From the NCBI RefSeq assembly GCF_947497025.1, contig NZ_CANMFC010000002.1:248001-312000 (forward strand): a stretch of DNA of 64,000 nt, in the 5' to 3' direction. Under the pieces are notes generated by a model. The model was not told the DNA's origin, searched no databases, and saw nothing but the letters and a program-made list of their open reading frames with translations. The stretch is from an uncultured Kushneria sp. GTDB taxonomy: Bacteria; Pseudomonadota; Gammaproteobacteria; Pseudomonadales; Halomonadaceae. The number at the start of each line of letters is the position of its first letter. Within the stretch, counting starts at the first letter, position 1. Both the position numbers and the translations under genes were made by a program. Positions 1 through 64,000 of the stretch are shown in pieces.

Positions 1-1
1 G

Positions 2-1084
2 GTACAGAATTTCGATCAGATTCGACCGTTGCTGGAGGATGAAAACGATCTTCGTCGTCTGGAGGAACTGGCCACGCGCGCCGAAGAGCTTTATCACCGG
101 CTTGAACCCCTGCTGGCAAGGCGCCAGCGCGAGGGCTTTGTGCGCGAAACGCACGGCGACGTGCATCTGGCCAACGTGGTACAGCACGAGGGGCGGGCGC
201 TGATCTTTGACTGTATCGAGTTCAATGATGACCTGCGCTACAACGATGTCTGCTGTGAACTGGCCTTCTTGCTGATGGATCTGGAAGCGCGCGGTGAGCA
301 GGCGCTGTCCAGCCATGTGCTCAATCGCTATCTGGAAGGCAGCGGCGATCACGAACTGGTGCGCCTGTTGCCCTGGTACAAGGCCTACCGGGCGATGGTG
401 CGGGCCAAGGTCGCGCTCTTTCGTCTTCAGCAGCCGGATCTGCATCCGGCGGACCGCGAGGCGGCGCTGTCGGACTATCGCAGTTATATCGCGCTGGCCG
501 AGCGATACAGCGAGACCGATATCCCCTGGCTTTTGATCAGCGTGGGCGTGTCGGGCAGCGGCAAGAGCCGCTTTACCGAGCAGGTCGTGCGGGCGCTGGG
601 CGCCATACGTCTTCGCTCCGACGTCGAGCGCAAACGCCTTGGTGAGCTGGCGCCCGATGCCGATTCGGACTCAGGCGTGGCGCAGGGCCTCTATAGCGAT
701 GACATGACCCGCCGGACCTACGAGCGACTGGCTTCCCTGGGTGGCACGCTGATGGAGGCCGGTTATCCGGTCTGCATTGATGCCACATCGCTCAAGCGTC
801 TGCAGCGTGACCGGCTGCGACACGAAGCCGAAAAGCGCGGACTGGCGGCGCTTTTGATCAGTTTCGAAGCCGATGACGCTACTCTGCGTGATCGACTCCA
901 ACGACGCCAAAGCCGGCGTGGTGAAGTCTCGGAGGCAGGGATCGAAGTGCTGGATCACCAGCTCGCCTCGCGTGACGCCTTCGACGAGGATGAGCTGGCC
1001 TATCTGATTCATCTGGATACCACGGCCGAGGATGCCAATCTGACGCTGGTCTCCCTGATCAGGGAACGATTGCGCCTGAACTGA
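2..1084 (+). CDS. Bifunctional aminoglycoside-phosphotransferase-like / AAA ATPase protein (5' partial)
   Basis: The reading frame is open to the left edge of the window, so the N-terminus is missing. The visible part holds the end of a phosphotransferase-like kinase fold, with the catalytic-loop motif HGDVHLANVV followed by CIEFNDDLRYNDV. About residue 180 of the visible part an ATP-binding domain begins with the P-loop GVSGSGKS. This two-domain layout is known as the bifunctional APH/ATP-binding family of unknown substrate; resistance to aminoglycosides should not be assumed. It ends 21 bp before a convergent LuxR-type gene. The family call is firm, the function is not known. Confidence 0.8.
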   Translation, partial: VQNFDQIRPLLEDENDLRRLEELATRAEELYHRLEPLLARRQREGFVRETHGDVHLANVVQHEGRALIFDCIEFNDDLRYNDVCCELAFLLMDLEARGEQALSSHVLNRYLEGSGDHELVRLLPWYKAYRAMVRAKVALFRLQQPDLHPADREAALSDYRSYIALAERYSETDIPWLLISVGVSGSGKSRFTEQVVRALGAIRLRSDVERKRLGELAPDADSDSGVAQGLYSDDMTRRTYERLASLGGTLMEAGYPVCIDATSLKRLQRDRLRHEAEKRGLAALLISFEADDATLRDRLQRRQSRRGEVSEAGIEVLDHQLASRDAFDEDELAYLIHLDTTAEDANLTLVSLIRERLRLN

Positions 1085-1105
1085 TGTCTCCCGGCAGATG
1101 GCCGG

Positions 1106-1789
1106 TCAGGCCGTGTCCCGACGTGTGCGGGGCGCGGCCACGACGGTCGTGGGCTGCTGGCGCAAAAGATTCAGCGCCTGTGCCCGGTTTCTTACCTTGA
1201 GCTTGCGGAACACGTGATACAGGTGCGATTTGACCGTGTGTTCGCTGATGGACAAGCGATCGGCGATATCCAGGTTGCTGGCACCGCTGTCCAGCAGCCC
1301 CAGTATTTCCTGTTCCCGTGGCGTCAGACTTGCCAGCGGCAGCTGCTCGTCATGCTGGCGATGCCAGTAGGCGCACAAAAGACGCTCCATCAAGGGGCGT
1401 GACAGCCACATCTCGCCTTCGAAAAGCTTGCGAATCCCCTTGCTGATCAGCTCAAGGGAATCCCCCCGATAGAAGATGCCGTGTAGCGGCATGCGCATCA
1501 TCAGGGCGACCGCCCGATCTTCATTGCTCATGTTGAAGGCCGTGAAAATGGCATCGTCATACTGGCCCAGCTGCTGCGTCCAGTCGCGCAGCACGGATTC
1601 TTCTAGATGATCATCATCCAGCAGTGCCACAACGCGACAGTGCCTCAAATGCTCCGGCAATTCGGGTGGCTCGTCCGTCGGCAATTGCTGTACATGGCAA
1701 TCCAGCTGCTGACGGAGGTAATCCAGAAACAGCTCATTCTGGGGGCTGCTTTTGGTCACCATGATCAGTGCAATATTTGTCACATCCAT
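1106..1789 (-). CDS. CsgD-like LuxR-family transcriptional regulator (first of a paralogous pair)
   Basis: The 227-residue protein has a C-terminal LuxR/FixJ helix-turn-helix (LTPREQEILGLL... [18 protein letters not shown]). Its N-terminal domain resembles the degenerate receiver of CsgD: a VALLDDDH stretch sits where an acidic receiver strand would be, but no typical phosphorylation site context is evident. I chose the ATG at 1789 because its N-terminus (MDVTNIALIMVTKSSPQ) aligns with the paralogue at 4527-5249; the frame also runs further upstream to 1885. The Shine-Dalgarno signal is weak. It is transcribed away from the carbonic anhydrase gene across a 417-bp AT-rich spacer full of inverted repeats, so it may regulate that operon, itself, or a biofilm matrix locus elsewhere. 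The target is inference. Confidence 0.82.
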   Translation of the reverse strand: MDVTNIALIMVTKSSPQNELFLDYLRQQLDCHVQQLPTDEPPELPEHLRHCRVVALLDDDHLEESVLRDWTQQLGQYDDAIFTAFNMSNEDRAVALMMRMPLHGIFYRGDSLELISKGIRKLFEGEMWLSRPLMERLLCAYWHRQHDEQLPLASLTPREQEILGLLDSGASNLDIADRLSISEHTVKSHLYHVFRKLKVRNRAQALNLLRQQPTTVVAAPRTRRDTA

Positions 1790-2206
1790 GAAAGTGGCCC
1801 TGGTAAAGAGTATGAAGGCCTTCAGACGCCCGATCGCAATCAAAACTGGGGGATGTGCCAAAATCCGGCGCGCCGGACAGGGCACCCTTTACGCTAAGTA
1901 AGATTAAGTAAAAAAATAAACAAAACAACTACTTAAAAGCACTTAAGGTTCAGAGCTGATTAAGCTCTTGCGACTAACGTTCTAGTTCGATCATTTAGAA
2001 CAGGCTAGGGGTTCGAATGATCGTACCGATAGCCGACGCGACCGGGGTCCTGAAGATGCCCCCGATTATAAGGCGATCGATTTTTGAATGAGAGCGGTCA
2101 GAACGTGCATCTACACCAAATGGCGCATTGTGCACAGGAAATTGCGCTTAAGGATGTATTTGAAACGGTTTGTTAACCGTTTAGTTACAAAATAAAGGAG
2201 CGCCGG
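1790..2206. other. AT-rich divergent intergenic region with several inverted repeats
   Basis: This 417-bp spacer separates the CsgD-like gene from the carbonic anhydrase gene. It is clearly richer in A/T than its surroundings. I see AAGTA motifs near 1896-1911 facing ACTTAA motifs near 1929-1947, an inverted repeat GTTCTA / TAGAAC at 1979-1984 and 1996-2001, and CGATCATT / AATGATCG at 1988-1995 and 2016-2023. A perfect 8-bp hairpin lies just before the can ribosome binding site (listed separately). No convincing open reading frame or RNA gene is seen. Confidence 0.6.
2163..2182 (+). promoter_or_regulatory. Perfect inverted repeat in the carbonic anhydrase leader
   Basis: AAACGGTT and AACCGTTT flank a TGTT loop, 12 bp upstream of the AAGGAG ribosome binding site (2195-2200) of the carbonic anhydrase gene. 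It is not followed by a T run, so it is more likely an operator or a leader hairpin than a terminator. Which protein, if any, binds it is unknown. Confidence 0.45.
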
Positions 2207-2839
2207 ATGCGTTTTGTCGAGAGATTGCTGCTGGAAAATCAGGCCTGGGCCAGTGAAATCAAACATCGCGATCCGAACATGTTTGATCGCTTGAGTGCCG
2301 GGCAATCTCCGGAAGTGCTCTGGATCGGCTGCTCTGATAGCCGTGTTCCTGCCGAGCAGCTTTGTAATACCTCGCCGGGAGAAATGTTCATTCATCGCAA
2401 TGTGGCCAACCGGGTCTGTCCCAATGAAACGGGCTTCATGAGCGTACTTGAATACGCCGTTGCTGTATTAAAGGTCCGTCATATCATCGTCTGCGGTCAT
2501 CATCGTTGTGGTGGGATCAAGGCAGCAATGACAGACGAAAATACCGGACTTTCTCATCTTGATCATCACCTGGATGGCATCCGTGATGTCAGAAGAAGGC
2601 ATGCCGATGAACTAGCAGAAATTACCGATGATGCCGAACGTCTTGATCGACTAGTGGCCTTCAATGTGGCCGATCAAATCAGGACGCTCAGTGAGCTGCC
2701 CCTGATTCAGAAGCACTGGTCGCTCAATCAGCTTCCCACGATTCATGGCATGGTGTATGCCCTGGAAACGGGAAGACTGCGCGAAATTCAGCGCTGGAAT
2801 GGTGAAGGTTGCGAGCGTGTTCAGGCATGCGTCGTCTGA
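2207..2839 (+). CDS. can: Beta-class carbonic anhydrase
   Basis: This enzyme interconverts CO2 and bicarbonate in the cytoplasm. The zinc ligands and catalytic dyad of the beta class are present: C42-S-D44-S-R46, H98 and C101, in CSDSR and CGHHRCGG. At 210 residues it has the usual length. The ATG at 2207 follows AAGGAG with a 6-bp gap. The SulP transporter gene starts 41 bp downstream on the same strand, so the two are probably co-transcribed: the transporter would bring in bicarbonate (or sulfate) while the enzyme sets the CO2/bicarbonate balance. Coupling of SulP and beta-carbonic anhydrase genes is known in bacteria; the direction and purpose here are inferred. Confidence 0.95.
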   Translation: MRFVERLLLENQAWASEIKHRDPNMFDRLSAGQSPEVLWIGCSDSRVPAEQLCNTSPGEMFIHRNVANRVCPNETGFMSVLEYAVAVLKVRHIIVCGHHRCGGIKAAMTDENTGLSHLDHHLDGIRDVRRRHADELAEITDDAERLDRLVAFNVADQIRTLSELPLIQKHWSLNQLPTIHGMVYALETGRLREIQRWNGEGCERVQACVV

Positions 2840-2880
2840 AAATTCGATCATGTCATTATTCATGAAAAGAGACGGTTAAC

Positions 2881-4434
2881 ATGAACAAAGCGCTTTCATT
2901 GAAGACGCTGCCACAGGATCTGCCTGCCGGCGTCGTGGTCTTTCTGGTCGCCATTCCCCTGTGCCTGGGGATTTCCCTGGCCTCGGGGGCACCGCCGCTC
3001 TCCGGCCTGATTGCCGGTATTATTGGTGGTCTTGTTGTATCACTTTTCAGCGGTTCGTCCCTGAGCGTATCCGGCCCGGCCGCCGGACTGACCGTGATCG
3101 TGCTGGGGGCGGTCGAACAGATTGGTCTGAGCGGGCTTTTCATGGCCACGGTGCTGGCTGGCGCCCTGCAGCTGGTATTCGGTTTCCTGCGTCTGGGCAA
3201 GATTGGTGCCTTTGTGCCCTCGGCCGTCATCAAGGGCATGCTGGCTGCCATCGGGTTGATTCTGATTCTGAACCAGATTCCGCTGGCGCTGGGGCTGTCG
3301 CAGGACAGCGATGTATCGCTTTTGAACGTGGGCGCGCTGATGGCCGGTTTGTCGCCGGTGGCGCTGGCCATTGCTGCGGTGACACTGATCATACTGGTCA
3401 GCTGGGAGAAGCCTTTCATGCCGGCGGTGATCAAGCGCTTTCCGGGGCCGCTGGTGGCGGTACTGCTGGCGATTGCGATGGATCGATTGGCCCTGTCTCT
3501 GGGCCTGCCCGGCGCGCTTGACGCCGGTCAGCGCATTTCCCTGCCCGGGCTCGGCGGGCCGGTCGATTTCCTGGGCCAGCTGCAGCTGCCGGTGGTGTCC
3601 GATCTGCTCAAGCCACAGGTCTATGTGACGGCCGTGACGCTGGCACTGGTGGCCAGCCTTGAAACCCTTTTAAGTCTCGAAGCCGTGGACAAGATCGATC
3701 CGCTCAAGCGTCATTCGCCGCCGCATCGCGAGCTCAAGGCGCAGGGCATCGGCAATATGGTCAGTGGCATGGTCGGGGGACTGCCGATTACAGCCGTGAT
3801 CGTGCGCAGCTCGGCCAACGTGCAGGCGGGTGGTCGCACACGTCTGGCCAGTTTCGTGCACGGTATACTGCTGCTGTGCAGTGTGGCCTTCGTGGCCGGG
3901 GCGCTGGAGTTCATTCCGCTGGCGTGTCTGGCGGCCGTACTGGTGCATACCGGTTACAAGCTGGCCCGGCCGGCGACGATCCTTGCGCACTATCATCAGG
4001 GCTGGCAGCGCTTTGTGCCCTTTGCCGTGACGGTAGTGGCGATCATGGTCACCAATCTGCTGGAAGGCGTCATCATCGGCTTTCTATGCGGACTCTACTT
4101 TCTGGTGCGTGCCAACTATCACTCATCGGTGTCGTTTACCCATCATGACCGCTACGCCCTGCTGCGCTTTCACACCGATATCTCCTTTCTCAACCGCGAC
4201 AAGGTGCGTTACTACCTTGATGAAATTGCCGACGGCAGTCATCTGATCATCGATGCGCGCGAGGCGGGGTTCATTGATCCCGATATTCAGGAGGACATCG
4301 ATAACTTTGTCTACTCATCGCACGAGCGTGACATCGTGGTCGAGCTCAAGCAGGTCAACGGCCTGACGGCCAGCTATCCCGCCCTGCGCCCCTCAAGGCC
4401 GCCATCTGACAGTGACATGGCGCCCGCCGCCTAG
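2881..4434 (+). CDS. SulP-family anion transporter with STAS domain, probable bicarbonate transporter
   Basis: This 517-residue inner-membrane protein opens with the SulP signature region (DLPAGVVVFLVAIPLCLGI, then SLSVSGPAAGLT) and has about ten to twelve hydrophobic segments. A short STAS domain follows at about residues 430-490 (LIIDAREAGFIDPDIQEDI). SulP proteins move sulfate, bicarbonate or other anions, usually with sodium or protons. Direct coupling to a carbonic anhydrase gene favours bicarbonate, but substrate cannot be read from sequence. The gene ends 31 bp before a strong bidirectional terminator. Confidence 0.9.
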   Translation: MNKALSLKTLPQDLPAGVVVFLVAIPLCLGISLASGAPPLSGLIAGIIGGLVVSLFSGSSLSVSGPAAGLTVIVLGAVEQIGLSGLFMATVLAGALQLVFGFLRLGKIGAFVPSAVIKGMLAAIGLILILNQIPLALGLSQDSDVSLLNVGALMAGLSPVALAIAAVTLIILVSWEKPFMPAVIKRFPGPLVAVLLAIAMDRLALSLGLPGALDAGQRISLPGLGGPVDFLGQLQLPVVSDLLKPQVYVTAVTLALVASLETLLSLEAVDKIDPLKRHSPPHRELKAQGIGNMVSGMVGGLPITAVIVRSSANVQAGGRTRLASFVHGILLLCSVAFVAGALEFIPLACLAAVLVHTGYKLARPATILAHYHQGWQRFVPFAVTVVAIMVTNLLEGVIIGFLCGLYFLVRANYHSSVSFTHHDRYALLRFHTDISFLNRDKVRYYLDEIADGSHLIIDAREAGFIDPDIQEDIDNFVYSSHERDIVVELKQVNGLTASYPALRPSRPPSDSDMAPAA

Positions 4435-4465
4435 ACCATGACCGGCTCCATCCGGGCCATAATAA

Positions 4466-4500
4466 AGGGCGCCTCTGGCCATTACGGCCAGGGGCGCCCT
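4466..4500. terminator. Bidirectional hairpin terminator between sulP and the second CsgD-like gene
   Basis: A 15-bp stem (AGGGCGCC T CTGGCC against GGCCAG G GGCGCCCT, one G-T wobble) with an ATTAC loop lies between convergent genes. Runs of A and T flank it only weakly, yet the stem is very stable and positioned to stop both transcripts. Confidence 0.7.
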
Positions 4501-4526
4501 GTCATGTCACTGGCAGCGAATTCTGG

Positions 4527-5249
4527 TCAGGCGTCGGACGAGTGGCTGCGTGACGCCGGTGGAAGAGGCGCACCCCCCAGGTTCTGGCGTACCCAGTTCA
4601 TGGCCTGAATGCGATTGCGTACCTTGAGCTTGCGAAAGATGTTGTAAAGGTGCGACTTGACCGTATGTTCGCTGACAAAAAGCTGGCCTGCGATCTCGGT
4701 ATTGGAAGCGCCTGTTCCCAGCAATCGCAGAATCTCGAGTTCGCGATGTGTCAGGCCGTTGGCCGGCCGGAAGGCATTGATCTGCTGGCGCCGGTAGAAA
4801 CGGATCAGTCGCGTCATCAGATTGCGCGACATCCACAGCTCCTCGTTGATCAGCTTGGCAATGCCCTTGCAGATCAGGGCCAGCGAATCACGACGATAAA
4901 AAACGCCCTGAAGACGAAAGGTGGTCGCCAGATTGACGGCCTGGTTTTCATCCGCAAGGTTAAAGGCTGCCAGTGTCAGGGTGGCGCTGTCACTGGCCGC
5001 GCTTTCTTCCCAGTGATACATGTCCTTTTCATTGACGTGATCGGCATCGAGCAGCACCACACGCTGTATATCATCTTCTGCCGGTACCGCATCCCGCGGC
5101 GCCAGCGTCTCTACCTCACAGCCGATTCTGTCCCGCACGTACTGCATGAACAGCTCGCTTTGCGGGTTGATCTCTGTCACCAGTAGCAAGACTACTTTCT
5201 TTTCAATTTCCAAGTCACTATCCACGGTGCCCCCTTGATGCCCGTTCAT
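4527..5249 (-). CDS. CsgD-like LuxR-family transcriptional regulator (second of the pair)
   Basis: The 240-residue protein is colinear with the regulator at 1106-1789. Shared features include [17 protein letters not shown] at the N-terminus, a [11 protein letters not shown] segment, and a nearly identical helix-turn-helix ([18 protein letters not shown]... [21 protein letters not shown]). Like CsgD it looks like an unphosphorylated or atypical receiver joined to a LuxR DNA-binding domain. Start is uncertain: ATG at 5249, or GTG at 5225 just after AAGGGGG. It converges on the SulP gene and diverges from rdgB. The pair bracketing can-sulP suggests local duplication; its regulon is unknown. Confidence 0.82.
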
Positions 5250-5359
5250 CAGCTCATGTTGTGACAGCCAACGACGAGGCTTTGCTCAAGCTTACTCCGA
5301 AACGGGGTCTGGAGCATCGCTCGGGCAGGCGCTGTTTTGACGGCCAATTCGTTGGTTAA

Positions 5360-5381
5360 TATCACGCTATTTGTATCACGC
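5360..5381. repeat. Direct repeat TATCACGC x2 upstream of rdgB
   Basis: TATCACGC occurs at 5360-5367 and 5374-5381, 14 bp start to start, in the spacer between the divergent CsgD-like gene and rdgB. The spacing is close to one and a third helical turns. It could be a regulator site for either gene; nothing else supports that. Confidence 0.35.
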
Positions 5382-5480
5382 CAGGTATGCTTCGGTCGGT
5401 TAATCCGCAACAATATGTTCCAGTGTGATGACATGGCGCTTTAAAATGGGATCGTCAATCACACCAAGGGATCATGCCTT

Positions 5481-6080
5481 ATGTCTGCTACACGCTCTCT
5501 CGTTGTCGCCAGCAATAATGCCGGCAAGCTGCGGGAGTTCCGCGAGCTGCTGGAACCGCTGGCATGGGAACTTACCGCTCAGGCCGATCATGGTATATCG
5601 GCCGTTGAAGAGACCGGCTTGACCTTTGTTGAAAATGCGCTGCTCAAGGCGCGCGCCGCCTGCCTTGGCAGTGGTCTGCCGGCGCTGGCCGATGACTCGG
5701 GGCTGGCCGTCTCGGCGCTGGGCGGTGCACCGGGTATCTACTCGGCGCGCTACAGCGGCGCTCAGGGTGATGACCAGGCCAATAATGACAAGCTGCTCGA
5801 GGCGCTGGCCGAGGTACCCGAGGGCCAGCGTGGCGCGCAATATCATTGCGTGCTTGTTTATATGCGCCATGCCGAGGATCCGGTGCCCATTATCGTTCAG
5901 GGCAGCTGGCCCGGGGAAATTCTTTCCCTGCCACGTGGCGAGGGCGGGTTTGGCTATGATCCCCTGTTCTGGGTGCCCGAACAGGGCATGAGCGTGGCCG
6001 AACTCTCCCCCGAGCTCAAAAACCGGATCAGCCATCGCGGTCGCGCCCTGACCGCCCTGCTCGAGCAGCTGGAGCGCTGA
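5481..6080 (+). CDS. rdgB: XTP/dITP diphosphatase (RdgB/HAM1 family)
   Basis: This house-cleaning enzyme hydrolyses deaminated purine nucleoside triphosphates (dITP, XTP) to monophosphates, keeping them out of DNA and RNA. The family N-terminal motif is present (VVASNNAGKLREF), followed by ETGLTFVENALLKAR and the ADDSGL motif, and later GFGYDPLFW. The length, 199 residues, is standard. ATG at 5481 is preceded by AAGGGA. Its stop codon overlaps the hemW start (TGATG), so the two are translationally coupled; this rdgB-hemW pairing is common in gammaproteobacteria. Confidence 0.96.
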   Translation: MSATRSLVVASNNAGKLREFRELLEPLAWELTAQADHGISAVEETGLTFVENALLKARAACLGSGLPALADDSGLAVSALGGAPGIYSARYSGAQGDDQANNDKLLEALAEVPEGQRGAQYHCVLVYMRHAEDPVPIIVQGSWPGEILSLPRGEGGFGYDPLFWVPEQGMSVAELSPELKNRISHRGRALTALLEQLER

Positions 6081-7255
6081 TGCTTTCCCTGCCGCCCCTG
6101 GCGCTCTATATCCATGTCCCATGGTGCGTGCGCAAGTGTCCCTACTGCGACTTCAATTCCCATACGCTTTTGGAAGACCTGCCCGAAACGACCTATATCG
6201 ATGCGCTGCTGGCCGATCTCGATGCCGAACTGGTCGATGTACAGGGACGGGTGCTGACGTCGATTTTCATCGGCGGCGGCACGCCCAGCCTGGTCAGTGG
6301 CGCCGGCTATCAAAGGCTGCTGACCGGTATTCGTGAGCGCATGACGCTGGCGCCGGACATCGAAATTACGCTGGAAGCCAACCCGGGCACCTTCGAGCGC
6401 GAGCGGTTTGCCGATTTTCGCCGCGCCGGCATCAACCGGCTCTCGGTGGGCGTGCAGAGCTTTGACAACGATGCTCTGGCCCGACTGGGGCGCATCCATG
6501 ACGCCGACGAGGCCGTCAGGGCCATTTCCACGGCGCGCGAGGTCGGCTTTGACGAACTCAACATCGATCTGATGCACGGTCTGCCGGGTCAGAACATGAG
6601 CAGTGCACTGGCGGACATCGACCAGGCGCTGGCGCTGTCACCCTCGCATCTGTCCTGGTATCAGCTCACGCTCGAGCCCAACACGGCATTCTATTCGCGC
6701 CCGCCGACGCTGCCCGAAGAGGACGTGCTGGCCGATATCCAGGATGCCGGCCAGACACGCCTGGAGGCGGCCGGTTTTCAGCGCTACGAGATTTCGGCGT
6801 GGTCACGGCCGGGGCACGAGGCACGGCACAATCTGAACTACTGGCGCTTTGGGGATTACCTGGGCATCGGGGCCGGCGCGCATGGCAAGGTCTCCCGGCC
6901 GGGCGAGCATGGGCTTGTGATCGAGCGGCGCTGGAAAACACGCCAGCCCGAGACCTACCTGACCCGCCATGGTGATCCGCGCGGCTTCGTGGCCGGCCAT
7001 CGTGTGCTGTCGCGCGATGAGCGCGGGCTCGAGTTTCTGATGAACGCCCTGCGTCTGAGTGACGGCGTGCCCCGCGCGCTCTGGCAGCAGCATACCGGGC
7101 TCGACGATGCGCGCCTGGACGCTCACACTAGAGCGGCCATCGCCAGCGAGTTGATGCTTGAGACACATTCACGCATTCAGGCCACGCCGCTGGGGCTTTT
7201 GTTTCTCAATGATTTGCTGGCGCTGTGCGATGATTCGGTTCTGGCCCGCTCGTGA
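6080..7255 (+). CDS. hemW: Radical SAM heme chaperone HemW
   Basis: HemW binds heme and a [4Fe-4S] cluster and is thought to hand heme to respiratory enzymes; older annotations call it an oxygen-independent coproporphyrinogen oxidase. The radical SAM cysteines are C16, C20 and C23 in PWCVRKCPYCDFNSH. The GGGTPS motif follows, and LSVGVQSFD and NIDLMHGLPGQ are typical of the HemN/HemW group. The 391-residue length and lack of the extra N-terminal region of true HemN fit HemW. Start overlaps the rdgB stop by one base. Confidence 0.93.
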   Translation: MLSLPPLALYIHVPWCVRKCPYCDFNSHTLLEDLPETTYIDALLADLDAELVDVQGRVLTSIFIGGGTPSLVSGAGYQRLLTGIRERMTLAPDIEITLEANPGTFERERFADFRRAGINRLSVGVQSFDNDALARLGRIHDADEAVRAISTAREVGFDELNIDLMHGLPGQNMSSALADIDQALALSPSHLSWYQLTLEPNTAFYSRPPTLPEEDVLADIQDAGQTRLEAAGFQRYEISAWSRPGHEARHNLNYWRFGDYLGIGAGAHGKVSRPGEHGLVIERRWKTRQPETYLTRHGDPRGFVAGHRVLSRDERGLEFLMNALRLSDGVPRALWQQHTGLDDARLDAHTRAAIASELMLETHSRIQATPLGLLFLNDLLALCDDSVLARS

Positions 7256-7353
7256 CGGGTCACATGGCAGGGCAGTGACTGCCCTGCAGATTCAGCAAGG
7301 TCGGACATGTGCCTCGATATATGTTCCGAACGGTATTCACAGGAGAGCAGGAC

Positions 7354-8019
7354 GTGAAGAAAAGCATCTGGATGGCGGCACCGCTGGCCGTAGTCATGGC
7401 CGCCACGGGCTGTACCACTACCAATCCCTATACCAACGAGCAGCAGACCTCGAGCCTGGCCAAGGGCGCCGGCATCGGTGCACTGGTCGGTGGCGTGGCC
7501 GGGGCCACCAAAAGTGGTAACCACCGTCTCGACAAGACCCTGATTGGTGCCGCCGTGGGCGCGGCCGCCGGTGGCGGCGTTGGCTATTACATGGACGCTC
7601 AGGAAGCCAAGCTGCGCCAGGAAATGCAGGGCACGGGCGTGAGCGTCAATCGCGTGGGCGATCAGATTCAGCTCAACATGCCCAGCGCCATCACCTTCGC
7701 CAGCGATTCCAGCGAGCTTTCCTCGCAGATTCATGCGCCGCTGGATGGCGTCATCAAGGTGCTTGGCGAGTACCCTGATACCCTGGTCAATATCGCCGGC
7801 TACACTGACTCGACCGGTGCTGCGGCCTATAACCAACGCCTGTCCGAGCTGCGTGCCCAGGCCGTGGGCAACTATCTGGCCCGTGGCGGCGTCAATTTCA
7901 ACCGCCTCATCATGCAGGGTTACGGCGCCAGCAACTATGTGGCCAGCAACGATACCCCCGAAGGCCGGGCGCAGAACCGTCGCGTCACGATCACGCTGGT
8001 GCCCAACGGCAACCGCTGA
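7354..8019 (+). CDS. OmpA-family lipoprotein with glycine-zipper segment (YiaD-like)
   Basis: The GTG at 7354, preceded by AGGAG, gives a 221-residue precursor with a lipobox ending at C20 (MAATGC), so the mature protein should be lipid-anchored. Residues about 35-85 form glycine-rich zipper stretches (GAGIGALVGGVAGA, IGAAVGAAAGGGVGYYMD). The C-terminal OmpA-like domain carries the peptidoglycan-binding signature GYTDSTGAAAYNQRLSELRA and ends NRRVTITL. It likely tethers the outer membrane to peptidoglycan. The longer frame from 7309 lacks a signal and a binding site, so I discarded it. Confidence 0.9.
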   Translation: MKKSIWMAAPLAVVMAATGCTTTNPYTNEQQTSSLAKGAGIGALVGGVAGATKSGNHRLDKTLIGAAVGAAAGGGVGYYMDAQEAKLRQEMQGTGVSVNRVGDQIQLNMPSAITFASDSSELSSQIHAPLDGVIKVLGEYPDTLVNIAGYTDSTGAAAYNQRLSELRAQAVGNYLARGGVNFNRLIMQGYGASNYVASNDTPEGRAQNRRVTITLVPNGNR

Positions 8020-8052
8020 TCATCGGATCGGCAGCCCTGACGGCCGTGTCGT

Positions 8053-8085
8053 CGCCGCAGTCCCATGACTGCGGCGATGTTTTTT
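8053..8085 (+). terminator. Rho-independent terminator after the OmpA-like lipoprotein gene
   Basis: A perfect 10-bp stem CGCCGCAGTC / GACTGCGGCG with a CCAT loop is followed by a run of T. It lies only 13 bp before the rlmJ start, so the rlmJ ribosome binding site (AAGGAGGG) directly follows the T run. The rlmJ transcript must therefore arise by read-through or from a promoter overlapping this hairpin. Confidence 0.85.
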
Positions 8086-8097
8086 CAAGGAGGGAGC

Positions 8098-8952
8098 GTG
8101 CTTTCCTATCAACATGAACATGCATGGCATGCCGGCAACTTTGCCGATGTGCACAAGCATCTTGCCCAGTTTGCGCTGATCGAGCGCCTCATGGAAAAGA
8201 ACTCGGCCCTGAGCCTGATCGATACCCATGCCGGGCGAGGTCACTATCCGCTGGCGGCACCCGAGACCGCAAGGCTGGGCGAGTACCGTGACGGTGTCCT
8301 GCCACTGTGGGAGGCGCGCGATCGGCAGACAGGGCTTGTGGCGCGCTGGTGTGACGCGCTGGCCACCCTTCAGGACGATGCAGACACGCTGTCGCGCTAT
8401 CCGGGCTCGCCCTGGTGGTTTGCCCGCACCATGCGTGATAACGATCGTCTGACCCTGTATGAGCTGCATCCCGGCGAGCATCGCCATCTGGAAGATGCCA
8501 CGCTTGAAACGCCCCATGTACGGCGGCTCAAGCGTGATGGTCTCGGCGGTCTGGTCCACCAGCTGCCGGTGCGAACGCCCCGACTCTGCGTACTGATCGA
8601 CCCGTCCTATGAAGTGAAGGACGAATATGAAACGGTCGCCTCGACGCTTGCCCAGGTCGTGCGGCAGATGCGACACGCTGTCGTGCTGATCTGGTATCCG
8701 CTGCTGGGTGACGGGCGCCACCAGCGTCTGCTGGACGGCGTTAAACGCCACAACATCGCCAAGGTGTGGCGCAGTGAGCTGACCCGGCATGACCCGGCCG
8801 GCGAACACGGCCTTTATGGTTCGGGGCTTTTGCTGCTCAACCCGCCATGGCAGCTGGAGACACAGCTTGATGAGGCGTTTGGTGCGCTGGCCGCGCTGTA
8901 TGGCGACCAGGCCTTTCACACCAGTGACTGGTGGATGCCCGAGCGGCCCTGA
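8098..8952 (+). CDS. rlmJ: 23S rRNA (adenine2030-N6)-methyltransferase RlmJ
   Basis: RlmJ methylates A2030 of 23S rRNA using S-adenosylmethionine. The N-terminus LSYQHEHAWHAGNFADVHKH is the family hallmark, as are IDTHAGRGHYPL (cofactor site) and LIDPSYEVKDEY (the DPPY-like catalytic motif, here DPSY). I chose GTG at 8098 because AAGGAGGG sits just upstream and the upstream ATG at 8065 lies inside a terminator hairpin. The product is 284 residues, the usual length. Confidence 0.93.
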   Translation: MLSYQHEHAWHAGNFADVHKHLAQFALIERLMEKNSALSLIDTHAGRGHYPLAAPETARLGEYRDGVLPLWEARDRQTGLVARWCDALATLQDDADTLSRYPGSPWWFARTMRDNDRLTLYELHPGEHRHLEDATLETPHVRRLKRDGLGGLVHQLPVRTPRLCVLIDPSYEVKDEYETVASTLAQVVRQMRHAVVLIWYPLLGDGRHQRLLDGVKRHNIAKVWRSELTRHDPAGEHGLYGSGLLLLNPPWQLETQLDEAFGALAALYGDQAFHTSDWWMPERP

Positions 8953-8971
8953 TACGGACGTCAATGATGCC

Positions 8972-9006
8972 AGCAAAAGGCCCGCCATGATGGCGGGCCT
9001 TTTGCT
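8972..9006. terminator. Bidirectional terminator between rlmJ and pqiC
   Basis: AGCAAAAGGCCCGCCA and TGGCGGGCCTTTTGCT form a near-perfect palindrome around a TGA centre, flanked by A and T runs in both orientations. It serves the convergent rlmJ (plus) and pqiABC (minus) transcripts. Confidence 0.88.
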
Positions 9007-9059
9007 GTTTCAAAGCGCGGGTATTTCAAGCCCCGCGTACGACACGGTCCGTGAGCGGC

Positions 9060-9740
9060 TCAGGGGGTGGTGGCCGGCACCGAGCGCGCTGACGAGCGAG
9101 AATAGGCCCCGGTGCTCGATGCCATCTGTTCCTGACGGGTAATCTCGTGGGCAATCTGCTCACCCACGTTCTCCCAGCCCTGTGCCAGGGTGCGTACCAG
9201 CGCCGGATAGCCGTCGTCATCGAGCGGGCGTTCAATTTCGAAGGGCTGCTGATAGAGCAGGCTGCCGCCGGCGTCGCGCAGCTGATACTGCCCGGCCAGC
9301 ACCGCCATGCCGTCATAGCGGCCCTGGAAACGTGACAGCGTGACCCGCACGCCGGTATCGGCGCGGTCGCCGGCCAGGGTCTCGCCCAGCACGCGATGAT
9401 CCTTCAGTTGATCTCCCAGCGTGCGCTGCAGGCTGCGGGTGAGCTGGGCGCTCAGACTGTCGGCCCAAAGGTTGGCCTGCGCCTCGTTCACCTCGATATC
9501 GCTGGTCTGATAAACCACGCCCTGACCGTCGAGATAGTCCGCCAGCCGTACCGACGACACCGCCACCGTCGGCGCGCTGTCGGGCAACGACACCCCGGGT
9601 TCGGCGGTGGCAGCGCGCTGATCGGCCAGCGGCAGCGTATAGCGGTGAAACTCGGTGGACTGACCGGCGCAGCCGGCCAGTACCGCCAGTACCACAAGGG
9701 CTGCGCCGCGACCGGACGCGTTGAGAAATGGCATCATCAT
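9060..9740 (-). CDS. pqiC: PqiC-like outer-membrane lipoprotein
   Basis: This 226-residue lipoprotein has a signal peptide ending in the lipobox LAVLAGC (C24) and belongs to the ABC-transport auxiliary lipoprotein family (DUF330). In Escherichia coli PqiC is the outer-membrane partner of the PqiB tunnel in a lipid-transport bridge between the two membranes. Its start overlaps the pqiB stop in an ATGA, showing a tightly coupled pqiA-pqiB-pqiC operon. A second methionine pair follows the first, so the exact start may shift by one or two codons. Confidence 0.88.
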   Translation of the reverse strand: MMMPFLNASGRGAALVVLAVLAGCAGQSTEFHRYTLPLADQRAATAEPGVSLPDSAPTVAVSSVRLADYLDGQGVVYQTSDIEVNEAQANLWADSLSAQLTRSLQRTLGDQLKDHRVLGETLAGDRADTGVRVTLSRFQGRYDGMAVLAGQYQLRDAGGSLLYQQPFEIERPLDDDGYPALVRTLAQGWENVGEQIAHEITRQEQMASSTGAYSRSSARSVPATTP

Positions 9741-11383
9741 GGACGGGCCCTCGGTTGCGGATCCTGAATCTCGCCGCGATTGAAGATCAGCGAGTTGGGT
9801 TTCTCGCTGATGGTGCGCGCTGCCGGCTGCAGCGAGCGCATCAGCTGCTCAAGGCTTTTCAGTGTCGAGGTCAGCTCGCCATAGGCCGGTGCCTCACTCG
9901 AGTAGCTCGACAGCGTCTGCTCAATGCTGCGCAGCGTGCGCTGGACGTCACCGGGCAGGCCACGGGTACTCTCATCATTGAGCACTTCATTGAGGCTGCC
10001 GGCGGTCTCGTTGAGCTCATTGAGCAACGACTCGGAGCTGGCAAGCGTCGCATCCAGACGAGTGAGCGACGACTCCACCGGCAGATTGTTGAGCTTGTCG
10101 AGCAGACCGGTCACCTTCTGTTCGATCTGGGCAAAGCTGCCGGGCTCACTGGGGAACACGGCCACGCCGTTGTAATCCTTGAGTGTCTGTTCGGACGGCT
10201 CATCCACGAAATTGGTGTCCACAAAGAGTGCCCCGGTGAAGAGGTTGCCGGTCTTGAGCGAGGCGCGCAGACCATTGCCAAACATGGTGTTGATCCGCCT
10301 GCGCCACTCCTTGAGCGACTCCTCGTCCACCTTCGCCTGAAGGCGCTGCGGCTCGATGCGAATCAACACCGGAATGCGAAAGCCCTCGACCTGATTTTCC
10401 TGCAAAAGATCAATGCGGTAGGGCACGGTATCCACGGTGCCGATCCGTACGCCGCGATATTCGACCGGCGCCCCGCGCGAGAGCCCGCGCACGGTGTCAT
10501 CGATCATCACGACATAGCGCAGATAGTGACTGAAGCTGCCCTGCAGGGCGTTTTCTTCGTCGCTGTAAAGCGAAAAGACCAGATTGCTGTCGGCACCGAC
10601 CGGCTCGCCCGGCGGGATATCCTCCGGCACGCCGAAGGTAACGCCTCCGCTGACCAGCGACTCCAGCGAGCCCAGCCCCAGCGAGAAGCCCTCCGAGGTC
10701 AGATCAAAATTAATGCCCGAGGCCAGCCAGAAGCGGGTATTGCTGGTCACCAGATCTTCATAGGGCGCCTGAATGAAAAGCTGATAGTGCACCACCCGAT
10801 CCTCGGTATCGAACTCCAGATTCTCGACCCGTCCGACGGTGAACCCCTGAAACAGGACCGGATCACCGACATTGAGCGAACCGGCGGCGGCGCTGGTCAG
10901 GTGCAGCCGCAGTCCCTTGGCATCCGGCGGTGCGACAGGAGGCTGTTCCAGCATTTCAAAGCTCTCCTGAGTGTTTTCCGAATGGCCCGGCTGCAGCTGG
11001 ATATAGGCGCCCGACAGTACGGTGTTCAACCCGCTGATGCCTTCACGACCGATGCGAGGCTTGACGACCCAGAAGCGTGTCTCTTCGTTGAGCAGGCGGT
11101 CGGTGCCCGGGTTCATGCGTGCCTTGATCACGGCATGAGAGGTGTCTTCCGACAGCGACACCGAGGTGACCTCGCCCACATCCACATTGCGCGCCTTGAT
11201 CATGGTGTTGCCGGCGTCAATGCCTTCAGCATTGTTCATGATCAGCGTGATTTCCGGCCCGCGCGAGGAGAGCGTGTGATAAAGCATCCAGCCCCCGATC
11301 AAAAGCGCGATCAGGGGGATCAGCCAGACCGGTGAGATATGTCGGTGCTTTTTTCGCTGCGCGGTGGTCTCGGTCTTGCTCAT
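9737..11383 (-). CDS. pqiB: PqiB, MCE-domain intermembrane lipid transport protein
   Basis: A 548-residue protein with one N-terminal membrane anchor (about residues 18-38, HISPVWLIPLIALLIGGW) and three MlaD/MCE repeats, recognisable by GPEITLIMNNAEGID, then LRLHLTSAAAGSLNVGDPV, then VRGLSRGAPVEYRGVRIG. The last 120 residues are helical, consistent with the coiled-coil needle that spans the periplasm. It overlaps both pqiA and pqiC by ATGA. In E. coli the operon responds to paraquat and contributes to envelope integrity. Confidence 0.93.
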   Translation of the reverse strand: MSKTETTAQRKKHRHISPVWLIPLIALLIGGWMLYHTLSSRGPEITLIMNNAEGIDAGNTMIKARNVDVGEVTSVSLSEDTSHAVIKARMNPGTDRLLNEETRFWVVKPRIGREGISGLNTVLSGAYIQLQPGHSENTQESFEMLEQPPVAPPDAKGLRLHLTSAAAGSLNVGDPVLFQGFTVGRVENLEFDTEDRVVHYQLFIQAPYEDLVTSNTRFWLASGINFDLTSEGFSLGLGSLESLVSGGVTFGVPEDIPPGEPVGADSNLVFSLYSDEENALQGSFSHYLRYVVMIDDTVRGLSRGAPVEYRGVRIGTVDTVPYRIDLLQENQVEGFRIPVLIRIEPQRLQAKVDEESLKEWRRRINTMFGNGLRASLKTGNLFTGALFVDTNFVDEPSEQTLKDYNGVAVFPSEPGSFAQIEQKVTGLLDKLNNLPVESSLTRLDATLASSESLLNELNETAGSLNEVLNDESTRGLPGDVQRTLRSIEQTLSSYSSEAPAYGELTSTLKSLEQLMRSLQPAARTISEKPNSLIFNRGEIQDPQPRARP

Positions 11384-12711
11384 GGCCCCGTGTCCTGTGC
11401 TTTCCCTGCAACCACCGGCTGAGGGGATAATGTGGAAATATCGTTGTTTTCAAGGTCTGGATGATCGGCAGCGTCCCAGATCAGGCGCGGATCAAAGCTC
11501 ATGGCGGCAATCATGGTTACGATCACCACACCGCCGAAGGCGATGATGCCGGGCTCGGCAGAGATGTGCATCAATACGCCCAGCTGCACCAGCGCGGCCA
11601 GCAGGGCCACCACGAAGACATCGATCATTGACCAGCGGCCGATGAACTCGGTCACCCGATAAAGGGTCATGCGCACCTCGGGCCGCCACGGCTGAGGCCG
11701 GGCGACCTTGAGGCACAGCCAGAAAAGCGCCAGAAGCTTGGCGACCGGAATCACCACGCTGGCCAGAAAGATGATGGCGGCGATCGGATAGTCGCCATGA
11801 TCGATCAGCAGCAGAACGCCGCCGATAACCGTCTGGGTCGTCGTATCATTGAGACTCGAGACGGTCATGATCGGCAGAATCATGGCCGGGATATAGAGCA
11901 GTATCGAGACCAGCAGTAGCGCCAGGGTCTTTTGCACGCTGTGGCGGTGGCGCATGTGCAGTTTCTCGCCGCAGCGGCGGCAGTAACACGCTCGATGATG
12001 ATGATAGTCGTTGACCGTACTGCAGACCGGACAGCCGACGAGTTTCTGCGCCTGTGCGGTGCGTCCGGCGCGTGCATGCGCCGGCGGCGCAGGCTCCGGT
12101 GCCATGAGACGCCAGAGCCAGTCGCGATCCACGCTGCGCGAGACCAGAAGCATCAGCACCACAAACAGGCAAAAGGCCCAGAAGGAGACGCCAAAGCCAA
12201 TGCTGGCCAGCGACAGGATCTTGACCAGGCTCACCAGCACGCCGATTAAAAACACATCGGCCATCATCCAGTGCTCGATGTGGCGCAGGGTGCGCAGCAT
12301 CAGCATACCGCGCGGTGGCCGCCGGCCCAGTAACAGTGCACCATGGATCACGATCACCATACCCAGATAGAGCATCGGCAACAGCAACAGCACCATCCAC
12401 AGCACCACGGCCAGTACGGTGTAGCTGCCGGTCGACAGAATCGCCATGGCATCGGTCAGGCTGATGCTGCGCTCGAGACCGCGGGCAGAAAAGGAGATAA
12501 ACGGAAAGGCCAGCGAGGTGACCAGCGCCACAATCGCTGCAATGGCCAGCGCCAGCGACTGCTGGGCAGGCGCTCGCTTGCGCACCATCAGCTCATGCTG
12601 ACAGCGTGGGCAGCGGGCACTTTCCGAGCACGCCAGCGGCGGCACGGTACTGACCAGATCGCATTCATGACAGACCCGCAGGGGCTGTGAAGGCTCAGAT
12701 AGCGTGGTGAT
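11380..12711 (-). CDS. pqiA: PqiA, integral membrane subunit of the Pqi system (apparent AUC start codon)
   Basis: PqiA is the inner-membrane component, with two zinc-ribbon-plus-membrane modules. The second module has CPVCSTVNDYHHHRACYCRRC; the first needs the pair CHEC ... CPRC. The nearest conventional start (GTG at 12645) falls after CHEC and would delete half the zinc site. Reading upstream in frame gives TTLSEPSQPLRVCHECDLVS with no ATG, GTG or TTG. The codon just before this is ATC at 12711-12709, preceded by GGAGAGAACC at normal ribosome-binding spacing. I therefore place the start at ATC (443 residues). A single sequencing error (ATG read as ATC) is the main alternative. Confidence 0.8.
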   Translation of the reverse strand: MTTLSEPSQPLRVCHECDLVSTVPPLACSESARCPRCQHELMVRKRAPAQQSLALAIAAIVALVTSLAFPFISFSARGLERSISLTDAMAILSTGSYTVLAVVLWMVLLLLPMLYLGMVIVIHGALLLGRRPPRGMLMLRTLRHIEHWMMADVFLIGVLVSLVKILSLASIGFGVSFWAFCLFVVLMLLVSRSVDRDWLWRLMAPEPAPPAHARAGRTAQAQKLVGCPVCSTVNDYHHHRACYCRRCGEKLHMRHRHSVQKTLALLLVSILLYIPAMILPIMTVSSLNDTTTQTVIGGVLLLIDHGDYPIAAIIFLASVVIPVAKLLALFWLCLKVARPQPWRPEVRMTLYRVTEFIGRWSMIDVFVVALLAALVQLGVLMHISAEPGIIAFGGVVIVTMIAAMSFDPRLIWDAADHPDLENNDISTLSPQPVVAGKAQDTGP

Positions 12712-12785
12712 GGTTCTCTCCGAAGTCAGCCCGGGTCGATGTCGTTTGAAACGACCGGGGGCTACCGACCAGGGCAGGCCCCGCC

Positions 12786-12797
12786 GGTATTAATACC
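12786..12797 (-). promoter_or_regulatory. Palindrome GGTATTAATACC in the pqiA upstream region, probable promoter/operator
   Basis: A perfect 12-bp palindrome lies about 75 bp before the pqiA start. Read on the minus strand, TTGGAA lies 18 bp before TATTAA, and TATTAA is inside the palindrome, so the site could be a promoter whose -10 element is covered by an operator. A neighbouring ACTATAGT palindrome sits inside the spacer. Whether a redox regulator binds here is unknown. Confidence 0.4.
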
Positions 12798-12955
12798 TGC
12801 AGACTATAGTCCGTTCCAATGGTCAGGCACCATCGCACTCACCTGAACACGCCAGCCCCTCGATGAGGTCTGGCATATTTAAACATTCATCATGGTATGT
12901 AAATAGCATCGACGGCCATCGACGGCAAGCCGTCATGTGAACGCAACCCCTGACA

Positions 12956-14695
12956 TCAGTCATGGAGGGGGCCGGGTTGATGCCAGAGCCGGTAATAGGC
13001 GCCATCGGAATTGTCGAGCAGACGGTCGGGGGCGCCACGCTCGATCACACGCCCGGCCTGCATCACCACGACCTCATCGGCCTCGGCAATGGTCGACAGC
13101 CGATGCGCGACTACCACCATCGTGACCCGACCCTTGAGCGCAGCCAGCGCCCGGTTAAGGCGCGACTCGGTCAGGCTGTCGACGCTGGCAGTGGCCTCAT
13201 CGAGCAGCAGAATGCGCGGCTGTCGCAGCAGCGCCCGTGCCAGCGCCAGAAGCTGGCGCTCACCAGTGGAGAGCGTCAGCCCCCGCTCGCCCAGCGGTGT
13301 TTCAAGCCCGTCGGGCAGGCGATCGATCAGCTCACGCAGCTGGGCTTCATCAATGGCGCGGGCGATGGCGGCGTCATCGGCCTCGATCCCCATCAACAGA
13401 TTGTCCCTGAGCGTGGTCGAGCGAATGAAGGGCTCCTGGGGAACGCTGGCCATCACCGTATTGATCACCGAGGGTGCCAGGGTGTCGATACGTCGTCCGT
13501 CCAGCAGCAGATAGCCTATGGTGACCGGCTGCAGCCCGCCCAGCAGGTCCAGCAGCGTGGACTTGCCGCTGCCGGTGTGGCCGACCAGACCGATGAAGCG
13601 ACCTTCGGGGATCTCGAGGGTGACATCATCCAGCGTATTGGCCTCGGCGCCATGATGGCGAAATGTCAGCGCCTCGAGCCGGTAGTCAGCCGACCGGATC
13701 GCCCGGGTGTCGTCCCCGGCGGCCGCCTGCGGGCGATCCAGCAGGGAGAGCAGCCGCGTACCGGCCACGCCCGCCTGTTGAAAGATGTTAAAGCGCTGGG
13801 TGATCTCGATCAGAGGCTCGGACACGCGTCCCAGCCAGGTCACGAAGGCATACAGCACGCCGATTTCGGCCCCGCCCGCCAGGCTGTCGGCGCCATAACC
13901 AATCAGAAGCGCGGCCAGAATGATCACGCCCACCAGATCCAGCGCCGAGCGCAATAAAAGCGCCGAGATACGGATGGTATGCAGCCGGGCGTGATACTGC
14001 GCCACGTTAAGGTCGTGATAGCGCGTTCGAAAGCGCTCGGTCTGATTGAACGCCTGCAGCACGCTCATGCCGCCGATCGCCTCATTGATCCGCGCGTTCT
14101 GGCCGGCGCGCAGGCGACGCACCTCCATGGCGGCCGGACCACTGGCGCGCTGATAGGCCCAGATCACCACGGCCGCCACGGGGATCAGGGTCGCCGCGAT
14201 CAGCATCAGCTTGAGATCCATCAGCGCCATGGCGACCAGGATGCCGATCAACAGCATCAGATTCTGCAGCACGGTGGCCAGAAACTCGACGTAGAGCTCG
14301 CGCAGGTCATCGGTGTCATTGGTCACCCGCGCCACCATTTCGCCGGTGGGGGTGGCGTCATGCACGTGCTGGGGCAGATGCATGACGTGGCGAAAGACAC
14401 GCCGGCGCAGGGCATGCACGGCGTCCAGCGCAATGCGGGCAAAATAGAGCGTCTGCAGATAGCGGCCGAGGGCGGCCAGACCCTGGCTGCCGACATACAG
14501 CATCAGCAGGATGATCAGCGGCTCGGGGCGCAGATCCCGCGGAACCAGATAGCTGTCGATATAGTGCTTGGTCAGCCAGGGGCCCAGCACGTCCATGGCG
14601 GTGGCGGTCAGCAGCAGTATCAGCGCCAGCACCAGACGGCGACGGTCCTGCAACAGCGGGCGCAGCATCAGCGCGAGCAGGCGACGGTTGATCAT
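12956..14695 (-). CDS. mdlB: MdlB-like heterodimeric ABC exporter subunit
   Basis: The 579-residue half-transporter has six predicted membrane helices (about residues 1-300) and a nucleotide-binding domain with Walker [10 protein letters not shown] and Walker B ILLLDEAT. The signature motif is LSTGERQ instead of LSGGQ, as in E. coli MdlB, whose second composite ATP site is also non-canonical. The segment [22 protein letters not shown] is also MdlB-like. The ATG at 14695 overlaps the mdlA stop (ATGA), so the upstream frame to 14734 is rejected. Likely a multidrug or lipid-like exporter; the substrate is unknown. Confidence 0.87.
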
Positions 14696-16431
14696 GACGG
14701 TGTCTCCGCAATGCGGATCTGCTGCTCCTGCCACAGGCGGGCGTAGTGACCATTGCGGGTCAGCAGCGTGTCGTGTCGGCCCTGCTCGACGGCGCGGCCC
14801 TGATCCAGTACCACGATTTGGTCGGCGTGGCGCACCGCCGACAGTCGGTGACTGACGATCAGGCAGGTGCGTTCGCGCTCGGCCTCCAGGGTGGTCAAAA
14901 GCTGCTGCTCGGTGGTCTGGTCGACCGCCGAGAGCGTGTCATCGAGCAGCAGAATCGGTGCCGGGGAGAGCAGGGCACGGGCCAGTGCCACCCGCTGACG
15001 CTGGCCGCCGGACAGCGTCACGCCGCGCTCGCCGATGCGGGTGTCGAGTCCGTCAGGCAGGCGTGCCAGGTCCGGGCCGAAGGCCGCTGCCTCAAGAGCT
15101 GCCCGGATTTCGCTGTCACTGGCATCAGGAACCCCCAGCGCCACGTTCTCGCCCAGCGTGGCGGCAAAAAGATACGGGTCCTGCGGCACGTAGGCGTACA
15201 TCGAGCGCAACGTTCCCAGCTGATAGTCGCCCAGCGGATGATCACCCAGGATGAGTGTGCCGTGTGTCAGCGGATACTGGCGCAGCAGCAGGCGAATCAG
15301 GGTCGACTTGCCGCTGCCGGTGGCGCCCACGATCCCCACGGTCTGGCCGGGCTTGATCTCGAGTTGAAGATCGGTGAGTGCCGGTGTGGTCGCCAGTGGG
15401 TAGGTAAAGGCGTCGATGGCGATATGCAGGGCCGGGGAGGGCACCTTGCTCCGCTCGCCCGCATCATCAATGGTTTCACGCTCGTGGAAGAACTCGGTCA
15501 GCCGTCGTGCGGCCGCCTCGCCGCGCTGAAGAATGTTGAGACACCAGCCGAGTGCAAACATCGGCCAGATCAGTTGCACCAGATACAGGGTAAAACTGGT
15601 CAGCTCGCCCAGCGTGATCGCGCCACTCAAATAACGCCAGCTGCCGGCGGCAATGGTGGCCAGTGTGGCACTGCCCAGTGCCAGGAAAACGACCGGATCG
15701 TAGCGCGCCTCCATGCGCTGCACCTGATAGTTGGCCCGGGCGTGGGCCTCGGCGCGTCGATCAAAATCGGCAATCTCGGCCTCGATCAGCGAGTGCTGGC
15801 GCAACAATCGCAGCCCGGCGATGGCTTCCTGGGTACGATCGTTTAAATCGGAAAATCGTGCCAGCGACTGGCCGAAATAGCCCTGCACCCGGCTGGCCAC
15901 CCGATAAAAGCCCCAGGCCATGAAAGGGAAGGGGATCAGCGCGATCAGCGCCAGTGGCGCATCGATCACGATAATCATCATGGCGAGCACCAGAAGCAGG
16001 GTCAGTGCCCCGTCGACGCTTGAGAGCACGCCTTCACCGGCGGCCACTTCCACGGCATCAATGTCCTGGGTCGAGCGTGCCAGCAGATCGCCACTGCGCC
16101 GCTGCTGGAAAAACCCCGGATCCAGCCGGGTCAGCTTTTCATAGAAGCGGTCGCGCAGGGCCACGCCCAGCTGGTAGGAGGCGCCAAACAGCAGGATGCG
16201 CCACAGATAGCGCAGTCCATACATCGCCAGCGCCACGGCCACCAGCACCGCGGCACTGCGCCAGAGCCCAGACATGTCGATGCGCCCTTCATTGAGGGCA
16301 TCGATGATGCGGCCGGCCCACCAGGGCAGGGCCATGTTGAGAAGCCCCACCGCCAGCAGCGCCATAATGGCCAGCAGATAGGCACGGCGATGAGTCGCCA
16401 GAAAATCGAGCAGCAGTCGGCGTAGCGCCAT
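14692..16431 (-). CDS. mdlA: MdlA-like heterodimeric ABC exporter subunit
   Basis: A 579-residue half-transporter with an N-terminal membrane domain (LRYLWRILLFGASYQLGVALRD is close to E. coli MdlA) and an ABC domain with Walker A GATGSGKST, canonical signature LSGGQRQRVALARAL and Walker B PILLLDD. It pairs with the next gene through an ATGA overlap. One partner has a normal and the other an altered signature motif, as expected for an asymmetric exporter. I prefer ATG at 16431; a TTG at 16449 extends it by six residues, and neither has a strong binding site. Confidence 0.87.
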   Translation of the reverse strand: MALRRLLLDFLATHRRAYLLAIMALLAVGLLNMALPWWAGRIIDALNEGRIDMSGLWRSAAVLVAVALAMYGLRYLWRILLFGASYQLGVALRDRFYEKLTRLDPGFFQQRRSGDLLARSTQDIDAVEVAAGEGVLSSVDGALTLLLVLAMMIIVIDAPLALIALIPFPFMAWGFYRVASRVQGYFGQSLARFSDLNDRTQEAIAGLRLLRQHSLIEAEIADFDRRAEAHARANYQVQRMEARYDPVVFLALGSATLATIAAGSWRYLSGAITLGELTSFTLYLVQLIWPMFALGWCLNILQRGEAAARRLTEFFHERETIDDAGERSKVPSPALHIAIDAFTYPLATTPALTDLQLEIKPGQTVGIVGATGSGKSTLIRLLLRQYPLTHGTLILGDHPLGDYQLGTLRSMYAYVPQDPYLFAATLGENVALGVPDASDSEIRAALEAAAFGPDLARLPDGLDTRIGERGVTLSGGQRQRVALARALLSPAPILLLDDTLSAVDQTTEQQLLTTLEAERERTCLIVSHRLSAVRHADQIVVLDQGRAVEQGRHDTLLTRNGHYARLWQEQQIRIAETPS

Positions 16432-16591
16432 GGGCGTTGATTCAATCAAAAGGGTGGATGGGCATCAGGGCAGAGCCCTGTGCAGTGTAACAAAGGGGCA
16501 TGCCCTCCGGGACCGCTTGATTCCGGATTCACGTTGTCGTTGCCGGCGGTGACGATTACGCTAGGGCGCTTCAACACGTGAGGAAATGATC

Positions 16592-17482
16592 GTGTCCACC
16601 ACGATGAAAATTGCCTGGACCAGCCTGCTGGTAGGCTTTGCCGTGCTCGGCCTCAAGACGCTGGCCTATGCGCTGACAGGCTCGGTGGCCCTGCTCTCGG
16701 ATGCACTGGAGAGCATGGTCAACGTGGTCACTGCCGTGGCAGCGTTGATCGCCATTCGGGTGGCCGCCATGCCGGCCGATGACAATCACCCCTACGGCCA
16801 TCACAAGGCGGAATTTTTCAGCGCCGTGCTGGAAGGCGTGATGATCATCATCGCGGCACTTCTGATCCTGCGCGAGGCCGTGACCGGGATCATGGACCCG
16901 CAGCCGCTCGAACTGCCTGTCATGGGAATTGCCATCAGTCTGGCGGCGACCGTGATCAACGCCGTCTGGTCGCGCGTGCTGATTCGCATCGGCCGCCGAG
17001 AGCGTTCGCCGGCACTGGTCGCCGATGGCCGCCATCTCTTTACTGACGTGGTCACTTCGGCCGGCGTCATCATTGGTGTAGTGCTCGCCATGACGACCCA
17101 CTGGTGGCTGCTGGACCCGCTGGTGGCGATTATCGTGGCCATCAATATCCTCTGGTCGGGCGCGCAGGTGATCCGCGAATCCCTGAGTGGGCTGATGGAT
17201 GAAGCCGTCCCGCCTGATACCCTGGAGCTGATCCACCATGTCATCGCCGTGACCGGCGAAGGCGCCGTCGAGGCCCACGACGTGCGCACCCGTCATGCCG
17301 GGCGCGCCACCTTTGTCGATTTTCATCTCGTGGTCCCGGGCGAGACCACGGTGTTTCACGCTCACGAAATCTGCGATCGCATCGAGGCCGGGCTGCGTCA
17401 GGCGCTGGGCGAGGTACGTATCACCATTCACGTCGAGCCCGAGCACAAGGCCGAGCAGGTCGCCGACATCGTCTTTGATTAA
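16592..17482 (+). CDS. Cation diffusion facilitator family metal exporter (FieF-like)
   Basis: A 296-residue inner-membrane divalent-metal/proton antiporter. Membrane segment 2 has LLSDALESMVNV (the metal-site D-x-x-x-D form typical of FieF rather than H-x-x-x-D), the loop has HPYGHHKAEFF, and segment 5 has HLFTDVVTS. The C-terminal cytoplasmic ferredoxin-like domain carries HDVRTRHAG and FHLVVPG. GTG at 16592 is chosen because AGGA at 16581 gives a 7-bp spacing; the ATG at 16586 would be too close. The DxxxD form suggests iron or zinc, but specificity is not proven. Confidence 0.88.
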   Translation: MSTTMKIAWTSLLVGFAVLGLKTLAYALTGSVALLSDALESMVNVVTAVAALIAIRVAAMPADDNHPYGHHKAEFFSAVLEGVMIIIAALLILREAVTGIMDPQPLELPVMGIAISLAATVINAVWSRVLIRIGRRERSPALVADGRHLFTDVVTSAGVIIGVVLAMTTHWWLLDPLVAIIVAINILWSGAQVIRESLSGLMDEAVPPDTLELIHHVIAVTGEGAVEAHDVRTRHAGRATFVDFHLVVPGETTVFHAHEICDRIEAGLRQALGEVRITIHVEPEHKAEQVADIVFD

Positions 17483-17540
17483 CGGTCTTTGACTAACACT
17501 CCCTGACTGACTCTGCATGATCTCTGGCTAATTGGCCGGC

Positions 17541-18602
17541 CTAGGGCACGCGGTTCAGCCAGGCGTCATCCTGAAACTTCGATTCGGCCAGCGCCTGCGC
17601 CGCGGCCAGTTCCTCAGGGCGGACATCGTCAGGGGTGAGCGTAAAGCGCGCGCCAAAGGAGGCCGCCATGCGCTCGATGATGGTCTCGCGTGACAGACCG
17701 GTCTGGCTTCTCAGCGGGTCGACCCGCTTGCCGGCGCTGGCGATGCCCTTGTCGGAGAGCTTCTCGCGGCCGATACGCAGTATCTTCGTCATGCGCTCGG
17801 CATCGATGTCATAGGCCATGGTGACGTGATGCAGCACTGCCCCGCCCAGGCGCTTTTGCGCCGCACCGGCCAGCTTGCCGCCTTCGGAGGTGATGTCATT
17901 GATGGGGACATACCAGGCGCGGATGCCCATATCACCCAGCGCCTGAATCACCCACTCATCGAGAAAGGCGTAGCTTTCGACAAACGAGAGCCCCTCGACC
18001 AGGGTCTCCGGCACGATCAGCGACCAGGTGATGGTGTTGCCCGGTTCGACAAACATCGCCCCGCCACCGCTGATGCGGCGCATGACCTCGATATCGAGCG
18101 CACGGGCGGCGTCCATGTCGACCTCGTTGGACAGCGACTGAAAGCTGCCGATGATCACGGCCGGGCGGTCCCACTCCCAGACCCGCAGCGTCGGGCCGCG
18201 CCGGCCTTCGGCGACTTCCCGGGTAAGCACTTCATCCAGGGCCATGTGCAGCGCCGGCGATTCCGGCGGGCGATGGATCAGGCCAAAGGTATGCTCGCGC
18301 CAGTCGGAGGCCCCGGCCAGTGCCCGGCGGATGACGGTGGCCACTGCCGGCGCCGACAGGCCCACCATGACGGTGCCTTCCGGCAGTGCCTGGCGCACCC
18401 GTTCGGCCAGCGCCTCGGCGCCGGTAGCCACACTTGCACCCACCAGCGCCTGATTGATGGCATCGAGTGCGTCGTCGGGCTCAAGGAAAAAATCACCCGA
18501 CAGTCGCACCGAGGCCAGCCGGCCATTGTCGATGGTGATGTCGGCGACCAGCAGCTTGCCGCCGGGAACCTTGTATTCGCCGTGGCGTGATGCTTCGACC
18601 AT
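17541..18602 (-). CDS. Lipoate-protein ligase family protein with the accessory domain at the N-terminus
   Basis: The catalytic half (about residues 110-340) has the ligase motif RRISGGGAMFVEPGNTITWS and the lysine region GGKLAGAAQKRLGGAVLHH. The first ~90 residues (HGEYKVPGGKLLVADITIDNG, then LSGDFFLEPDDALDAI) look like the accessory domain that normally follows the catalytic domain in E. coli LplA or is a separate LplB protein in archaea. So the order is reversed here. It would attach lipoate to E2 or GcvH proteins, though some relatives transfer octanoate or biotin. It stands alone; no lipA or lipB is in the window. Confidence 0.82.
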   Translation of the reverse strand: MVEASRHGEYKVPGGKLLVADITIDNGRLASVRLSGDFFLEPDDALDAINQALVGASVATGAEALAERVRQALPEGTVMVGLSAPAVATVIRRALAGASDWREHTFGLIHRPPESPALHMALDEVLTREVAEGRRGPTLRVWEWDRPAVIIGSFQSLSNEVDMDAARALDIEVMRRISGGGAMFVEPGNTITWSLIVPETLVEGLSFVESYAFLDEWVIQALGDMGIRAWYVPINDITSEGGKLAGAAQKRLGGAVLHHVTMAYDIDAERMTKILRIGREKLSDKGIASAGKRVDPLRSQTGLSRETIIERMAASFGARFTLTPDDVRPEELAAAQALAESKFQDDAWLNRVP

Positions 18603-18769
18603 AGTCTAAAATCCGGGTCCGGTTTGATGTCATGACAGTATAACCGGGTGCCGAGCATAAACCGCTACCGGCGCCTTCGACGTTCTGACCCCTATACTGA
18701 TCTCTTGTCTTCCGCGCCTTGACCGGCGCAGTGATGAGGATCGCCTTTTTCTTTTCTGTGCGAGGCTTC

Positions 18770-19939
18770 ATGGTTCGTCATACCCATCCCCTGCTTGTTC
18801 TTCTGGCACTGGCCACCGGTGGCTTTGCCATCGGTACGACCGAATTTGCCACCATGAGTCTGCTGCCCTTTATTCAGAATGACATGCAGATCGCCCCGTC
18901 CACGGCCAGTCACATCATCAGTGCCTACGCACTGGGCGTGGTCATCGGCGCGCCCGTCATTACGGTACTGGCGGCGCGTATCGATCGAAAATGGCTGCTT
19001 TTGATTCTCATGACCCTGTTTGCGCTTGGTAACGCTCTGAGCGCGCTGGCCTCAAGCTACGGCTCGCTGGTGCTGTTCCGCTTCCTCAGTGGCCTGCCGC
19101 ACGGCGCCTACTTCGGGCTGGCGGCCCTGATGGCGGCCTCGGTCGTGACCAGCGGCAAACGCACGCGTGCGGTGGGCATGGTCATGCTGGGCCTGACGGT
19201 GGCCACCATTGTTGGTGTGCCGCTGGCGACCTGGCTGGGTAACGCCATCGGCTGGCGCTCGGGGTACTGGCTGGTCACCACTCTGGCCCTGTTGACCGTG
19301 GTCATGATCGCCCTGTTTGCGCCCAGAACGGGCGTGGCCAGCGAGCGCAGCGCCAAAGGCGAGCTGCGAGCGCTGAAAAACGGTGCCGTGCTGCTGACGC
19401 TGGCCATCGGTGCCGTAGGCTTTGGCGGCATGTTCTCGGTGTATACCTATCTGACCTCCACGCTGGACAGTGTGACGCAGATGACGTCTGCCACCATTCC
19501 ACTGGTGCTGGCCGTCTTCGGCTTGGGCATGACGATCGGCAATATTGTCGTACCGCGTTTTGCCGACCGTTCACTGATGCCCACCGCCGGTGGCCTGCTG
19601 ATCTGGAGCGCGGTGGCACTGGGCGCCTTCCCGTTCGTGGCAGGCAACCCCTGGCTGGTCAGCATTGATGTGTTCTGCATCGGTATCGGCGGGGCGCTGG
19701 GCACCATCCTGCAGACCCGGCTGATGGATGTGGCCGGCGAGGCGCAGAACATGGCGGCCGCGCTCAATCACGTGGCCTTCAACATGGCCAATGCCCTCGG
19801 CCCCTGGCTTGCCGGGTTGTCGCTCGCCCTGGGCTTTGGTTTTCGCTCGACCGGGGTGGTGGGCTGTCTGCTGGCGCTGGGCGGTCTTGTCATCTGGATC
19901 ATGGCGCGGCGTCATGAGCGGCAGTCGCAGGCCGTCTGA
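18770..19939 (+). CDS. Major facilitator superfamily efflux transporter (DHA1, AraJ/YdhP-like)
   Basis: A 389-residue protein with about twelve membrane segments. The opening GGFAIGTTEFATMSLLP and the loop after segment 2 (APVITVLAARIDRK) are characteristic of the DHA1 sugar/drug efflux group that includes AraJ and YdhP. The ATG at 18770, five bases after GAGG, gives the proper N-terminus directly before the first helix; the frame from 18719 adds an unlikely leader. Substrate unknown. The gene is followed by a short tandem duplication at the end of the convergent phzF-like gene. Confidence 0.87.
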   Translation: MVRHTHPLLVLLALATGGFAIGTTEFATMSLLPFIQNDMQIAPSTASHIISAYALGVVIGAPVITVLAARIDRKWLLLILMTLFALGNALSALASSYGSLVLFRFLSGLPHGAYFGLAALMAASVVTSGKRTRAVGMVMLGLTVATIVGVPLATWLGNAIGWRSGYWLVTTLALLTVVMIALFAPRTGVASERSAKGELRALKNGAVLLTLAIGAVGFGGMFSVYTYLTSTLDSVTQMTSATIPLVLAVFGLGMTIGNIVVPRFADRSLMPTAGGLLIWSAVALGAFPFVAGNPWLVSIDVFCIGIGGALGTILQTRLMDVAGEAQNMAAALNHVAFNMANALGPWLAGLSLALGFGFRSTGVVGCLLALGGLVIWIMARRHERQSQAV

Positions 19940-19950
19940 GCCGGCCGCCC

Positions 19951-19972
19951 TGTCTAGAGACTGTCTAGAGAC
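19951..19972. repeat. Perfect 11-bp tandem duplication, TGTCTAGAGAC x2
   Basis: Two adjacent copies lie between the MFS gene and the phzF-like gene. The stop codon of the latter (CTA on the plus strand at 19965-19967) falls inside the second copy. Removing one copy leaves the same stop codon, so the duplication does not alter the protein. Confidence 0.85.
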
Positions 19973-20861
19973 GAAGGCGGCCCTCGCCGATGACGACGGC
20001 CGTTCCGCCCACGTGGATGGCCGTGATGTCCCGGCCGGCCTTGTCGACCAGCACGCCGATGCGGCTGGGACGGCCCATCTCGAGGCCCTGCATGATGGTG
20101 TATTCCAGCGTGCCGGTCTCCGGTGACTGCCGGGCCAGGTAGCCGGCCAGCGGCGCAGCGGCACTGCCGGTGGCCGGGTCTTCCACCACCTGATCACTGA
20201 TGCGCAGCTTGCGCGTTTGAAGGCAGCGCTCACCTTCCTCAACGTACAGATAGACATTGGCGCCATGCTCGCTCTTCAGCACATCCGGCAGCAGTGCCGG
20301 GTTGGCGCGTACCTCGCCCAGTGCTTCAACGCAGGACAGTCTGATCAGATGAAAGGGCGAGCCGCAGGTAGCGCCGACCACCGGCTCATCGATCAGTGTC
20401 TCCGAAGAGAGCCCCAGCAGGGCCGCGGCCTTTGAGCGCGACAGCGCACTCGGCTCGATGCTCAAGGGGCCGGGCGCACTCAGCCAGGCCTGCTCGCCAT
20501 CAAAGCGAATGGGGACGTCACCGGCCCGTTCTCGCAGGATCAGCGGTGTGTGATCGTCATGCCAGCCGATCTCGCGCAACAGCCAGGCCGCGCCAATGGT
20601 GGGATGCCCTGCAAAGGGCAGCTCCTGATGCGGCGTAAAGATGCGCACGTCAAACACGCCCGGCATGGCGGTGGCAGTCATGAAGACCGACTCCGACAGA
20701 TTGAGCTCGCGCGCCATTTGCTGCATGACGCGGGCGCTCAAGGCGCCTGCGTCAGGAAACACGGCCAGCGGGTTGCCCTGAAAGGGAGTTCCGGTAAAGA
20801 CATCGAGCAACAGATAGTCGATGGAAGACGCCTGCGGGTCGATCACGTCACGAAGGGGCAT
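19965..20861 (-). CDS. PhzF-family isomerase/epimerase
   Basis: A 298-residue member of the PhzF fold (two-lobed, diaminopimelate-epimerase-like). Typical features are LLLDVFTGTPFQGNPLAVF at the N-terminus, ARELNLSESVF (with the catalytic glutamate), LPFAGHPTIGAAW and VEDPATGSAAAPLAGYL. There is no phenazine gene cluster here, so phenazine synthesis is unlikely; most such proteins have unknown small-molecule substrates. ATG at 20861 follows AAGGA. It lies next to mnmE but is probably a separate unit. Confidence 0.9.
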   Translation of the reverse strand: MPLRDVIDPQASSIDYLLLDVFTGTPFQGNPLAVFPDAGALSARVMQQMARELNLSESVFMTATAMPGVFDVRIFTPHQELPFAGHPTIGAAWLLREIGWHDDHTPLILRERAGDVPIRFDGEQAWLSAPGPLSIEPSALSRSKAAALLGLSSETLIDEPVVGATCGSPFHLIRLSCVEALGEVRANPALLPDVLKSEHGANVYLYVEEGERCLQTRKLRISDQVVEDPATGSAAAPLAGYLARQSPETGTLEYTIMQGLEMGRPSRIGVLVDKAGRDITAIHVGGTAVVIGEGRLRL

Positions 20862-20980
20862 GGCAGCTTTCCTTGAGCGCGGGGCAGCCGCCCCGGGCGC
20901 GATATCGTTTGACTGGCAAAACGGCGGCCGGCGAGCGCTTCGGACCGCCCTTTCTGCAGCGCCTGTGGGCCGCTACGAAT

Positions 20981-22342
20981 TTATTTGCCGATGCAGAAAC
21001 TGCCAAAGATCTCGCCCAGCAGTTCATCGGCGGTGAATTCGCCGGTGATCTCGCCAAGCGAATCCTGGGCGGCGCGCAGGTCTTCGGCCAGCAGCTCGCC
21101 GGCACTGGCGCCGGCGAGCTGATCCGCGCCATGCGTCAGCGCCTGCCCGGCACGATCGAGGGCGTCGAGATGGCGGCGGCGGGCCGAGAAGCGCCCTTCG
21201 CTGGTCGACTGATAGCCCATCACGCCCTTGAGGTGCGCTTTCAGATGTTCCACGCCGGCGCCGGTGGTGGCGGAGAGGCGAATCACCGGCGGGGTGGTGG
21301 CAAGATCCGGCTCGCTGGTCTCGCCGCTTTCATCGATCTTGTTGCGTACCAGGGTGAGTTTGGACGGGTCGGGCAGGCGCTCGACGAACTCGGGCCAGAT
21401 GGCCATCGGGTCGAGTTCACCGCTTTCGCGGCTGTCGACCATCAAAAGCACCCGGTCGGCCTTTTCAATCTCCGCCCAGGCGCGCTGGACGCCGATCTTT
21501 TCCACGGCATCCGGCGTGTCGCGAAGGCCGGCAGTATCGATGATGTGCAGCGGCATGCCGTCGAGATGAATGTGCTCGCGCAGCACGTCCCGGGTGGTGC
21601 CGGCAATGTCGGTGACGATCGCAGTTTCCTGCTCGGTCAGCGCGTTCAAAAGGCTCGATTTGCCCGCGTTGGGGCGCCCGGCGATCACCACGCTCATGCC
21701 CTCACGCATCAGCGCGCCCTGGGCGGCGCTGGCGCGGACCTCGCCAAGGCTGGTGCGCACGCCGGCGAGCATTTCGGCGACGCGACCATCACCGAGAAAG
21801 TCGATCTCTTCTTCGGGGAAGTCGATGGCGGCCTCGACAAAGATGCGCAGCTCGATGAGGCGTTGCACCAGCGCCTGTACCCGGGTCGAGAACTCGCCCT
21901 GCAGCGAGTGCAGAGCGTTTTCGGCCGCCGCACGGGAGCTGGCCTCGATCAGATCGGCGATCGCCTCGGCCTGGGCCAGATCGAGCTTGTCGTTTAAAAA
22001 GGCCCGCTCCGAGAACTCACCGGGGCGGGCCAGGCGCGCGCCCAGCGCCACGGTGCGCTCCAGAAGCCAGTCCATGATGACCGGGCCGCCGTGACCCTGC
22101 AGCTCCAGCACGTCCTCGCCGGTAAACGAGTGGGGGCCCGGAAACCACAGCGCGATGCCTTCATCGAGCACCTGACCCTCATTGCCCAGGAAGGGACCGT
22201 AGTGGGCGCGCCGGGGTTCGGGGTCAAACCCGAGCATGGCGCGGGCGATGTCGGCGGTTCTGGCGCCGGACAGGCGAATGATGCCGACGCCGCCGCGCCC
22301 GGGCGGGGTGGCCAGCGCACTGATGGTGTCCTGGTCGAGCAT
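20981..22342 (-). CDS. mnmE: tRNA uridine-5-carboxymethylaminomethyl modification GTPase MnmE
   Basis: With MnmG, MnmE modifies wobble U34 of several tRNAs. The N-terminal folate-binding domain starts at [22 protein letters not shown]; the GTPase P-loop GRPNAGKS is at residues 222-229, followed by DIAGTTRD and DTAGLRDT; the C-terminal FCIGK carries the catalytic cysteine. I selected ATG at 22342, giving 453 residues; the frame extends upstream to 22516 without homologous sequence. mnmE usually sits next to yidC, but here about 7.5 kb of other genes lie between them. Confidence 0.95.
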
Positions 22343-22514
22343 GAGCGTTCCGAAATGGTGATAAGGCCGGCAGAGGCGGCCATGAATGGTATGGCGCCGA
22401 TTGTCAGCGCTGGGACCAAACGCTGCAAGCATCGGTCGATCGGGCCGGTTAACCGGGCCGGTCGTTGCTATAGTGGAGCGCAGACCATTGATATCGCGAT
22501 ATCGGAGAGCGTTC

Positions 22515-23147
22515 ATGACCGACCCGTTCCACTTCTATGAGCCGCGCAAGGGCCACGGCCTGCCGCACGATCCCTTCAAGGCGATCATTGCGCCGCGCCC
22601 CATCGGCTGGGTCTCCTCGCACAATGGCGAGGGGCGGCTGAATCTGGCGCCCTACAGTTTCTTTAACGCCTTTTGTGCCGCGCCGCCGATCATCGGCTTT
22701 GCCAGTGCCGGCTGGAAGGACAGCGTGGCCAACATCGAAGCCACCGGCGAGTTCTGCTGGCATCTGGCTACACGCACGCTGGCAGAGAAGATGAACACCT
22801 CGAGCGCCAGCGTGGGTGCCGACGTGGATGAGTTTGCGCTTGCCGGGCTGACGCCGGCCGCCTCGAACGTGGTGAAGGTGCCGCGCGTGCTGGAAGCGCC
22901 GGTGTCGTTCGAGTGCCGGCTGACCCAGTTGATTCAGCTGGAATCGGCCGACGGCGAGAAGCTCGACAACTGGCTGGTGCTGGGTGAGGTTGTGGGCGTG
23001 CACATCGATAAACACATGCTCGACGACGGCATCTATCAGACCGCGGCCGCCGAGCCGATCCTGCGCGCCGGCGGGCCGGCGACCTACTACACCATCAATG
23101 AGAGCGTGCGCTTTGAGATGGAGCGCCCGGATAACTCGGGGCAGTAG
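22515..23147 (+). CDS. Flavin reductase-like (FMN-binding split barrel) protein
   Basis: A 210-residue protein with the flavin reductase-like domain: [18 protein letters not shown] at the start, [20 protein letters not shown] next, and a C-terminal [15 protein letters not shown] tail typical of this subgroup (annotated as flavoredoxin-like). It probably binds FMN without a covalent link; partner and substrate unknown. ATG at 22515 follows GGAG. It diverges from mnmE; the spacer of about 170 bp has no obvious operator. Confidence 0.85.
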
Positions 23148-23184
23148 GGGCGGGCTCGTCACGCCTTTCACCCGCTTTGACACA

Positions 23185-23212
23185 AAAAAGGCCGGCGATT
23201 GCCGGCCCTTCT
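23185..23212. terminator. Terminator between the flavin reductase gene and pgm
   Basis: GGCCGGC and GCCGGCC stem with a GATT loop, preceded by six A residues and followed by a T-rich stretch. It can end both convergent transcripts. Confidence 0.8.
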
Positions 23213-23249
23213 AATTTTCTCGCCCTTTTTATCCTGTCGCCAAAGGCGA

Positions 23250-24914
23250 TCAGCCCTTGAGCACGCCGTCCACCAGTGCCTTGGCTTCTTCCTGGATGCG
23301 CTTCAAGTGATCTTCGCCTTCAAAGCTTTCGGCGTAGATCTTGTAGACGTCTTCGGTGCCCGACGGGCGTGCCGCGAACCAGCCGGCCTCGGTCTCCACC
23401 TTGAGCCCGCCGATGGCCGCACCGTTGCCGGGCGCTTCGGTGAGCTTGCGGGTGATGGCATGACCGGCCAGTTCGGAGGCCTTGACCTGCTCGGGAGAGA
23501 GCTTGCCAAGGCGGGCCTTCTGGTCGCGATCAGCCGGGGCATCGACACGGGCATAGACCGGCGCGCCGAAGCGCTCGGTCAGCGCCTGATAGCGCTCGCC
23601 CGGGTTCTTGCCGGTCACAGCGGTCATTTCCGCGGCCAGCAGGCCGAGAATGATGCCGTCCTTGTCGGTGGACCAGGGCTGGCCGTCAAAGGTCAGAAAC
23701 GAGGCACCGGCGGACTCTTCGCCGCCAAAGCCCAGGCTGCCGTCCATCAGACCGTCCACGAACCACTTGAAGCCGACCGGCACCTCGACCACGGCCCTGC
23801 CGATGCCTTCGGCGACGCGGTCAATCATCGACGAGGAGACCAGTGTCTTGCCGATCGCGGCCTGATCACCCCACTGCGGACGATGCGTGAAGAGGTACTC
23901 GATCGCCACCGCCAGATAGTGGTTGGGGTTCAAAAGCCCCGTGGAGCGGGCGACGATGCCGTGACGGTCATGGTCGGTGTCGCAGGCAAAGGAGACGTCA
24001 AAGCGATCCTTGTTCTCGATCAGGCCGGCCATGGCGTGCGGCGAGGAGCAGTCCATGCGGATCCTGCCGTCCCAGTCCAGGCGCATGAAGCGGAAGGTCG
24101 GGTCGACGGTGGTGGAGATCACTTCCAGCGGCAGCTGGTAACGCTCGGCGATACGCGTCCAGTAGTGCACGCCGGCGCCACCCAGCGGATCAACACCGAA
24201 TTTAAGGCCCGAGTCCCGGATCGCGGCCATGTCGATGACCTTGTCCAGGCCCGAGACGTAGCTGTCGATGAAGTCAAAGCGCTGTGTGGTGGGCGCCTTG
24301 AGGGCCTCGGCATGGCTGACGCGCTTGACGCCTTCAAGATCATTGGCCAGCAGTTCGTTGGCCCGCTCCTGAATCCATTTGGTGATGCCGGTATCGGCCG
24401 GGCCACCGTTGGTGGGGTTGTACTTGAAGCCGCCATCCACCGGCGGATTGTGCGACGGCGTGATCACGATGCCATCGGCCAGATCGCTGGTGCGATCACG
24501 GTTATGGTTGAGAATCGCATTCGACAGCGCCGGCGTGGGTGTATAGCCCGGCTCGCCGCCCGTTTCCTCACAGCCGGCATCGATGCGGGTCTCAACATGG
24601 TTGGCGGCCAGCACTTCCAGTGCCGATACAAACGCGGGCTCTGACAGCGCATGCGTGTCCATGCCGATAAACAGCGGCCCGGTGATGCCCTGCGCCTGTC
24701 GGTAGTCACAGATCGCCTGGGTGGTGGCCAGGATGTGCCACTCGTTGAAGCCGGTCTTCAGCGATGAGCCGCGATGACCGGACGTACCGAAGGCCACCTG
24801 CTGAGCGGGATCCGACACGTCGGGGCGTTCGCTGTAGTAGCGCGACACCAGACGCGGCAGATGGGCGAGGCGGTGCTCGTCGGGCAGCTGCCCTGCATTG
24901 GAATCGATGCTCAT
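23250..24914 (-). CDS. pgm: Phosphoglucomutase (alpha-D-glucose phosphate-specific)
   Basis: It interconverts glucose 1-phosphate and glucose 6-phosphate, linking glycolysis to trehalose, glycogen, and sugar-nucleotide synthesis. The catalytic serine motif is [19 protein letters not shown], the metal loop [10 protein letters not shown], and the sugar-binding loop [12 protein letters not shown]; the N-terminus [10 protein letters not shown] is also diagnostic. ATG at 24914 with AAGGA seven bases before gives 554 residues. It is monocistronic. The proximity of a glucose importer (42-46 kb) is only loosely relevant. Confidence 0.96.
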
Positions 24915-25003
24915 CTCTTCATCCTTTGAGAAGCGTGACAACAGAATTTACGCGTCATTCTAGCAGGCGAGGTGCGCGGGCCTCTGTGCCTTTTTGTGAT
25001 CTC

Positions 25004-25870
25004 TCAATCCAGCGAGTCCAGCCCGATATCGAGCTGCGGCGCCGAATGGGTCAGGGCGCCAACGGCAATCAGGTCCACACCGGTATCGGCGATTTCGCGC
25101 AGGCGCCGGGCATCGATCCCGCCGGAGGCGGTCAGCAGGCAGCGGCCGCGGGTCATGGCCACGGCCCGGCGCAGGTCATCAAAAGACATGTTGTCGAGCA
25201 AAATTGCATGGGGCGGTGTGATCAGGGCCTCCTCGAGCTGTTCCTGGGTGTCGACCTCCAGCTCGATCATGCGCAGATGCCCCAGCTGCGCGCGTGCCCG
25301 CGCCAGCCCCTCGGTAATGCTGCCGACGGCGGCGATGTGGTTGTCCTTGATCAGCATGGCGTCATCCAGCCCCAGGCGATGATTGACCCCACCGCCCAGA
25401 CGCACGGCGCGCTTTTCCAGCGCCCGCAGGCCGGGGGTGGTCTTGCGCGTGCAGGCCAGTCGCGCGCGGCTGCCTTCGAGCTGATCGACCATGGTGCGGG
25501 TGAGGGTGGCGATGCCGGAAAGCCGGGTCAGGAAATTGAGCGCAGTCCGCTCGGCGGCCAGAAGCGGCCGGGTCGGCCCTTCGAGGGTAGCGATGGGTTC
25601 AAGGGCCTGCAGGCGCTCGCCGTCACGGCGGTGCCCCTCGAGGTGAATACGGGGATCGACGTGATCAAGCACCCGGGCCAGCACGTCCATGCCGGCCAGC
25701 ATGCCGGGTCGACGCGGCCGCAGCTGCAGGCGGCTGGTGTGATCGGCATCGATCAGCGCCTCAGAGGTGATATCGCCGCCGCGGCCCAGATCTTCTGCCA
25801 GCGCGGCAGTCACGATGGGGTCGAGGATGACAGCAGGCAGCGGTGCGATCTCGTGGCCGGGAGCATTCAT
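25004..25870 (-). CDS. nadC: Nicotinate-nucleotide diphosphorylase (quinolinate phosphoribosyltransferase)
   Basis: NadC converts quinolinate and PRPP to nicotinate mononucleotide in de novo NAD synthesis. The 288-residue sequence has EDLGRGGDITSEA, the substrate-binding TRKTTPGLRALEK (arginine/lysine for quinolinate), LIKDNHIAA and VDTQEQLEEAL, and LTASGGIDARRL near the end. Its start overlaps the nadA stop (ATGA), so the operon is nadA-nadC. No nadB is present in this window. Confidence 0.96.
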   Translation of the reverse strand: MNAPGHEIAPLPAVILDPIVTAALAEDLGRGGDITSEALIDADHTSRLQLRPRRPGMLAGMDVLARVLDHVDPRIHLEGHRRDGERLQALEPIATLEGPTRPLLAAERTALNFLTRLSGIATLTRTMVDQLEGSRARLACTRKTTPGLRALEKRAVRLGGGVNHRLGLDDAMLIKDNHIAAVGSITEGLARARAQLGHLRMIELEVDTQEQLEEALITPPHAILLDNMSFDDLRRAVAMTRGRCLLTASGGIDARRLREIADTGVDLIAVGALTHSAPQLDIGLDSLD

Positions 25871-26988
25871 GACACCACCTCGACATGGGCGTTGTGTGCG
25901 GGACGAGTGAAATCGGCCGGCGTCACGGGATCAGGGAGCGCCAGCATCGCGTCGATGGCGCGTCGGGCGCGCACGGTGATGCTCTCCTCGACGTTGATTT
26001 CATGACGGCCGTAAGCCAGCGAGGCGAGAATGCCGTCCAGGGTGATGCGCTGCATGTGGGGGCAGAGATTGCAGCTGCGAACAAACTCGATCTGCGGGTG
26101 GCGGCTGATCAGGTTGTCACTCATCGAGCACTCGGTGAGCAGCAGTACCTGTTCGGGTCGGTGATCATCCACCCAGCGCTCCAGGTCGGCGGTCGAGCCG
26201 GAAAAGTCGGCGGCGTCCAGCACCTCTGTCGGGCACTCGGGGTGGGCCAGCACCCGAACGCCGGGATGACGACGGCGGATGGCGCTCACCTGGGCGGGGG
26301 TGAACTGCTCATGGACCTCGCAGCTGCCCTGCCAGACCAGAATCGACAGGGGCGTGCGCGCTGCCACGTTACGGGCCAGATGTTCATCGGGGAGCATGAT
26401 GACCCGATCCACCCCCCATTCGGCGGCGATCGCCTCCACCACGTTGAGGGCGTTGGAGGAGGTGCAACAGATATCGCATTCGGCCTTCACCTCGGCGCTG
26501 GTGTTGACGTAGGTCACGATCGGCACGTTTGGATAGCGTGATTTCAGCTCGCGCACCTGCGCGCCGGTGATCGAGGCCGCCAGCGAGCAGCCGGCCTGCG
26601 TATCGGGGATCAGCACGCGCTTGTCCGGGCAGAGAATCTTCGAGGTTTCGGCCATGAAGTGCACGCCGGCCTGCACGAGGGTGCGTGCCTTGCTTTTGGC
26701 GGCCTCGCGCGCCAGTGCCAGCGAGTCACCGCAGATGTCGCCGACCAGGGCGTAGATGTCCGGCGGCATGTAGTTATGCGCCAGAATCACGGCGTCCTGT
26801 TCCTTTTGAAGCTTTTTGATGGCATGCACCCGGCGGCCCATTGCCGGCCAGTCGTGGCTACTGACATGATCTTCCACGCGTGCATAAAACGCATCGGTCT
26901 GGCGGGCTATTTCAGCATCATAAGGGGGCAGAAGTGATTCAATCTGCTGGCTCGGCGGTACTTCTGATCGGGCAAGCGTCACGGTCAT
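25867..26988 (-). CDS. nadA: Quinolinate synthase A
   Basis: NadA condenses iminoaspartate and dihydroxyacetone phosphate to quinolinate with a [4Fe-4S] cluster. Three conserved cysteine regions are visible: VGDICGDSLAL, CDICCTSSNAL and CNLCPHMQRI. ATG at 26988 gives 373 residues with an N-terminus typical of proteobacterial NadA; the frame extends to 27156 through low-complexity sequence that I consider non-coding. The ribosome binding site is weak. A NAD-type regulator gene lies about 2 kb away, but I found no clear operator in the 186-bp spacer upstream. Confidence 0.95.
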   Translation of the reverse strand: MTVTLARSEVPPSQQIESLLPPYDAEIARQTDAFYARVEDHVSSHDWPAMGRRVHAIKKLQKEQDAVILAHNYMPPDIYALVGDICGDSLALAREAAKSKARTLVQAGVHFMAETSKILCPDKRVLIPDTQAGCSLAASITGAQVRELKSRYPNVPIVTYVNTSAEVKAECDICCTSSNALNVVEAIAAEWGVDRVIMLPDEHLARNVAARTPLSILVWQGSCEVHEQFTPAQVSAIRRRHPGVRVLAHPECPTEVLDAADFSGSTADLERWVDDHRPEQVLLLTECSMSDNLISRHPQIEFVRSCNLCPHMQRITLDGILASLAYGRHEINVEESITVRARRAIDAMLALPDPVTPADFTRPAHNAHVEVVS

Positions 26989-27174
26989 GAGCAGGCTCTT
27001 GGAGGGGTTAGGCTCACAATGAGTATTTTGGAGTCTGGCACGGTGCTCCTTTTTAATCAATACGAGCAAAACAGTAGAAGCCTTGGCCGGAACTGAGGTG
27101 CTCGACGGTGCAGTTCGCACCGGCCGGGGTCGATGGCCTATAAGAGGAGCTGTCACCCTTTCCGGGAGTGCTTC

Positions 27175-28098
27175 ATGCGATTACTGATGCCGCGCCGCCG
27201 TTTTCTCATTGGAATGGCCTCGACCGGGCTGGCAGCACGCTGGCCCGGGGTACTGGCCGACAGCGAGCCGGCGCCGATCACCCGAACGATTCCTTCGACC
27301 GGCGAGCCCCTGCCGGTGATCGGCATGGGCACCTGGCGCACCTTCAACGTCGGCACTGATCCGGTACTGCTCGATCAGCGCGAGCAGATCCTTGATCTCT
27401 TTTTCCAGCGCGGCGGCAGGGTAGTGGATGCTTCCCCCATGTATGGCTCCGCGGAAGCCGTCGTCGGCGAGCTGGTCAAGCGGTTGGGCCGGCGGGAGGC
27501 GCTCTTTGCCGCCACCAAGGTCTGGACGCGCGATGAAAGCGATACCCGCGAAGCGGTGGCCCGGTCCGAGGCGCTCTGGGGCGTGGCACGCTTTGATCTA
27601 ATGCAGGTGCACAACCTGCTGGGGTGGGAGGGGCATCTGGCCACGCTTCAGGAGATGAAGGCTGAAGGCCGCCTGCGCTATATCGGTGTGACGACCTCCC
27701 ACGGGCGTCGCCACGACGATCTTGAACGAATCATGAGGCGTGAGCCGCTGGATTTCGTGCAGCTGACCTACAACATGGCCGATCGCGAGGCGGAGCGCAG
27801 GCTGCTGCCGCTGGCGCGCGAGCGAGGGATCGCGGTGATCGCCAACCGGCCCTTTCAGGGCGGGCGGCTGTTCGAGCGGGTTGGCTCACGTCCGCTGCCG
27901 GCGCTGGCCGGGGCGCTGGAGATAGACAGCTGGGCCGAATTCTTTCTCAAATTCGTCGTCTCGCACCCGGCCATGACCTGCGCCATACCGGCCACTACGC
28001 AGGTGGCCCACATGCGCGAGAACATGGGCGCGCTTTACGGTCGCCTGCCCGATGAGATGCAGCGCCGGCGCATGATCGATATCGTCAGGGAGCTATAG
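27175..28098 (+). CDS. Aldo/keto reductase with a twin-arginine (Tat) signal
   Basis: Residues 6-29 form a Tat-type signal (PRRRFLIGMASTGLAARWPG) so the folded, cofactor-loaded enzyme should be exported to the periplasm. The mature part has an aldo/keto reductase start (PVIGMGTWRTFN), the catalytic-tyrosine region (DASPMYGSAEAVVGEL) and a lysine in AATKVWT, then DLMQVHN. The length is 307 residues. ATG at 27175 follows GGGAG. It is followed three bases after its stop by a small membrane protein gene, suggesting co-expression. Periplasmic location for a nicotinamide-dependent fold is odd but is known for several families in this group. Substrate unknown. Confidence 0.85.
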   Translation: MRLLMPRRRFLIGMASTGLAARWPGVLADSEPAPITRTIPSTGEPLPVIGMGTWRTFNVGTDPVLLDQREQILDLFFQRGGRVVDASPMYGSAEAVVGELVKRLGRREALFAATKVWTRDESDTREAVARSEALWGVARFDLMQVHNLLGWEGHLATLQEMKAEGRLRYIGVTTSHGRRHDDLERIMRREPLDFVQLTYNMADREAERRLLPLARERGIAVIANRPFQGGRLFERVGSRPLPALAGALEIDSWAEFFLKFVVSHPAMTCAIPATTQVAHMRENMGALYGRLPDEMQRRRMIDIVREL

Positions 28099-28101
28099 CG
28101 C

Positions 28102-28752
28102 ATGGATTACGCACTGGGTGATTTTTTGATGTTCACACCCGAGGTGTATCTGCGCCTTTTCGAGCGAACCAACGAGGCGCTCGGGGTGGGGCTCTGGGGA
28201 GTGGTGGCCGTGCTGGTGACGATCCCGGTATTACTGTGCCGGGCGCCGACGCTTGTCAGGCGATTGGTGGCGGTGGCAATGGCGGCCGGCTGGGGGCTGA
28301 CGGCAGCACTTTTCATGATGCGGTTTTATGCCCCCATCAACTGGCCGGTGGGGCCCTTTGCCTGGGTCTTTGCGCTGGAGGCGGGGCTTTTGATGGTGGT
28401 AGCGGCACGGGTACCGCCGGCCAGGGTGAGGCTGGTCGCACTCGCCGGTGGGAGCGCGCTATTGCTGGCGCTGTCATGGGTGACGGTACGCGAGACCGAC
28501 ACGTGGCAGGCGATAGCGCTGCCCGGTGTGACGCCGGACATGACTGCGGCCACCACGGCAGTGCTTTTGATGGCCTGGCCGCGCCGCGCCCGGTGGGGGC
28601 TTCTGGTCATTCCGCTGCTGTGGTGCGCCTTCAGCGCGCTGGGGCACTGGGCCATGGGGCTGTGGTGGCCCATGGCCGTACCCGTCACCGGACTGGTATT
28701 CATACTGATGGCCGCACTGTGGCCGCCGCCGCGCTCACCCAGCGTCGAGTAA
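28102..28752 (+). CDS. Small multi-pass membrane protein, possibly DUF6064-like
   Basis: I do not recognise this gene with certainty. The 216-residue product has about six hydrophobic helices and a start (MDYALGDFLMFTPEVYLRLF) resembling the DUF6064 family of unknown function. There are no charged catalytic motifs. It starts three bases after the stop of the Tat-exported aldo/keto reductase and shares its orientation, so a functional link such as membrane anchoring or electron supply is possible, but that is speculation. It has no signal for lipoprotein processing. Confidence 0.7.
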   Translation: MDYALGDFLMFTPEVYLRLFERTNEALGVGLWGVVAVLVTIPVLLCRAPTLVRRLVAVAMAAGWGLTAALFMMRFYAPINWPVGPFAWVFALEAGLLMVVAARVPPARVRLVALAGGSALLLALSWVTVRETDTWQAIALPGVTPDMTAATTAVLLMAWPRRARWGLLVIPLLWCAFSALGHWAMGLWWPMAVPVTGLVFILMAALWPPPRSPSVE

Positions 28753-28757
28753 CGCGT

Positions 28758-29741
28758 TTATTGATACTCGCTGTGAGCCAGCGGGGTCTGTACGCCTGGC
28801 GCCATCTGCTGGCGCCACTGCTCGCGACAGAAGCGAAAGCGCTCGGCCGGACGCCCGCCGGTGGCGGTATCCACCGCACCGGTAGGCACTACCAGGCCGG
28901 TGCGATCCAGCGAACGGCGAAAGTTCTGCTTGTGCAGGCGACAGCCAATGATTGCTTCGATGGTCAGCTGAAGCTGGGAGAGGGTAAAATGCTCGGGCAG
29001 CAAATCGAAGATCACCGGTCGATAGCGCAGCTTGCCGCGCAGGCGATCCATGGCGGTGGCGAGAATGCGGCGGTGATCGGACATCAGGGGCTCACCCGGC
29101 AGGGTCGTGATGACTTCGGCATGATCATGATGCTGCGCTTCAGGGGCGAGCCCTGCCTCATATAACAGCTCGAAGCGTTCCAGTACCCGGGTATCGACCC
29201 AGCGCGCGCCGTTCAGGCCAAAGGCCAGCTGAGTGCGCTGGCGCCTCGCCTCGCGGGTCGTCTCGTCAGGGGCGGCCATCACCCAGCGGGACAGTGCCGG
29301 AGCGATGATCATGTCGATCATCGCCGGACGACCGTGACGATAATCTTCCCACGGAAAATGGTCATACCAGCTGGCCCAGAGCGTCTGTTCGTCGCGTAGC
29401 GCCTGCTGCTGCGACACCAGCCCCAGATGGCCGATGGAAATATGGCGCGTGATTTCGCCGGTCGCGTCCGGCTCGAGACGGTCCTGGTCGCCGAAGGTGT
29501 AGAGCTGCTCGACGTAGTCCAGTGCCAGCCCGGTCTGGTGAGCGACCCGGTCACGAAGGCCCAGCTCAAAGGTGCGGTGATGGCGCGGATCGAAGTCACC
29601 TGCCGGCAGCATGGGGGCGCGACAGCGATCACTGGAGCGCGTGAGCAGGACGGTGGGGGTTGCCGACTCCATGGCAATGACGACGGCGGAGAGTTCGATG
29701 GCAATGACAGTGCTGTCTGGCATGGTGACGGCCCGGGGCAT
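28758..29741 (-). CDS. NrtR-like transcriptional regulator (degenerate Nudix domain plus winged helix)
   Basis: The N-terminal ~165 residues follow a Nudix fold, but the Nudix box is degraded: where GX5EX7REUXEEXGU is expected there is GLRDRVAHQTGL, so hydrolase activity is unlikely. The C-terminal half (from about residue 220) contains a winged-helix region, ending LTIEAIIGCRLHKQNFRRSLDRTGLVVPTG, as in NrtR regulators that sense ADP-ribose and control NAD genes. Nearby nadA-nadC are plausible targets. ATG at 29741 or 29723 could be the start; neither has a strong binding site. Confidence 0.8.
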   Translation of the reverse strand: MPRAVTMPDSTVIAIELSAVVIAMESATPTVLLTRSSDRCRAPMLPAGDFDPRHHRTFELGLRDRVAHQTGLALDYVEQLYTFGDQDRLEPDATGEITRHISIGHLGLVSQQQALRDEQTLWASWYDHFPWEDYRHGRPAMIDMIIAPALSRWVMAAPDETTREARRQRTQLAFGLNGARWVDTRVLERFELLYEAGLAPEAQHHDHAEVITTLPGEPLMSDHRRILATAMDRLRGKLRYRPVIFDLLPEHFTLSQLQLTIEAIIGCRLHKQNFRRSLDRTGLVVPTGAVDTATGGRPAERFRFCREQWRQQMAPGVQTPLAHSEYQ

Positions 29742-29808
29742 TCCGTGATCGGCAGAGGGTTACGGCGGCACTATTGTGTCACAACCGTCTCCTGCATGGC
29801 GGATAAAG

Positions 29809-29836
29809 AAAAACCCCTGCCGTGGCAGGGGTTTTC
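29809..29836 (-). terminator. Rho-independent terminator after yidC
   Basis: On the minus strand the stem AACCCCTGCC / GGCAGGGGTT (with a short CAC-type loop) is followed by TTTTTCTTT. It lies 26 bp beyond the yidC stop and closes the rpmH-rnpA-yidC operon. Confidence 0.88.
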
Positions 29837-29860
29837 GGTGTGGCGAGTGCCACGTACGGC

Positions 29861-31546
29861 CTAGACCGTCTTTTCCTTGTCGACATCACTGTTTTCGATA
29901 CGCTTGGTGATGAAGTACTGCTGCGTGATCGAGAGCAGGTTGTTGGTAATCCAGTAGATCACCAGGCCTGCCGGGAACCACAGGAAGAAGAAGGTGAAGA
30001 CAATCGGCAGCATCTTCATGATCTTCGCCTGTGTGGGGTCCGGCGGTGTCGGGTTGAGCTGCTGCTGCAGGAACATGGTCAGACCCATGATGATCGGCAG
30101 GATAAAGTAGGGATCCTGCGCCGACAGATCATGAATCCACAGCATGAACGGTGCATGGCGCAGTTCGATGGACTCCATCAGCATCCAGTACAGCGCGATG
30201 AACACCGGCATCTGGATCACGATCGGCAGACAGCCGCCCAGAGGATTGATCTTCTCCTTCTGGTAGAACTTCATCATCTCCTGCGACATCTTCTGACGGT
30301 CGTCGCCGTGCAGTTCCTTGATGCGCTTCATCTCGGGGCCCATCTTGCGCATCCTGGCCATCGACTTGTAGGCAGTGGCAGAGAGCGGGAAGAGAACGGC
30401 CTTGACCAGCACGGTCAGCAGGATGATGGAGAAGCCCCAGTTGCCGATCAGCGCATGAATGTGCGTCAGCAGCCAGAACAGCGGGTTGGCGAGGAACCAC
30501 AGCCAGCCGAAATCAACCGTCAGCTGCAGGTGCGGCGCCACGGCTTCAAGGCGTTCGTGCTCCTTGGGCCCCATATAAAGCGTGGCCGAGAGATCACCGT
30601 TCTGACCCGGTGCCACGGTTTCGCTGGGGCTGGCAAAGGCCGCCACGTTGCGCCCACGCTGATCGACGTCGGCATAATACAGGTTCTGCTGATCCTGATT
30701 GGGCGCCCAGGCGGTGGTGAAGTAGTGCTGAATCATCGCCACCCAGCCACCGCGGACATCGGCATTGTTGAACTTGCCGTTTTGAATGTCTTCGAAGCTG
30801 ACCTTCTGATAGTGATCATCCGGCGATGAGAAGGCCGCGCCCAGGTAGGCATGCATGCCGACACCGGCGCCGCTGGTCGGGTCGTCGCTGTTGTCACGGG
30901 CCAGCTGACCGATGAAACGTGCCGAGACGGGCGTCTGCGAGGTGTTGTCGATCAGATAGTCGACCTTCACCTTGTAGCTGTCGCGCTCGAAGGTGAAGCG
31001 CTTGATGATGTTGACGCCGTTGACGGTCGCGTTCATGTCGACCTGAAGCGACTGTTGATCATCCCCCAGCTGGTAACTGGTCTGCTCGGGTCGGAAGGTG
31101 ATCCGGCCCTTGTGGCCTTCCATCTGCAGTCCGGAGCGCGCGATATAGCTGCGGCGCTGATCATCGGAGAGCAGAACGAAGGGGGCGTCGCTATCAAGGC
31201 GCTGCAGATGCTTTGGCAGGGCGGCATAGACGATATCGCCACCGCGCGGATCGATGCGCAGGTCAAGAGCATCGGTACGAACGCTGATCAGGCTGGTGTT
31301 CTGGGCATCAGCGCTATCGGGGCTGTCGGTGGTGTTGCCGGGCTGCGGTGTGCTGGCCCGGTCATTACCGGTATCGGGCGCATCGAGCGACTGCTCACCG
31401 GGTTCAACGTCACTGCTTTGCTGGGACAGGGCGGGAGGCGCTTCATCCGGTCGGTCGTTTTGCCCGTGATCATTGCTCCATTGAATGATCATCAGGTAGG
31501 CAAGTACGGCCAGCGGGATGACAAAAAGAAGTCGTTTCAGATCCAT
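29861..31546 (-). CDS. yidC: Membrane protein insertase YidC
   Basis: YidC inserts and folds inner-membrane proteins, alone or with the Sec translocon. The 561-residue protein has an N-terminal anchor (LLFVIPLAVLAYLMII), a large periplasmic domain (about residues 55-350), and the conserved five-helix core at the end (ANPLFWLLTHIHALIGNWGFSIILL and PLGGCLPIVIQMPVFIALYW). It follows rnpA in the usual order, but the gap between them (78 bp) is too small for yidD, which is normally there. Confidence 0.97.
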   Translation of the reverse strand: MDLKRLLFVIPLAVLAYLMIIQWSNDHGQNDRPDEAPPALSQQSSDVEPGEQSLDAPDTGNDRASTPQPGNTTDSPDSADAQNTSLISVRTDALDLRIDPRGGDIVYAALPKHLQRLDSDAPFVLLSDDQRRSYIARSGLQMEGHKGRITFRPEQTSYQLGDDQQSLQVDMNATVNGVNIIKRFTFERDSYKVKVDYLIDNTSQTPVSARFIGQLARDNSDDPTSGAGVGMHAYLGAAFSSPDDHYQKVSFEDIQNGKFNNADVRGGWVAMIQHYFTTAWAPNQDQQNLYYADVDQRGRNVAAFASPSETVAPGQNGDLSATLYMGPKEHERLEAVAPHLQLTVDFGWLWFLANPLFWLLTHIHALIGNWGFSIILLTVLVKAVLFPLSATAYKSMARMRKMGPEMKRIKELHGDDRQKMSQEMMKFYQKEKINPLGGCLPIVIQMPVFIALYWMLMESIELRHAPFMLWIHDLSAQDPYFILPIIMGLTMFLQQQLNPTPPDPTQAKIMKMLPIVFTFFFLWFPAGLVIYWITNNLLSITQQYFITKRIENSDVDKEKTV

Positions 31547-31624
31547 TGGGATTGCCCGGTGGGAAAATGTCGACGCGGCGCAAGAAAACGACGGGTCGCA
31601 CTCGACGGTTCGTCGCGCCTCGTA

Positions 31625-32002
31625 TTATTGCTGATGCTCCGGCTGGCGTTTGACGTCCTTTTCAAGGCGTCGCCACATACCGTGAAGCTGTCTGGCCAGT
31701 GTTTCCGAGTCAATCTCGTGCACGCCCTTGCGTGACAGCACGACGATATCCACGCTCGGCAACCATTGCTGGCGCAGTCGCACCGATTCTCGAGTCAAAC
31801 GCTTGAGACGGTTGCGATCCACGGCTCGGCGTACGTTCTTTTTGCTGAACACCAGCCCTACACGAACGTGACCGAGATTGTTCGGGGTCGCGAGTGCGAG
31901 AAGCCCCTTGCCGTGAATCCTGAAACTGGCATGTTCGAAAACATGACGGTATTCCCCGGCGGTCAGGATTCTGAGACCGCGGGGAAATCCCTGATTGGTC
32001 AT
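31625..32002 (-). CDS. rnpA: Ribonuclease P protein component
   Basis: This small basic protein (125 residues) binds the catalytic RNase P RNA and helps it process tRNA 5' ends. The RNR signature is present in KKNVRRAVDRNRLKRLTRESVR. It starts 25 bp after the rpmH stop, the classic rpmH-rnpA arrangement in bacteria. Base composition is normal for the window. Confidence 0.96.
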   Translation of the reverse strand: MTNQGFPRGLRILTAGEYRHVFEHASFRIHGKGLLALATPNNLGHVRVGLVFSKKNVRRAVDRNRLKRLTRESVRLRQQWLPSVDIVVLSRKGVHEIDSETLARQLHGMWRRLEKDVKRQPEHQQ

Positions 32003-32027
32003 GAGCTCGGCTGATCCGTTAAAAAGA

Positions 32028-32162
32028 TCAGGCGCTCAGGCGCTTGCGACCCTTGGCGCGGCGACGCGAGATGACCTGACGGCCGTTCTTGGTGGCCATG
32101 CGAGCGCGAAAACCGTGGTTACGCTTGCGCTTGAGCACACTGGGCTGGAAAGTACGTTTCAT
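32028..32162 (-). CDS. rpmH: 50S ribosomal protein L34
   Basis: A 44-residue basic protein, [15 protein letters not shown] through KGRKRLSA, is the L34 consensus. Only the last part of a longer open frame that extends to 32333 is real: the extension is the non-coding origin region. It is the first gene of the leftward rpmH-rnpA-yidC operon. Confidence 0.97.
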
Positions 32163-32494
32163 GGTTGCGATTCCCGAATTGAGACTTGAATGATCGGTGA
32201 CACCGATGCCCTCAAAATCGAGGCGCACGGGGGTCAAGAGCCGGGATTCTAGAGAATTCAACGAAGACGTGCAATTTTTATCCACGCATGAAAAACAAGC
32301 GGATGTGCATAACTTTGTGCACAAGCCGCGCATGTCATTTTTCCAGGGCCATCTGTACGACCCGGAGAGGCCCGGATAGTGAGGATAAGGTTATCCACAG
32401 AGGGTTTTGTTCGCCAACCCGGTGTGGATAACCTGTAGCGCGGGCGTTACACTACTGCCCCGTTTACACGACTCACCATTGATAGAGGTCGCGT
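32163..32494. other. oriC: Candidate chromosomal replication origin (oriC) between rpmH and dnaA
   Basis: This 332-bp spacer separates the divergent rpmH and dnaA genes, the standard position of oriC in Pseudomonas and many relatives. It contains DnaA boxes at 32278-32286 (TTATCCACG, one mismatch), 32304-32312 (TGTGCATAA, minus), 32391-32399 (TTATCCACA, perfect) and 32423-32431 (TGTGGATAA, minus, perfect), and an A/T-rich stretch around 32255-32300. It also has to contain the divergent promoters. A separate origin elsewhere cannot be excluded because the segment is short. Confidence 0.65.
32389..32433. promoter_or_regulatory. Paired inverted DnaA boxes upstream of dnaA
   Basis: GGTTATCCACA and TGTGGATAACC face each other across a 23-bp gap, about 62 bp before the dnaA start. 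Both are perfect 9-mer DnaA boxes extended by two bases. Besides origin function, this position suits DnaA autoregulation of its own promoter. Confidence 0.65.
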
Positions 32495-34042
32495 GTGTCC
32501 ATCGCTCTCTGGCAGCAATGTCTTGACTATTTACAGGATGAACTGAGCTCTCAGCAGTTCAATACCTGGATCCGTCCCCTGCAGGCCGAAAGCGGTTCCA
32601 GTGACCACGAACTCTCCCTGCTGGCCCCCAATCGTTTTGTGCGTGACTGGGTCAATGACAAGTATTTAAAGCGCATCAACGAGCTGATGCGCGAGCTGGC
32701 TCAGGGTCGTCCGCCGAAGGTGTCGCTGGACATCGGCAGTCGCCGCACGGTATCCAATCCCGTGTCACGGTCGGCGGATGCGCCGCAGCAAAACGGTTCT
32801 GCACCACAGGGCAGTACCGCTGCGCGCACTCAGGAGAGCTGGTCTACGGGCGTGACCCGTACGTCTTCGGCGCCCATGCCGCCTTCGCCGCCAACCTCCC
32901 CTCGTGGCGACTATCAGGACGAGCGTGAAATCCCCGCGGCGCCGCCTTCCGGCAACACCATGGGTGGACGACGCAGCGACAGTGGCGAGCGCCAGGTGCA
33001 GGTCGAAGGCAGCATCCGCCATCAAAGCGGTCTCAACCCGGGTTTTACCTTCGAAACCTTTGTCGAGGGCAAGTCCAACCAGCTGGCGCGGGCTGCATCG
33101 CGCCAGGTGGCCGAAAATCCCGGTGGCGCCTACAACCCGCTGTTCCTTTATGGCGGTGTGGGTCTGGGTAAAACGCACCTGATGCACGCCGTCGGCAACC
33201 ACCTGGCCGGTCTTCGAGACAACGCCCGGGTGGTCTATCTGCATTCCGAGCGCTTCGTGGCCGACATGGTCAAGGCGCTGCAGCTCAACGCCATCAACGA
33301 CTTCAAGCGCTTTTATCGCAGCGTCGATGCGCTGTTGATTGATGATATCCAGTTCTTTGCCGGCAAGGAGCGCTCTCAGGAGGAGTTCTTCCATACCTTC
33401 AACGCCCTGCTTGAAGGCGGCCAGCAGATGATTCTGACCTCGGACCGCTACCCCAAGGAGATCAGCGGTGTCGAGGAGCGCCTGAAATCGCGCTTTGGCT
33501 GGGGCCTGACGGTCGCCATCGAGCCGCCGGAGCTTGAAACACGCGTCGCGATTCTGATGAAAAAGGCCGAGCAGGCCAAGGCGGATCTGCCGCACGATGC
33601 TGCCTTTTTCATCGCCCAGAAGATCCGCTCCAACGTGCGCGAGCTGGAAGGCGCGCTCAAGAAGGTGATCGCGGACTCCCACTTCATGGGGCAGCCCATC
33701 AATCAGGAGTTCATCCGCGAATCGCTCAAGGATCTGCTGGCGCTGCAGGACAAGCAGGTGGGCGTGGACAACATCCAGCGCACCGTGGCCGAGTACTACA
33801 AGATCAAGGTGGCCGATCTGCACTCCAAGCGCCGCTCGCGCTCGGTGGCCCGCCCGCGGCAGGTCGCCATGGCGCTGGCCAAGGAGCTGACCAACCACAG
33901 TCTGCCCGAGATCGGTGATGCCTTCGGCGGTCGTGATCACACCACGGTGCTGCATGCCTGCCGCAAGGTGGTGGAGCTGCGCGAAGAGAACTCCGATATC
34001 CGCGAAGACTACAAGAACCTGCTGCGTCTTTTGACCAGCTGA
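32495..34042 (+). CDS. dnaA: Chromosomal replication initiator DnaA
   Basis: DnaA binds origin boxes and opens the duplex with ATP. All four domains are visible: domain I (residues 1-85, [13 protein letters not shown]... NTWIRPL), a long proline/serine-rich linker (about 85-175), the AAA+ domain with Walker A GGVGLGKT at 220-227 and DDIQFF, and the DNA-binding domain with [14 protein letters not shown] and [12 protein letters not shown]. The 515-residue size reflects the long linker. The GTG start at 32495 gives the standard N-terminus. Confidence 0.97.
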
Positions 34043-34136
34043 TGACCAGGCGTCTGGCTGATGCCACGCCCTCATCGGCGGTGACCGACATGACAACACT
34101 GTGGCCGGAACAAGAGCCTGAAAAGAGTGGAGCCCC

Positions 34137-35240
34137 ATGAAATTTTCCATTTCGCGTGAAGCCCTGCTGCGCCCGCTATCGCTGGTAGCGGGCGTGGTTG
34201 AGCGCCGTCAGACCCTGCCGGTGCTCTCCAATGTCCTGTTAACGGTCAGCGATGACGAACTGTCGCTGACCGGTACCGATCTCGAGGTCGAGCTGATCGG
34301 TCGCGTCGCGCCCTCGAGCATCGAGGAAAGCGGCGCGGTGACCGTCCCGGCGCGCAAGCTGATGGACATCTGCAAGTCGCTGCCCGATCAGTCCGAGATT
34401 ACCCTGGCCATCGAGGAGGGCCGGGCGCTGCTGCGTTCGGGGCGCTCGCGCTTTACGCTGTCGACCCTGCCGGCGGCCGAGTTCCCCAGCATCGATGAAA
34501 ATCAGGGCAGTACCGAACTGACCCTGCCGCGGCGCACCCTCAAGCAGCTGATCGACGCCACCGGGTTTGCGATGGCGCAGCAGGATGTGCGCTATTACCT
34601 TAACGGCATGCTCATCGAGCTGCGCGATCATCTGGTCCGCACCGTGGCCACCGATGGCCACCGTCTGGCGGTCTGCTCACGCAGCGCCGATATCTCGCTT
34701 GAGGAACCGCAGCGTCTGATCCTGCCACGCAAGGGCGTGGTGGAGCTTTCGCGCCTGCTGGATGACAGCGACGAGCCGATCACGCTCATGCTGGGGGCCA
34801 GCCATCTGCGCGTCCGCACCGGGGCCTACACCTTTACCTCGCGGCTGGTCGACGGCAAATTCCCGGACTACGAGCGGGTGATCCCGAAAGGCGGCGACAA
34901 GCAGATTCTGGCCGAGCGTGGCGAGCTGCGTCAGGTGCTCTCACGAACCGCCATTCTTTCCAACGAGAAGTACCGTGGTGTGCGGCTCAATCTGGAAGCG
35001 GGTAATCTGCGGGTGCTTGCCAACAATCCCGAGCAGGAAGAGGCCGAAGAGAACGTGGCGATCGACTACAGCGGCAGCGCGCTGGAGATCGGCTTCAACG
35101 TCGGCTATCTGATCGATGTGCTCAGCGTGTTGGACACCGATCAGGTTCAGCTGACGCTGTCCGATCCCAACAGCAGTGCGCTGCTGGAAGCGCCTGGCGG
35201 CGGCGATGCCATGTACGTCGTCATGCCGATGCGGCTCTGA
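34137..35240 (+). CDS. dnaN: DNA polymerase III beta sliding clamp
   Basis: DnaN is the ring that tethers the replicative polymerase. It begins MKFSISREALLRPLSLVAGVVERRQTLP and ends with the conserved YVVMPMRL. The 367 residues match the usual three-domain clamp. It lies 94 bp after dnaA and is followed by recF after 81 bp, in the canonical dnaA-dnaN-recF-gyrB order. Confidence 0.98.
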   Translation: MKFSISREALLRPLSLVAGVVERRQTLPVLSNVLLTVSDDELSLTGTDLEVELIGRVAPSSIEESGAVTVPARKLMDICKSLPDQSEITLAIEEGRALLRSGRSRFTLSTLPAAEFPSIDENQGSTELTLPRRTLKQLIDATGFAMAQQDVRYYLNGMLIELRDHLVRTVATDGHRLAVCSRSADISLEEPQRLILPRKGVVELSRLLDDSDEPITLMLGASHLRVRTGAYTFTSRLVDGKFPDYERVIPKGGDKQILAERGELRQVLSRTAILSNEKYRGVRLNLEAGNLRVLANNPEQEEAEENVAIDYSGSALEIGFNVGYLIDVLSVLDTDQVQLTLSDPNSSALLEAPGGGDAMYVVMPMRL

Positions 35241-35321
35241 CGTTTTTGCGCCATCGCCTGCCAGCTTGTCTGCCACACCAGCGCCCGGCATCGGTCGGGC
35301 GCGCGTCCCTTCGGGATCGTC

Positions 35322-38851
<3,530 letters not shown>

Positions 38852-38875
38852 TCCGGCCATCTTTGCGTCTGATCC

Positions 38876-38905
38876 AACCGGAGCCCTGTGCTCCGGTTTT
38901 TTTAT
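38876..38905 (+). terminator. Rho-independent terminator after gyrB
   Basis: AACCGGAG / CTCCGGTT stem with a CCCTGTG loop followed by seven T residues, 24 bp after the gyrB stop. The stop codon of the converging C39-like gene lies at the end of the T run. Confidence 0.9.
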
Positions 38906-39336
38906 GCCGGGTCGATTTCGATCCACCACTTTGGCTTCATGCGGCCAAAGTCACGGCGCACGTTGTGCTTGAGTGCCGCCTTTGAGTCCAGCACCACACT
39001 CTCTCCCGCCTCGCGCACGAACACGACCCAGTGCCAGAAGGGCACCCCGTCGATGAGGCGCCACTTGATCGCCAGCAGCGCCCGATCCGGTAGATCCTCC
39101 CAGCCGGTAAAGGAACGCTCGTTCGGGGCCGTATCAATGTCCAGCGCACGCAGCAGTCTTCTCACATGGGCCGTGTTCGACCAGAGCGTGCGATCACCGG
39201 CATGAATACCCAGCTCGGCGGCGCGGCTGCGAGCGGTGTCGTACGTCAGTCCGGCCAGTGCCGCGCAGGCGGCAATGCCACAGCCGGAGGGTTCCTTTTG
39301 AATGACGGGCAATGTGGTTTGAACGGCAGCGGTCAT
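38902..39336 (-). CDS. Stand-alone C39-like cysteine peptidase-fold protein
   Basis: A 144-residue protein with a cysteine-peptidase pattern: the oxyanion glutamine and nucleophile in QKEPSGCGIAACAALAG, the histidine in PFWHWVVFVREA, and an acidic partner in VVLDSKAALKH. This matches the C39-like family seen in bacteriocin leader peptidases, but there is no transporter domain and no signal peptide, so it would act in the cytoplasm. ATG at 39336, eight bases after AAGGA, is better than the frame start at 39411, which overlaps the divergent promoter. Its substrate is unknown. Confidence 0.72.
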   Translation of the reverse strand: MTAAVQTTLPVIQKEPSGCGIAACAALAGLTYDTARSRAAELGIHAGDRTLWSNTAHVRRLLRALDIDTAPNERSFTGWEDLPDRALLAIKWRLIDGVPFWHWVVFVREAGESVVLDSKAALKHNVRRDFGRMKPKWWIEIDPA

Positions 39337-39352
39337 GACGTGATCCTTTTGC

Positions 39353-39383
39353 TTGACCTGGAGTGCGCTCCAGGCCGTAACCT
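39353..39383 (+). promoter_or_regulatory. MerR-type promoter and operator for the merR-CMD operon
   Basis: A -35 element TTGACC (39353-39358) and a -10 element TAACCT (39378-39383) are separated by 19 bp, the over-long spacing that MerR-family activators correct by twisting DNA. The spacer is centred on a perfect dyad CCTGGAG-TGCG-CTCCAGG (39357-39374). It lies 27 bp before the MerR gene, so autoregulation is expected. Confidence 0.82.
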
Positions 39384-39409
39384 CTTCGTCATCCGTACGG
39401 GAGGGATGC

Positions 39410-39781
39410 ATGAAAATTGGAGAACTGGCCAGACGTTCGGGGCGCTCGGCCCATACGCTGCGCTACTACGAGCGTATCGGACTGCTGCCGCCGCCCCGGC
39501 GCGATGGCTCGGGGCAGCGCGACTATGACGCCAGCGTGCTGGTATGGCTGGCCTTTCTGGAACGCCTGCGCGCCACCGGTATGCCGATTCGTGAAATGCT
39601 CGATTACGCCGCACTGCGCGCCCGCGGAGAAGACACCGCACTGGAACGCTGCGCGCTGCTCGAAGCCCATCGCGACCGGGTTCGGGCGCATGTACGTCTG
39701 CTTCAGGCATCGCTTGAGGTACTGGATACCAAGATCGAAGGCTATCACGCCGCCCATCATGAGAGGACACCTGGAACATGA
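39410..39781 (+). CDS. MerR-family transcriptional regulator
   Basis: A 123-residue regulator with the MerR winged helix at the N-terminus (MKIGELARRSGRSAHTLRYYERIGLLPPPRR), a dimerisation helix, and no cysteine pair like those of metal sensors. This fits the small-molecule/electrophile-sensing MerR group (AdhR/NmlR-like). ATG at 39410 follows GGAGGG. Its stop overlaps the next start (ATGA) and it sits behind the 19-bp-spacer promoter described separately. Confidence 0.9.
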   Translation: MKIGELARRSGRSAHTLRYYERIGLLPPPRRDGSGQRDYDASVLVWLAFLERLRATGMPIREMLDYAALRARGEDTALERCALLEAHRDRVRAHVRLLQASLEVLDTKIEGYHAAHHERTPGT

Positions 39782-40188
39782 ACCAACCCCGTGAAAGTGA
39801 TCGACTGATCCGCGGCCGTCAGGCCCTGGCGGCCATTGATGGTGACGCCGGCGAGAAGGTTATCAGCGCACTGGCTGACATCGCACCCGACTTTGCGACC
39901 TATCTGCTGGAGTTTCCCTTTGGCGATATCCATTCGCGCCCGGGGCTTGGCCTGCGCGAGCGTGAAATTGCCACCATCGCGGCGCTCACGGCGATGGGCA
40001 CGGCTGCCCCTCAGTTGAAGGTGCATATCGAGGCCGGGCTCAATGTTGGAGTGAGTCAGCAGGAGATTGTCGAAATTATCATGCAGATGGCGGTCTACGC
40101 CGGCTTCCCGGCCGCCCTGAACGGGCTTTTTATCGCAAAAGAGGTGTTTGCCGATCGCGCGACCCATGCCGAGCAGGAAAGCCTCTAG
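39778..40188 (+). CDS. Carboxymuconolactone decarboxylase-like (AhpD-superfamily) protein
   Basis: A 136-residue member of the CMD superfamily: LGLREREIATIAALTAMGTAAPQLKVHIEAGLNVGVSQQEIVEII is the family core. It has no C-x-x-C, so it is not a peroxidase like AhpD. It is translationally coupled to the MerR gene, which probably controls it in response to an electrophile or quinone-type signal. Its stop shares the sequence CTAG with the converging exonuclease stop. Confidence 0.9.
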   Translation: MNQPRESDRLIRGRQALAAIDGDAGEKVISALADIAPDFATYLLEFPFGDIHSRPGLGLREREIATIAALTAMGTAAPQLKVHIEAGLNVGVSQQEIVEIIMQMAVYAGFPAALNGLFIAKEVFADRATHAEQESL

Positions 40189-40940
40189 AAAAGTCGTCCC
40201 TGCTCGGGGCGTGCGGTCAGGCCACGCCTGGTATATTCAGCCTCGAGCGAGGCCAGCACATCGATGCTGCCACCGCGCCAGCCGGTCAGCGCCTGGGTCA
40301 GAGCGTCATCATCGAGTGATTCGATGGTGTGTCCGCGGGCCGGACCATAGCGTAGGCGCATGCCGGGCACGGGCTGTCCGGTGGTAGCCCAGTCGAGAAA
40401 GGTGGCAAATCCGGTGAAGCCAAAGCGCGCCATCAGCGGCGTGATCAGCGCTGCGGTCATGGTCACATCAAAGAGCGCATCGTGGGCGTGGGTCGGCTCG
40501 TCACCGGTCAGTTCGCGATACATGTTGCCCAGTGACGCGCTTGCCAGACCGTCGCGCTTTTTGAGCCGATAGGCAGGAATGAACAGGTCCAGACTGCGCC
40601 TTGGACGGCAGCCCAGCCGGCGCGCGATCACGTTGTCGAAACTGGTATTGCTGTAGCCGATCACCAGCGCATCAAACCCCTGGCGAGCGGCCTTGCGGTA
40701 GACCGCGGGGATGGCGCGACGATAGTCACGACAGTGGGCGACGTCCTCGTCACTCAGGCCGTGCACCCGGGTGGTGGCCGGGTCGATCGATCCGCCCGGC
40801 TGATAGTGATCGCAGGCCTGCCACTGTAGATCGAAGGCGCCACCCTCTCCCAGTGACCCGCCCAGCACGGCCAGCTGGACCACGCCACAGTGACGTGCAC
40901 TGCCGCCGGCGGTTTCGAAGTCATGAATCAGGGCGCGCAT
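40185..40940 (-). CDS. DnaQ-superfamily 3'-5' exonuclease-like protein
   Basis: A 251-residue protein with the DEDDh exonuclease pattern: D7 and E9 in HDFET, an aspartate in YSNTSFDN, and histidine plus aspartate in HAHDALFDV. The region resembles the exonuclease I (SbcB)/ExoX group, but it lacks the C-terminal domains of SbcB. Substrate (DNA or RNA) is not predictable. The stop codon shares four bases (CTAG) with the converging CMD gene, and its start overlaps the arginase-like gene by 13 bp. Confidence 0.82.
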   Translation of the reverse strand: MRALIHDFETAGGSARHCGVVQLAVLGGSLGEGGAFDLQWQACDHYQPGGSIDPATTRVHGLSDEDVAHCRDYRRAIPAVYRKAARQGFDALVIGYSNTSFDNVIARRLGCRPRRSLDLFIPAYRLKKRDGLASASLGNMYRELTGDEPTHAHDALFDVTMTAALITPLMARFGFTGFATFLDWATTGQPVPGMRLRYGPARGHTIESLDDDALTQALTGWRGGSIDVLASLEAEYTRRGLTARPEQGRLF

Positions 40941-41791
40941 GTCACCTCATCAGACAAAAGCTTTCTGGCCAGCGGCGCCAGTATTTCCACCAGTACCGTC
41001 AAGTCTGCCGGTTCCGACTGCCCGGGCCAGTGGGATTCCAGTTCGGCAATCTCCATACCGATGACATTTTCCTCGATCAGGACGGTCATCAATGCGGCCA
41101 GCGCTTCGGGCGCAAGGCCGCCGTCAACCTGATAGTCGCTGGGCACCACGCCGGCATTGAGCACGTCGCAGTCCAAGTGAACATAGACCGGGCGGCCGTT
41201 GATGGCGTGCCGCAGCGTCTCGGCATTCAACCCGGAGGGAGGCAGATGACACACTAGTCCGTCATCGATCAGCCGTTGCTCGGTGGGGTCGAGTTGATGG
41301 GCGCCGGCCAGAATGACCTGATCCAGTGCCAGACCGCTGCCCAGGCCGCTGTCCCAGAGTCCGGCGGCCCCGGCAATCACCATGCCACCGAGATAGCCTG
41401 ACCCGGAGGTCTTTGGCGTATTGAGATCACCGTGAGCGTCAAACCAGACGATGCAGGCCTGCGGGTGGTATCGGGCGACCACCGGCAGGGTGGCCAGCCC
41501 CCCGGCACAGCGACTCATGGTCAGCACCGGACGCTTGCCCGCGCTCATGATCTTTTCCAGATAGCGACCCATTGACACAAAATCGGGCGTGATGGCTTCC
41601 AGCACCTGTTGCCAGCCTCCCGGCAGTGCCTGACCCGGCGCTCCCAGGGTCTGAAGAGGAATGTCCAGATGTCGGGCAAGATGCCGGGCGAGTGCGAGCG
41701 CGCCGGTCATGCCCAGCGCATTGCGCCCGGCGCAGTTGCCCTGAAAGCAGATCAGGGGTGCCTGCGCATGAATAGGGGGCTGCTGCACCAT
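40928..41791 (-). CDS. Arginase/agmatinase-fold protein with substituted metal ligands
   Basis: The 287-residue sequence has the ureohydrolase fold: WFDAHGDLN (D118, H120, D122) and VHLDCDVLN (D207, D209) match the second and third metal-binding motifs. The first, normally GGDHS with a metal-binding histidine, reads SRCAGG at 93-98, and the last aspartate of DxDxxD is N212. One manganese site is therefore likely altered, so simple arginase activity is doubtful. ATG at 41791 follows GGAGA. It is in an operon with the exonuclease gene by overlap. Confidence 0.75.
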   Translation of the reverse strand: MVQQPPIHAQAPLICFQGNCAGRNALGMTGALALARHLARHLDIPLQTLGAPGQALPGGWQQVLEAITPDFVSMGRYLEKIMSAGKRPVLTMSRCAGGLATLPVVARYHPQACIVWFDAHGDLNTPKTSGSGYLGGMVIAGAAGLWDSGLGSGLALDQVILAGAHQLDPTEQRLIDDGLVCHLPPSGLNAETLRHAINGRPVYVHLDCDVLNAGVVPSDYQVDGGLAPEALAALMTVLIEENVIGMEIAELESHWPGQSEPADLTVLVEILAPLARKLLSDEVTCAP

Positions 41792-41958
41792 GATGTCTCC
41801 AGGTCAGAGGAAATGGTTTGATCATGCCACGGTGTCCATGTGATCACATCCGCGCACGGCCACAAAGGCGCGAATGATCTGTCAGCGTTGTCGCGGGCAG
41901 GGCTGTTCAGGCATCCGACCCCGCAGCAGGCGCCTCGCGCCCTGCGTCGATGGTTGTA

Positions 41959-41986
41959 TTGTGACCTGCTAATGCCTGGGTAATAG
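41959..41986 (+). promoter_or_regulatory. Candidate promoter of the sugar ABC-transporter operon
   Basis: TTGTGA (41959-41964) and TAATAG (41981-41986) are separated by 16 bp, about 90 bp before the substrate-binding-protein gene. A GTGGG-T-CCCAC palindrome lies downstream at 42015-42025. Assignment rests on consensus match only. Confidence 0.4.
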
Positions 41987-42077
41987 TTTGTGACAGCCCA
42001 CGTCAGCGGCGGTCATCGTGGGTCCCACAAAACAACGATATCGACTCGCCTCAATAACAGAACAAGGGACGCACGCC

Positions 42078-43358
42078 ATGACAACAACATTCAACAAGTG
42101 CCTGATGGCCGGTGCCATACCGCTGGCCATCCTGCTGTCGTCGTCGGCTTTCGCTCAGGAAGGCACCAGCAAGGGTGAGGTCGAAGTCCTCAACTGGTGG
42201 ACCTCCGGCGGTGAGGCGAAGGCCCTTGGTGCGCTCAAGGACAAGCTGGCAGACGACGGTATCGGCTGGCAGAACATGCCGGTGGCCGGCGGTGCCGGCA
42301 CCAATGCGATGGCCGTGCTGCGCTCGCGCATCACGTCAAACAATCCGCCGACGGCGGCGCAGGTGCTGGGCTATGACGCTCAGGACTGGGCCGACCGCGA
42401 TGCGCTGAGCCCGCTGGATGATGTGGCAAAAGCCGGCAACTGGGACGAAGTCTTCCCGCAGCCGATCCAGCGCTTCGCCAAAAGCGACGGCCACTGGATC
42501 GCCGCGCCGTTCGAGATTCACTCCACCAACTGGGTATGGGCCAACAAATCGATGATGGACGAACTCGGCATCGAGCAGCCCGACACCTGGGAAGCCTTCA
42601 TTGCCTCGATGAAGAAGGCGCAGGAGGCCGGCCACACCGGTCTGGCCTATGGCGGACAGCCCTGGCAGGACGCGACCGTGTTCGAAAACGTGGTGCTGGC
42701 CACCGGTGGCGCCGACTTCTATCGCCAGGCCATGATCGACCTTGATCCAAAGGCGCTCGATTCCGACACCATGGTCAGGTCGTTTGATCGCTTCCGCGAG
42801 CTTTTGCAGTACAAGGATGACAACTCCCCCGGACGTGACTGGAACCTCGCTACGGCCATGGTCATCAACGGCGACGCGCTCTATCAGATCATGGGCGACT
42901 GGGCCAAGGGCGAGTTCCTCAATGCCGGGCTCAAGCCGGAGCAGGACTTCATGTGCTTTAGAACGCCCGGCACGCAGGACGCGGTGACCTTCAACAGCGA
43001 CCTGATGATCATGTTCAAAAACGACGACGAGCAGCAGCAGTCGATGCAGAACACCATGGCCGGGATCATCGGTTCGCCGGAATTCCAGGTGACCTTCAGC
43101 CAGCTCAAGGGCTCGGTGCCGGCCCGTACCGACCTGTCGTCCGACGGGCTCGACGCCTGTGCGCAGCGCGGCTACGAGCAGGCAAAGGCGGCCGCCGAGA
43201 GCGATACGCTGATGGGCAGCATGGCGCACGGCTACGCCGCGCCGGCCGGCGTGAAAAACGCGGTTTTCGATATTGTCTCCTCGTTCGTCAACGGCAACAT
43301 GCCCAGTGACGTCGCCGCCGAGCAGCTGGCGATGGCGGTGCAGGGCGCGCGCTCCTGA
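42078..43358 (+). CDS. gtsA: Glucose/mannose-type ABC transporter substrate-binding protein
   Basis: A 426-residue periplasmic protein with a signal peptide cut after SAFA at about residue 26. The mature N-terminus GEVEVLNWWTSGGEAKAL is characteristic of Pseudomonas GtsA and relatives, and PFEIHSTNWVWANKSMMDELG agrees with the sugar-binding family. ATG at 42078 follows AAGGGA; the frame from 42018 adds an unlikely leader. It heads a four-gene importer operon. Glucose is the likeliest substrate by family resemblance; mannose or disaccharides are alternatives. Confidence 0.85.
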   Translation: MTTTFNKCLMAGAIPLAILLSSSAFAQEGTSKGEVEVLNWWTSGGEAKALGALKDKLADDGIGWQNMPVAGGAGTNAMAVLRSRITSNNPPTAAQVLGYDAQDWADRDALSPLDDVAKAGNWDEVFPQPIQRFAKSDGHWIAAPFEIHSTNWVWANKSMMDELGIEQPDTWEAFIASMKKAQEAGHTGLAYGGQPWQDATVFENVVLATGGADFYRQAMIDLDPKALDSDTMVRSFDRFRELLQYKDDNSPGRDWNLATAMVINGDALYQIMGDWAKGEFLNAGLKPEQDFMCFRTPGTQDAVTFNSDLMIMFKNDDEQQQSMQNTMAGIIGSPEFQVTFSQLKGSVPARTDLSSDGLDACAQRGYEQAKAAAESDTLMGSMAHGYAAPAGVKNAVFDIVSSFVNGNMPSDVAAEQLAMAVQGARS

Positions 43359-43395
43359 TCGAGTCGTTCTGATCAAGCAGTGATGTGACGCATCC

Positions 43396-43419
43396 GGCCC
43401 CGCCACCCCTGGCGGGGCC
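43396..43419 (+). terminator. GC-rich intercistronic hairpin between gtsA and gtsB
   Basis: A perfect 10-bp stem GGCCCCGCCA / TGGCGGGGCC with a CCCC loop and no T run. At this position, between a binding protein and its permease, such hairpins often slow 3' decay or partially terminate, raising the amount of binding protein over the membrane subunits. Confidence 0.6.
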
Positions 43420-43442
43420 ATGGTCCTGACCCGAGGTTCTCG

Positions 43443-44342
43443 ATGTCGACACCACCCTCTTCGCGGGGCATTGGCGAGCGCCTGCAGCACTGGCTGCCCA
43501 GGCTCGTCCTCTCGCCCTCGTTCGTGCTGGTACTCTTTTTTGTTTACGGCTTCATCCTCTGGAGCACCTGGATCTCCTTTAGCAATTCGGGGATGCTGCC
43601 GGACTATACCTGGGCGGGCACCCGGCAGTGGTCGCGGCTGTGGTCTTCCTGGACCTGGGGGATCGCGCTGCACAACATCTGGGTGTTCGGGCTGCTCTAT
43701 ATCGTCAGCTGCACGGTGCTCGGCCTTTTGCTGGCGATCCTGCTGGACCAGCGCATCCGCGCCGAGGGCACGCTTCGAACCATCTACCTCTACCCGATGG
43801 CGCTGTCGTTTATCGTCACCGGCACGGCGTGGCAGTGGTTTCTCAATCCCGGGCTGGGGCTTGAGCGCACCATGCACTCGCTCGGCTGGGAGAGTTTCAG
43901 TTTCAACTGGCTGATCGACGCCAACATGGCGATCTACACCGTGGTGATCGCGGCCGTCTGGCAGGCGACCGGCTTCATCATGGCGATGTTTCTGGCCGGC
44001 CTGCGCGGCATCGATGGCGAGATGATCAAGGCTGCCCAGATCGATGGCGCGCCGACCTGGAAGATCTATGGCCGCATTATCATTCCCCAGCTGCGCCCGG
44101 TCTTTTTAAGCGCGATCGTGGTGCTGGCGCATCTGGCCATCAAGAGCTTCGATCTGATCGTCGCCATGACCGGCGGCGGGCCGGGCAATGCCACCGCGGT
44201 GCCGGCCACCTTCATGTACTCCTACGCCTTCTCGCGCAACGAGATGGGCATTGCCTCGGCCAGCGCCGTGTTCATGCTGGCGGTGATTGCCGCGCTGATC
44301 ATTCCCTATCTTTACTCTGAACTGCGGGAGCCCCGCTCATGA
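43443..44342 (+). CDS. gtsB: Sugar ABC transporter permease, MalF-type
   Basis: A 299-residue permease with six membrane helices and the cytoplasmic EAA loop (GEMIKAAQIDGAPTWKIYGRIIIPQLRP) that contacts the ATPase. ATG at 43443 follows GAGG. Its stop overlaps the next permease start (ATGA). It is the first permease of the importer. Confidence 0.92.
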   Translation: MSTPPSSRGIGERLQHWLPRLVLSPSFVLVLFFVYGFILWSTWISFSNSGMLPDYTWAGTRQWSRLWSSWTWGIALHNIWVFGLLYIVSCTVLGLLLAILLDQRIRAEGTLRTIYLYPMALSFIVTGTAWQWFLNPGLGLERTMHSLGWESFSFNWLIDANMAIYTVVIAAVWQATGFIMAMFLAGLRGIDGEMIKAAQIDGAPTWKIYGRIIIPQLRPVFLSAIVVLAHLAIKSFDLIVAMTGGGPGNATAVPATFMYSYAFSRNEMGIASASAVFMLAVIAALIIPYLYSELREPRS

Positions 44343-45214
44343 GTGCCGGATCCATCGTTGCGCGCCGCAATACGCTTGCCCGAGCGCTGCTTTACGCCGT
44401 GCTCGCGGTATTTGCGATCCTCTATCTGATGCCGCTTTACGTCATGCTGGTAACCTCGTTCAAGCCGCTCGAGGAGATTCATCAGGGCAACATGCTGGCG
44501 CTGCCTGAGGAGTGGACCTTCGCACCTTGGCGCGAGGCGTGGGGGAGTGCGTGCATCGGGCTCGAATGCAGCGGCGTGCACGGCTACTTCTTCAACAGCA
44601 TCAGGATCGTGGTGCCGGCGGTATTGATCTCGGGGCTGCTGGGCGCGTTCAACGGCTACGTGCTGACCAAGTGGCGCTTTCGCGGCCACAAGGTCGTCTT
44701 CGGGCTGATCCTGTTCAGCTGCTTCATTCCGTTTCAGATCGTTTTGCTGCCGATGGCGCGGGTGCTCGGCATTCTGCATATCGCCAACAGCACCACGGGG
44801 CTGGTGCTGGTGCACATTGTCTACGGTATCGGCTTTACGACGCTGTTTTTCCGCAACTTCTATGAGAGCTTCCCGGACGAGCTGGTGCGGGCGGCCAAGC
44901 TCGACGGCGCCGGCTTTTTCACGATCTTCTTTCGCATTCTGCTGCCGGCCTCGATCCCGATCATCGTGGTGACAATCATCTGGCAGTTCACCAACGTCTG
45001 GAACGACTTTCTGTTCGGGGTCTCCTTCACCTCCGGCGACAGTGCGCCGATCACGGTGGCACTCAATAACCTGGTCAACAGCTCCACGGGGGTGAAGGCG
45101 TACAACGTCAACATGGCGGCGGCGATGGTGGCGGCCGTCCCGACGCTGATCGTCTATATCCTGGCGGGCAAATACTTTCTGCGCGGTCTGATGTCGGGAT
45201 CGGTCAAGGGTTGA
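44339..45214 (+). CDS. gtsC: Sugar ABC transporter permease, MalG-type
   Basis: A 291-residue permease with six membrane helices and the EAA loop DELVRAAKLDGAGFFTIFFRILLPASIP. It starts within the end of the preceding permease gene. The next gene, the ATPase, begins 7 bp after its stop, so all four transporter genes form one operon. Confidence 0.92.
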   Translation: MSAGSIVARRNTLARALLYAVLAVFAILYLMPLYVMLVTSFKPLEEIHQGNMLALPEEWTFAPWREAWGSACIGLECSGVHGYFFNSIRIVVPAVLISGLLGAFNGYVLTKWRFRGHKVVFGLILFSCFIPFQIVLLPMARVLGILHIANSTTGLVLVHIVYGIGFTTLFFRNFYESFPDELVRAAKLDGAGFFTIFFRILLPASIPIIVVTIIWQFTNVWNDFLFGVSFTSGDSAPITVALNNLVNSSTGVKAYNVNMAAAMVAAVPTLIVYILAGKYFLRGLMSGSVKG

Positions 45215-45221
45215 GGCATTC

Positions 45222-46394
45222 ATGAGCTTTTTACATATTCACAACGTCCACAAGCGCTTCGGCGAGACCCACGTGCTCAAGGGCATCGACATCGCCATTG
45301 AAAAGGGCGACTTTCTGGTGCTGGTCGGGCCGTCCGGCTGTGGCAAGTCGACCCTGTTGAACATGATCGCGGGGCTTGATGCCATCAGCGAAGGGGAGCT
45401 TCTGCTCAACGGCGAGCGGATCAATGACCTGCACCCGTCGCGTCGCGACATCGCCATGGTATTTCAGTCCTACGCGCTTTACCCGAGCATGACGGTGGCC
45501 GGTAACATCGGCTTCGGGCTCGAGATGCGCAAGGTGCCAAAGGCCAAACGACGGGAGGCGATACAGCGCGCCGCCGAGCTGTTGCAGATCGAAAACCTGC
45601 TCAACCGAAAGCCGGCCCAGCTCTCCGGCGGGCAGCGCCAGCGGGTGGCGATGGGGCGCGCACTGGTGCGCGAGCCGCAGCTCTTTTTGTTCGATGAGCC
45701 ACTGTCGAATCTGGATGCCAAGCTGCGTGTCGACATGCGTACCGAGATCAAGCAGCTCCATCAGCGCCTGGGTACCACCATCGTTTACGTCACCCACGAT
45801 CAGATCGAGGCGATGACGCTGGCCACCCGCATCGCCGTGATGCGCGGCGGCGAGCTTCAGCAGCTGGGGACGCCGCAGGCGGTCTACGATGATCCCAACA
45901 ACCTCTTCGTGGCGGGCTTCATGGGCTCGCCATCAATGAATCTGATCACTGCTCGCATCGAGCGGCACGACGATGCGCTGGTGGCGCGCATTGAATCCCC
46001 CGCGGGCGATGTGACGCTGCCGATCGTGCGTGATCGCGCCGCGCTCGAGACATGGTGTGACCGGGACGTGATCCTCGGGCTGCGTCCGGAGGCGATCACC
46101 GACCCGGCCAGTGCCAATCGCCAGGACGGCGAGATCTTTGAGGCGACGCTCGAGGTGGCACTCGTCGAGCCCACCGGTGCCGATCTCTACGTGGTCACCC
46201 GGCTTGGTGGACGCAATATCAATGCGCGCATGCGTCCTGGCGCGTCGCTGAGCCCTGGGCAGTCGACCCGCTTTGCCTTTGACGTCTCGCGCATGGTGGG
46301 GTTTGATCCCGAGAGTGAGGCACGCATCCGTGATGATGCAGCAGCAGCGATGGGGACGGCGGCTCAAACGGAGACGCTCGGTCAGAACGCATAG
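45222..46394 (+). CDS. gtsD: Sugar ABC transporter ATP-binding protein (MalK/UgpC-type)
   Basis: A 390-residue ATPase with Walker A GPSGCGKST, signature LSGGQRQRVAMGRAL, Walker B LFLFDEPLSNLDA and the H-loop YVTHDQ. The C-terminal ~150 residues form the OB-fold regulatory domain of carbohydrate importers. It energises the preceding two permeases. The family name (gtsD) is by analogy with Pseudomonas. Confidence 0.92.
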   Translation: MSFLHIHNVHKRFGETHVLKGIDIAIEKGDFLVLVGPSGCGKSTLLNMIAGLDAISEGELLLNGERINDLHPSRRDIAMVFQSYALYPSMTVAGNIGFGLEMRKVPKAKRREAIQRAAELLQIENLLNRKPAQLSGGQRQRVAMGRALVREPQLFLFDEPLSNLDAKLRVDMRTEIKQLHQRLGTTIVYVTHDQIEAMTLATRIAVMRGGELQQLGTPQAVYDDPNNLFVAGFMGSPSMNLITARIERHDDALVARIESPAGDVTLPIVRDRAALETWCDRDVILGLRPEAITDPASANRQDGEIFEATLEVALVEPTGADLYVVTRLGGRNINARMRPGASLSPGQSTRFAFDVSRMVGFDPESEARIRDDAAAAMGTAAQTETLGQNA

Positions 46395-46444
46395 CAACGG
46401 CCTGCCCCGCCATTCGATAGGCGGCGGTTTTGGGCTCGGGCGTC

Positions 46445-46478
46445 AAACGGCCCGCCTTGTAAGAGGCGGGCCGTTTTT
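46445..46478 (+). terminator. Rho-independent terminator after the sugar importer operon
   Basis: AAACGGCCCGCCT / AGGCGGGCCGTTT, a 13-bp stem with a short loop (TGTAAG), followed by TTTTT. It is 51 bp beyond the ATPase stop codon. The stem can also act on the opposite strand for the converging reductase gene. Confidence 0.9.
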
Positions 46479-46534
46479 ATGCGGACAACGGTGTGACCGG
46501 TCAGCGCAGAAAGGCAGTCAGGGCAGAAAGGCAG

Positions 46535-47575
46535 TCAGGGCAGGATTTTGCTGGCTTTCAGCGCATCAAGGGCCTTGAAGAGTGAGGCCCGCGTGTCCAT
46601 GCGCGGCGTGAAGCCATAGCGATAGATCTTGTTCACGTCCGAGATGACATCGGTTTCGGTATTGAAAATGAAGTCGGCAAAACCCCACTGCACGACGCGG
46701 TCCAGCTGCTGTTCCTGCAGGCCCTCACGCTCGGCGATGCGCTCCCAGACCGCCTGTTTGTCTGCCATATGGCGGGTCAGGGTGAGCGGTACAGGGCTGG
46801 CCATGGGCAGCTCGAAGTAGTCGGCAATCTCCTGCCACAGGCGCTCCCAGCGAAAGACGTCGCCGTTAGTGACATTGAATGCCTCACCGCTGACACCCTC
46901 GGCGTTGGCGGCCCAGACGCTGGCCTCGCCAAGCAGGTCGGCATCGGTGCCCTGCATCAACACACGATAGGCGGCTTCGCTGCCGGGAAAGCGCAGTGGG
47001 ACGCCGAGCTCACGCGAGAGGGTCGCGAACGCACCGATCGCTGCGGCAATGTTCATCGGATTGCCGTGGATGCGACCGTTGATGATGACGTCCGGACGCA
47101 GGGCGACATAGTCCCAGCTGGCGGTTTTGGCGCGTTTGGCGAGCATCGCCTCCTGAGACTGATAGAGATTGGGCGGCATGTGGACCGGATCGCTCTCGCG
47201 CGCCGGCGTCGGCACCTTCGCGCCCAGATGGATGCCGTAGATCTTGAAACCCTGATAGATCACCACGCGCTCAAGCGGCGCCTTCGCCTGCTCGAGCGCG
47301 TCAAGCAGGTTGTCCAGCATTCGGCCGTTGCGCTCGGCCTCGATCGCGAGATCATCATCGGGGGCCAGTGCCGCGTAGAAAAGATGGGTCGTCTCGGCGG
47401 CGCCGTCGCGAATGGCCTTCCGGGTCGATTCAGGATCCGTCAGATCGACCGTGACCGTCTCCATGCCTTCGATGGCATGGCGTCCGAGCCCCTTGACGCT
47501 GGCGCCATGCGCTTCGAGGGCGCGGTGGACGCCTTCACCGATGATGCCGCCGGCGCCTGCTATCAATGCCTTCAT
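46535..47575 (-). CDS. NAD(P)-dependent SDR-family reductase, PRISE (progesterone 5beta-reductase)-like
   Basis: A 346-residue extended short-chain dehydrogenase with GAGGIIGEGV at the N-terminus. The segment FKIYGIHLGAKVPTPARESDP, then PPNLYQSQEAML (with Y in place of the usual YxxxK catalytic lysine arrangement), and WDYVALRPDVIING are features of the PRISE group that reduces activated C=C double bonds. It is not in an operon; the nearest upstream gene is the GabR-like regulator. I chose ATG at 47575 after AGGGA. Natural substrate unknown. Confidence 0.78.
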   Translation of the reverse strand: MKALIAGAGGIIGEGVHRALEAHGASVKGLGRHAIEGMETVTVDLTDPESTRKAIRDGAAETTHLFYAALAPDDDLAIEAERNGRMLDNLLDALEQAKAPLERVVIYQGFKIYGIHLGAKVPTPARESDPVHMPPNLYQSQEAMLAKRAKTASWDYVALRPDVIINGRIHGNPMNIAAAIGAFATLSRELGVPLRFPGSEAAYRVLMQGTDADLLGEASVWAANAEGVSGEAFNVTNGDVFRWERLWQEIADYFELPMASPVPLTLTRHMADKQAVWERIAEREGLQEQQLDRVVQWGFADFIFNTETDVISDVNKIYRYGFTPRMDTRASLFKALDALKASKILP

Positions 47576-47710
47576 GATCACTTTTCCCTGTGTGGTTCGT
47601 GGAACATCCCGTGTTTGACAGGCGGAATGGATAGGCCCTTGCTGGCAAAGTTCGACTGCTGGATAACTCTAGTGAAAGGGACAGCAGTTTTCGAGGATTT
47701 CGAACGGACA

Positions 47711-49150
47711 TCAGCGGCGCTCAATAAACCGGCGAATGCCCTCGGCCAGCTGCTGCCCCAGGCGTTCGAGCGTCTCGCCCTCGACCATGCCGATGCCCAG
47801 CACCAGTCCGCGGCGCGGGTCACCCGCGGCGCAGACGGGGCTGAGCGGCTTGACCAGCAGGCGGTAGTGGTTGAGCAGGTGACGCGACAGGCGCACGTCA
47901 TCAATATCGGCGGCCAGCGTCACGCACAGGGTGATGGTGCCGGCCGGGGGTGAGATATCGATCACGCCCGGCAGATCAATCAGTAGATCATGCAGCGTCT
48001 GCTGGCGGCGCAGATATTCGCGATTGATGCGCCGACACCAGCGGTCGAGATCGCCATCGGCCATGAATTTTGCCAGCACCGCCTGATCCAGCATGCGCCC
48101 CTCGCGAAAGACTTCGCTGCGCAATCGATTAATGGCCCCGCTCAGCGAACGTGGCACGACCAGATACCCCAGCCGCAGCCCCGGAAACATCAGCTTGGAA
48201 AACGACCCGGCCAGAATGGAGTGGCCGTCATCGGGGGAGAAGAGCAACCCCCGGTGGTGGCTGTCGAAGAATTCGTAGTCGTCCTCGATGATCAGCTCTG
48301 GCGAGAGTTGCTCGGCCAGCACGCGCTTGTCCTCGATCGGCATCGGCACGCTCAAGGGGTAGTGGCGGGCACCGGTCAGGTATAAAAGGCGCGGCGAAGG
48401 CGCCGCTGACGACAGGTCGCGATAGCCTGCCCCGGGCTGCCAGCGACACTGATCGATGCCCAGCCCGGCAGCCTGAAAGACGTTGCGTGCCCCCCAGTAG
48501 CAGGGAGAGTCCATCAACACGCGGTCGCCATGGTCGGCCAGCGCCAGGGCGCAAAGCTCCAGACCGTGATGCGTGCCGTCGGTGATGATGATCTGTTCAA
48601 GGGCGCATTCGATGCCGCGCTCGCGGCGCAGAAAATCGGCGATCTCCCGTTTCAACGGTCCATACCCCCCGCTTGAATAGGACAGCAGCAGGGCATTTTG
48701 CGGCACGGTCAGGGTGGCGTAGAGCGTGCGCCAGCGTCGCATCGGAAAGCGTGCAATGTCGGGAATGCCGGGCACGAAGGCACCGCTCTGGATCGGGCTG
48801 GCCCCGCTGGTGCCGAGGATCCGCTGCGCCCGCTGTGACAGGGCGACCGGCGAGGTCTGTTCCATGGGCGGTGACACGTTTGGTCGCAGGCTCCAGCTGC
48901 CCCGGCCGTGCTGGGTGGCCAGTAGATGGCGCGACTGCAAAAGCTCGATGACGCCGGCCAGGGTGTTACGGGCGATCCCCAGGCGCTGACAGATATGGCG
49001 ATGGGCCGGCAGACGCTGGCCGTCGGCCCATTGCTGTTCGATCAGCGTGGTCAGGGCCTGCTCCAGACGGACCTGCTTGTTCAGCCGGTCGGGCTGGCGC
49101 TGCCAGGCAATTTCAATATCACTCAGGGCCTCTTCGACAGATCGCTGCAT
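47711..49150 (-). CDS. gabR: MocR/GabR-type PLP-dependent transcriptional regulator
   Basis: A 479-residue fusion: an N-terminal GntR-type winged helix (residues about 20-90, IEQQWADGQRLPAHRHICQRLGIARN) joined to an aminotransferase-fold domain that binds PLP, with the likely lysine in LAGSFSKLMFPGLRLGY. GabR proteins sense GABA through this domain and activate gabTD. The gene diverges from the permease-gabD-gabT operon with 200 bp between, the classic GabR setting. The assignment to GABA sensing rests on that context; PdxR-like vitamin B6 control is an alternative. Confidence 0.85.
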   Translation of the reverse strand: MQRSVEEALSDIEIAWQRQPDRLNKQVRLEQALTTLIEQQWADGQRLPAHRHICQRLGIARNTLAGVIELLQSRHLLATQHGRGSWSLRPNVSPPMEQTSPVALSQRAQRILGTSGASPIQSGAFVPGIPDIARFPMRRWRTLYATLTVPQNALLLSYSSGGYGPLKREIADFLRRERGIECALEQIIITDGTHHGLELCALALADHGDRVLMDSPCYWGARNVFQAAGLGIDQCRWQPGAGYRDLSSAAPSPRLLYLTGARHYPLSVPMPIEDKRVLAEQLSPELIIEDDYEFFDSHHRGLLFSPDDGHSILAGSFSKLMFPGLRLGYLVVPRSLSGAINRLRSEVFREGRMLDQAVLAKFMADGDLDRWCRRINREYLRRQQTLHDLLIDLPGVIDISPPAGTITLCVTLAADIDDVRLSRHLLNHYRLLVKPLSPVCAAGDPRRGLVLGIGMVEGETLERLGQQLAEGIRRFIERR

Positions 49151-49194
49151 GACACGGGTCCGGGCAGGGTGAGGGGGAAGAAGAACATTATGAT

Positions 49195-49261
49195 GGTGGT
49201 CCCAGGCAGTGGTCTACCTGAACACACAAGTGGTTCACGTACCGAACCCGGGACAGTGGTA
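49195..49261. promoter_or_regulatory. GTGGT direct repeats in the gabR-permease spacer, candidate GabR operator
   Basis: GTGGT occurs at 49196-49200, 49209-49213, 49230-49234 and 49256-49260, all in the same orientation; three have AGTGGT. Starts are 13, 21 and 26 bp apart. MocR-type regulators recognise direct repeats upstream of the genes they control, so these fit a GabR operator array; the exact motif is unproven. Confidence 0.5.
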
Positions 49262-49350
49262 GCGTGTGAGCAGGGAGACACAACAGGTTGCGTGACCTGC
49301 CACAACATCCTCCCGGCCCTGAAAGATCACAATAATGACGGATAAATCCT

Positions 49351-50772
49351 ATGCAGAGCACAACCAAACCACGCGAACTGGTGCGTGTCCTGGCGCGCAC
49401 CGATGTTCTGGCACTTGCCTTTGGCGCCATGATCGGCTGGGGCTGGATCGTGTTGACCGGCGGGGCGATTCTCGATGCCGGCAGTGTGGGCGCCATCATC
49501 GCTTTCATCATCGGCGGCATCGCGGTCCTGCTGGTCGGGTTGACCTACGCCGAACTGGCCTCGGCCATGCCCAAGGTGGGCGGCGAGCACGTCTACAGCT
49601 ATCGCGCCCTGGGTCACTTTGCCTCCTTTATCTGCACCTGGAGCATTGTGCTGGGCTATGTGAGCGTCGTGTCGTTTGAAGCCGTCGCGCTGCCCACCGT
49701 GGTCGAGCAGCTTTTCCCCGGCTATGACGTGGGCCATCTCTGGACCGTGGCCGGCTGGGACGTCAAGGCCAGCTGGGTGGCGGTCGGTGTGATCGGTTCG
49801 CTGATCATGATGGCGATCAACTATGTCGGCATCACCACCGCGGCGCTGATCCAGAAGCTGGTGACCGGCCTGATCCTGGTCGTGGGGGTGCTGTTTATTA
49901 CCGGCGCACTGTTCACCGGCGAGGTGGCCAACATGACGCCGCTGTTTAACCATGAATCAAGCGGCGGCTTTGCCGGCGGCATCATGGCGGTGCTGGTCAT
50001 GGTGCCTTTTCTGTTCGTGGGCTTTGACGTGATCCCGCAGGCGGCCGAGGAGATCGATCTGCCGTTTCGCGATATCGGCAAGGTGCTGATTGCCTCGGTG
50101 CTGATGGCGGTGGCCTGGTATGCGTTGATCGTGCTGGGCACCAGCCTGATGCTGAATCAGCCGGCGCTCGAGGGCAGCTCGCTGTCGGTGCCGGATGCCA
50201 TGGCGGCGGTCATGGGCAGCGTCTGGGGCAGCAAGCTGATGGTCCTGGCCGGCATTGCGGGCATCATTACCAGCTGGAACGCCTTTTATATCGGCGGATC
50301 GCGCGCCATCTATGCGCTGGCCCATTCCGGCATGCTGCCGGCCTTTTTGGGCAAGCTGCATCCGAAATATAAAACGCCCACCAACGCCATCGTCATGATC
50401 GGGCTGCTCTCAACGGTGGCGCCCTTCATGGGTCGTCCGGCCATGGTGTGGCTGGTCGATGCCGGTGGTCTGGGGATCGTGATCGCCTATCTGTTCGTGG
50501 CGCTGTCGTTCATGGTGCTTCGAAAGCGCGAGCCCGACATGGACCGTCCCTTCAAGGTAGGCAATGGTCGTGTGGTGGGTACACTGGCGGTACTGCTGTC
50601 ACTGGCCATGGCGTGTCTTTATCTACCGGGCAGCCCGTCAGCGTTGACCGGTATTGAATGGGGGGTGTTCGGAGGCTGGATGGCCCTGGGTCTGGCGATG
50701 TATCTCTTTGCGCTCAATCGCTACGGGCGAGCGTTCAGTGACCGGGTCATGCAGGACGTTTATCACCGCTGA
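49351..50772 (+). CDS. APC-family amino acid/GABA permease
   Basis: A 473-residue inner-membrane permease with about twelve hydrophobic helices. The APC hallmark GAMIGWGWIVLTG is near residues 25-37, followed by ELASAMPKVGGEHVYSYRAL. It starts the operon that includes gabD and gabT, so GABA or a related omega-amino acid is the probable cargo. ATG at 49351 has only a weak ribosome binding site. Substrate is an inference from position. Confidence 0.88.
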   Translation: MQSTTKPRELVRVLARTDVLALAFGAMIGWGWIVLTGGAILDAGSVGAIIAFIIGGIAVLLVGLTYAELASAMPKVGGEHVYSYRALGHFASFICTWSIVLGYVSVVSFEAVALPTVVEQLFPGYDVGHLWTVAGWDVKASWVAVGVIGSLIMMAINYVGITTAALIQKLVTGLILVVGVLFITGALFTGEVANMTPLFNHESSGGFAGGIMAVLVMVPFLFVGFDVIPQAAEEIDLPFRDIGKVLIASVLMAVAWYALIVLGTSLMLNQPALEGSSLSVPDAMAAVMGSVWGSKLMVLAGIAGIITSWNAFYIGGSRAIYALAHSGMLPAFLGKLHPKYKTPTNAIVMIGLLSTVAPFMGRPAMVWLVDAGGLGIVIAYLFVALSFMVLRKREPDMDRPFKVGNGRVVGTLAVLLSLAMACLYLPGSPSALTGIEWGVFGGWMALGLAMYLFALNRYGRAFSDRVMQDVYHR

Positions 50773-50794
50773 CATCATATCCATGAGGTAGACA

Positions 50795-52243
50795 ATGTTT
50801 GATATCGAGTTCAAGAACCAGCGTGCCGCCGCCCTGATCGGTGATCAGTGGCAGGAAGGCAGCCAGCAGTTTGCCGTCAACAACCCGGCCACCGGGGAGC
50901 TGGTCGCCAACGTCGCCGATCTCGGCGCCGAGGAGACTCGCGCGGCGGTGGCCGCGGCCGAGACGGCGCTGGCCGACTGGCGCAAGGTGCCCGCCAAGGA
51001 GCGCTCGCGTCTGCTGCGCCGCTGGTTTGATCTGGTGATTGACAATACCGACGCTCTGGCACGTCTGATGACGCTGGAGCAGGGCAAGCCGCTGGCAGAG
51101 TCGCGTGGTGAAGTCGGCTATGGCGCCTCGTTTATCGAGTTCTACGCCGAAGAGGCCAAGCGCATCGCCGGGGAAACCCTGCCGGGTCACGGCGCGGACA
51201 AGCGCATTCTGGTCATGCGCGAGCCGATCGGTGTGGTGGCGGCCATCACGCCATGGAATTTTCCGCTGGCGATGATCACCCGCAAATGCGCCCCGGCACT
51301 GGCCGCCGGCTGCACGGTCGTGATCAAGCCGGCCGAGGCGACCCCGCTGACGGCCCTGGCGCTGGCCGCGCTGGCGCTGGAAGCCGGCATTCCGGAAGGC
51401 GCCATCAACGTGGTCACGGCCAAAAGCCCGGTCGCCGTGGGCGAAGTGCTGACCACCGACCCGCGCGTGCGCAAGGTCTCCTTTACCGGCTCGACGCCGG
51501 TGGGCAAGAAGCTGCTGGCGCAGTGTGCCTCCACCGTCAAGAAAACGGCCATGGAGCTGGGGGGCAACGCGCCCTTTATCGTGTTTGATGACGCTGATAT
51601 TGACGCAGCCGTCGAGGGCGCGATCGCCTCCAAGTATCGCAATGCCGGTCAGACCTGCGTCTGTACCAACCGCTTTCTGGTGCAGTCCGGCATTTACGAC
51701 GCCTTTGTTGAGAAGCTCGCCGCCCGCGTTCGGGAACTCAAGGTCGGCAACGGCATGGAAGAGGGCACGCTCATTGGACCGTTGATCAACCAGGCGGCGG
51801 TCGACAAGGTCAGTGCCCATGTCAGTGATGCGCTGGACAAGGGCGCTCGGCTGGTGGAAGGTGGAGAAGCGCACGCGCTGGGGCACTCGTTTTATGCACC
51901 GACCGTACTGGCGGACGTGACCCCCGACATGGCTGTGGCCCGCGAGGAAACCTTCGGACCATTGGCGGCGGTGTTTCGTTTCGACCATGATGATCAGGCC
52001 ATTGCGATGGCCAACGATACGCCCTTTGGCCTGGCGGCCTATTTCTATGCCCGTGATTACAAGCGCATCTGGCACGTCATGGAGGCGCTGGAATACGGCA
52101 TGGTGGCCGTCAACGAAGGGCTTTTATCGACCGAGCTGGCGCCCTTTGGCGGGATCAAGGAGTCAGGACTGGGTCGAGAGGGTTCGCACCACGGACTGGA
52201 GGAGTTTACCGAGCTCAAGTATGTCTGTCTTGGCGGGCTGTAA
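50795..52243 (+). CDS. gabD: Succinate-semialdehyde dehydrogenase (NADP+)
   Basis: GabD oxidises succinic semialdehyde to succinate, the last step of GABA breakdown. The aldehyde dehydrogenase general base E254 lies in MELGGNAP and the catalytic cysteine C288 in NAGQTCVC. Other hallmarks are ITPWNFPLAM, VSFTGSTPVG and DDADIDAAV. The 482 residues match the family. It starts 22 bp after the permease gene and is followed by gabT. Confidence 0.95.
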   Translation: MFDIEFKNQRAAALIGDQWQEGSQQFAVNNPATGELVANVADLGAEETRAAVAAAETALADWRKVPAKERSRLLRRWFDLVIDNTDALARLMTLEQGKPLAESRGEVGYGASFIEFYAEEAKRIAGETLPGHGADKRILVMREPIGVVAAITPWNFPLAMITRKCAPALAAGCTVVIKPAEATPLTALALAALALEAGIPEGAINVVTAKSPVAVGEVLTTDPRVRKVSFTGSTPVGKKLLAQCASTVKKTAMELGGNAPFIVFDDADIDAAVEGAIASKYRNAGQTCVCTNRFLVQSGIYDAFVEKLAARVRELKVGNGMEEGTLIGPLINQAAVDKVSAHVSDALDKGARLVEGGEAHALGHSFYAPTVLADVTPDMAVAREETFGPLAAVFRFDHDDQAIAMANDTPFGLAAYFYARDYKRIWHVMEALEYGMVAVNEGLLSTELAPFGGIKESGLGREGSHHGLEEFTELKYVCLGGL

Positions 52244-52269
52244 TCGCTGCACATCAAAGGAGATTGCGC

Positions 52270-53547
52270 ATGAACAATAACGAACTGAACGAGCTGAAAA
52301 AGCGCTATGTGGCCAATGGCGCGGCAAGTCCGGACGGGCATTTTGCCGACCGCGCCGAAAATGCCGAGCTGTGGGATGCCGATGGCAAGCGCTTTATCGA
52401 TTTTGCCGGTGGCATCGGCGTGCTCAACATCGGTCACCGCCATCCGAAGGTGGTCGAGGCGGTCAAGGCGCAGCTCGACAAGGTCATGCATACCTGCCAG
52501 ACCGTCATGCCCTATGAAGGCTACGTGAAGGTGGCCGAGAAGCTCAGCCACATCACACCGGTGCGCGGACATGCCAAGGTCATGCTGGCCAATTCCGGGG
52601 CCGAGGCGCTGGAAAATGCGGTCAAGGTCGCGCGGGCTGCCACCGGTCGCTCGGGTGTGATCTGCTTCACCGGTGGCTATCACGGCCGTACCTTCATGAC
52701 CATGGCGATGAACGGCAAGGTGGCACCCTATCGCACCGATTTTGGCCCCATGCCGGGCCAGGTCTATCGCGCGCCCTATCCGGTCGAATCGATCGGCGTC
52801 AGTGAAGAAGAGGCGCTGCGCGGGCTGAAGATGACCTTCAAGACCGATGCCAACCCGAAGGATACGGCCGCGATCGTCATCGAGCCGGTGCTGGGCGAGG
52901 GGGGCTTCCACGCCGCCTCACCGGGTTTCATGAAGGCGCTGCGCGAGATCTGCGACGAGCACGGTATCCTCTTGATCGTTGACGAAGTGCAGTCCGGTTT
53001 TGGCCGTACCGGCAGGATGTTTGCCATCGAGCACACCGGCGTGGAACCGGACATCATGACCATGGCCAAGAGTATGGGTGATGGCATGCCAATTTCGGCA
53101 GTGGTCGGCACCGACAGCGTGATGGACGCCTCTGGTGGCAACTCGCTGGGCGGCACCTATACCGGCAGTCCGCTCTCCTGCGCGGCCGTGCTGGCGGTAC
53201 TGGAAGTGTTCGAGGAAGAGAACATTCTCGAGAAAAGCCGGGCGCTGGGTGAGAAGCTGGGCGAACGCTTCCAGCGGTGGGAGCGCTCGTTTGACTGCGT
53301 ACGCCATTCGCGTCACCTGGGCGCCATGGCAGCGTTCGATCTGGTCCGTTCCGACGGCGAACCCGATACGGAGCTGGCCGGCAAACTCTGCAGGACAGCG
53401 CGCGAGCGCGGCCTGATCCTGCTCTCCTGCGGACTCTACGGCAATACGATCCGCTTTTTGATGCCGGTCACCATCAGCGATGAGGTGCTGGGCGAAGGGA
53501 TGGATCTGATCGAGTCCATGCTCAGGGAAATGAGTGCTCAGTCGTAA
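52270..53547 (+). CDS. gabT: 4-aminobutyrate aminotransferase
   Basis: GabT transfers the amino group of GABA to 2-oxoglutarate, giving succinic semialdehyde for GabD. The PLP fold is clear: GGIGVLNIGHRHPKVVEAV, ANSGAEALENAVKVARAATGR, CFTGGYHGRTFMTMAM, LIVDEVQSGFGRTGRMFA and the lysine in MTMAKSMGDGMPISA. ATG at 52270 follows GGAG with 7 bp; a TTG two codons upstream is a poorer choice. The product is 425 residues. Confidence 0.95.
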   Translation: MNNNELNELKKRYVANGAASPDGHFADRAENAELWDADGKRFIDFAGGIGVLNIGHRHPKVVEAVKAQLDKVMHTCQTVMPYEGYVKVAEKLSHITPVRGHAKVMLANSGAEALENAVKVARAATGRSGVICFTGGYHGRTFMTMAMNGKVAPYRTDFGPMPGQVYRAPYPVESIGVSEEEALRGLKMTFKTDANPKDTAAIVIEPVLGEGGFHAASPGFMKALREICDEHGILLIVDEVQSGFGRTGRMFAIEHTGVEPDIMTMAKSMGDGMPISAVVGTDSVMDASGGNSLGGTYTGSPLSCAAVLAVLEVFEEENILEKSRALGEKLGERFQRWERSFDCVRHSRHLGAMAAFDLVRSDGEPDTELAGKLCRTARERGLILLSCGLYGNTIRFLMPVTISDEVLGEGMDLIESMLREMSAQS

Positions 53548-53584
53548 GCTGTCAGTGCGCTTTTGACCATCGCGCTGGAAACAG

Positions 53585-53613
53585 AAGGCCCCGCCAATGG
53601 CGGGGCCTTTTTT
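53585..53613. terminator. Bidirectional terminator after gabT and rbsK
   Basis: AAGGCCCCGCC / GGCGGGGCCTT, an 11-bp stem with an AAT loop, followed by seven T residues. It separates the converging gabT and ribokinase genes. Confidence 0.9.
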
Positions 53614-53646
53614 GATGTATCAAAAACATCAGGGACTGCGCCCGGG

Positions 53647-54612
53647 TTACTCGGGCCGGCCGGCGATCTGCAAAAAGGTCTCGACCTCGTTCACGGCAGG
53701 GATACCGGTGGCAGCGCCCGGTCGCTGTACGGCCAGTGCCGCGGCCGCGGTGGCCCGCTCCAGACAGGTCGTGGCATCACGATCGGCCTGCAGGGCCGCC
53801 ATGTAGTAGCCGATGAAAGTGTCTCCGGCACCGGTGGTGTCGACGGCCTGCACCGGACGGGCCGGCTGATATAAGGTGTCGCCGCGCGTGCCGTCGATGC
53901 GCCAGGCGCCTGCAGCGCCGAGGGTCAGCACGATATCGACACCCGGCAGCGCCGTCTGCAGCGCCCTGATCAGGGTGTCGGCATCACTTTGTTCATCAAG
54001 TTCCACCAGCGCGGCGGCTTCCCCGCGGTTGACGAACAGCAGCGACAGTTCGGTCAGGGGCAGCTCGCGAATGGCGGGTGTCATCGGTGCCGGATTGAAG
54101 GCGACCTTCAGTCCTCGGTTCAGCGCCTGACGAATGACCTCTTCAATGTCATTACACTCGTTTTGCAGCAGCAGCCAGCCCTCACTGTCGGCATTGGTGA
54201 GCAGCTCATCAATGCGCTCCAACGTGAAGCGCTGGTTGGTGCCGCCAAAGAGCACGATGGCATTTTCGCCCTTGTCATCGACCTGAATCACGGTATGGCC
54301 GCTTGAGCCTTCAAGCAGCGCCACTTCATCGATGTCGGCGCCGGCGTCCCTTAAGGTCTCCAGCGCCCACTCATCGGCACGGCCGAGCTGTCCCCAGTGG
54401 GTCACCCGGCCACCGGCGCGCGCCAGCGCAATGGTCTGGTTGGCACCCTTGCCGCCCAGCACGATCTGATAGTCGGTGCTGGAGAGCGTCTCGCCCGGAC
54501 GTACCAGATGCGGCACGCGGTAGACATGGTCGATATTGATCGACCCGTAGTTGTAGACGGTAGCAGCGCGGGCTGTCGGTTGATTGGAGGCTGACGGGGT
54601 TGATGCTGACAT
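53647..54612 (-). CDS. rbsK: Ribokinase-like PfkB-family sugar kinase
   Basis: A 321-residue kinase that should phosphorylate ribose to ribose 5-phosphate. Ribokinase features are NYGSINIDHVYRVPHLVRPGE, GGKGANQTIALARAG and the anion-hole/catalytic motif VDTTGAGDTFIGYY. There is no ribose transporter or RbsR next to it, so the substrate could be another sugar or nucleoside. It stands alone on the minus strand. Confidence 0.86.
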   Translation of the reverse strand: MSASTPSASNQPTARAATVYNYGSINIDHVYRVPHLVRPGETLSSTDYQIVLGGKGANQTIALARAGGRVTHWGQLGRADEWALETLRDAGADIDEVALLEGSSGHTVIQVDDKGENAIVLFGGTNQRFTLERIDELLTNADSEGWLLLQNECNDIEEVIRQALNRGLKVAFNPAPMTPAIRELPLTELSLLFVNRGEAAALVELDEQSDADTLIRALQTALPGVDIVLTLGAAGAWRIDGTRGDTLYQPARPVQAVDTTGAGDTFIGYYMAALQADRDATTCLERATAAAALAVQRPGAATGIPAVNEVETFLQIAGRPE

Positions 54613-54691
54613 GACGCCCTCAAGGTTATGGCAATGCGGTGATCATAATGGTCTGGCGTGATCATCGAACAGATCGAGAGCGCTTGTCGAT

Positions 54692-55390
54692 TCAGGGCAG
54701 ATCAAATATCAGCGCCTCGGCGTCACGGCCATGGGCAAGTTCGATCCGTGACTCGGCTTCAAGCATCAGGGCATCGCCGCCCTCGAGCGGCTGACCGTTG
54801 ACCTCGAGTGTGCCGCGGATAAGGTGGACGTAGCCACGTCGGCCCGACGTCAGCGCGTGAGTGAGTGTGGTGTCCTCGTCCAGGATCGTGGCGTAGATGA
54901 AGGCGTCCTGTTCGATGGTCAGCGAGCCGTCACGTCCGTCCGAGGAGATGATCAGACGCAGCTGGTCACGTTTTGAATCAGGCGGGAAGTCTGCCTCGCT
55001 GTAGCGCGGCGTCAGCCCCGTTTCGCGCGGGAAGAGCCAGATCTGCAGAAAGTGCACCGGCTCCCGGTCGCTGTGATTGAACTCGCTGTGTTCCACGCCG
55101 GTACCGGTGGTCATCAGCTGTACGCGCCCCGGGCCAATGCTGGAGCCGTTGCCCAGCGTGTCACGGTGGGCCAGCTCGCCGGAGAGCACGTAGGAGAAAA
55201 TCTCCATATCGCGATGACCGTGCTGACCGAAGCCGCCACCCGGGGCAACGCGGTCCTCATTGATCACCCTCAGGGGGCCGAACTGGACATGGTTCGGGTC
55301 GACATAGCCGGCAAAGGAGAAGGAGTGATAGCTCTCGAGCCAGCCGTGGTTGGCGTGGCCGCGCTCACTGCCGGGGCGAAGGGTCAGCAT
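54692..55390 (-). CDS. Pirin-family protein (YhhW-like quercetinase)
   Basis: A 232-residue double-cupin protein. Metal ligands at H57, H59, H101 and E103 (GQHGHRDMEI and GVEHSEFNH) match the positions in E. coli YhhW, which can oxidise quercetin; FSFAGYVDPNHVQFGPLRVINED is the pirin signature. In vivo role is uncertain. The gene is monocistronic with its start next to a T-rich spacer. Confidence 0.92.
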   Translation of the reverse strand: MLTLRPGSERGHANHGWLESYHSFSFAGYVDPNHVQFGPLRVINEDRVAPGGGFGQHGHRDMEIFSYVLSGELAHRDTLGNGSSIGPGRVQLMTTGTGVEHSEFNHSDREPVHFLQIWLFPRETGLTPRYSEADFPPDSKRDQLRLIISSDGRDGSLTIEQDAFIYATILDEDTTLTHALTSGRRGYVHLIRGTLEVNGQPLEGGDALMLEAESRIELAHGRDAEALIFDLP

Positions 55391-55487
55391 GGAAGATTCT
55401 CCAAAAGTCAGGAATGCTCACAGCATCTGCTTCGAATTCCTGCATGGCAACTGCAGAAAATGAGCGTTGAACGCCTATAAAATCGAA

Positions 55488-55518
55488 TGCGCCCGCCGGG
55501 GGTAACCCGGCGGGCGCA
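55488..55518 (-). terminator. Terminator after the acyltransferase gene
   Basis: TGCGCCCGCCGGG and CCCGGCGGGCGCA form a perfect 13-bp stem around a five-base loop (GGTAA). On the minus strand it is followed by a T-containing tail (TTCGATTTT), suited to ending the acyltransferase transcript. Confidence 0.75.
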
Positions 55519-55541
55519 TCAGGCTTGATGGCTTGTAACGA

Positions 55542-56618
55542 TCAGGCGCCCTGTGCCACCGGGCGGTTTCGCAGCGCCGGGAAATCAAACAGCGCGCGGC
55601 CCGGACCATGGTCCAGCAGGTAGCGCACCAGCAGGCAGCCGGCACAGACGACCGTGGCAATGACGATGGGCAGGGCGACGGCGATCATTTGACCTACCGA
55701 GCCGCTGAGTTCGACATCGACCATCAAAAGCGTCAGGGGATGGACCAGCAGCATGTGAATGACATACACCGGCAGGGTCCTTTTGCCCAGTGCCTGCAAG
55801 GCCCTCATCTGCCAGAAACGAAGGATCAGCGCGAGGGTATCGATGGCAAAGGAGACCATCAGACAGGAGAGAACAAGCTGAGTGACCGGCAGGTAAAAAA
55901 TACCCAGCTGGCGTGCTACAGCCATCGAAGCGAGCAGCCCTGCCCCCACCAGTACCCAGCGTTTGGCGCTGAATTCGGCATAGACGTGTGCAATCCGGTC
56001 CCGGCCAAAGCAGCCCATGGCGTAGAAGATGCCGTAGTCCAGCAGCTTCTTGAAGTTCCAGACATCAGTAATGTGCTCGGAAAAGATCTGCAGCAGGGCC
56101 AGTACGATCAAAAGCGGAATGGCGACCCGTTTAAAGGTCTTGCAGATCACGAAGTAGAGCACCAGCGCATAGAGATACCAGATGCCGCTGTCGGCCAGAA
56201 ATACGCCACGCACGAATTCAATGATGTTGAGCGTGTAGGCCTCGCCCGGGATGATTTCGGCAGCACCTGGAATTTTGGTGCGCATCAGCGAAATGATGAC
56301 CCAGTTGATGGCCATCCACAGTAGATAGAGCCAGAACAGGGTCGCCACGCGGGACTTGAAGGTCTCTTGCCAGCTTTTGCGGGTAATGGCCGAATGGGCA
56401 AGAAAGCCGGAGATCAAAAAGAACAGCGGCATGCGCAGCGGCTTGAAGGCCGTCAGGGCGCCAGTCCACCAGCTATCAAGTGGAAGCCCGCCAAAGTCGA
56501 TCTGGGCGTAGGAAAAAATGGTGGTATGCCATAGCACGACCATGAAGATGCAGGCGCCCTTGGCCGCATCGATCCAGGCAATGCGCTGGCCACCATATAT
56601 TCCGATTGTCTTGGTCAT
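55542..56618 (-). CDS. Acyltransferase family 3 membrane protein
   Basis: A 358-residue protein with about ten membrane helices and the acyltransferase-3 start RIAWIDAAKGACIFMVVLWH (the histidine is catalytic in the family) and LRMPLFFLISGFLAHSA. Such enzymes O-acetylate or O-succinylate polysaccharides and lipids. Its upstream and downstream spacers are AT-rich. With the HAD and glycosyltransferase genes that follow, it may take part in surface-polysaccharide decoration. Target unknown. Confidence 0.85.
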   Translation of the reverse strand: MTKTIGIYGGQRIAWIDAAKGACIFMVVLWHTTIFSYAQIDFGGLPLDSWWTGALTAFKPLRMPLFFLISGFLAHSAITRKSWQETFKSRVATLFWLYLLWMAINWVIISLMRTKIPGAAEIIPGEAYTLNIIEFVRGVFLADSGIWYLYALVLYFVICKTFKRVAIPLLIVLALLQIFSEHITDVWNFKKLLDYGIFYAMGCFGRDRIAHVYAEFSAKRWVLVGAGLLASMAVARQLGIFYLPVTQLVLSCLMVSFAIDTLALILRFWQMRALQALGKRTLPVYVIHMLLVHPLTLLMVDVELSGSVGQMIAVALPIVIATVVCAGCLLVRYLLDHGPGRALFDFPALRNRPVAQGA

Positions 56619-56906
56619 GGATATTGATCGCAGAGCAGAAATTTAGCTCCACCTTAATGCCAATGCTTGTATAAAAATATGCGGATATGGGTTTGTGATT
56701 GTTATAAAGCGTAACTAATATGTGAGAATTGTCTTTTAGTGCCTGTTTTCTTAAACAAGTGTTTGAAAATTAATTTTCATGAATTATTTTGGCCTCTCTC
56801 TCATGGTATTTGGCGCGTAATTGTCGTCCGAAATGTCATGTGAGCTTTCGGGAGCGTCCTTTTTGGACACGACGCTCCTCGAAAGCGGCGTTCGCCAGGG
56901 ACGCCA
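56619..56906. other. AT-rich spacer, no gene seen
   Basis: The 288-bp gap between the acyltransferase start and the HAD gene end is notably A/T-rich in its first 170 bp. I found no coding frame with a start and ribosome binding site, and no clear hairpin with a T run. It probably contains the acyltransferase promoter. Confidence 0.5.
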
Positions 56907-57752
56907 TCATGCTGAGGCGTCCAAACCCTTGCCCTCCTTTCTTTTCACATTCTTCGACTGCTGATCATCCTCCAGCAGATCGGCCACCGAATCAAGTATC
57001 TCCTTCGGGCGAAACGGATAGCGCTCGACGGCCGCGCGATCGGCAATACCGGTCAGCACCAGTACGGTGTGCAGCCCGGCTTCTATGCCGGCGACGACAT
57101 CGGTATCCATGCGATCACCGATCATGCCCGTACGCAAAGAATGTGCGCCCAGCCTGTTGAGCGCCGAGCGAAACATCATCGGGTTGGGTTTGCCCACCAC
57201 ATAGGGTTCGCGTTTGGTGGCGCTGGTGATCAGGGCTGCCACGGCGCCGGTGGCCGGCAGCGGGCCTTCCCGACTGGGACTTGTGACATCGGGGTTGGTG
57301 ACAATAAAGCGCGCGCCGTCATTGATCAGGCGAATGGCCCGGGTAATGGCCTCGAACGAGTAGGTGCGGGTCTCGCCCAGCACCACATAGTCCGGGTCGG
57401 TATCGGTCATCACAAAACCTGCCTCGTGCATGGCGGTGGTAATACCGGCTTCACCGATCACAAAGGCCGAGCCGCCCGGCGATTGATCCTGTAAAAAGGC
57501 TGCTGTGGCCAGTGCCGAGGTCCAGAGCAGCTCTTCAGGCACGTCGATGCCGCTGCGTGCCAGGCGTGCACTGAGATCACGTGGGGTATAGATCGAGTTG
57601 TTGGTCAGCACCAGAAAGGGCTTTTGCTTCTCCCGCCACTGATTGATCAGCTCGGCGGCGCCCGGGATGGCCTTGTTCTCGTGCACCAGCACGCCATCCA
57701 TGTCGGTCAGCCAGCAATCGACGTCGCGTTCTATCTTCTTGCCTGTAGTCAA
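56907..57752 (-). CDS. HAD-IIA (NagD-like) phosphatase
   Basis: A 281-residue hydrolase with the HAD motif I DMDGVL near residue 20, motif II TNNS, and the C-terminal motif III/IV block VGKPNPMMF and GDRMDTDVVAGIEAGL. NagD-type enzymes dephosphorylate nucleotides or sugar phosphates. I place the start at the TTG at 57752, because GGGGGAG lies six bases before it; the ATG at 57788 has no binding site. Physiological substrate unknown. Confidence 0.85.
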   Translation of the reverse strand: MTTGKKIERDVDCWLTDMDGVLVHENKAIPGAAELINQWREKQKPFLVLTNNSIYTPRDLSARLARSGIDVPEELLWTSALATAAFLQDQSPGGSAFVIGEAGITTAMHEAGFVMTDTDPDYVVLGETRTYSFEAITRAIRLINDGARFIVTNPDVTSPSREGPLPATGAVAALITSATKREPYVVGKPNPMMFRSALNRLGAHSLRTGMIGDRMDTDVVAGIEAGLHTVLVLTGIADRAAVERYPFRPKEILDSVADLLEDDQQSKNVKRKEGKGLDASA

Positions 57753-58176
57753 AATTCGCTCCCCCGTATGGTTGGTAATCATCAGCATAGCGTTACACAG
57801 CGAGTCGTGTCCTTTTCAACGCTGGTTTCATGATGGCGCGATACCGACATGATACGGCTGGTATCGCCAGACAATGACAGATTATTGAGTGTTTCCCATC
57901 TTTATCCTTAACAACCACCCTGATTAAAAAACGTTGTTCATTTAATGATGCAATAAGGAAAGTAAAAGGTCTTTTTAATAAAGATTTAACAGGGCTCATT
58001 TTTTAATATTATCTTCATTTTAAAGCGGTTTTTTTTCGGAAATGTCCCTTGAATACTGGAACCAGTAGCTGACATCGTGGTCTTTTAACGCCAGTAAAAG
58101 AAACTTTGATGCGTTAATAAACCATTAATGATTGCGAGATATTGTCTCGCAATGGATGCCCTGACCAGGTGATGTG
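57753..58176. other. Long AT-rich spacer ahead of the glycosyltransferase gene
   Basis: This 424-bp region is the most A/T-rich stretch of the window, with several poly-T and poly-A runs near 57960-58040. It separates divergent genes and must carry both promoters. It ends in a perfect 9-bp hairpin just before the glycosyltransferase start (separate entry). No convincing gene is found. The composition suggests horizontally acquired or poorly constrained DNA. Confidence 0.55.
58131..58153 (+). promoter_or_regulatory. Perfect inverted repeat before the glycosyltransferase gene
   Basis: ATTGCGAGA and TCTCGCAAT flank a TATTG loop, ending 23 bp before the start codon and 13 bp before the AGGT of its binding site. 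As RNA it would be a 5' leader hairpin; as DNA an operator for a dimeric regulator. Confidence 0.5.
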
Positions 58177-59334
58177 ATGTCTCTGAAAACAGCGATTCGC
58201 ACCAACACAATGCTTAAAACACTCGCGCAGAGTATCGAAAGAAGGGCACGACGTTGCGTGACCTTTTTCATCACGAAATATCTTCAAAAAAACGAGACTG
58301 TTGACGCCGAAAATCTTCAGGGTCCTTTAAAAATACTGCTGGTGCGACCCAACTATCGCATTGGTAACGCACTGATCATGTCGCCTGTCATCGAGACCTT
58401 CCGACAGCGTTTCCCGGATGCAAGAATTGATCTTCTTGCCACGGACAGCACCCATTCTCTGTTTCGCCATCAGCGCGTGGATCGCGTTTTCACCCTGTCG
58501 CGTGATGCCATTGTGCGGCCGTGGCGCTTTCCCGCCATGATCCGGCACCTGCGCCAGGAAAAGTATGATCTGGCCGTACAGGCAGGTCCCAGCTCGCTGA
58601 CCGGGCTGATCTTCGTACGCTCCATTAATAGCCGCTACACCATGGGCAAGGCCAGGCGTGGTCAGCGCTGGTTCGATATCGAGGTCAGCGGCGAGCAGGC
58701 GCATGCCTATGACATACCGCAGATGTTTGCCAGGGCCCTTGGCTCGCCCTGTCGTGACCGCCCATCGATGATATTGAGCAATGGCGAGCGCAGTATCGGG
58801 CGCGGTGAACTCGAAGAACTCGGCATCGGCTTCGATGATGATGGCCAACCGACCCCCTTTGTGGCGCTGTTTGTGGGCGGGCATCTCGACAAGCGACTGC
58901 CGCTGAGCTTCTGGCAGGAGAGTATCAAGGCGCTGGAAGCGGCCGGACAGCGTTACGTGGTGTTTATGGGCCCCGAGGAGCTGCGCCATGCCCCGACGCT
59001 CGAGCGACAGATGGCCGACGGTCAATATGGCGCGCTCTGCCGGCCCCGACCGCTGCGTATCTTTGCCGCCATGCTGCATTACGCCCGCTATCTCGTCAGC
59101 CCGGACTCCGGACCGCTGCATATCGGCGCAGCGCTGGATGTACCGGTCATGGCGCTGGTCCAAAAGCGCAAGTCACTGAAGTTTGTTCCGCGAGGTCCGC
59201 TGGATATCGTGCTCTGGCAGCCGGATGCTCGGAAACTGCTGGACGCCGTCATTACGCCCGAGCCGTTTCAGGGACGTCGTGATATCGGCGCACTGGAGGC
59301 CGATATGGCGCCAGACATGGCGTTGACGTCCTGA
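58177..59334 (+). CDS. Glycosyltransferase family 9 (heptosyltransferase-like) protein
   Basis: A 385-residue GT-B enzyme. The N-terminal domain begins at about residue 50 (KILLVRPNYRIGNALIMSPVIETFRQRFPDA, the family 9 start), the C-terminal one with FVALFVGGHLDKRLP and the nucleotide-sugar site LVSPDSGPLHIGAALDVPV. Family 9 adds heptose or similar sugars to lipopolysaccharide cores. ATG at 58177 follows AGGT. An unusual ~50-residue basic N-terminal extension may bind membranes. Acceptor unknown. Confidence 0.85.
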   Translation: MSLKTAIRTNTMLKTLAQSIERRARRCVTFFITKYLQKNETVDAENLQGPLKILLVRPNYRIGNALIMSPVIETFRQRFPDARIDLLATDSTHSLFRHQRVDRVFTLSRDAIVRPWRFPAMIRHLRQEKYDLAVQAGPSSLTGLIFVRSINSRYTMGKARRGQRWFDIEVSGEQAHAYDIPQMFARALGSPCRDRPSMILSNGERSIGRGELEELGIGFDDDGQPTPFVALFVGGHLDKRLPLSFWQESIKALEAAGQRYVVFMGPEELRHAPTLERQMADGQYGALCRPRPLRIFAAMLHYARYLVSPDSGPLHIGAALDVPVMALVQKRKSLKFVPRGPLDIVLWQPDARKLLDAVITPEPFQGRRDIGALEADMAPDMALTS

Positions 59335-59386
59335 CGGTCCGGTCATCCCGGCCACTCGCCTTTTAAAGGTCATTGACCCTGCAGGG

Positions 59387-60289
59387 TCATTCGGCTCGCG
59401 AGGCGGCCGCCGCCCGGCGGCCGCGGGACTTTCGCAGTCCCAGCCAGCCATTGCTCAGCAGCGTGACCAGCGTCAGCAGCCCGCCGTAGAGGGTGGCCTC
59501 CGGCGGATTCTCGCCGAGCAGCCACCAGACCCATAGCGTGCCAAGAATCGCCTCGATCAGATAGAAAAGCGCTACCTCGGCGGAGGGCAGATAACGGGTG
59601 GCATTGTTGATCAGCGCCGTGGCCAGCGGCATCTGGATCAGCCCCATGACCGCAAGTACAGCGTAGCTCTGTGTGTCCAGCGCCAACGGTGTGGCCATGG
59701 GCCAGGCCACCACGGCCGTGATCACACCGCCGCCGGCAATCAGGGGAAGGCGGTCCAGTGCCTGGTAGCGTCGCAGCAGGGTCAGATTGGCACCGACCGC
59801 CATGGCGGCGCCGAGGGCGTAGACATCTCCCAAAAGGCCGTCACCGGTCAGTGATCCCGCAAAGACGATCACCAGCCCCAGCATGGCCAGGCCGATGGCG
59901 ATCCAGGTGCGCGCGGCCACCCGCTCCTTTAGGAAAAGTCGAGTGAAAAGGGCCGCAAACAGCGGCGCCGTGCTCAGAATTACCACCACGTTGGCCACGC
60001 GGGTATGCATGACTGCCATCACGAATAACAGCGAGGTCACCGCCAGCAGTCCGGCGGAGAGCAGCGATACCCTGCGATGGGCATTCAGTGTGGCCAGTCG
60101 CCGGCGCTGACAGTAGAAAAGTCCCATGACGATGGCCATGAACGCCCCGCGCCAGAAGGCAATATTCCAGCCGTCGGTGTCCGCCAGCCGTACCAGCAGG
60201 CTATCGAAACTCAGCACGACGATGCCGACGGTAGCCAGCAGCAGCCCACGCGAGTGACGGGCGGCGGCCTCATGGGGTGTGGTGATCAT
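59387..60289 (-). CDS. EamA-family (drug/metabolite) transporter
   Basis: A 300-residue membrane protein with ten helices in two EamA repeats: the first near residues 15-140 (LLVRLADTDGWNIAFWRGAF), the second near 150-290 (AEVALFYLIEAILGTLWVWWLLGE). Such proteins export amino acids or metabolites. ATG at 60289 follows AGGAG. Its first 20 bp overlap the end of the ferredoxin remnant ORF. Substrate unknown. Confidence 0.85.
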   Translation of the reverse strand: MITTPHEAAARHSRGLLLATVGIVVLSFDSLLVRLADTDGWNIAFWRGAFMAIVMGLFYCQRRRLATLNAHRRVSLLSAGLLAVTSLLFVMAVMHTRVANVVVILSTAPLFAALFTRLFLKERVAARTWIAIGLAMLGLVIVFAGSLTGDGLLGDVYALGAAMAVGANLTLLRRYQALDRLPLIAGGGVITAVVAWPMATPLALDTQSYAVLAVMGLIQMPLATALINNATRYLPSAEVALFYLIEAILGTLWVWWLLGENPPEATLYGGLLTLVTLLSNGWLGLRKSRGRRAAAASRAE

Positions 60290-60551
60290 GGCAAGTATCT
60301 CCTTCACGACAGCGCTGGCATACGTACTGTCGTCTCTCTAATGCGTCCGAATGCACAGGGTGGGTAAACAGGGTGGGTAAAAAGCTGCGCCGGGTCTCGG
60401 GGAAGGCGCCGTGATCGTGATAGAGCACCCGGGTGCGAAATACGCCCAGCTCGATATCATTTTCGACCTTGCAGGCGACCGAGCAGGCGTGACAGCCGAT
60501 ACAGCGCTCAAGGTCGACGGCCATCTGCCAGTGCGGTGATGGGGTGGTCAT
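60270..60551 (-). pseudogene. Remnant of a 4Fe-4S dicluster (DmsB-type) subunit, frameshifted by a 13-bp duplication
   Basis: The first ~58 residues match the start of molybdoenzyme iron-sulfur subunits (DmsB/PsrB-like): HWQMAVDLERCIGCHACSVACKVEN, then VLYHDHGAFPETRRSFLPTL. A full subunit is about 200 residues with four cysteine clusters. After FLPTL a 13-bp tandem duplication shifts the frame. Removing one copy restores the conserved cysteine (FLPTLC) but a stop follows after four more codons, so the rest was also lost. No molybdoenzyme gene is nearby. Best read as a decayed fragment. Confidence 0.75.
60356..60381. repeat. Perfect 13-bp tandem duplication inside the ferredoxin remnant
   Basis: CAGGGTGGGTAAA occurs twice back to back (60356-60368 and 60369-60381). 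Thirteen is not a multiple of three, so it changes the reading frame of the remnant at a point where a conserved cysteine is expected. It looks like a replication slippage event. Confidence 0.9.
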
Positions 60552-60719
60552 GGGCGATGGCCTGTTGCAGAACTCGTTTGAACACTCGAAACAGAAATCT
60601 TATCTGGGGTCGGCGCTAAAAAAGCAGAATTTAATGTAAATTCTTGTATCACATGGCCTGACTGTTGTCGGCACGCGCAGGCTGCGACAATGACGGATCA
60701 TCATTGTCAGGAGATCCCC

Positions 60720-61148
60720 ATGACCGAGCTTGCGCCGCTTCCCGAAAGCCTTCGCCAACAGCTTGTCGCCGTGCGCGATAACGCCTATGCGCCCTATTCG
60801 AACCATCCGGTCGGGGCGCTTTTGATCAGTGACAGCGGCACCGTCTACACCGGCTGCAATGTCGAAAGCGCCAACTACAAGGGCCTTTGTGCCGAAGCCG
60901 GCGCGATTGCGGCCATGGTGGCTCACGGTGAGCGCGAGATAAAAAGCATTCATGTCATCGGTCCGGGAGATGGACTCTGCACTCCTTGCGGTGACTGTCG
61001 TCAGCGCATTCGCGAGTTCGCCGCCCCCGATACCGAGATCGTGGTGGTCAACGCCGAGGGTCTGCCGCTCAAGCGCTACGACATGGAAACCCTGTTGCCG
61101 GACTCCTTTGGGCCGGAAAATCTTGGTAAACCCTCCAGGATGGCGTAG
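60720..61148 (+). CDS. cdd: Cytidine deaminase
   Basis: It deaminates cytidine and deoxycytidine to uridine forms for salvage. This is the short homotetrameric class, 142 residues: the zinc ligands C57, C90 and C93 and the proton-shuttle E59 lie in GLCAEAGA and CTPCGDC. The canonical CAERxA reads CAEAGA, losing the usual arginine, a modest deviation. ATG at 60720 follows AGGAG. The stop TAG overlaps the next gene's GTG by one base. Confidence 0.93.
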   Translation: MTELAPLPESLRQQLVAVRDNAYAPYSNHPVGALLISDSGTVYTGCNVESANYKGLCAEAGAIAAMVAHGEREIKSIHVIGPGDGLCTPCGDCRQRIREFAAPDTEIVVVNAEGLPLKRYDMETLLPDSFGPENLGKPSRMA

Positions 61149-61726
61149 TGAGCGCTGCCAGTGATGGCCAGCGCGTGCAGCGCGAGGTGGTCTGGACCGG
61201 CTGGGATCATCAGGGCAGCGAGCATCTGCAACTGCGGATCGAAGGTGACGGCGTCAGGGTTGAAAGCCGGATCGAAGGCGGCCATGACGACGCCTTTCGG
61301 CAACTGAGCTATCAGCTGTGGCTGGACCCGGAGTGGCGAGTGCGCCGGATGGCGGCCCGGCTGGACGATGGCCGTGAACGCCGTCTGGTCACCGACGGGG
61401 CTGGTCACTGGTGGTGCGACGAACACGGGCTGCTGTCATCGCTGACAGGCTGTCTCGATATCGATATTGCAGCCACACCCTTCACCAATACGCTGCCCAT
61501 TCGACGGCTGGGCCTGAGCAGCGGAGAATCAGCCAGTCTGACGGTGGCGCTGCTGTCCATACCGTCACTGGCCCTTAATGCCGTTCGACAGCGCTACACG
61601 CGTCTGTCCTCACGGGGCTGGCGTTATGAGGGGCTCGATAGCGGCTTTACGGCACAGCTGGATGTCGATGATCAGGGGCTGGTGCTGGATTACCCCGAGA
61701 CCTTTAGACGAAGGCGCCCGTGCTGA
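61148..61726 (+). CDS. Putative glycolipid-binding family protein (PF06475-like)
   Basis: A 192-residue protein with the family's VVWTGWDHQGSEHLQLR opening and a C-terminal LPIRRLGL... WRYEGLDSGFTAQLDVD region. The fold is a beta-barrel-type domain, and binding to glycolipids is suggested only by family name. It starts within the cdd stop codon, so it is translated with cytidine deaminase. I cannot suggest a biochemical link. GTG start at 61148. Confidence 0.75.
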   Translation: MSAASDGQRVQREVVWTGWDHQGSEHLQLRIEGDGVRVESRIEGGHDDAFRQLSYQLWLDPEWRVRRMAARLDDGRERRLVTDGAGHWWCDEHGLLSSLTGCLDIDIAATPFTNTLPIRRLGLSSGESASLTVALLSIPSLALNAVRQRYTRLSSRGWRYEGLDSGFTAQLDVDDQGLVLDYPETFRRRRPC

Positions 61727-62082
61727 ATCCTTTTCCTGAGTGGCCCACCGAGTAAAAAAACAGTGTTGTACAAGTTGCGGCAAACATGAACAGGATTTCA
61801 GCGCCATATCATCAATCTGTCATGCAAAAATGCTGTCCTGGCCCGGGTTTAACGGTTACAAAAAATTATAATGTACAAGCCTTGTACATCGCTCGGCGCT
61901 ATGCCAGAGTGTGTCTACACGGTCAGCAGGGACGCTGACCCGGGTTGACAGGAACGTTGATCCGAGCGGCGAGGAACGCCACGGCAGGGATGCCGCAGTA
62001 GTTGGCCAGGATGGCCAGGGCAAGGATTGCAACATTTACCGGCCAGGAAGGCCGGTCACATGACCAGGGAAGGACACAAGCC
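61727..62082. other. Intergenic region containing a strong promoter and a TGTACAAG palindrome
   Basis: This 356-bp spacer leads to the four-cysteine protein gene. It contains TTGTACAAG at 61766-61774, a perfect TATAAT at 61867-61872, and a 19-bp palindrome that begins at the last bases of that -10 box. Downstream (61990-62070) are repeated GGCCAGG words that may form leader structure. No other gene is seen. Confidence 0.6.
61867..61889 (+). promoter_or_regulatory. TATAAT box overlapped by a perfect 19-bp palindrome (ATGTACAAG-C-CTTGTACAT)
   Basis: TATAAT at 61867-61872 shares its last two bases with the palindrome at 61871-61889, so the palindrome covers the expected transcription start. A repressor bound there would block initiation. 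The half site TGTACAAG also occurs about 100 bp upstream (61767-61774). No clear -35 element is seen. The promoter points at the small four-cysteine protein gene, about 190 bp downstream. Confidence 0.65.
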
Positions 62083-62334
62083 ATGACACATTACATCTCA
62101 TGCACACGCTGTGGTCACGATCAACAGGCACCGATGGACACCTGCAATGAGTGGGATGAAATTACCTGCTCTGAATGTGGCGAGTTTCTGGATACGGTAG
62201 GTCACTGGAACGACCTTCACTCTCCGTCCTTCGCCATGCAGACGCTGAACAAGTCCAGAACGCTGACACTCATGATGGCCCGCGAGAGCCGCCCCATCAA
62301 TGATCAGCAGATCGGTCACCGTGCCTCTGCCTGA
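62083..62334 (+). CDS. Small four-cysteine, zinc-ribbon-like protein
   Basis: I do not recognise the family. The 83-residue protein has two C-x-x-C pairs (C7, C10 and C29, C32) that would form a zinc ribbon, with an acidic segment between them and a basic, polar tail that ends NDQQIGHRASA. ATG at 62083 is preceded by GGGAAGG. It lies behind a long, probably regulated leader and ahead of a terminator, so it is a complete single-gene unit. A DNA- or RNA-binding or metal-linked function is possible, not shown. Confidence 0.75.
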   Translation: MTHYISCTRCGHDQQAPMDTCNEWDEITCSECGEFLDTVGHWNDLHSPSFAMQTLNKSRTLTLMMARESRPINDQQIGHRASA

Positions 62335-62361
62335 TAAATGGCTGACGCCACAGACATTGTG

Positions 62362-62390
62362 AAATGCCGCCTCTTGAGGCGGCATTTTTA
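62362..62390 (+). terminator. Rho-independent terminator after the four-cysteine protein gene
   Basis: AAATGCCGCCT / AGGCGGCATTT with a CTTG loop and a following TTTTTA. It is 28 bp beyond the stop codon. Confidence 0.88.
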
Positions 62391-62520
62391 TGCCTGCTTC
62401 CGGGGCCGTTTTGCTTTCTGACGCTTTTTACCCGGAGATGCGGGGCTGATTCTCCGGCTGAAACGCCCGACCATGGGCCGGGCGATATCCGCTGAGGTCA
62501 CCAGGGCCTGGAAGGTGGGC

Positions 62521-62913
62521 CTAAAAGATGATCGGCAGAATCACCAGTATGAGCCCGAGCAGGCTGACGCCCCAGACCATCGATCGCACATAGGGAATCC
62601 CCATGGCGTAGAGGGGAACGTAGGCAATACGTGCCAGGAAATAGAGCCACGCGCCCCAGGCCGTCATCGCTCCTTCCTGTCCACCCACATGCGCAATCAG
62701 GATGGCGCCGATAAACAGCGGCAGGGTTTCAAACAGGTTCTTCTGAGCCCGAAACAGCCGGCCGGTGATCACGCCCATTGGCGGGCCTTCCTTGTCGCGT
62801 GGGCCGGCGTTGTAGTCAAGGCCGGTCTCGCGATTGCGATACATCGCAGGCAGCAGGATCTGGACAATGGCAAGCACCAGTGTCCAGCCCAGCAGATAGA
62901 GTTCCATGGTCAT
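62521..62913 (-). CDS. MAPEG-family membrane protein
   Basis: A 130-residue protein with four membrane helices and the MAPEG motif GRLFRAQKNLFETLPLF. Eukaryotic MAPEG members use glutathione; bacterial ones are mostly uncharacterised. ATG at 62913 follows GGGAG; the frame extends to 62973 without support. It diverges from the GFA-family gene, another glutathione-linked family, which may be meaningful or chance. Confidence 0.85.
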   Translation of the reverse strand: MTMELYLLGWTLVLAIVQILLPAMYRNRETGLDYNAGPRDKEGPPMGVITGRLFRAQKNLFETLPLFIGAILIAHVGGQEGAMTAWGAWLYFLARIAYVPLYAMGIPYVRSMVWGVSLLGLILVILPIIF

Positions 62914-63174
62914 GCGCGACTCCCGAAGCGATCTGAAGGATATCTCCCTTCCAGCGTAGCAGGCCGCCGGCATACGGGCGCCGTCGTGATAAGAAAGTGC
63001 ATGACGCGTTTATCGTTTTAAACGAATATGAGACTCGCTTATTCATCATGCCTGATCTAATGGGGTTAACGTCGTGATAGGGTGCTGGACCAGCATCGTC
63101 ACAAGCGTCACAACAGCAGACGCTGATGACCGACAACATCACGGGGCAATGCATTCACAGGGAGGAGAGAAATC

Positions 63175-63597
63175 ATGACCGAGATTACGGAAAGGGCGGG
63201 GGGCTGTCTGTGTGGGCAGGTGCGCTTTACGGTTCGCCATGGCGGCGAAGTGCATGTCTGTCACTGCTCCCTGTGTCGCAAGGCCACGGGCGGGCCCATG
63301 CTGGCCGTGATCTGTGACGGGGAGCCGGTTTTTGACGACGCCTCGCCGGTCGGCATTTATCACTCCTCCGAGCAGGGCGAGCGCGGCTTTTGCCTGCGCT
63401 GCGGCAGCCAACTCTATTTTCGCCACACGCCGGACAATGCCTACGCGTTCACGGCCGGCACCTTTGATGACCAGTCACCCATGGTCATGACCGAAGAAAT
63501 CTACATCAAGGACAAGCCCGGTTTTTACGATTTTGCCAACGAAACGCGGCGCTACTCGCAGGACGTGGACAGCGACCCTGTTCCACGCCAGGGCTAG
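63175..63597 (+). CDS. GFA/CENP-V family zinc-binding protein
   Basis: A 140-residue protein with the seven conserved cysteines of the glutathione-dependent formaldehyde-activating family: C11, C13, C29, C31, C34, C72 and C75 (GCLCGQVRFTV, CHCSLCRK, FCLRCGS). Members bind zinc; the name comes from Paracoccus Gfa, whose role in formaldehyde oxidation is disputed. ATG at 63175 follows GGAGGAGAG. It converges on a dehydrogenase gene. Confidence 0.9.
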   Translation: MTEITERAGGCLCGQVRFTVRHGGEVHVCHCSLCRKATGGPMLAVICDGEPVFDDASPVGIYHSSEQGERGFCLRCGSQLYFRHTPDNAYAFTAGTFDDQSPMVMTEEIYIKDKPGFYDFANETRRYSQDVDSDPVPRQG

Positions 63598-63613
63598 CCG
63601 CACCGCTGCCTGA

Positions 63614-64000
63614 TTACAGGCGCCTGATCGGTGTGCCCGAAAGCCAGGCCTCGATGTTTTCGATGGCCTGGCCGAACCAGGTGCGGTAGTTGGTATCGCT
63701 GACGTAGCCCAGATGCGGCGTGGCCAGAACGTTGGGCAGCCGGCGCAGAGGGTGATCAAGCGGCAGGGGTTCCTGTTCGAATACATCCAGCCCAGCGCCT
63801 TTGATCCGACCTTCCTTCAGGGCATCGATCAACGCGGTTTGATCGACAATGTCGGCGCGTGACGTGTTGATCAAAAGCGATGAGGGCGACATCCACTCAA
63901 GCGCCTGACGGTCGATCAGGTGATGGGTACGCGCACTCAGCACCAGGTGGATCGAGATGATATCGCTGGCGCCCATCAGCGCCTTTTTCGACTCGGCAAA
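63614..64000 (-). CDS. D-2-hydroxyacid dehydrogenase family protein (C-terminal part)
   Basis: The frame runs off the right edge, so only the last ~128 residues are present. They contain the end of the NAD-binding domain and catalytic residues: arginine in INTSRADIVDQTALIDAL, glutamate in GLDVFEQEPLP and histidine in ATPHLGYVS. Substrate is not predictable without the N-terminus; the sequence resembles the PGDH/hydroxypyruvate reductase group. Confidence 0.88.
   Translation of the reverse strand, partial: FAESKKALMGASDIISIHLVLSARTHHLIDRQALEWMSPSSLLINTSRADIVDQTALIDALKEGRIKGAGLDVFEQEPLPLDHPLRRLPNVLATPHLGYVSDTNYRTWFGQAIENIEAWLSGTPIRRL

Follow-up and report, generated by a model that had tools for sequence, protein, structure and literature searches.

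Which codon starts the translation of pqiA is the question raised by this locus of the window, i.e. the whole stretch of 64,000 nucleotides of Kushneria DNA that was analysed. The initial annotation had remarked that the pqiA frame is devoid of ATG, GTG and TTG ahead of GTG 12645, that a start at this GTG would deprive the protein of its CHEC cysteine pair (which we take to be a putative zinc site), and that an ATC stands ahead of TTLSEPSQPLRVCHEC, and it had proposed this ATC as a rare start that perhaps keeps the level of PqiA low. The reading of the frame holds: CHEC lies upstream of GTG 12645, and from this GTG the frame runs upstream via CHEC and a short tail to the ATC at 12711-12709, the codon preceding TTLSEPSQPLRVCHEC, and on to the stop TAA 12792, with no ATG, GTG or TTG in the pqiA frame between that stop and GTG 12645. 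As set out below, comparison with relatives makes it likely that AUC is the start codon used for pqiA. The N-terminus of PqiA is then predicted to be MTTLSEPSQPLR, or TTLSEPSQPLR after removal of the methionine.

The gene is the first of three that overlap (Table 1). Its product matches PF04403 with an E-value of 2.6e-89 (Pfam) and exceeds the cut-off of the PqiA/YebS subfamily TIGR00155 (NCBIfam), but reaches 379.9 bits against a cut-off of 562 for the NCBIfam equivalog NF011683 (PRK15103, PqiA), so that the protein is filed under the subfamily and named pqiA by its operon. The order of the operon is that of pqiABC, with PqiA followed by the MCE protein PqiB and a PqiC-type lipoprotein, and the genome of the window holds a single match (E 0.001). 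The ATGA overlap between pqiA and pqiB is present in nine of the ten genomes of the genus, with G008 differing. PqiABC is described as a putative phospholipid transport system (PMC10897342).

Table 1. Positions in the window of pqiA, its start region and the downstream genes.
Feature	Position	Strand	Remarks
pqiA coding sequence, including TGA stop	11380..12711	-	443 aa; matches to PF04403 and TIGR00155
ATC, proposed pqiA start codon, read as fMet	12709..12711	-	ATC in 9/10 genus genomes, ATT in 1/10 (G008); ATC also in Phytohalomonas tamaricis
GGAG, Shine-Dalgarno core, 6 bases before ATC	12718..12721	-	invariant in 10/10 genus genomes; anti-SD duplex -6.6 kcal/mol in G000
CHEC, first C-x-x-C pair, upstream of first conventional start	12661..12672	-	no variation at either cysteine in an alignment of nine sequences (three genera)
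GTG, first conventional codon of the frame, not accepted as start	12643..12645	-	no GGAG-like string in the preceding 24 bases; does not rank among the top five in-frame positions for SD pairing
ACG, near-cognate competitor two codons downstream of ATC	12703..12705	-	9/10 genus genomes have ACG, G006 has AGC; Phytohalomonas has AAG
pqiB, overlaps pqiA stop by ATGA	9737..11383	-	NF008070 (PqiB) over cut-off; PF02470
pqiC-like lipoprotein gene, overlaps pqiB stop by ATGA	9060..9740	-	PF03886, E 2.7e-36

The main evidence comes from the genus, for which ten genomes including that of the window (G000) were compared, all of them with a pqiA (61-100% identity). All ten carry GGAG-N6-AT(C/T) at the proposed start, with ATC in nine, ATT in one (G008) and ATG in none, in agreement with the rare start put forward initially, which recurs with the same Shine-Dalgarno (SD) spacing and in the same frame in the nine other genomes (eight ATC, one ATT). 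In an ungapped alignment from the start codon the GGAG and the AT are identical in 10/10 genomes, whereas all 14 columns from -24 to -11 and all 22 from +9 to +30 show some variation, which is inflated by indels such as that of G002; the six bases directly after the ATC are also well kept (8 to 10 of 10). This conservation of GGAG and AT is more than chance, with the reservation that ten related genomes represent fewer than ten independent events. The first cysteine follows the start codon at a distance of 13 codons in nine genomes and of 11 in G002, in frame in all. As for the SD site, the GGAGAG that had been placed six bases upstream must be shortened: the spacing is right for GGAG, whereas the longer string ends four bases before the ATC. 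Six bases from GGAG, or seven as in Phytohalomonas, is the usual SD spacing, and it is found in all ten genomes of the genus.

The arrangement extends to a second genus of the Halomonadaceae. Phytohalomonas tamaricis, whose two loci (L012 and L034) are counted as one genome, has GGAG-N7-ATC ten codons from the cysteine and a stop six codons upstream, with no conventional codon in the open frame upstream of CHEC. Within the genus, the AT(C/T) choice has persisted while the PqiA proteins diverged to 61-64% identity, and ATG is never found at this column in the ten genomes though it is one base change away, so that by comparison a near-cognate start has been kept among relatives and not switched to ATG. 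Beyond the ten genomes and Phytohalomonas, a scan of 275 genomes at E 1e-150 found no other pqiA as close as these. Among the loci surveyed, the AUC start of pqiA appears to be confined to the genus and Phytohalomonas.

That the sequence behind the ATC is read as protein is suggested by its substitution pattern. Over all pairs of the ten genomes, pN/pS is 0.16 for LRVCHECDLVST, the twelve codons before GTG 12645, compared with 0.33 for the sixty-one codons from this GTG on and 0.89 for the nine tail codons between the ATC and LRV (aligned from the cysteine without gaps, with G002 out of register by two codons in the tail and the pairs not independent). The low value upstream of the first conventional codon indicates that this stretch is translated, and since the tail next to the ATC is nearly free to change, it is all the more notable that the adjoining AT and GGAG do not vary.

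Conventional codons near the start were surveyed at 112 loci, with several genomes counted twice and at most 60 codons ahead of the cysteine covered. In five rows, representing four genomes (G000, G003, G005 and Phytohalomonas), the stretch from the upstream stop to CHEC is free of ATG, GTG and TTG. The initial annotation had also named a start of the homologues at another in-frame codon as a possible refutation; within the genus, no ATG, GTG or TTG column upstream of CHEC is common to the ten genomes. Individual members do offer candidates. The strongest contrary case is G008, the genome with ATT, where an in-frame ATG lies nine codons upstream, immediately behind AGGAGG, and where the best SD duplex (-10.3) is found at this ATG and not at the ATT, so that G008 may start at the ATG. 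G002, which groups with G008 by identity to the window, lacks this ATG and has one 44 codons upstream of the start. In G006 a GTG lies four codons upstream, and two TTGs with AAGG before them lie at seven and nine codons; G001 and G009 have upstream TTGs without an SD, and G009, G004 and G007 a GTG five codons after the ATC, likewise without an SD. Outside the genus and Phytohalomonas all surveyed loci have conventional candidates, including three genomes of a neighbouring genus (L013, L032 and L033) and Halotalea, whose pqiA has an ATG behind GGAG. At some loci of the family, L015, L017, L049 and L055 among them, TTG is the only conventional start within the scanned open frame, and weak starts may be usual for pqiA. 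Taken together, the comparison yields the lack of a usable conventional start in several genomes, apparent protein constraint upstream of the first GTG, and a conserved AUC/AUU with its SD spacing; by comparison, pqiA thus appears to start at a codon other than ATG, GTG or TTG. From this we infer initiation at AUC and, further along the chain, low output, sensitivity to IF3, an effect on the whole operon and selection for weakness.

Two initiator tRNA genes were found in the genome, both with the anticodon cat, and an altered initiator tRNA was rejected on this ground. An aberrant IF3 was rejected on the alignment of residues 15-179 (to its end) with the IF-3 chain of 8jsg, from E. coli. The infC gene of the genus itself shows GGAG-N8-ATC in 10/10 genomes, and in ten further family genomes, chosen from eight genera, the codon at that place is ATC in eight and ATT in two (L114-L123 and L149-L158 are the infC loci of genus and family). 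The clade therefore appears to use AUC/AUU for infC, the textbook rare-start gene. Two codons earlier, two bases from the GGAG, seven genomes of the genus have a TTG, which could mislead annotation of infC; the same position is TTA or CTA in the other three, among them G006, where a GTG lies six codons upstream. The pcnB gene was considered as a further rare-start case and dropped, as its start region contains TTG in 10/10 genomes, with an additional GTG in G002 and G008.

With these components, initiation would proceed as follows. pqiA would be translated from AUC six bases after the GGAG, and the ordinary initiator tRNA (anticodon CAU) would pair with AUC with a mismatch at the third base. 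This mismatch would be discriminated against by IF3, leading to weak initiation and a low rate of PqiA synthesis, and AUC would be kept because a low, IF3-sensitive output is favourable. Since pqiB overlaps the pqiA stop (ATGA) and pqiC the pqiB stop, the throttle would probably extend to all of pqiABC. Strong pairing at the third base is favoured by IF3 in vitro, and weak pairs such as AUU/CAU yield less product, in a titration that does not include AUC/CAU (PMC10158994). With one set of E. coli reporters, output from AUU, AUA, CUG and AUC was 0.1-0.3% of that from AUG, whereas the same work gives 5-20% and 7-17% of AUG for two clostridia, and 40-100% when a different leader was used (PMC9680021), so that codons of this type do not always give low output. 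By analogy with infC, pcnB and sigR, low and IF3-sensitive output of pqiA is probable, and a regulatory reading of the AUC start is plausible. The whole chain, from the AUC start through to a throttle kept by selection, has about an even chance of being correct. A more specific version, in which pqiABC is wired to IF3 such that the operon rises when IF3 activity falls and stays low otherwise, with this link kept by selection in the genus and Phytohalomonas, is possible and rather doubtful.

The rival that survives best accepts the AUC start and denies it a role: drift would have led to a weak start that is compensated by transcription or context, with no regulation and no selection for weakness. 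The TTG-only pqiA loci of the family fit such a reading, as pqiA may often have a weak start, and so does pcnB, which has TTG throughout the genus (10/10) where E. coli has AUU. Against it, none of the ten genomes has G as the third base, while every column from +9 to +30 is variable, and the choice of start has persisted across protein divergence to 61-64% identity; a neutral origin is thus rather unlikely.

Improbable, though worth weighing, is a start at another near-cognate codon, chiefly ACG 12705 or CTG 12681 (three codons before CHEC), with the ATC serving as spacer. ACG occupies the same column in nine of the ten genomes and competes well in a scan for anti-SD pairing, in which the ATC shares the best in-frame duplex energy in 10/11 genomes, tied with neighbours, and in G000 the two codons that follow it, one of them ACG, reach the same value. 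The preference for ATC therefore rests on the spacing from GGAG, six bases versus twelve, and not on duplex energy. In addition, ACG is replaced by AGC in G006 (where an ACG lies one codon further) and by AAG in Phytohalomonas, and its use would entail a second-base mismatch, where the first two bases are reported to tolerate only Watson-Crick pairs (PMC10158994). CTG precedes CHEC in most genomes, but is CTT in G004 and CTC in Phytohalomonas and has no SD in the three genomes scored.

A start at GTG 12645, which would leave PqiA without its first C-x-x-C pair and without VCHECDLVSTVPPLACSESAR, is very improbable. This GTG is the first conventional codon in the G000 frame, and a GTG is found at the same distance from the ATC in 7/11 genomes and two codons nearer in G002; however, the column is GTA in G007 and ATA in G006, no SD-like string precedes the GTG, and the block upstream of it is constrained (pN/pS 0.16), and neither cysteine varies among nine sequences of three genera. 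Just as little credit is due to initiation in a different frame followed by programmed frameshifting, or to coupling with an upstream mini-ORF, as a way of feeding the pqiA frame. In Phytohalomonas a short ATG ORF, read by eye, crosses the ATC in another frame. In G000 and G005, by contrast, all three frames lack ATG, GTG and TTG between -60 and +42, so that a nearby out-of-frame start followed by a frameshift has no codon to begin from; the leader is poorly conserved among the aligned leaders, and folding of five sequences revealed no shared RNA structure at the pqiA start (z -1.37 to 0.42). Finally, a sequencing or assembly error turning ATG into ATC, raised initially as a general possibility, can be dismissed, because the same column is ATC in eight other genomes of the genus and ATT in a ninth, and is ATC in Phytohalomonas as well.

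Two features of the leader lie further upstream. A palindrome at 12783-12800, behind a TATAGT-like element, is a possible operator near a transcription start, and GGTATTAATAC is present in 5/9 aligned leaders. Far upstream of the start, at about 12880-12907, the stretch CTATTTAC(A/G)TACC...GAATGTTTA is kept in six close species among the nine aligned leaders and is possibly a promoter or operator.

How exceptional pqiA is within its genome was estimated by a base-rate scan of 464 kb of G000 against stretches of three relatives, covering 426 selected ORFs. The test needs at least 12 upstream codons and at least 5 synonymous differences and misses short or very conserved cases. Of these ORFs, 223 looked coding and had at least two orthologues, and 17 were flagged, five of them without an in-frame conventional codon upstream in G000: pqiA, pqiB and three others. 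The flag of pqiB is explained by its upstream region overlapping pqiA; one of the other three lies under an opposite-strand ORF, one has a TTG after AAGGAA that overlaps the end of another gene, and one has a non-coding-looking, indel-bearing upstream region. pqiA is the only one of the five that is not explained by an overlapping gene or a non-coding upstream region. Among the remaining 12 flagged ORFs, eight were set aside on account of a conventional codon in G000 and four were inspected, two of which look like conventional starts. The third (121287; G000:C2 near 121 kb, L162 about 13089-13185) is a PQQ-dependent dehydrogenase gene (PF01011) with an A-run near the ATG and a frame that is off by one relative to G009 and G003, either an assembly error or a real frameshift. 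The fourth (G000:C2:313547; L169 near 1500-1560) has coding-looking sequence and a TTG upstream of the first shared conventional codon, and its length differs from that of its relatives at the junction with the preceding ORF; it may represent a frameshift or a rare start. A scan of the window alone, run without the constraint test, gave late first shared codons in other ORFs too.

Among known systems, pqiA resembles infC, which combines a near-cognate AUN start with a proper SD, as in the GGAG-N8-ATC of the same genus, and which starts with ATC in Streptomyces as well (PMC5472188). The two differ in that infC encodes IF3 and is autoregulated, whereas pqiA is an envelope transport gene and would be controlled by IF3 in trans. 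Like pqiA, pcnB of E. coli has a rare start (AUU) outside the initiation factor genes, and this AUU limits pcnB expression according to the title of a work cited in PMC9410913; gene and codon are different, however, and pcnB has TTG in 10/10 genomes of the present genus. The sigR gene of Streptomyces offers a further likeness, with a conserved non-canonical start in the first of two translationally coupled genes of an oxidative-stress system; its GTC start is repressed by IF3 and replacement of the GTC overproduces SigR (PMC5472188). In contrast to pqiA, sigR encodes a regulator and starts with GTC, and repression by IF3 is experimental there and conjectural here. The pqiA of E. coli is likewise the first gene of pqiABC, but its annotated start is AUG, unlike the AUC here, and lies in an initiation site AUGUG of which both AUG and GUG were usable in an in vitro reporter (PMC9841429).

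The AUC start of pqiA is very probably real and would add a new gene to those with a start of an already known type. Within the open-licence PMC literature, where most matches are visible as listings, no report of an AUC start of pqiA was found. Few natural bacterial AUC/AUU starts are known beyond infC and pcnB, which have been called the only two AUU starts in E. coli (PMC9410913), and annotation limited to ATG, GTG and TTG is reported to misplace such starts (PMC5472188); for pqiA, the first conventional start would cost a conserved cysteine pair. A test for protein constraint upstream of the first conventional codon, where none is in frame, is simple enough to be applied to whole clades. 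If the proposed start is true, pqiABC is an envelope lipid-transport operon under the same AUC start class as infC of the same genome, and a genus-wide case in a transport operon would extend the genes that IF3 may control.
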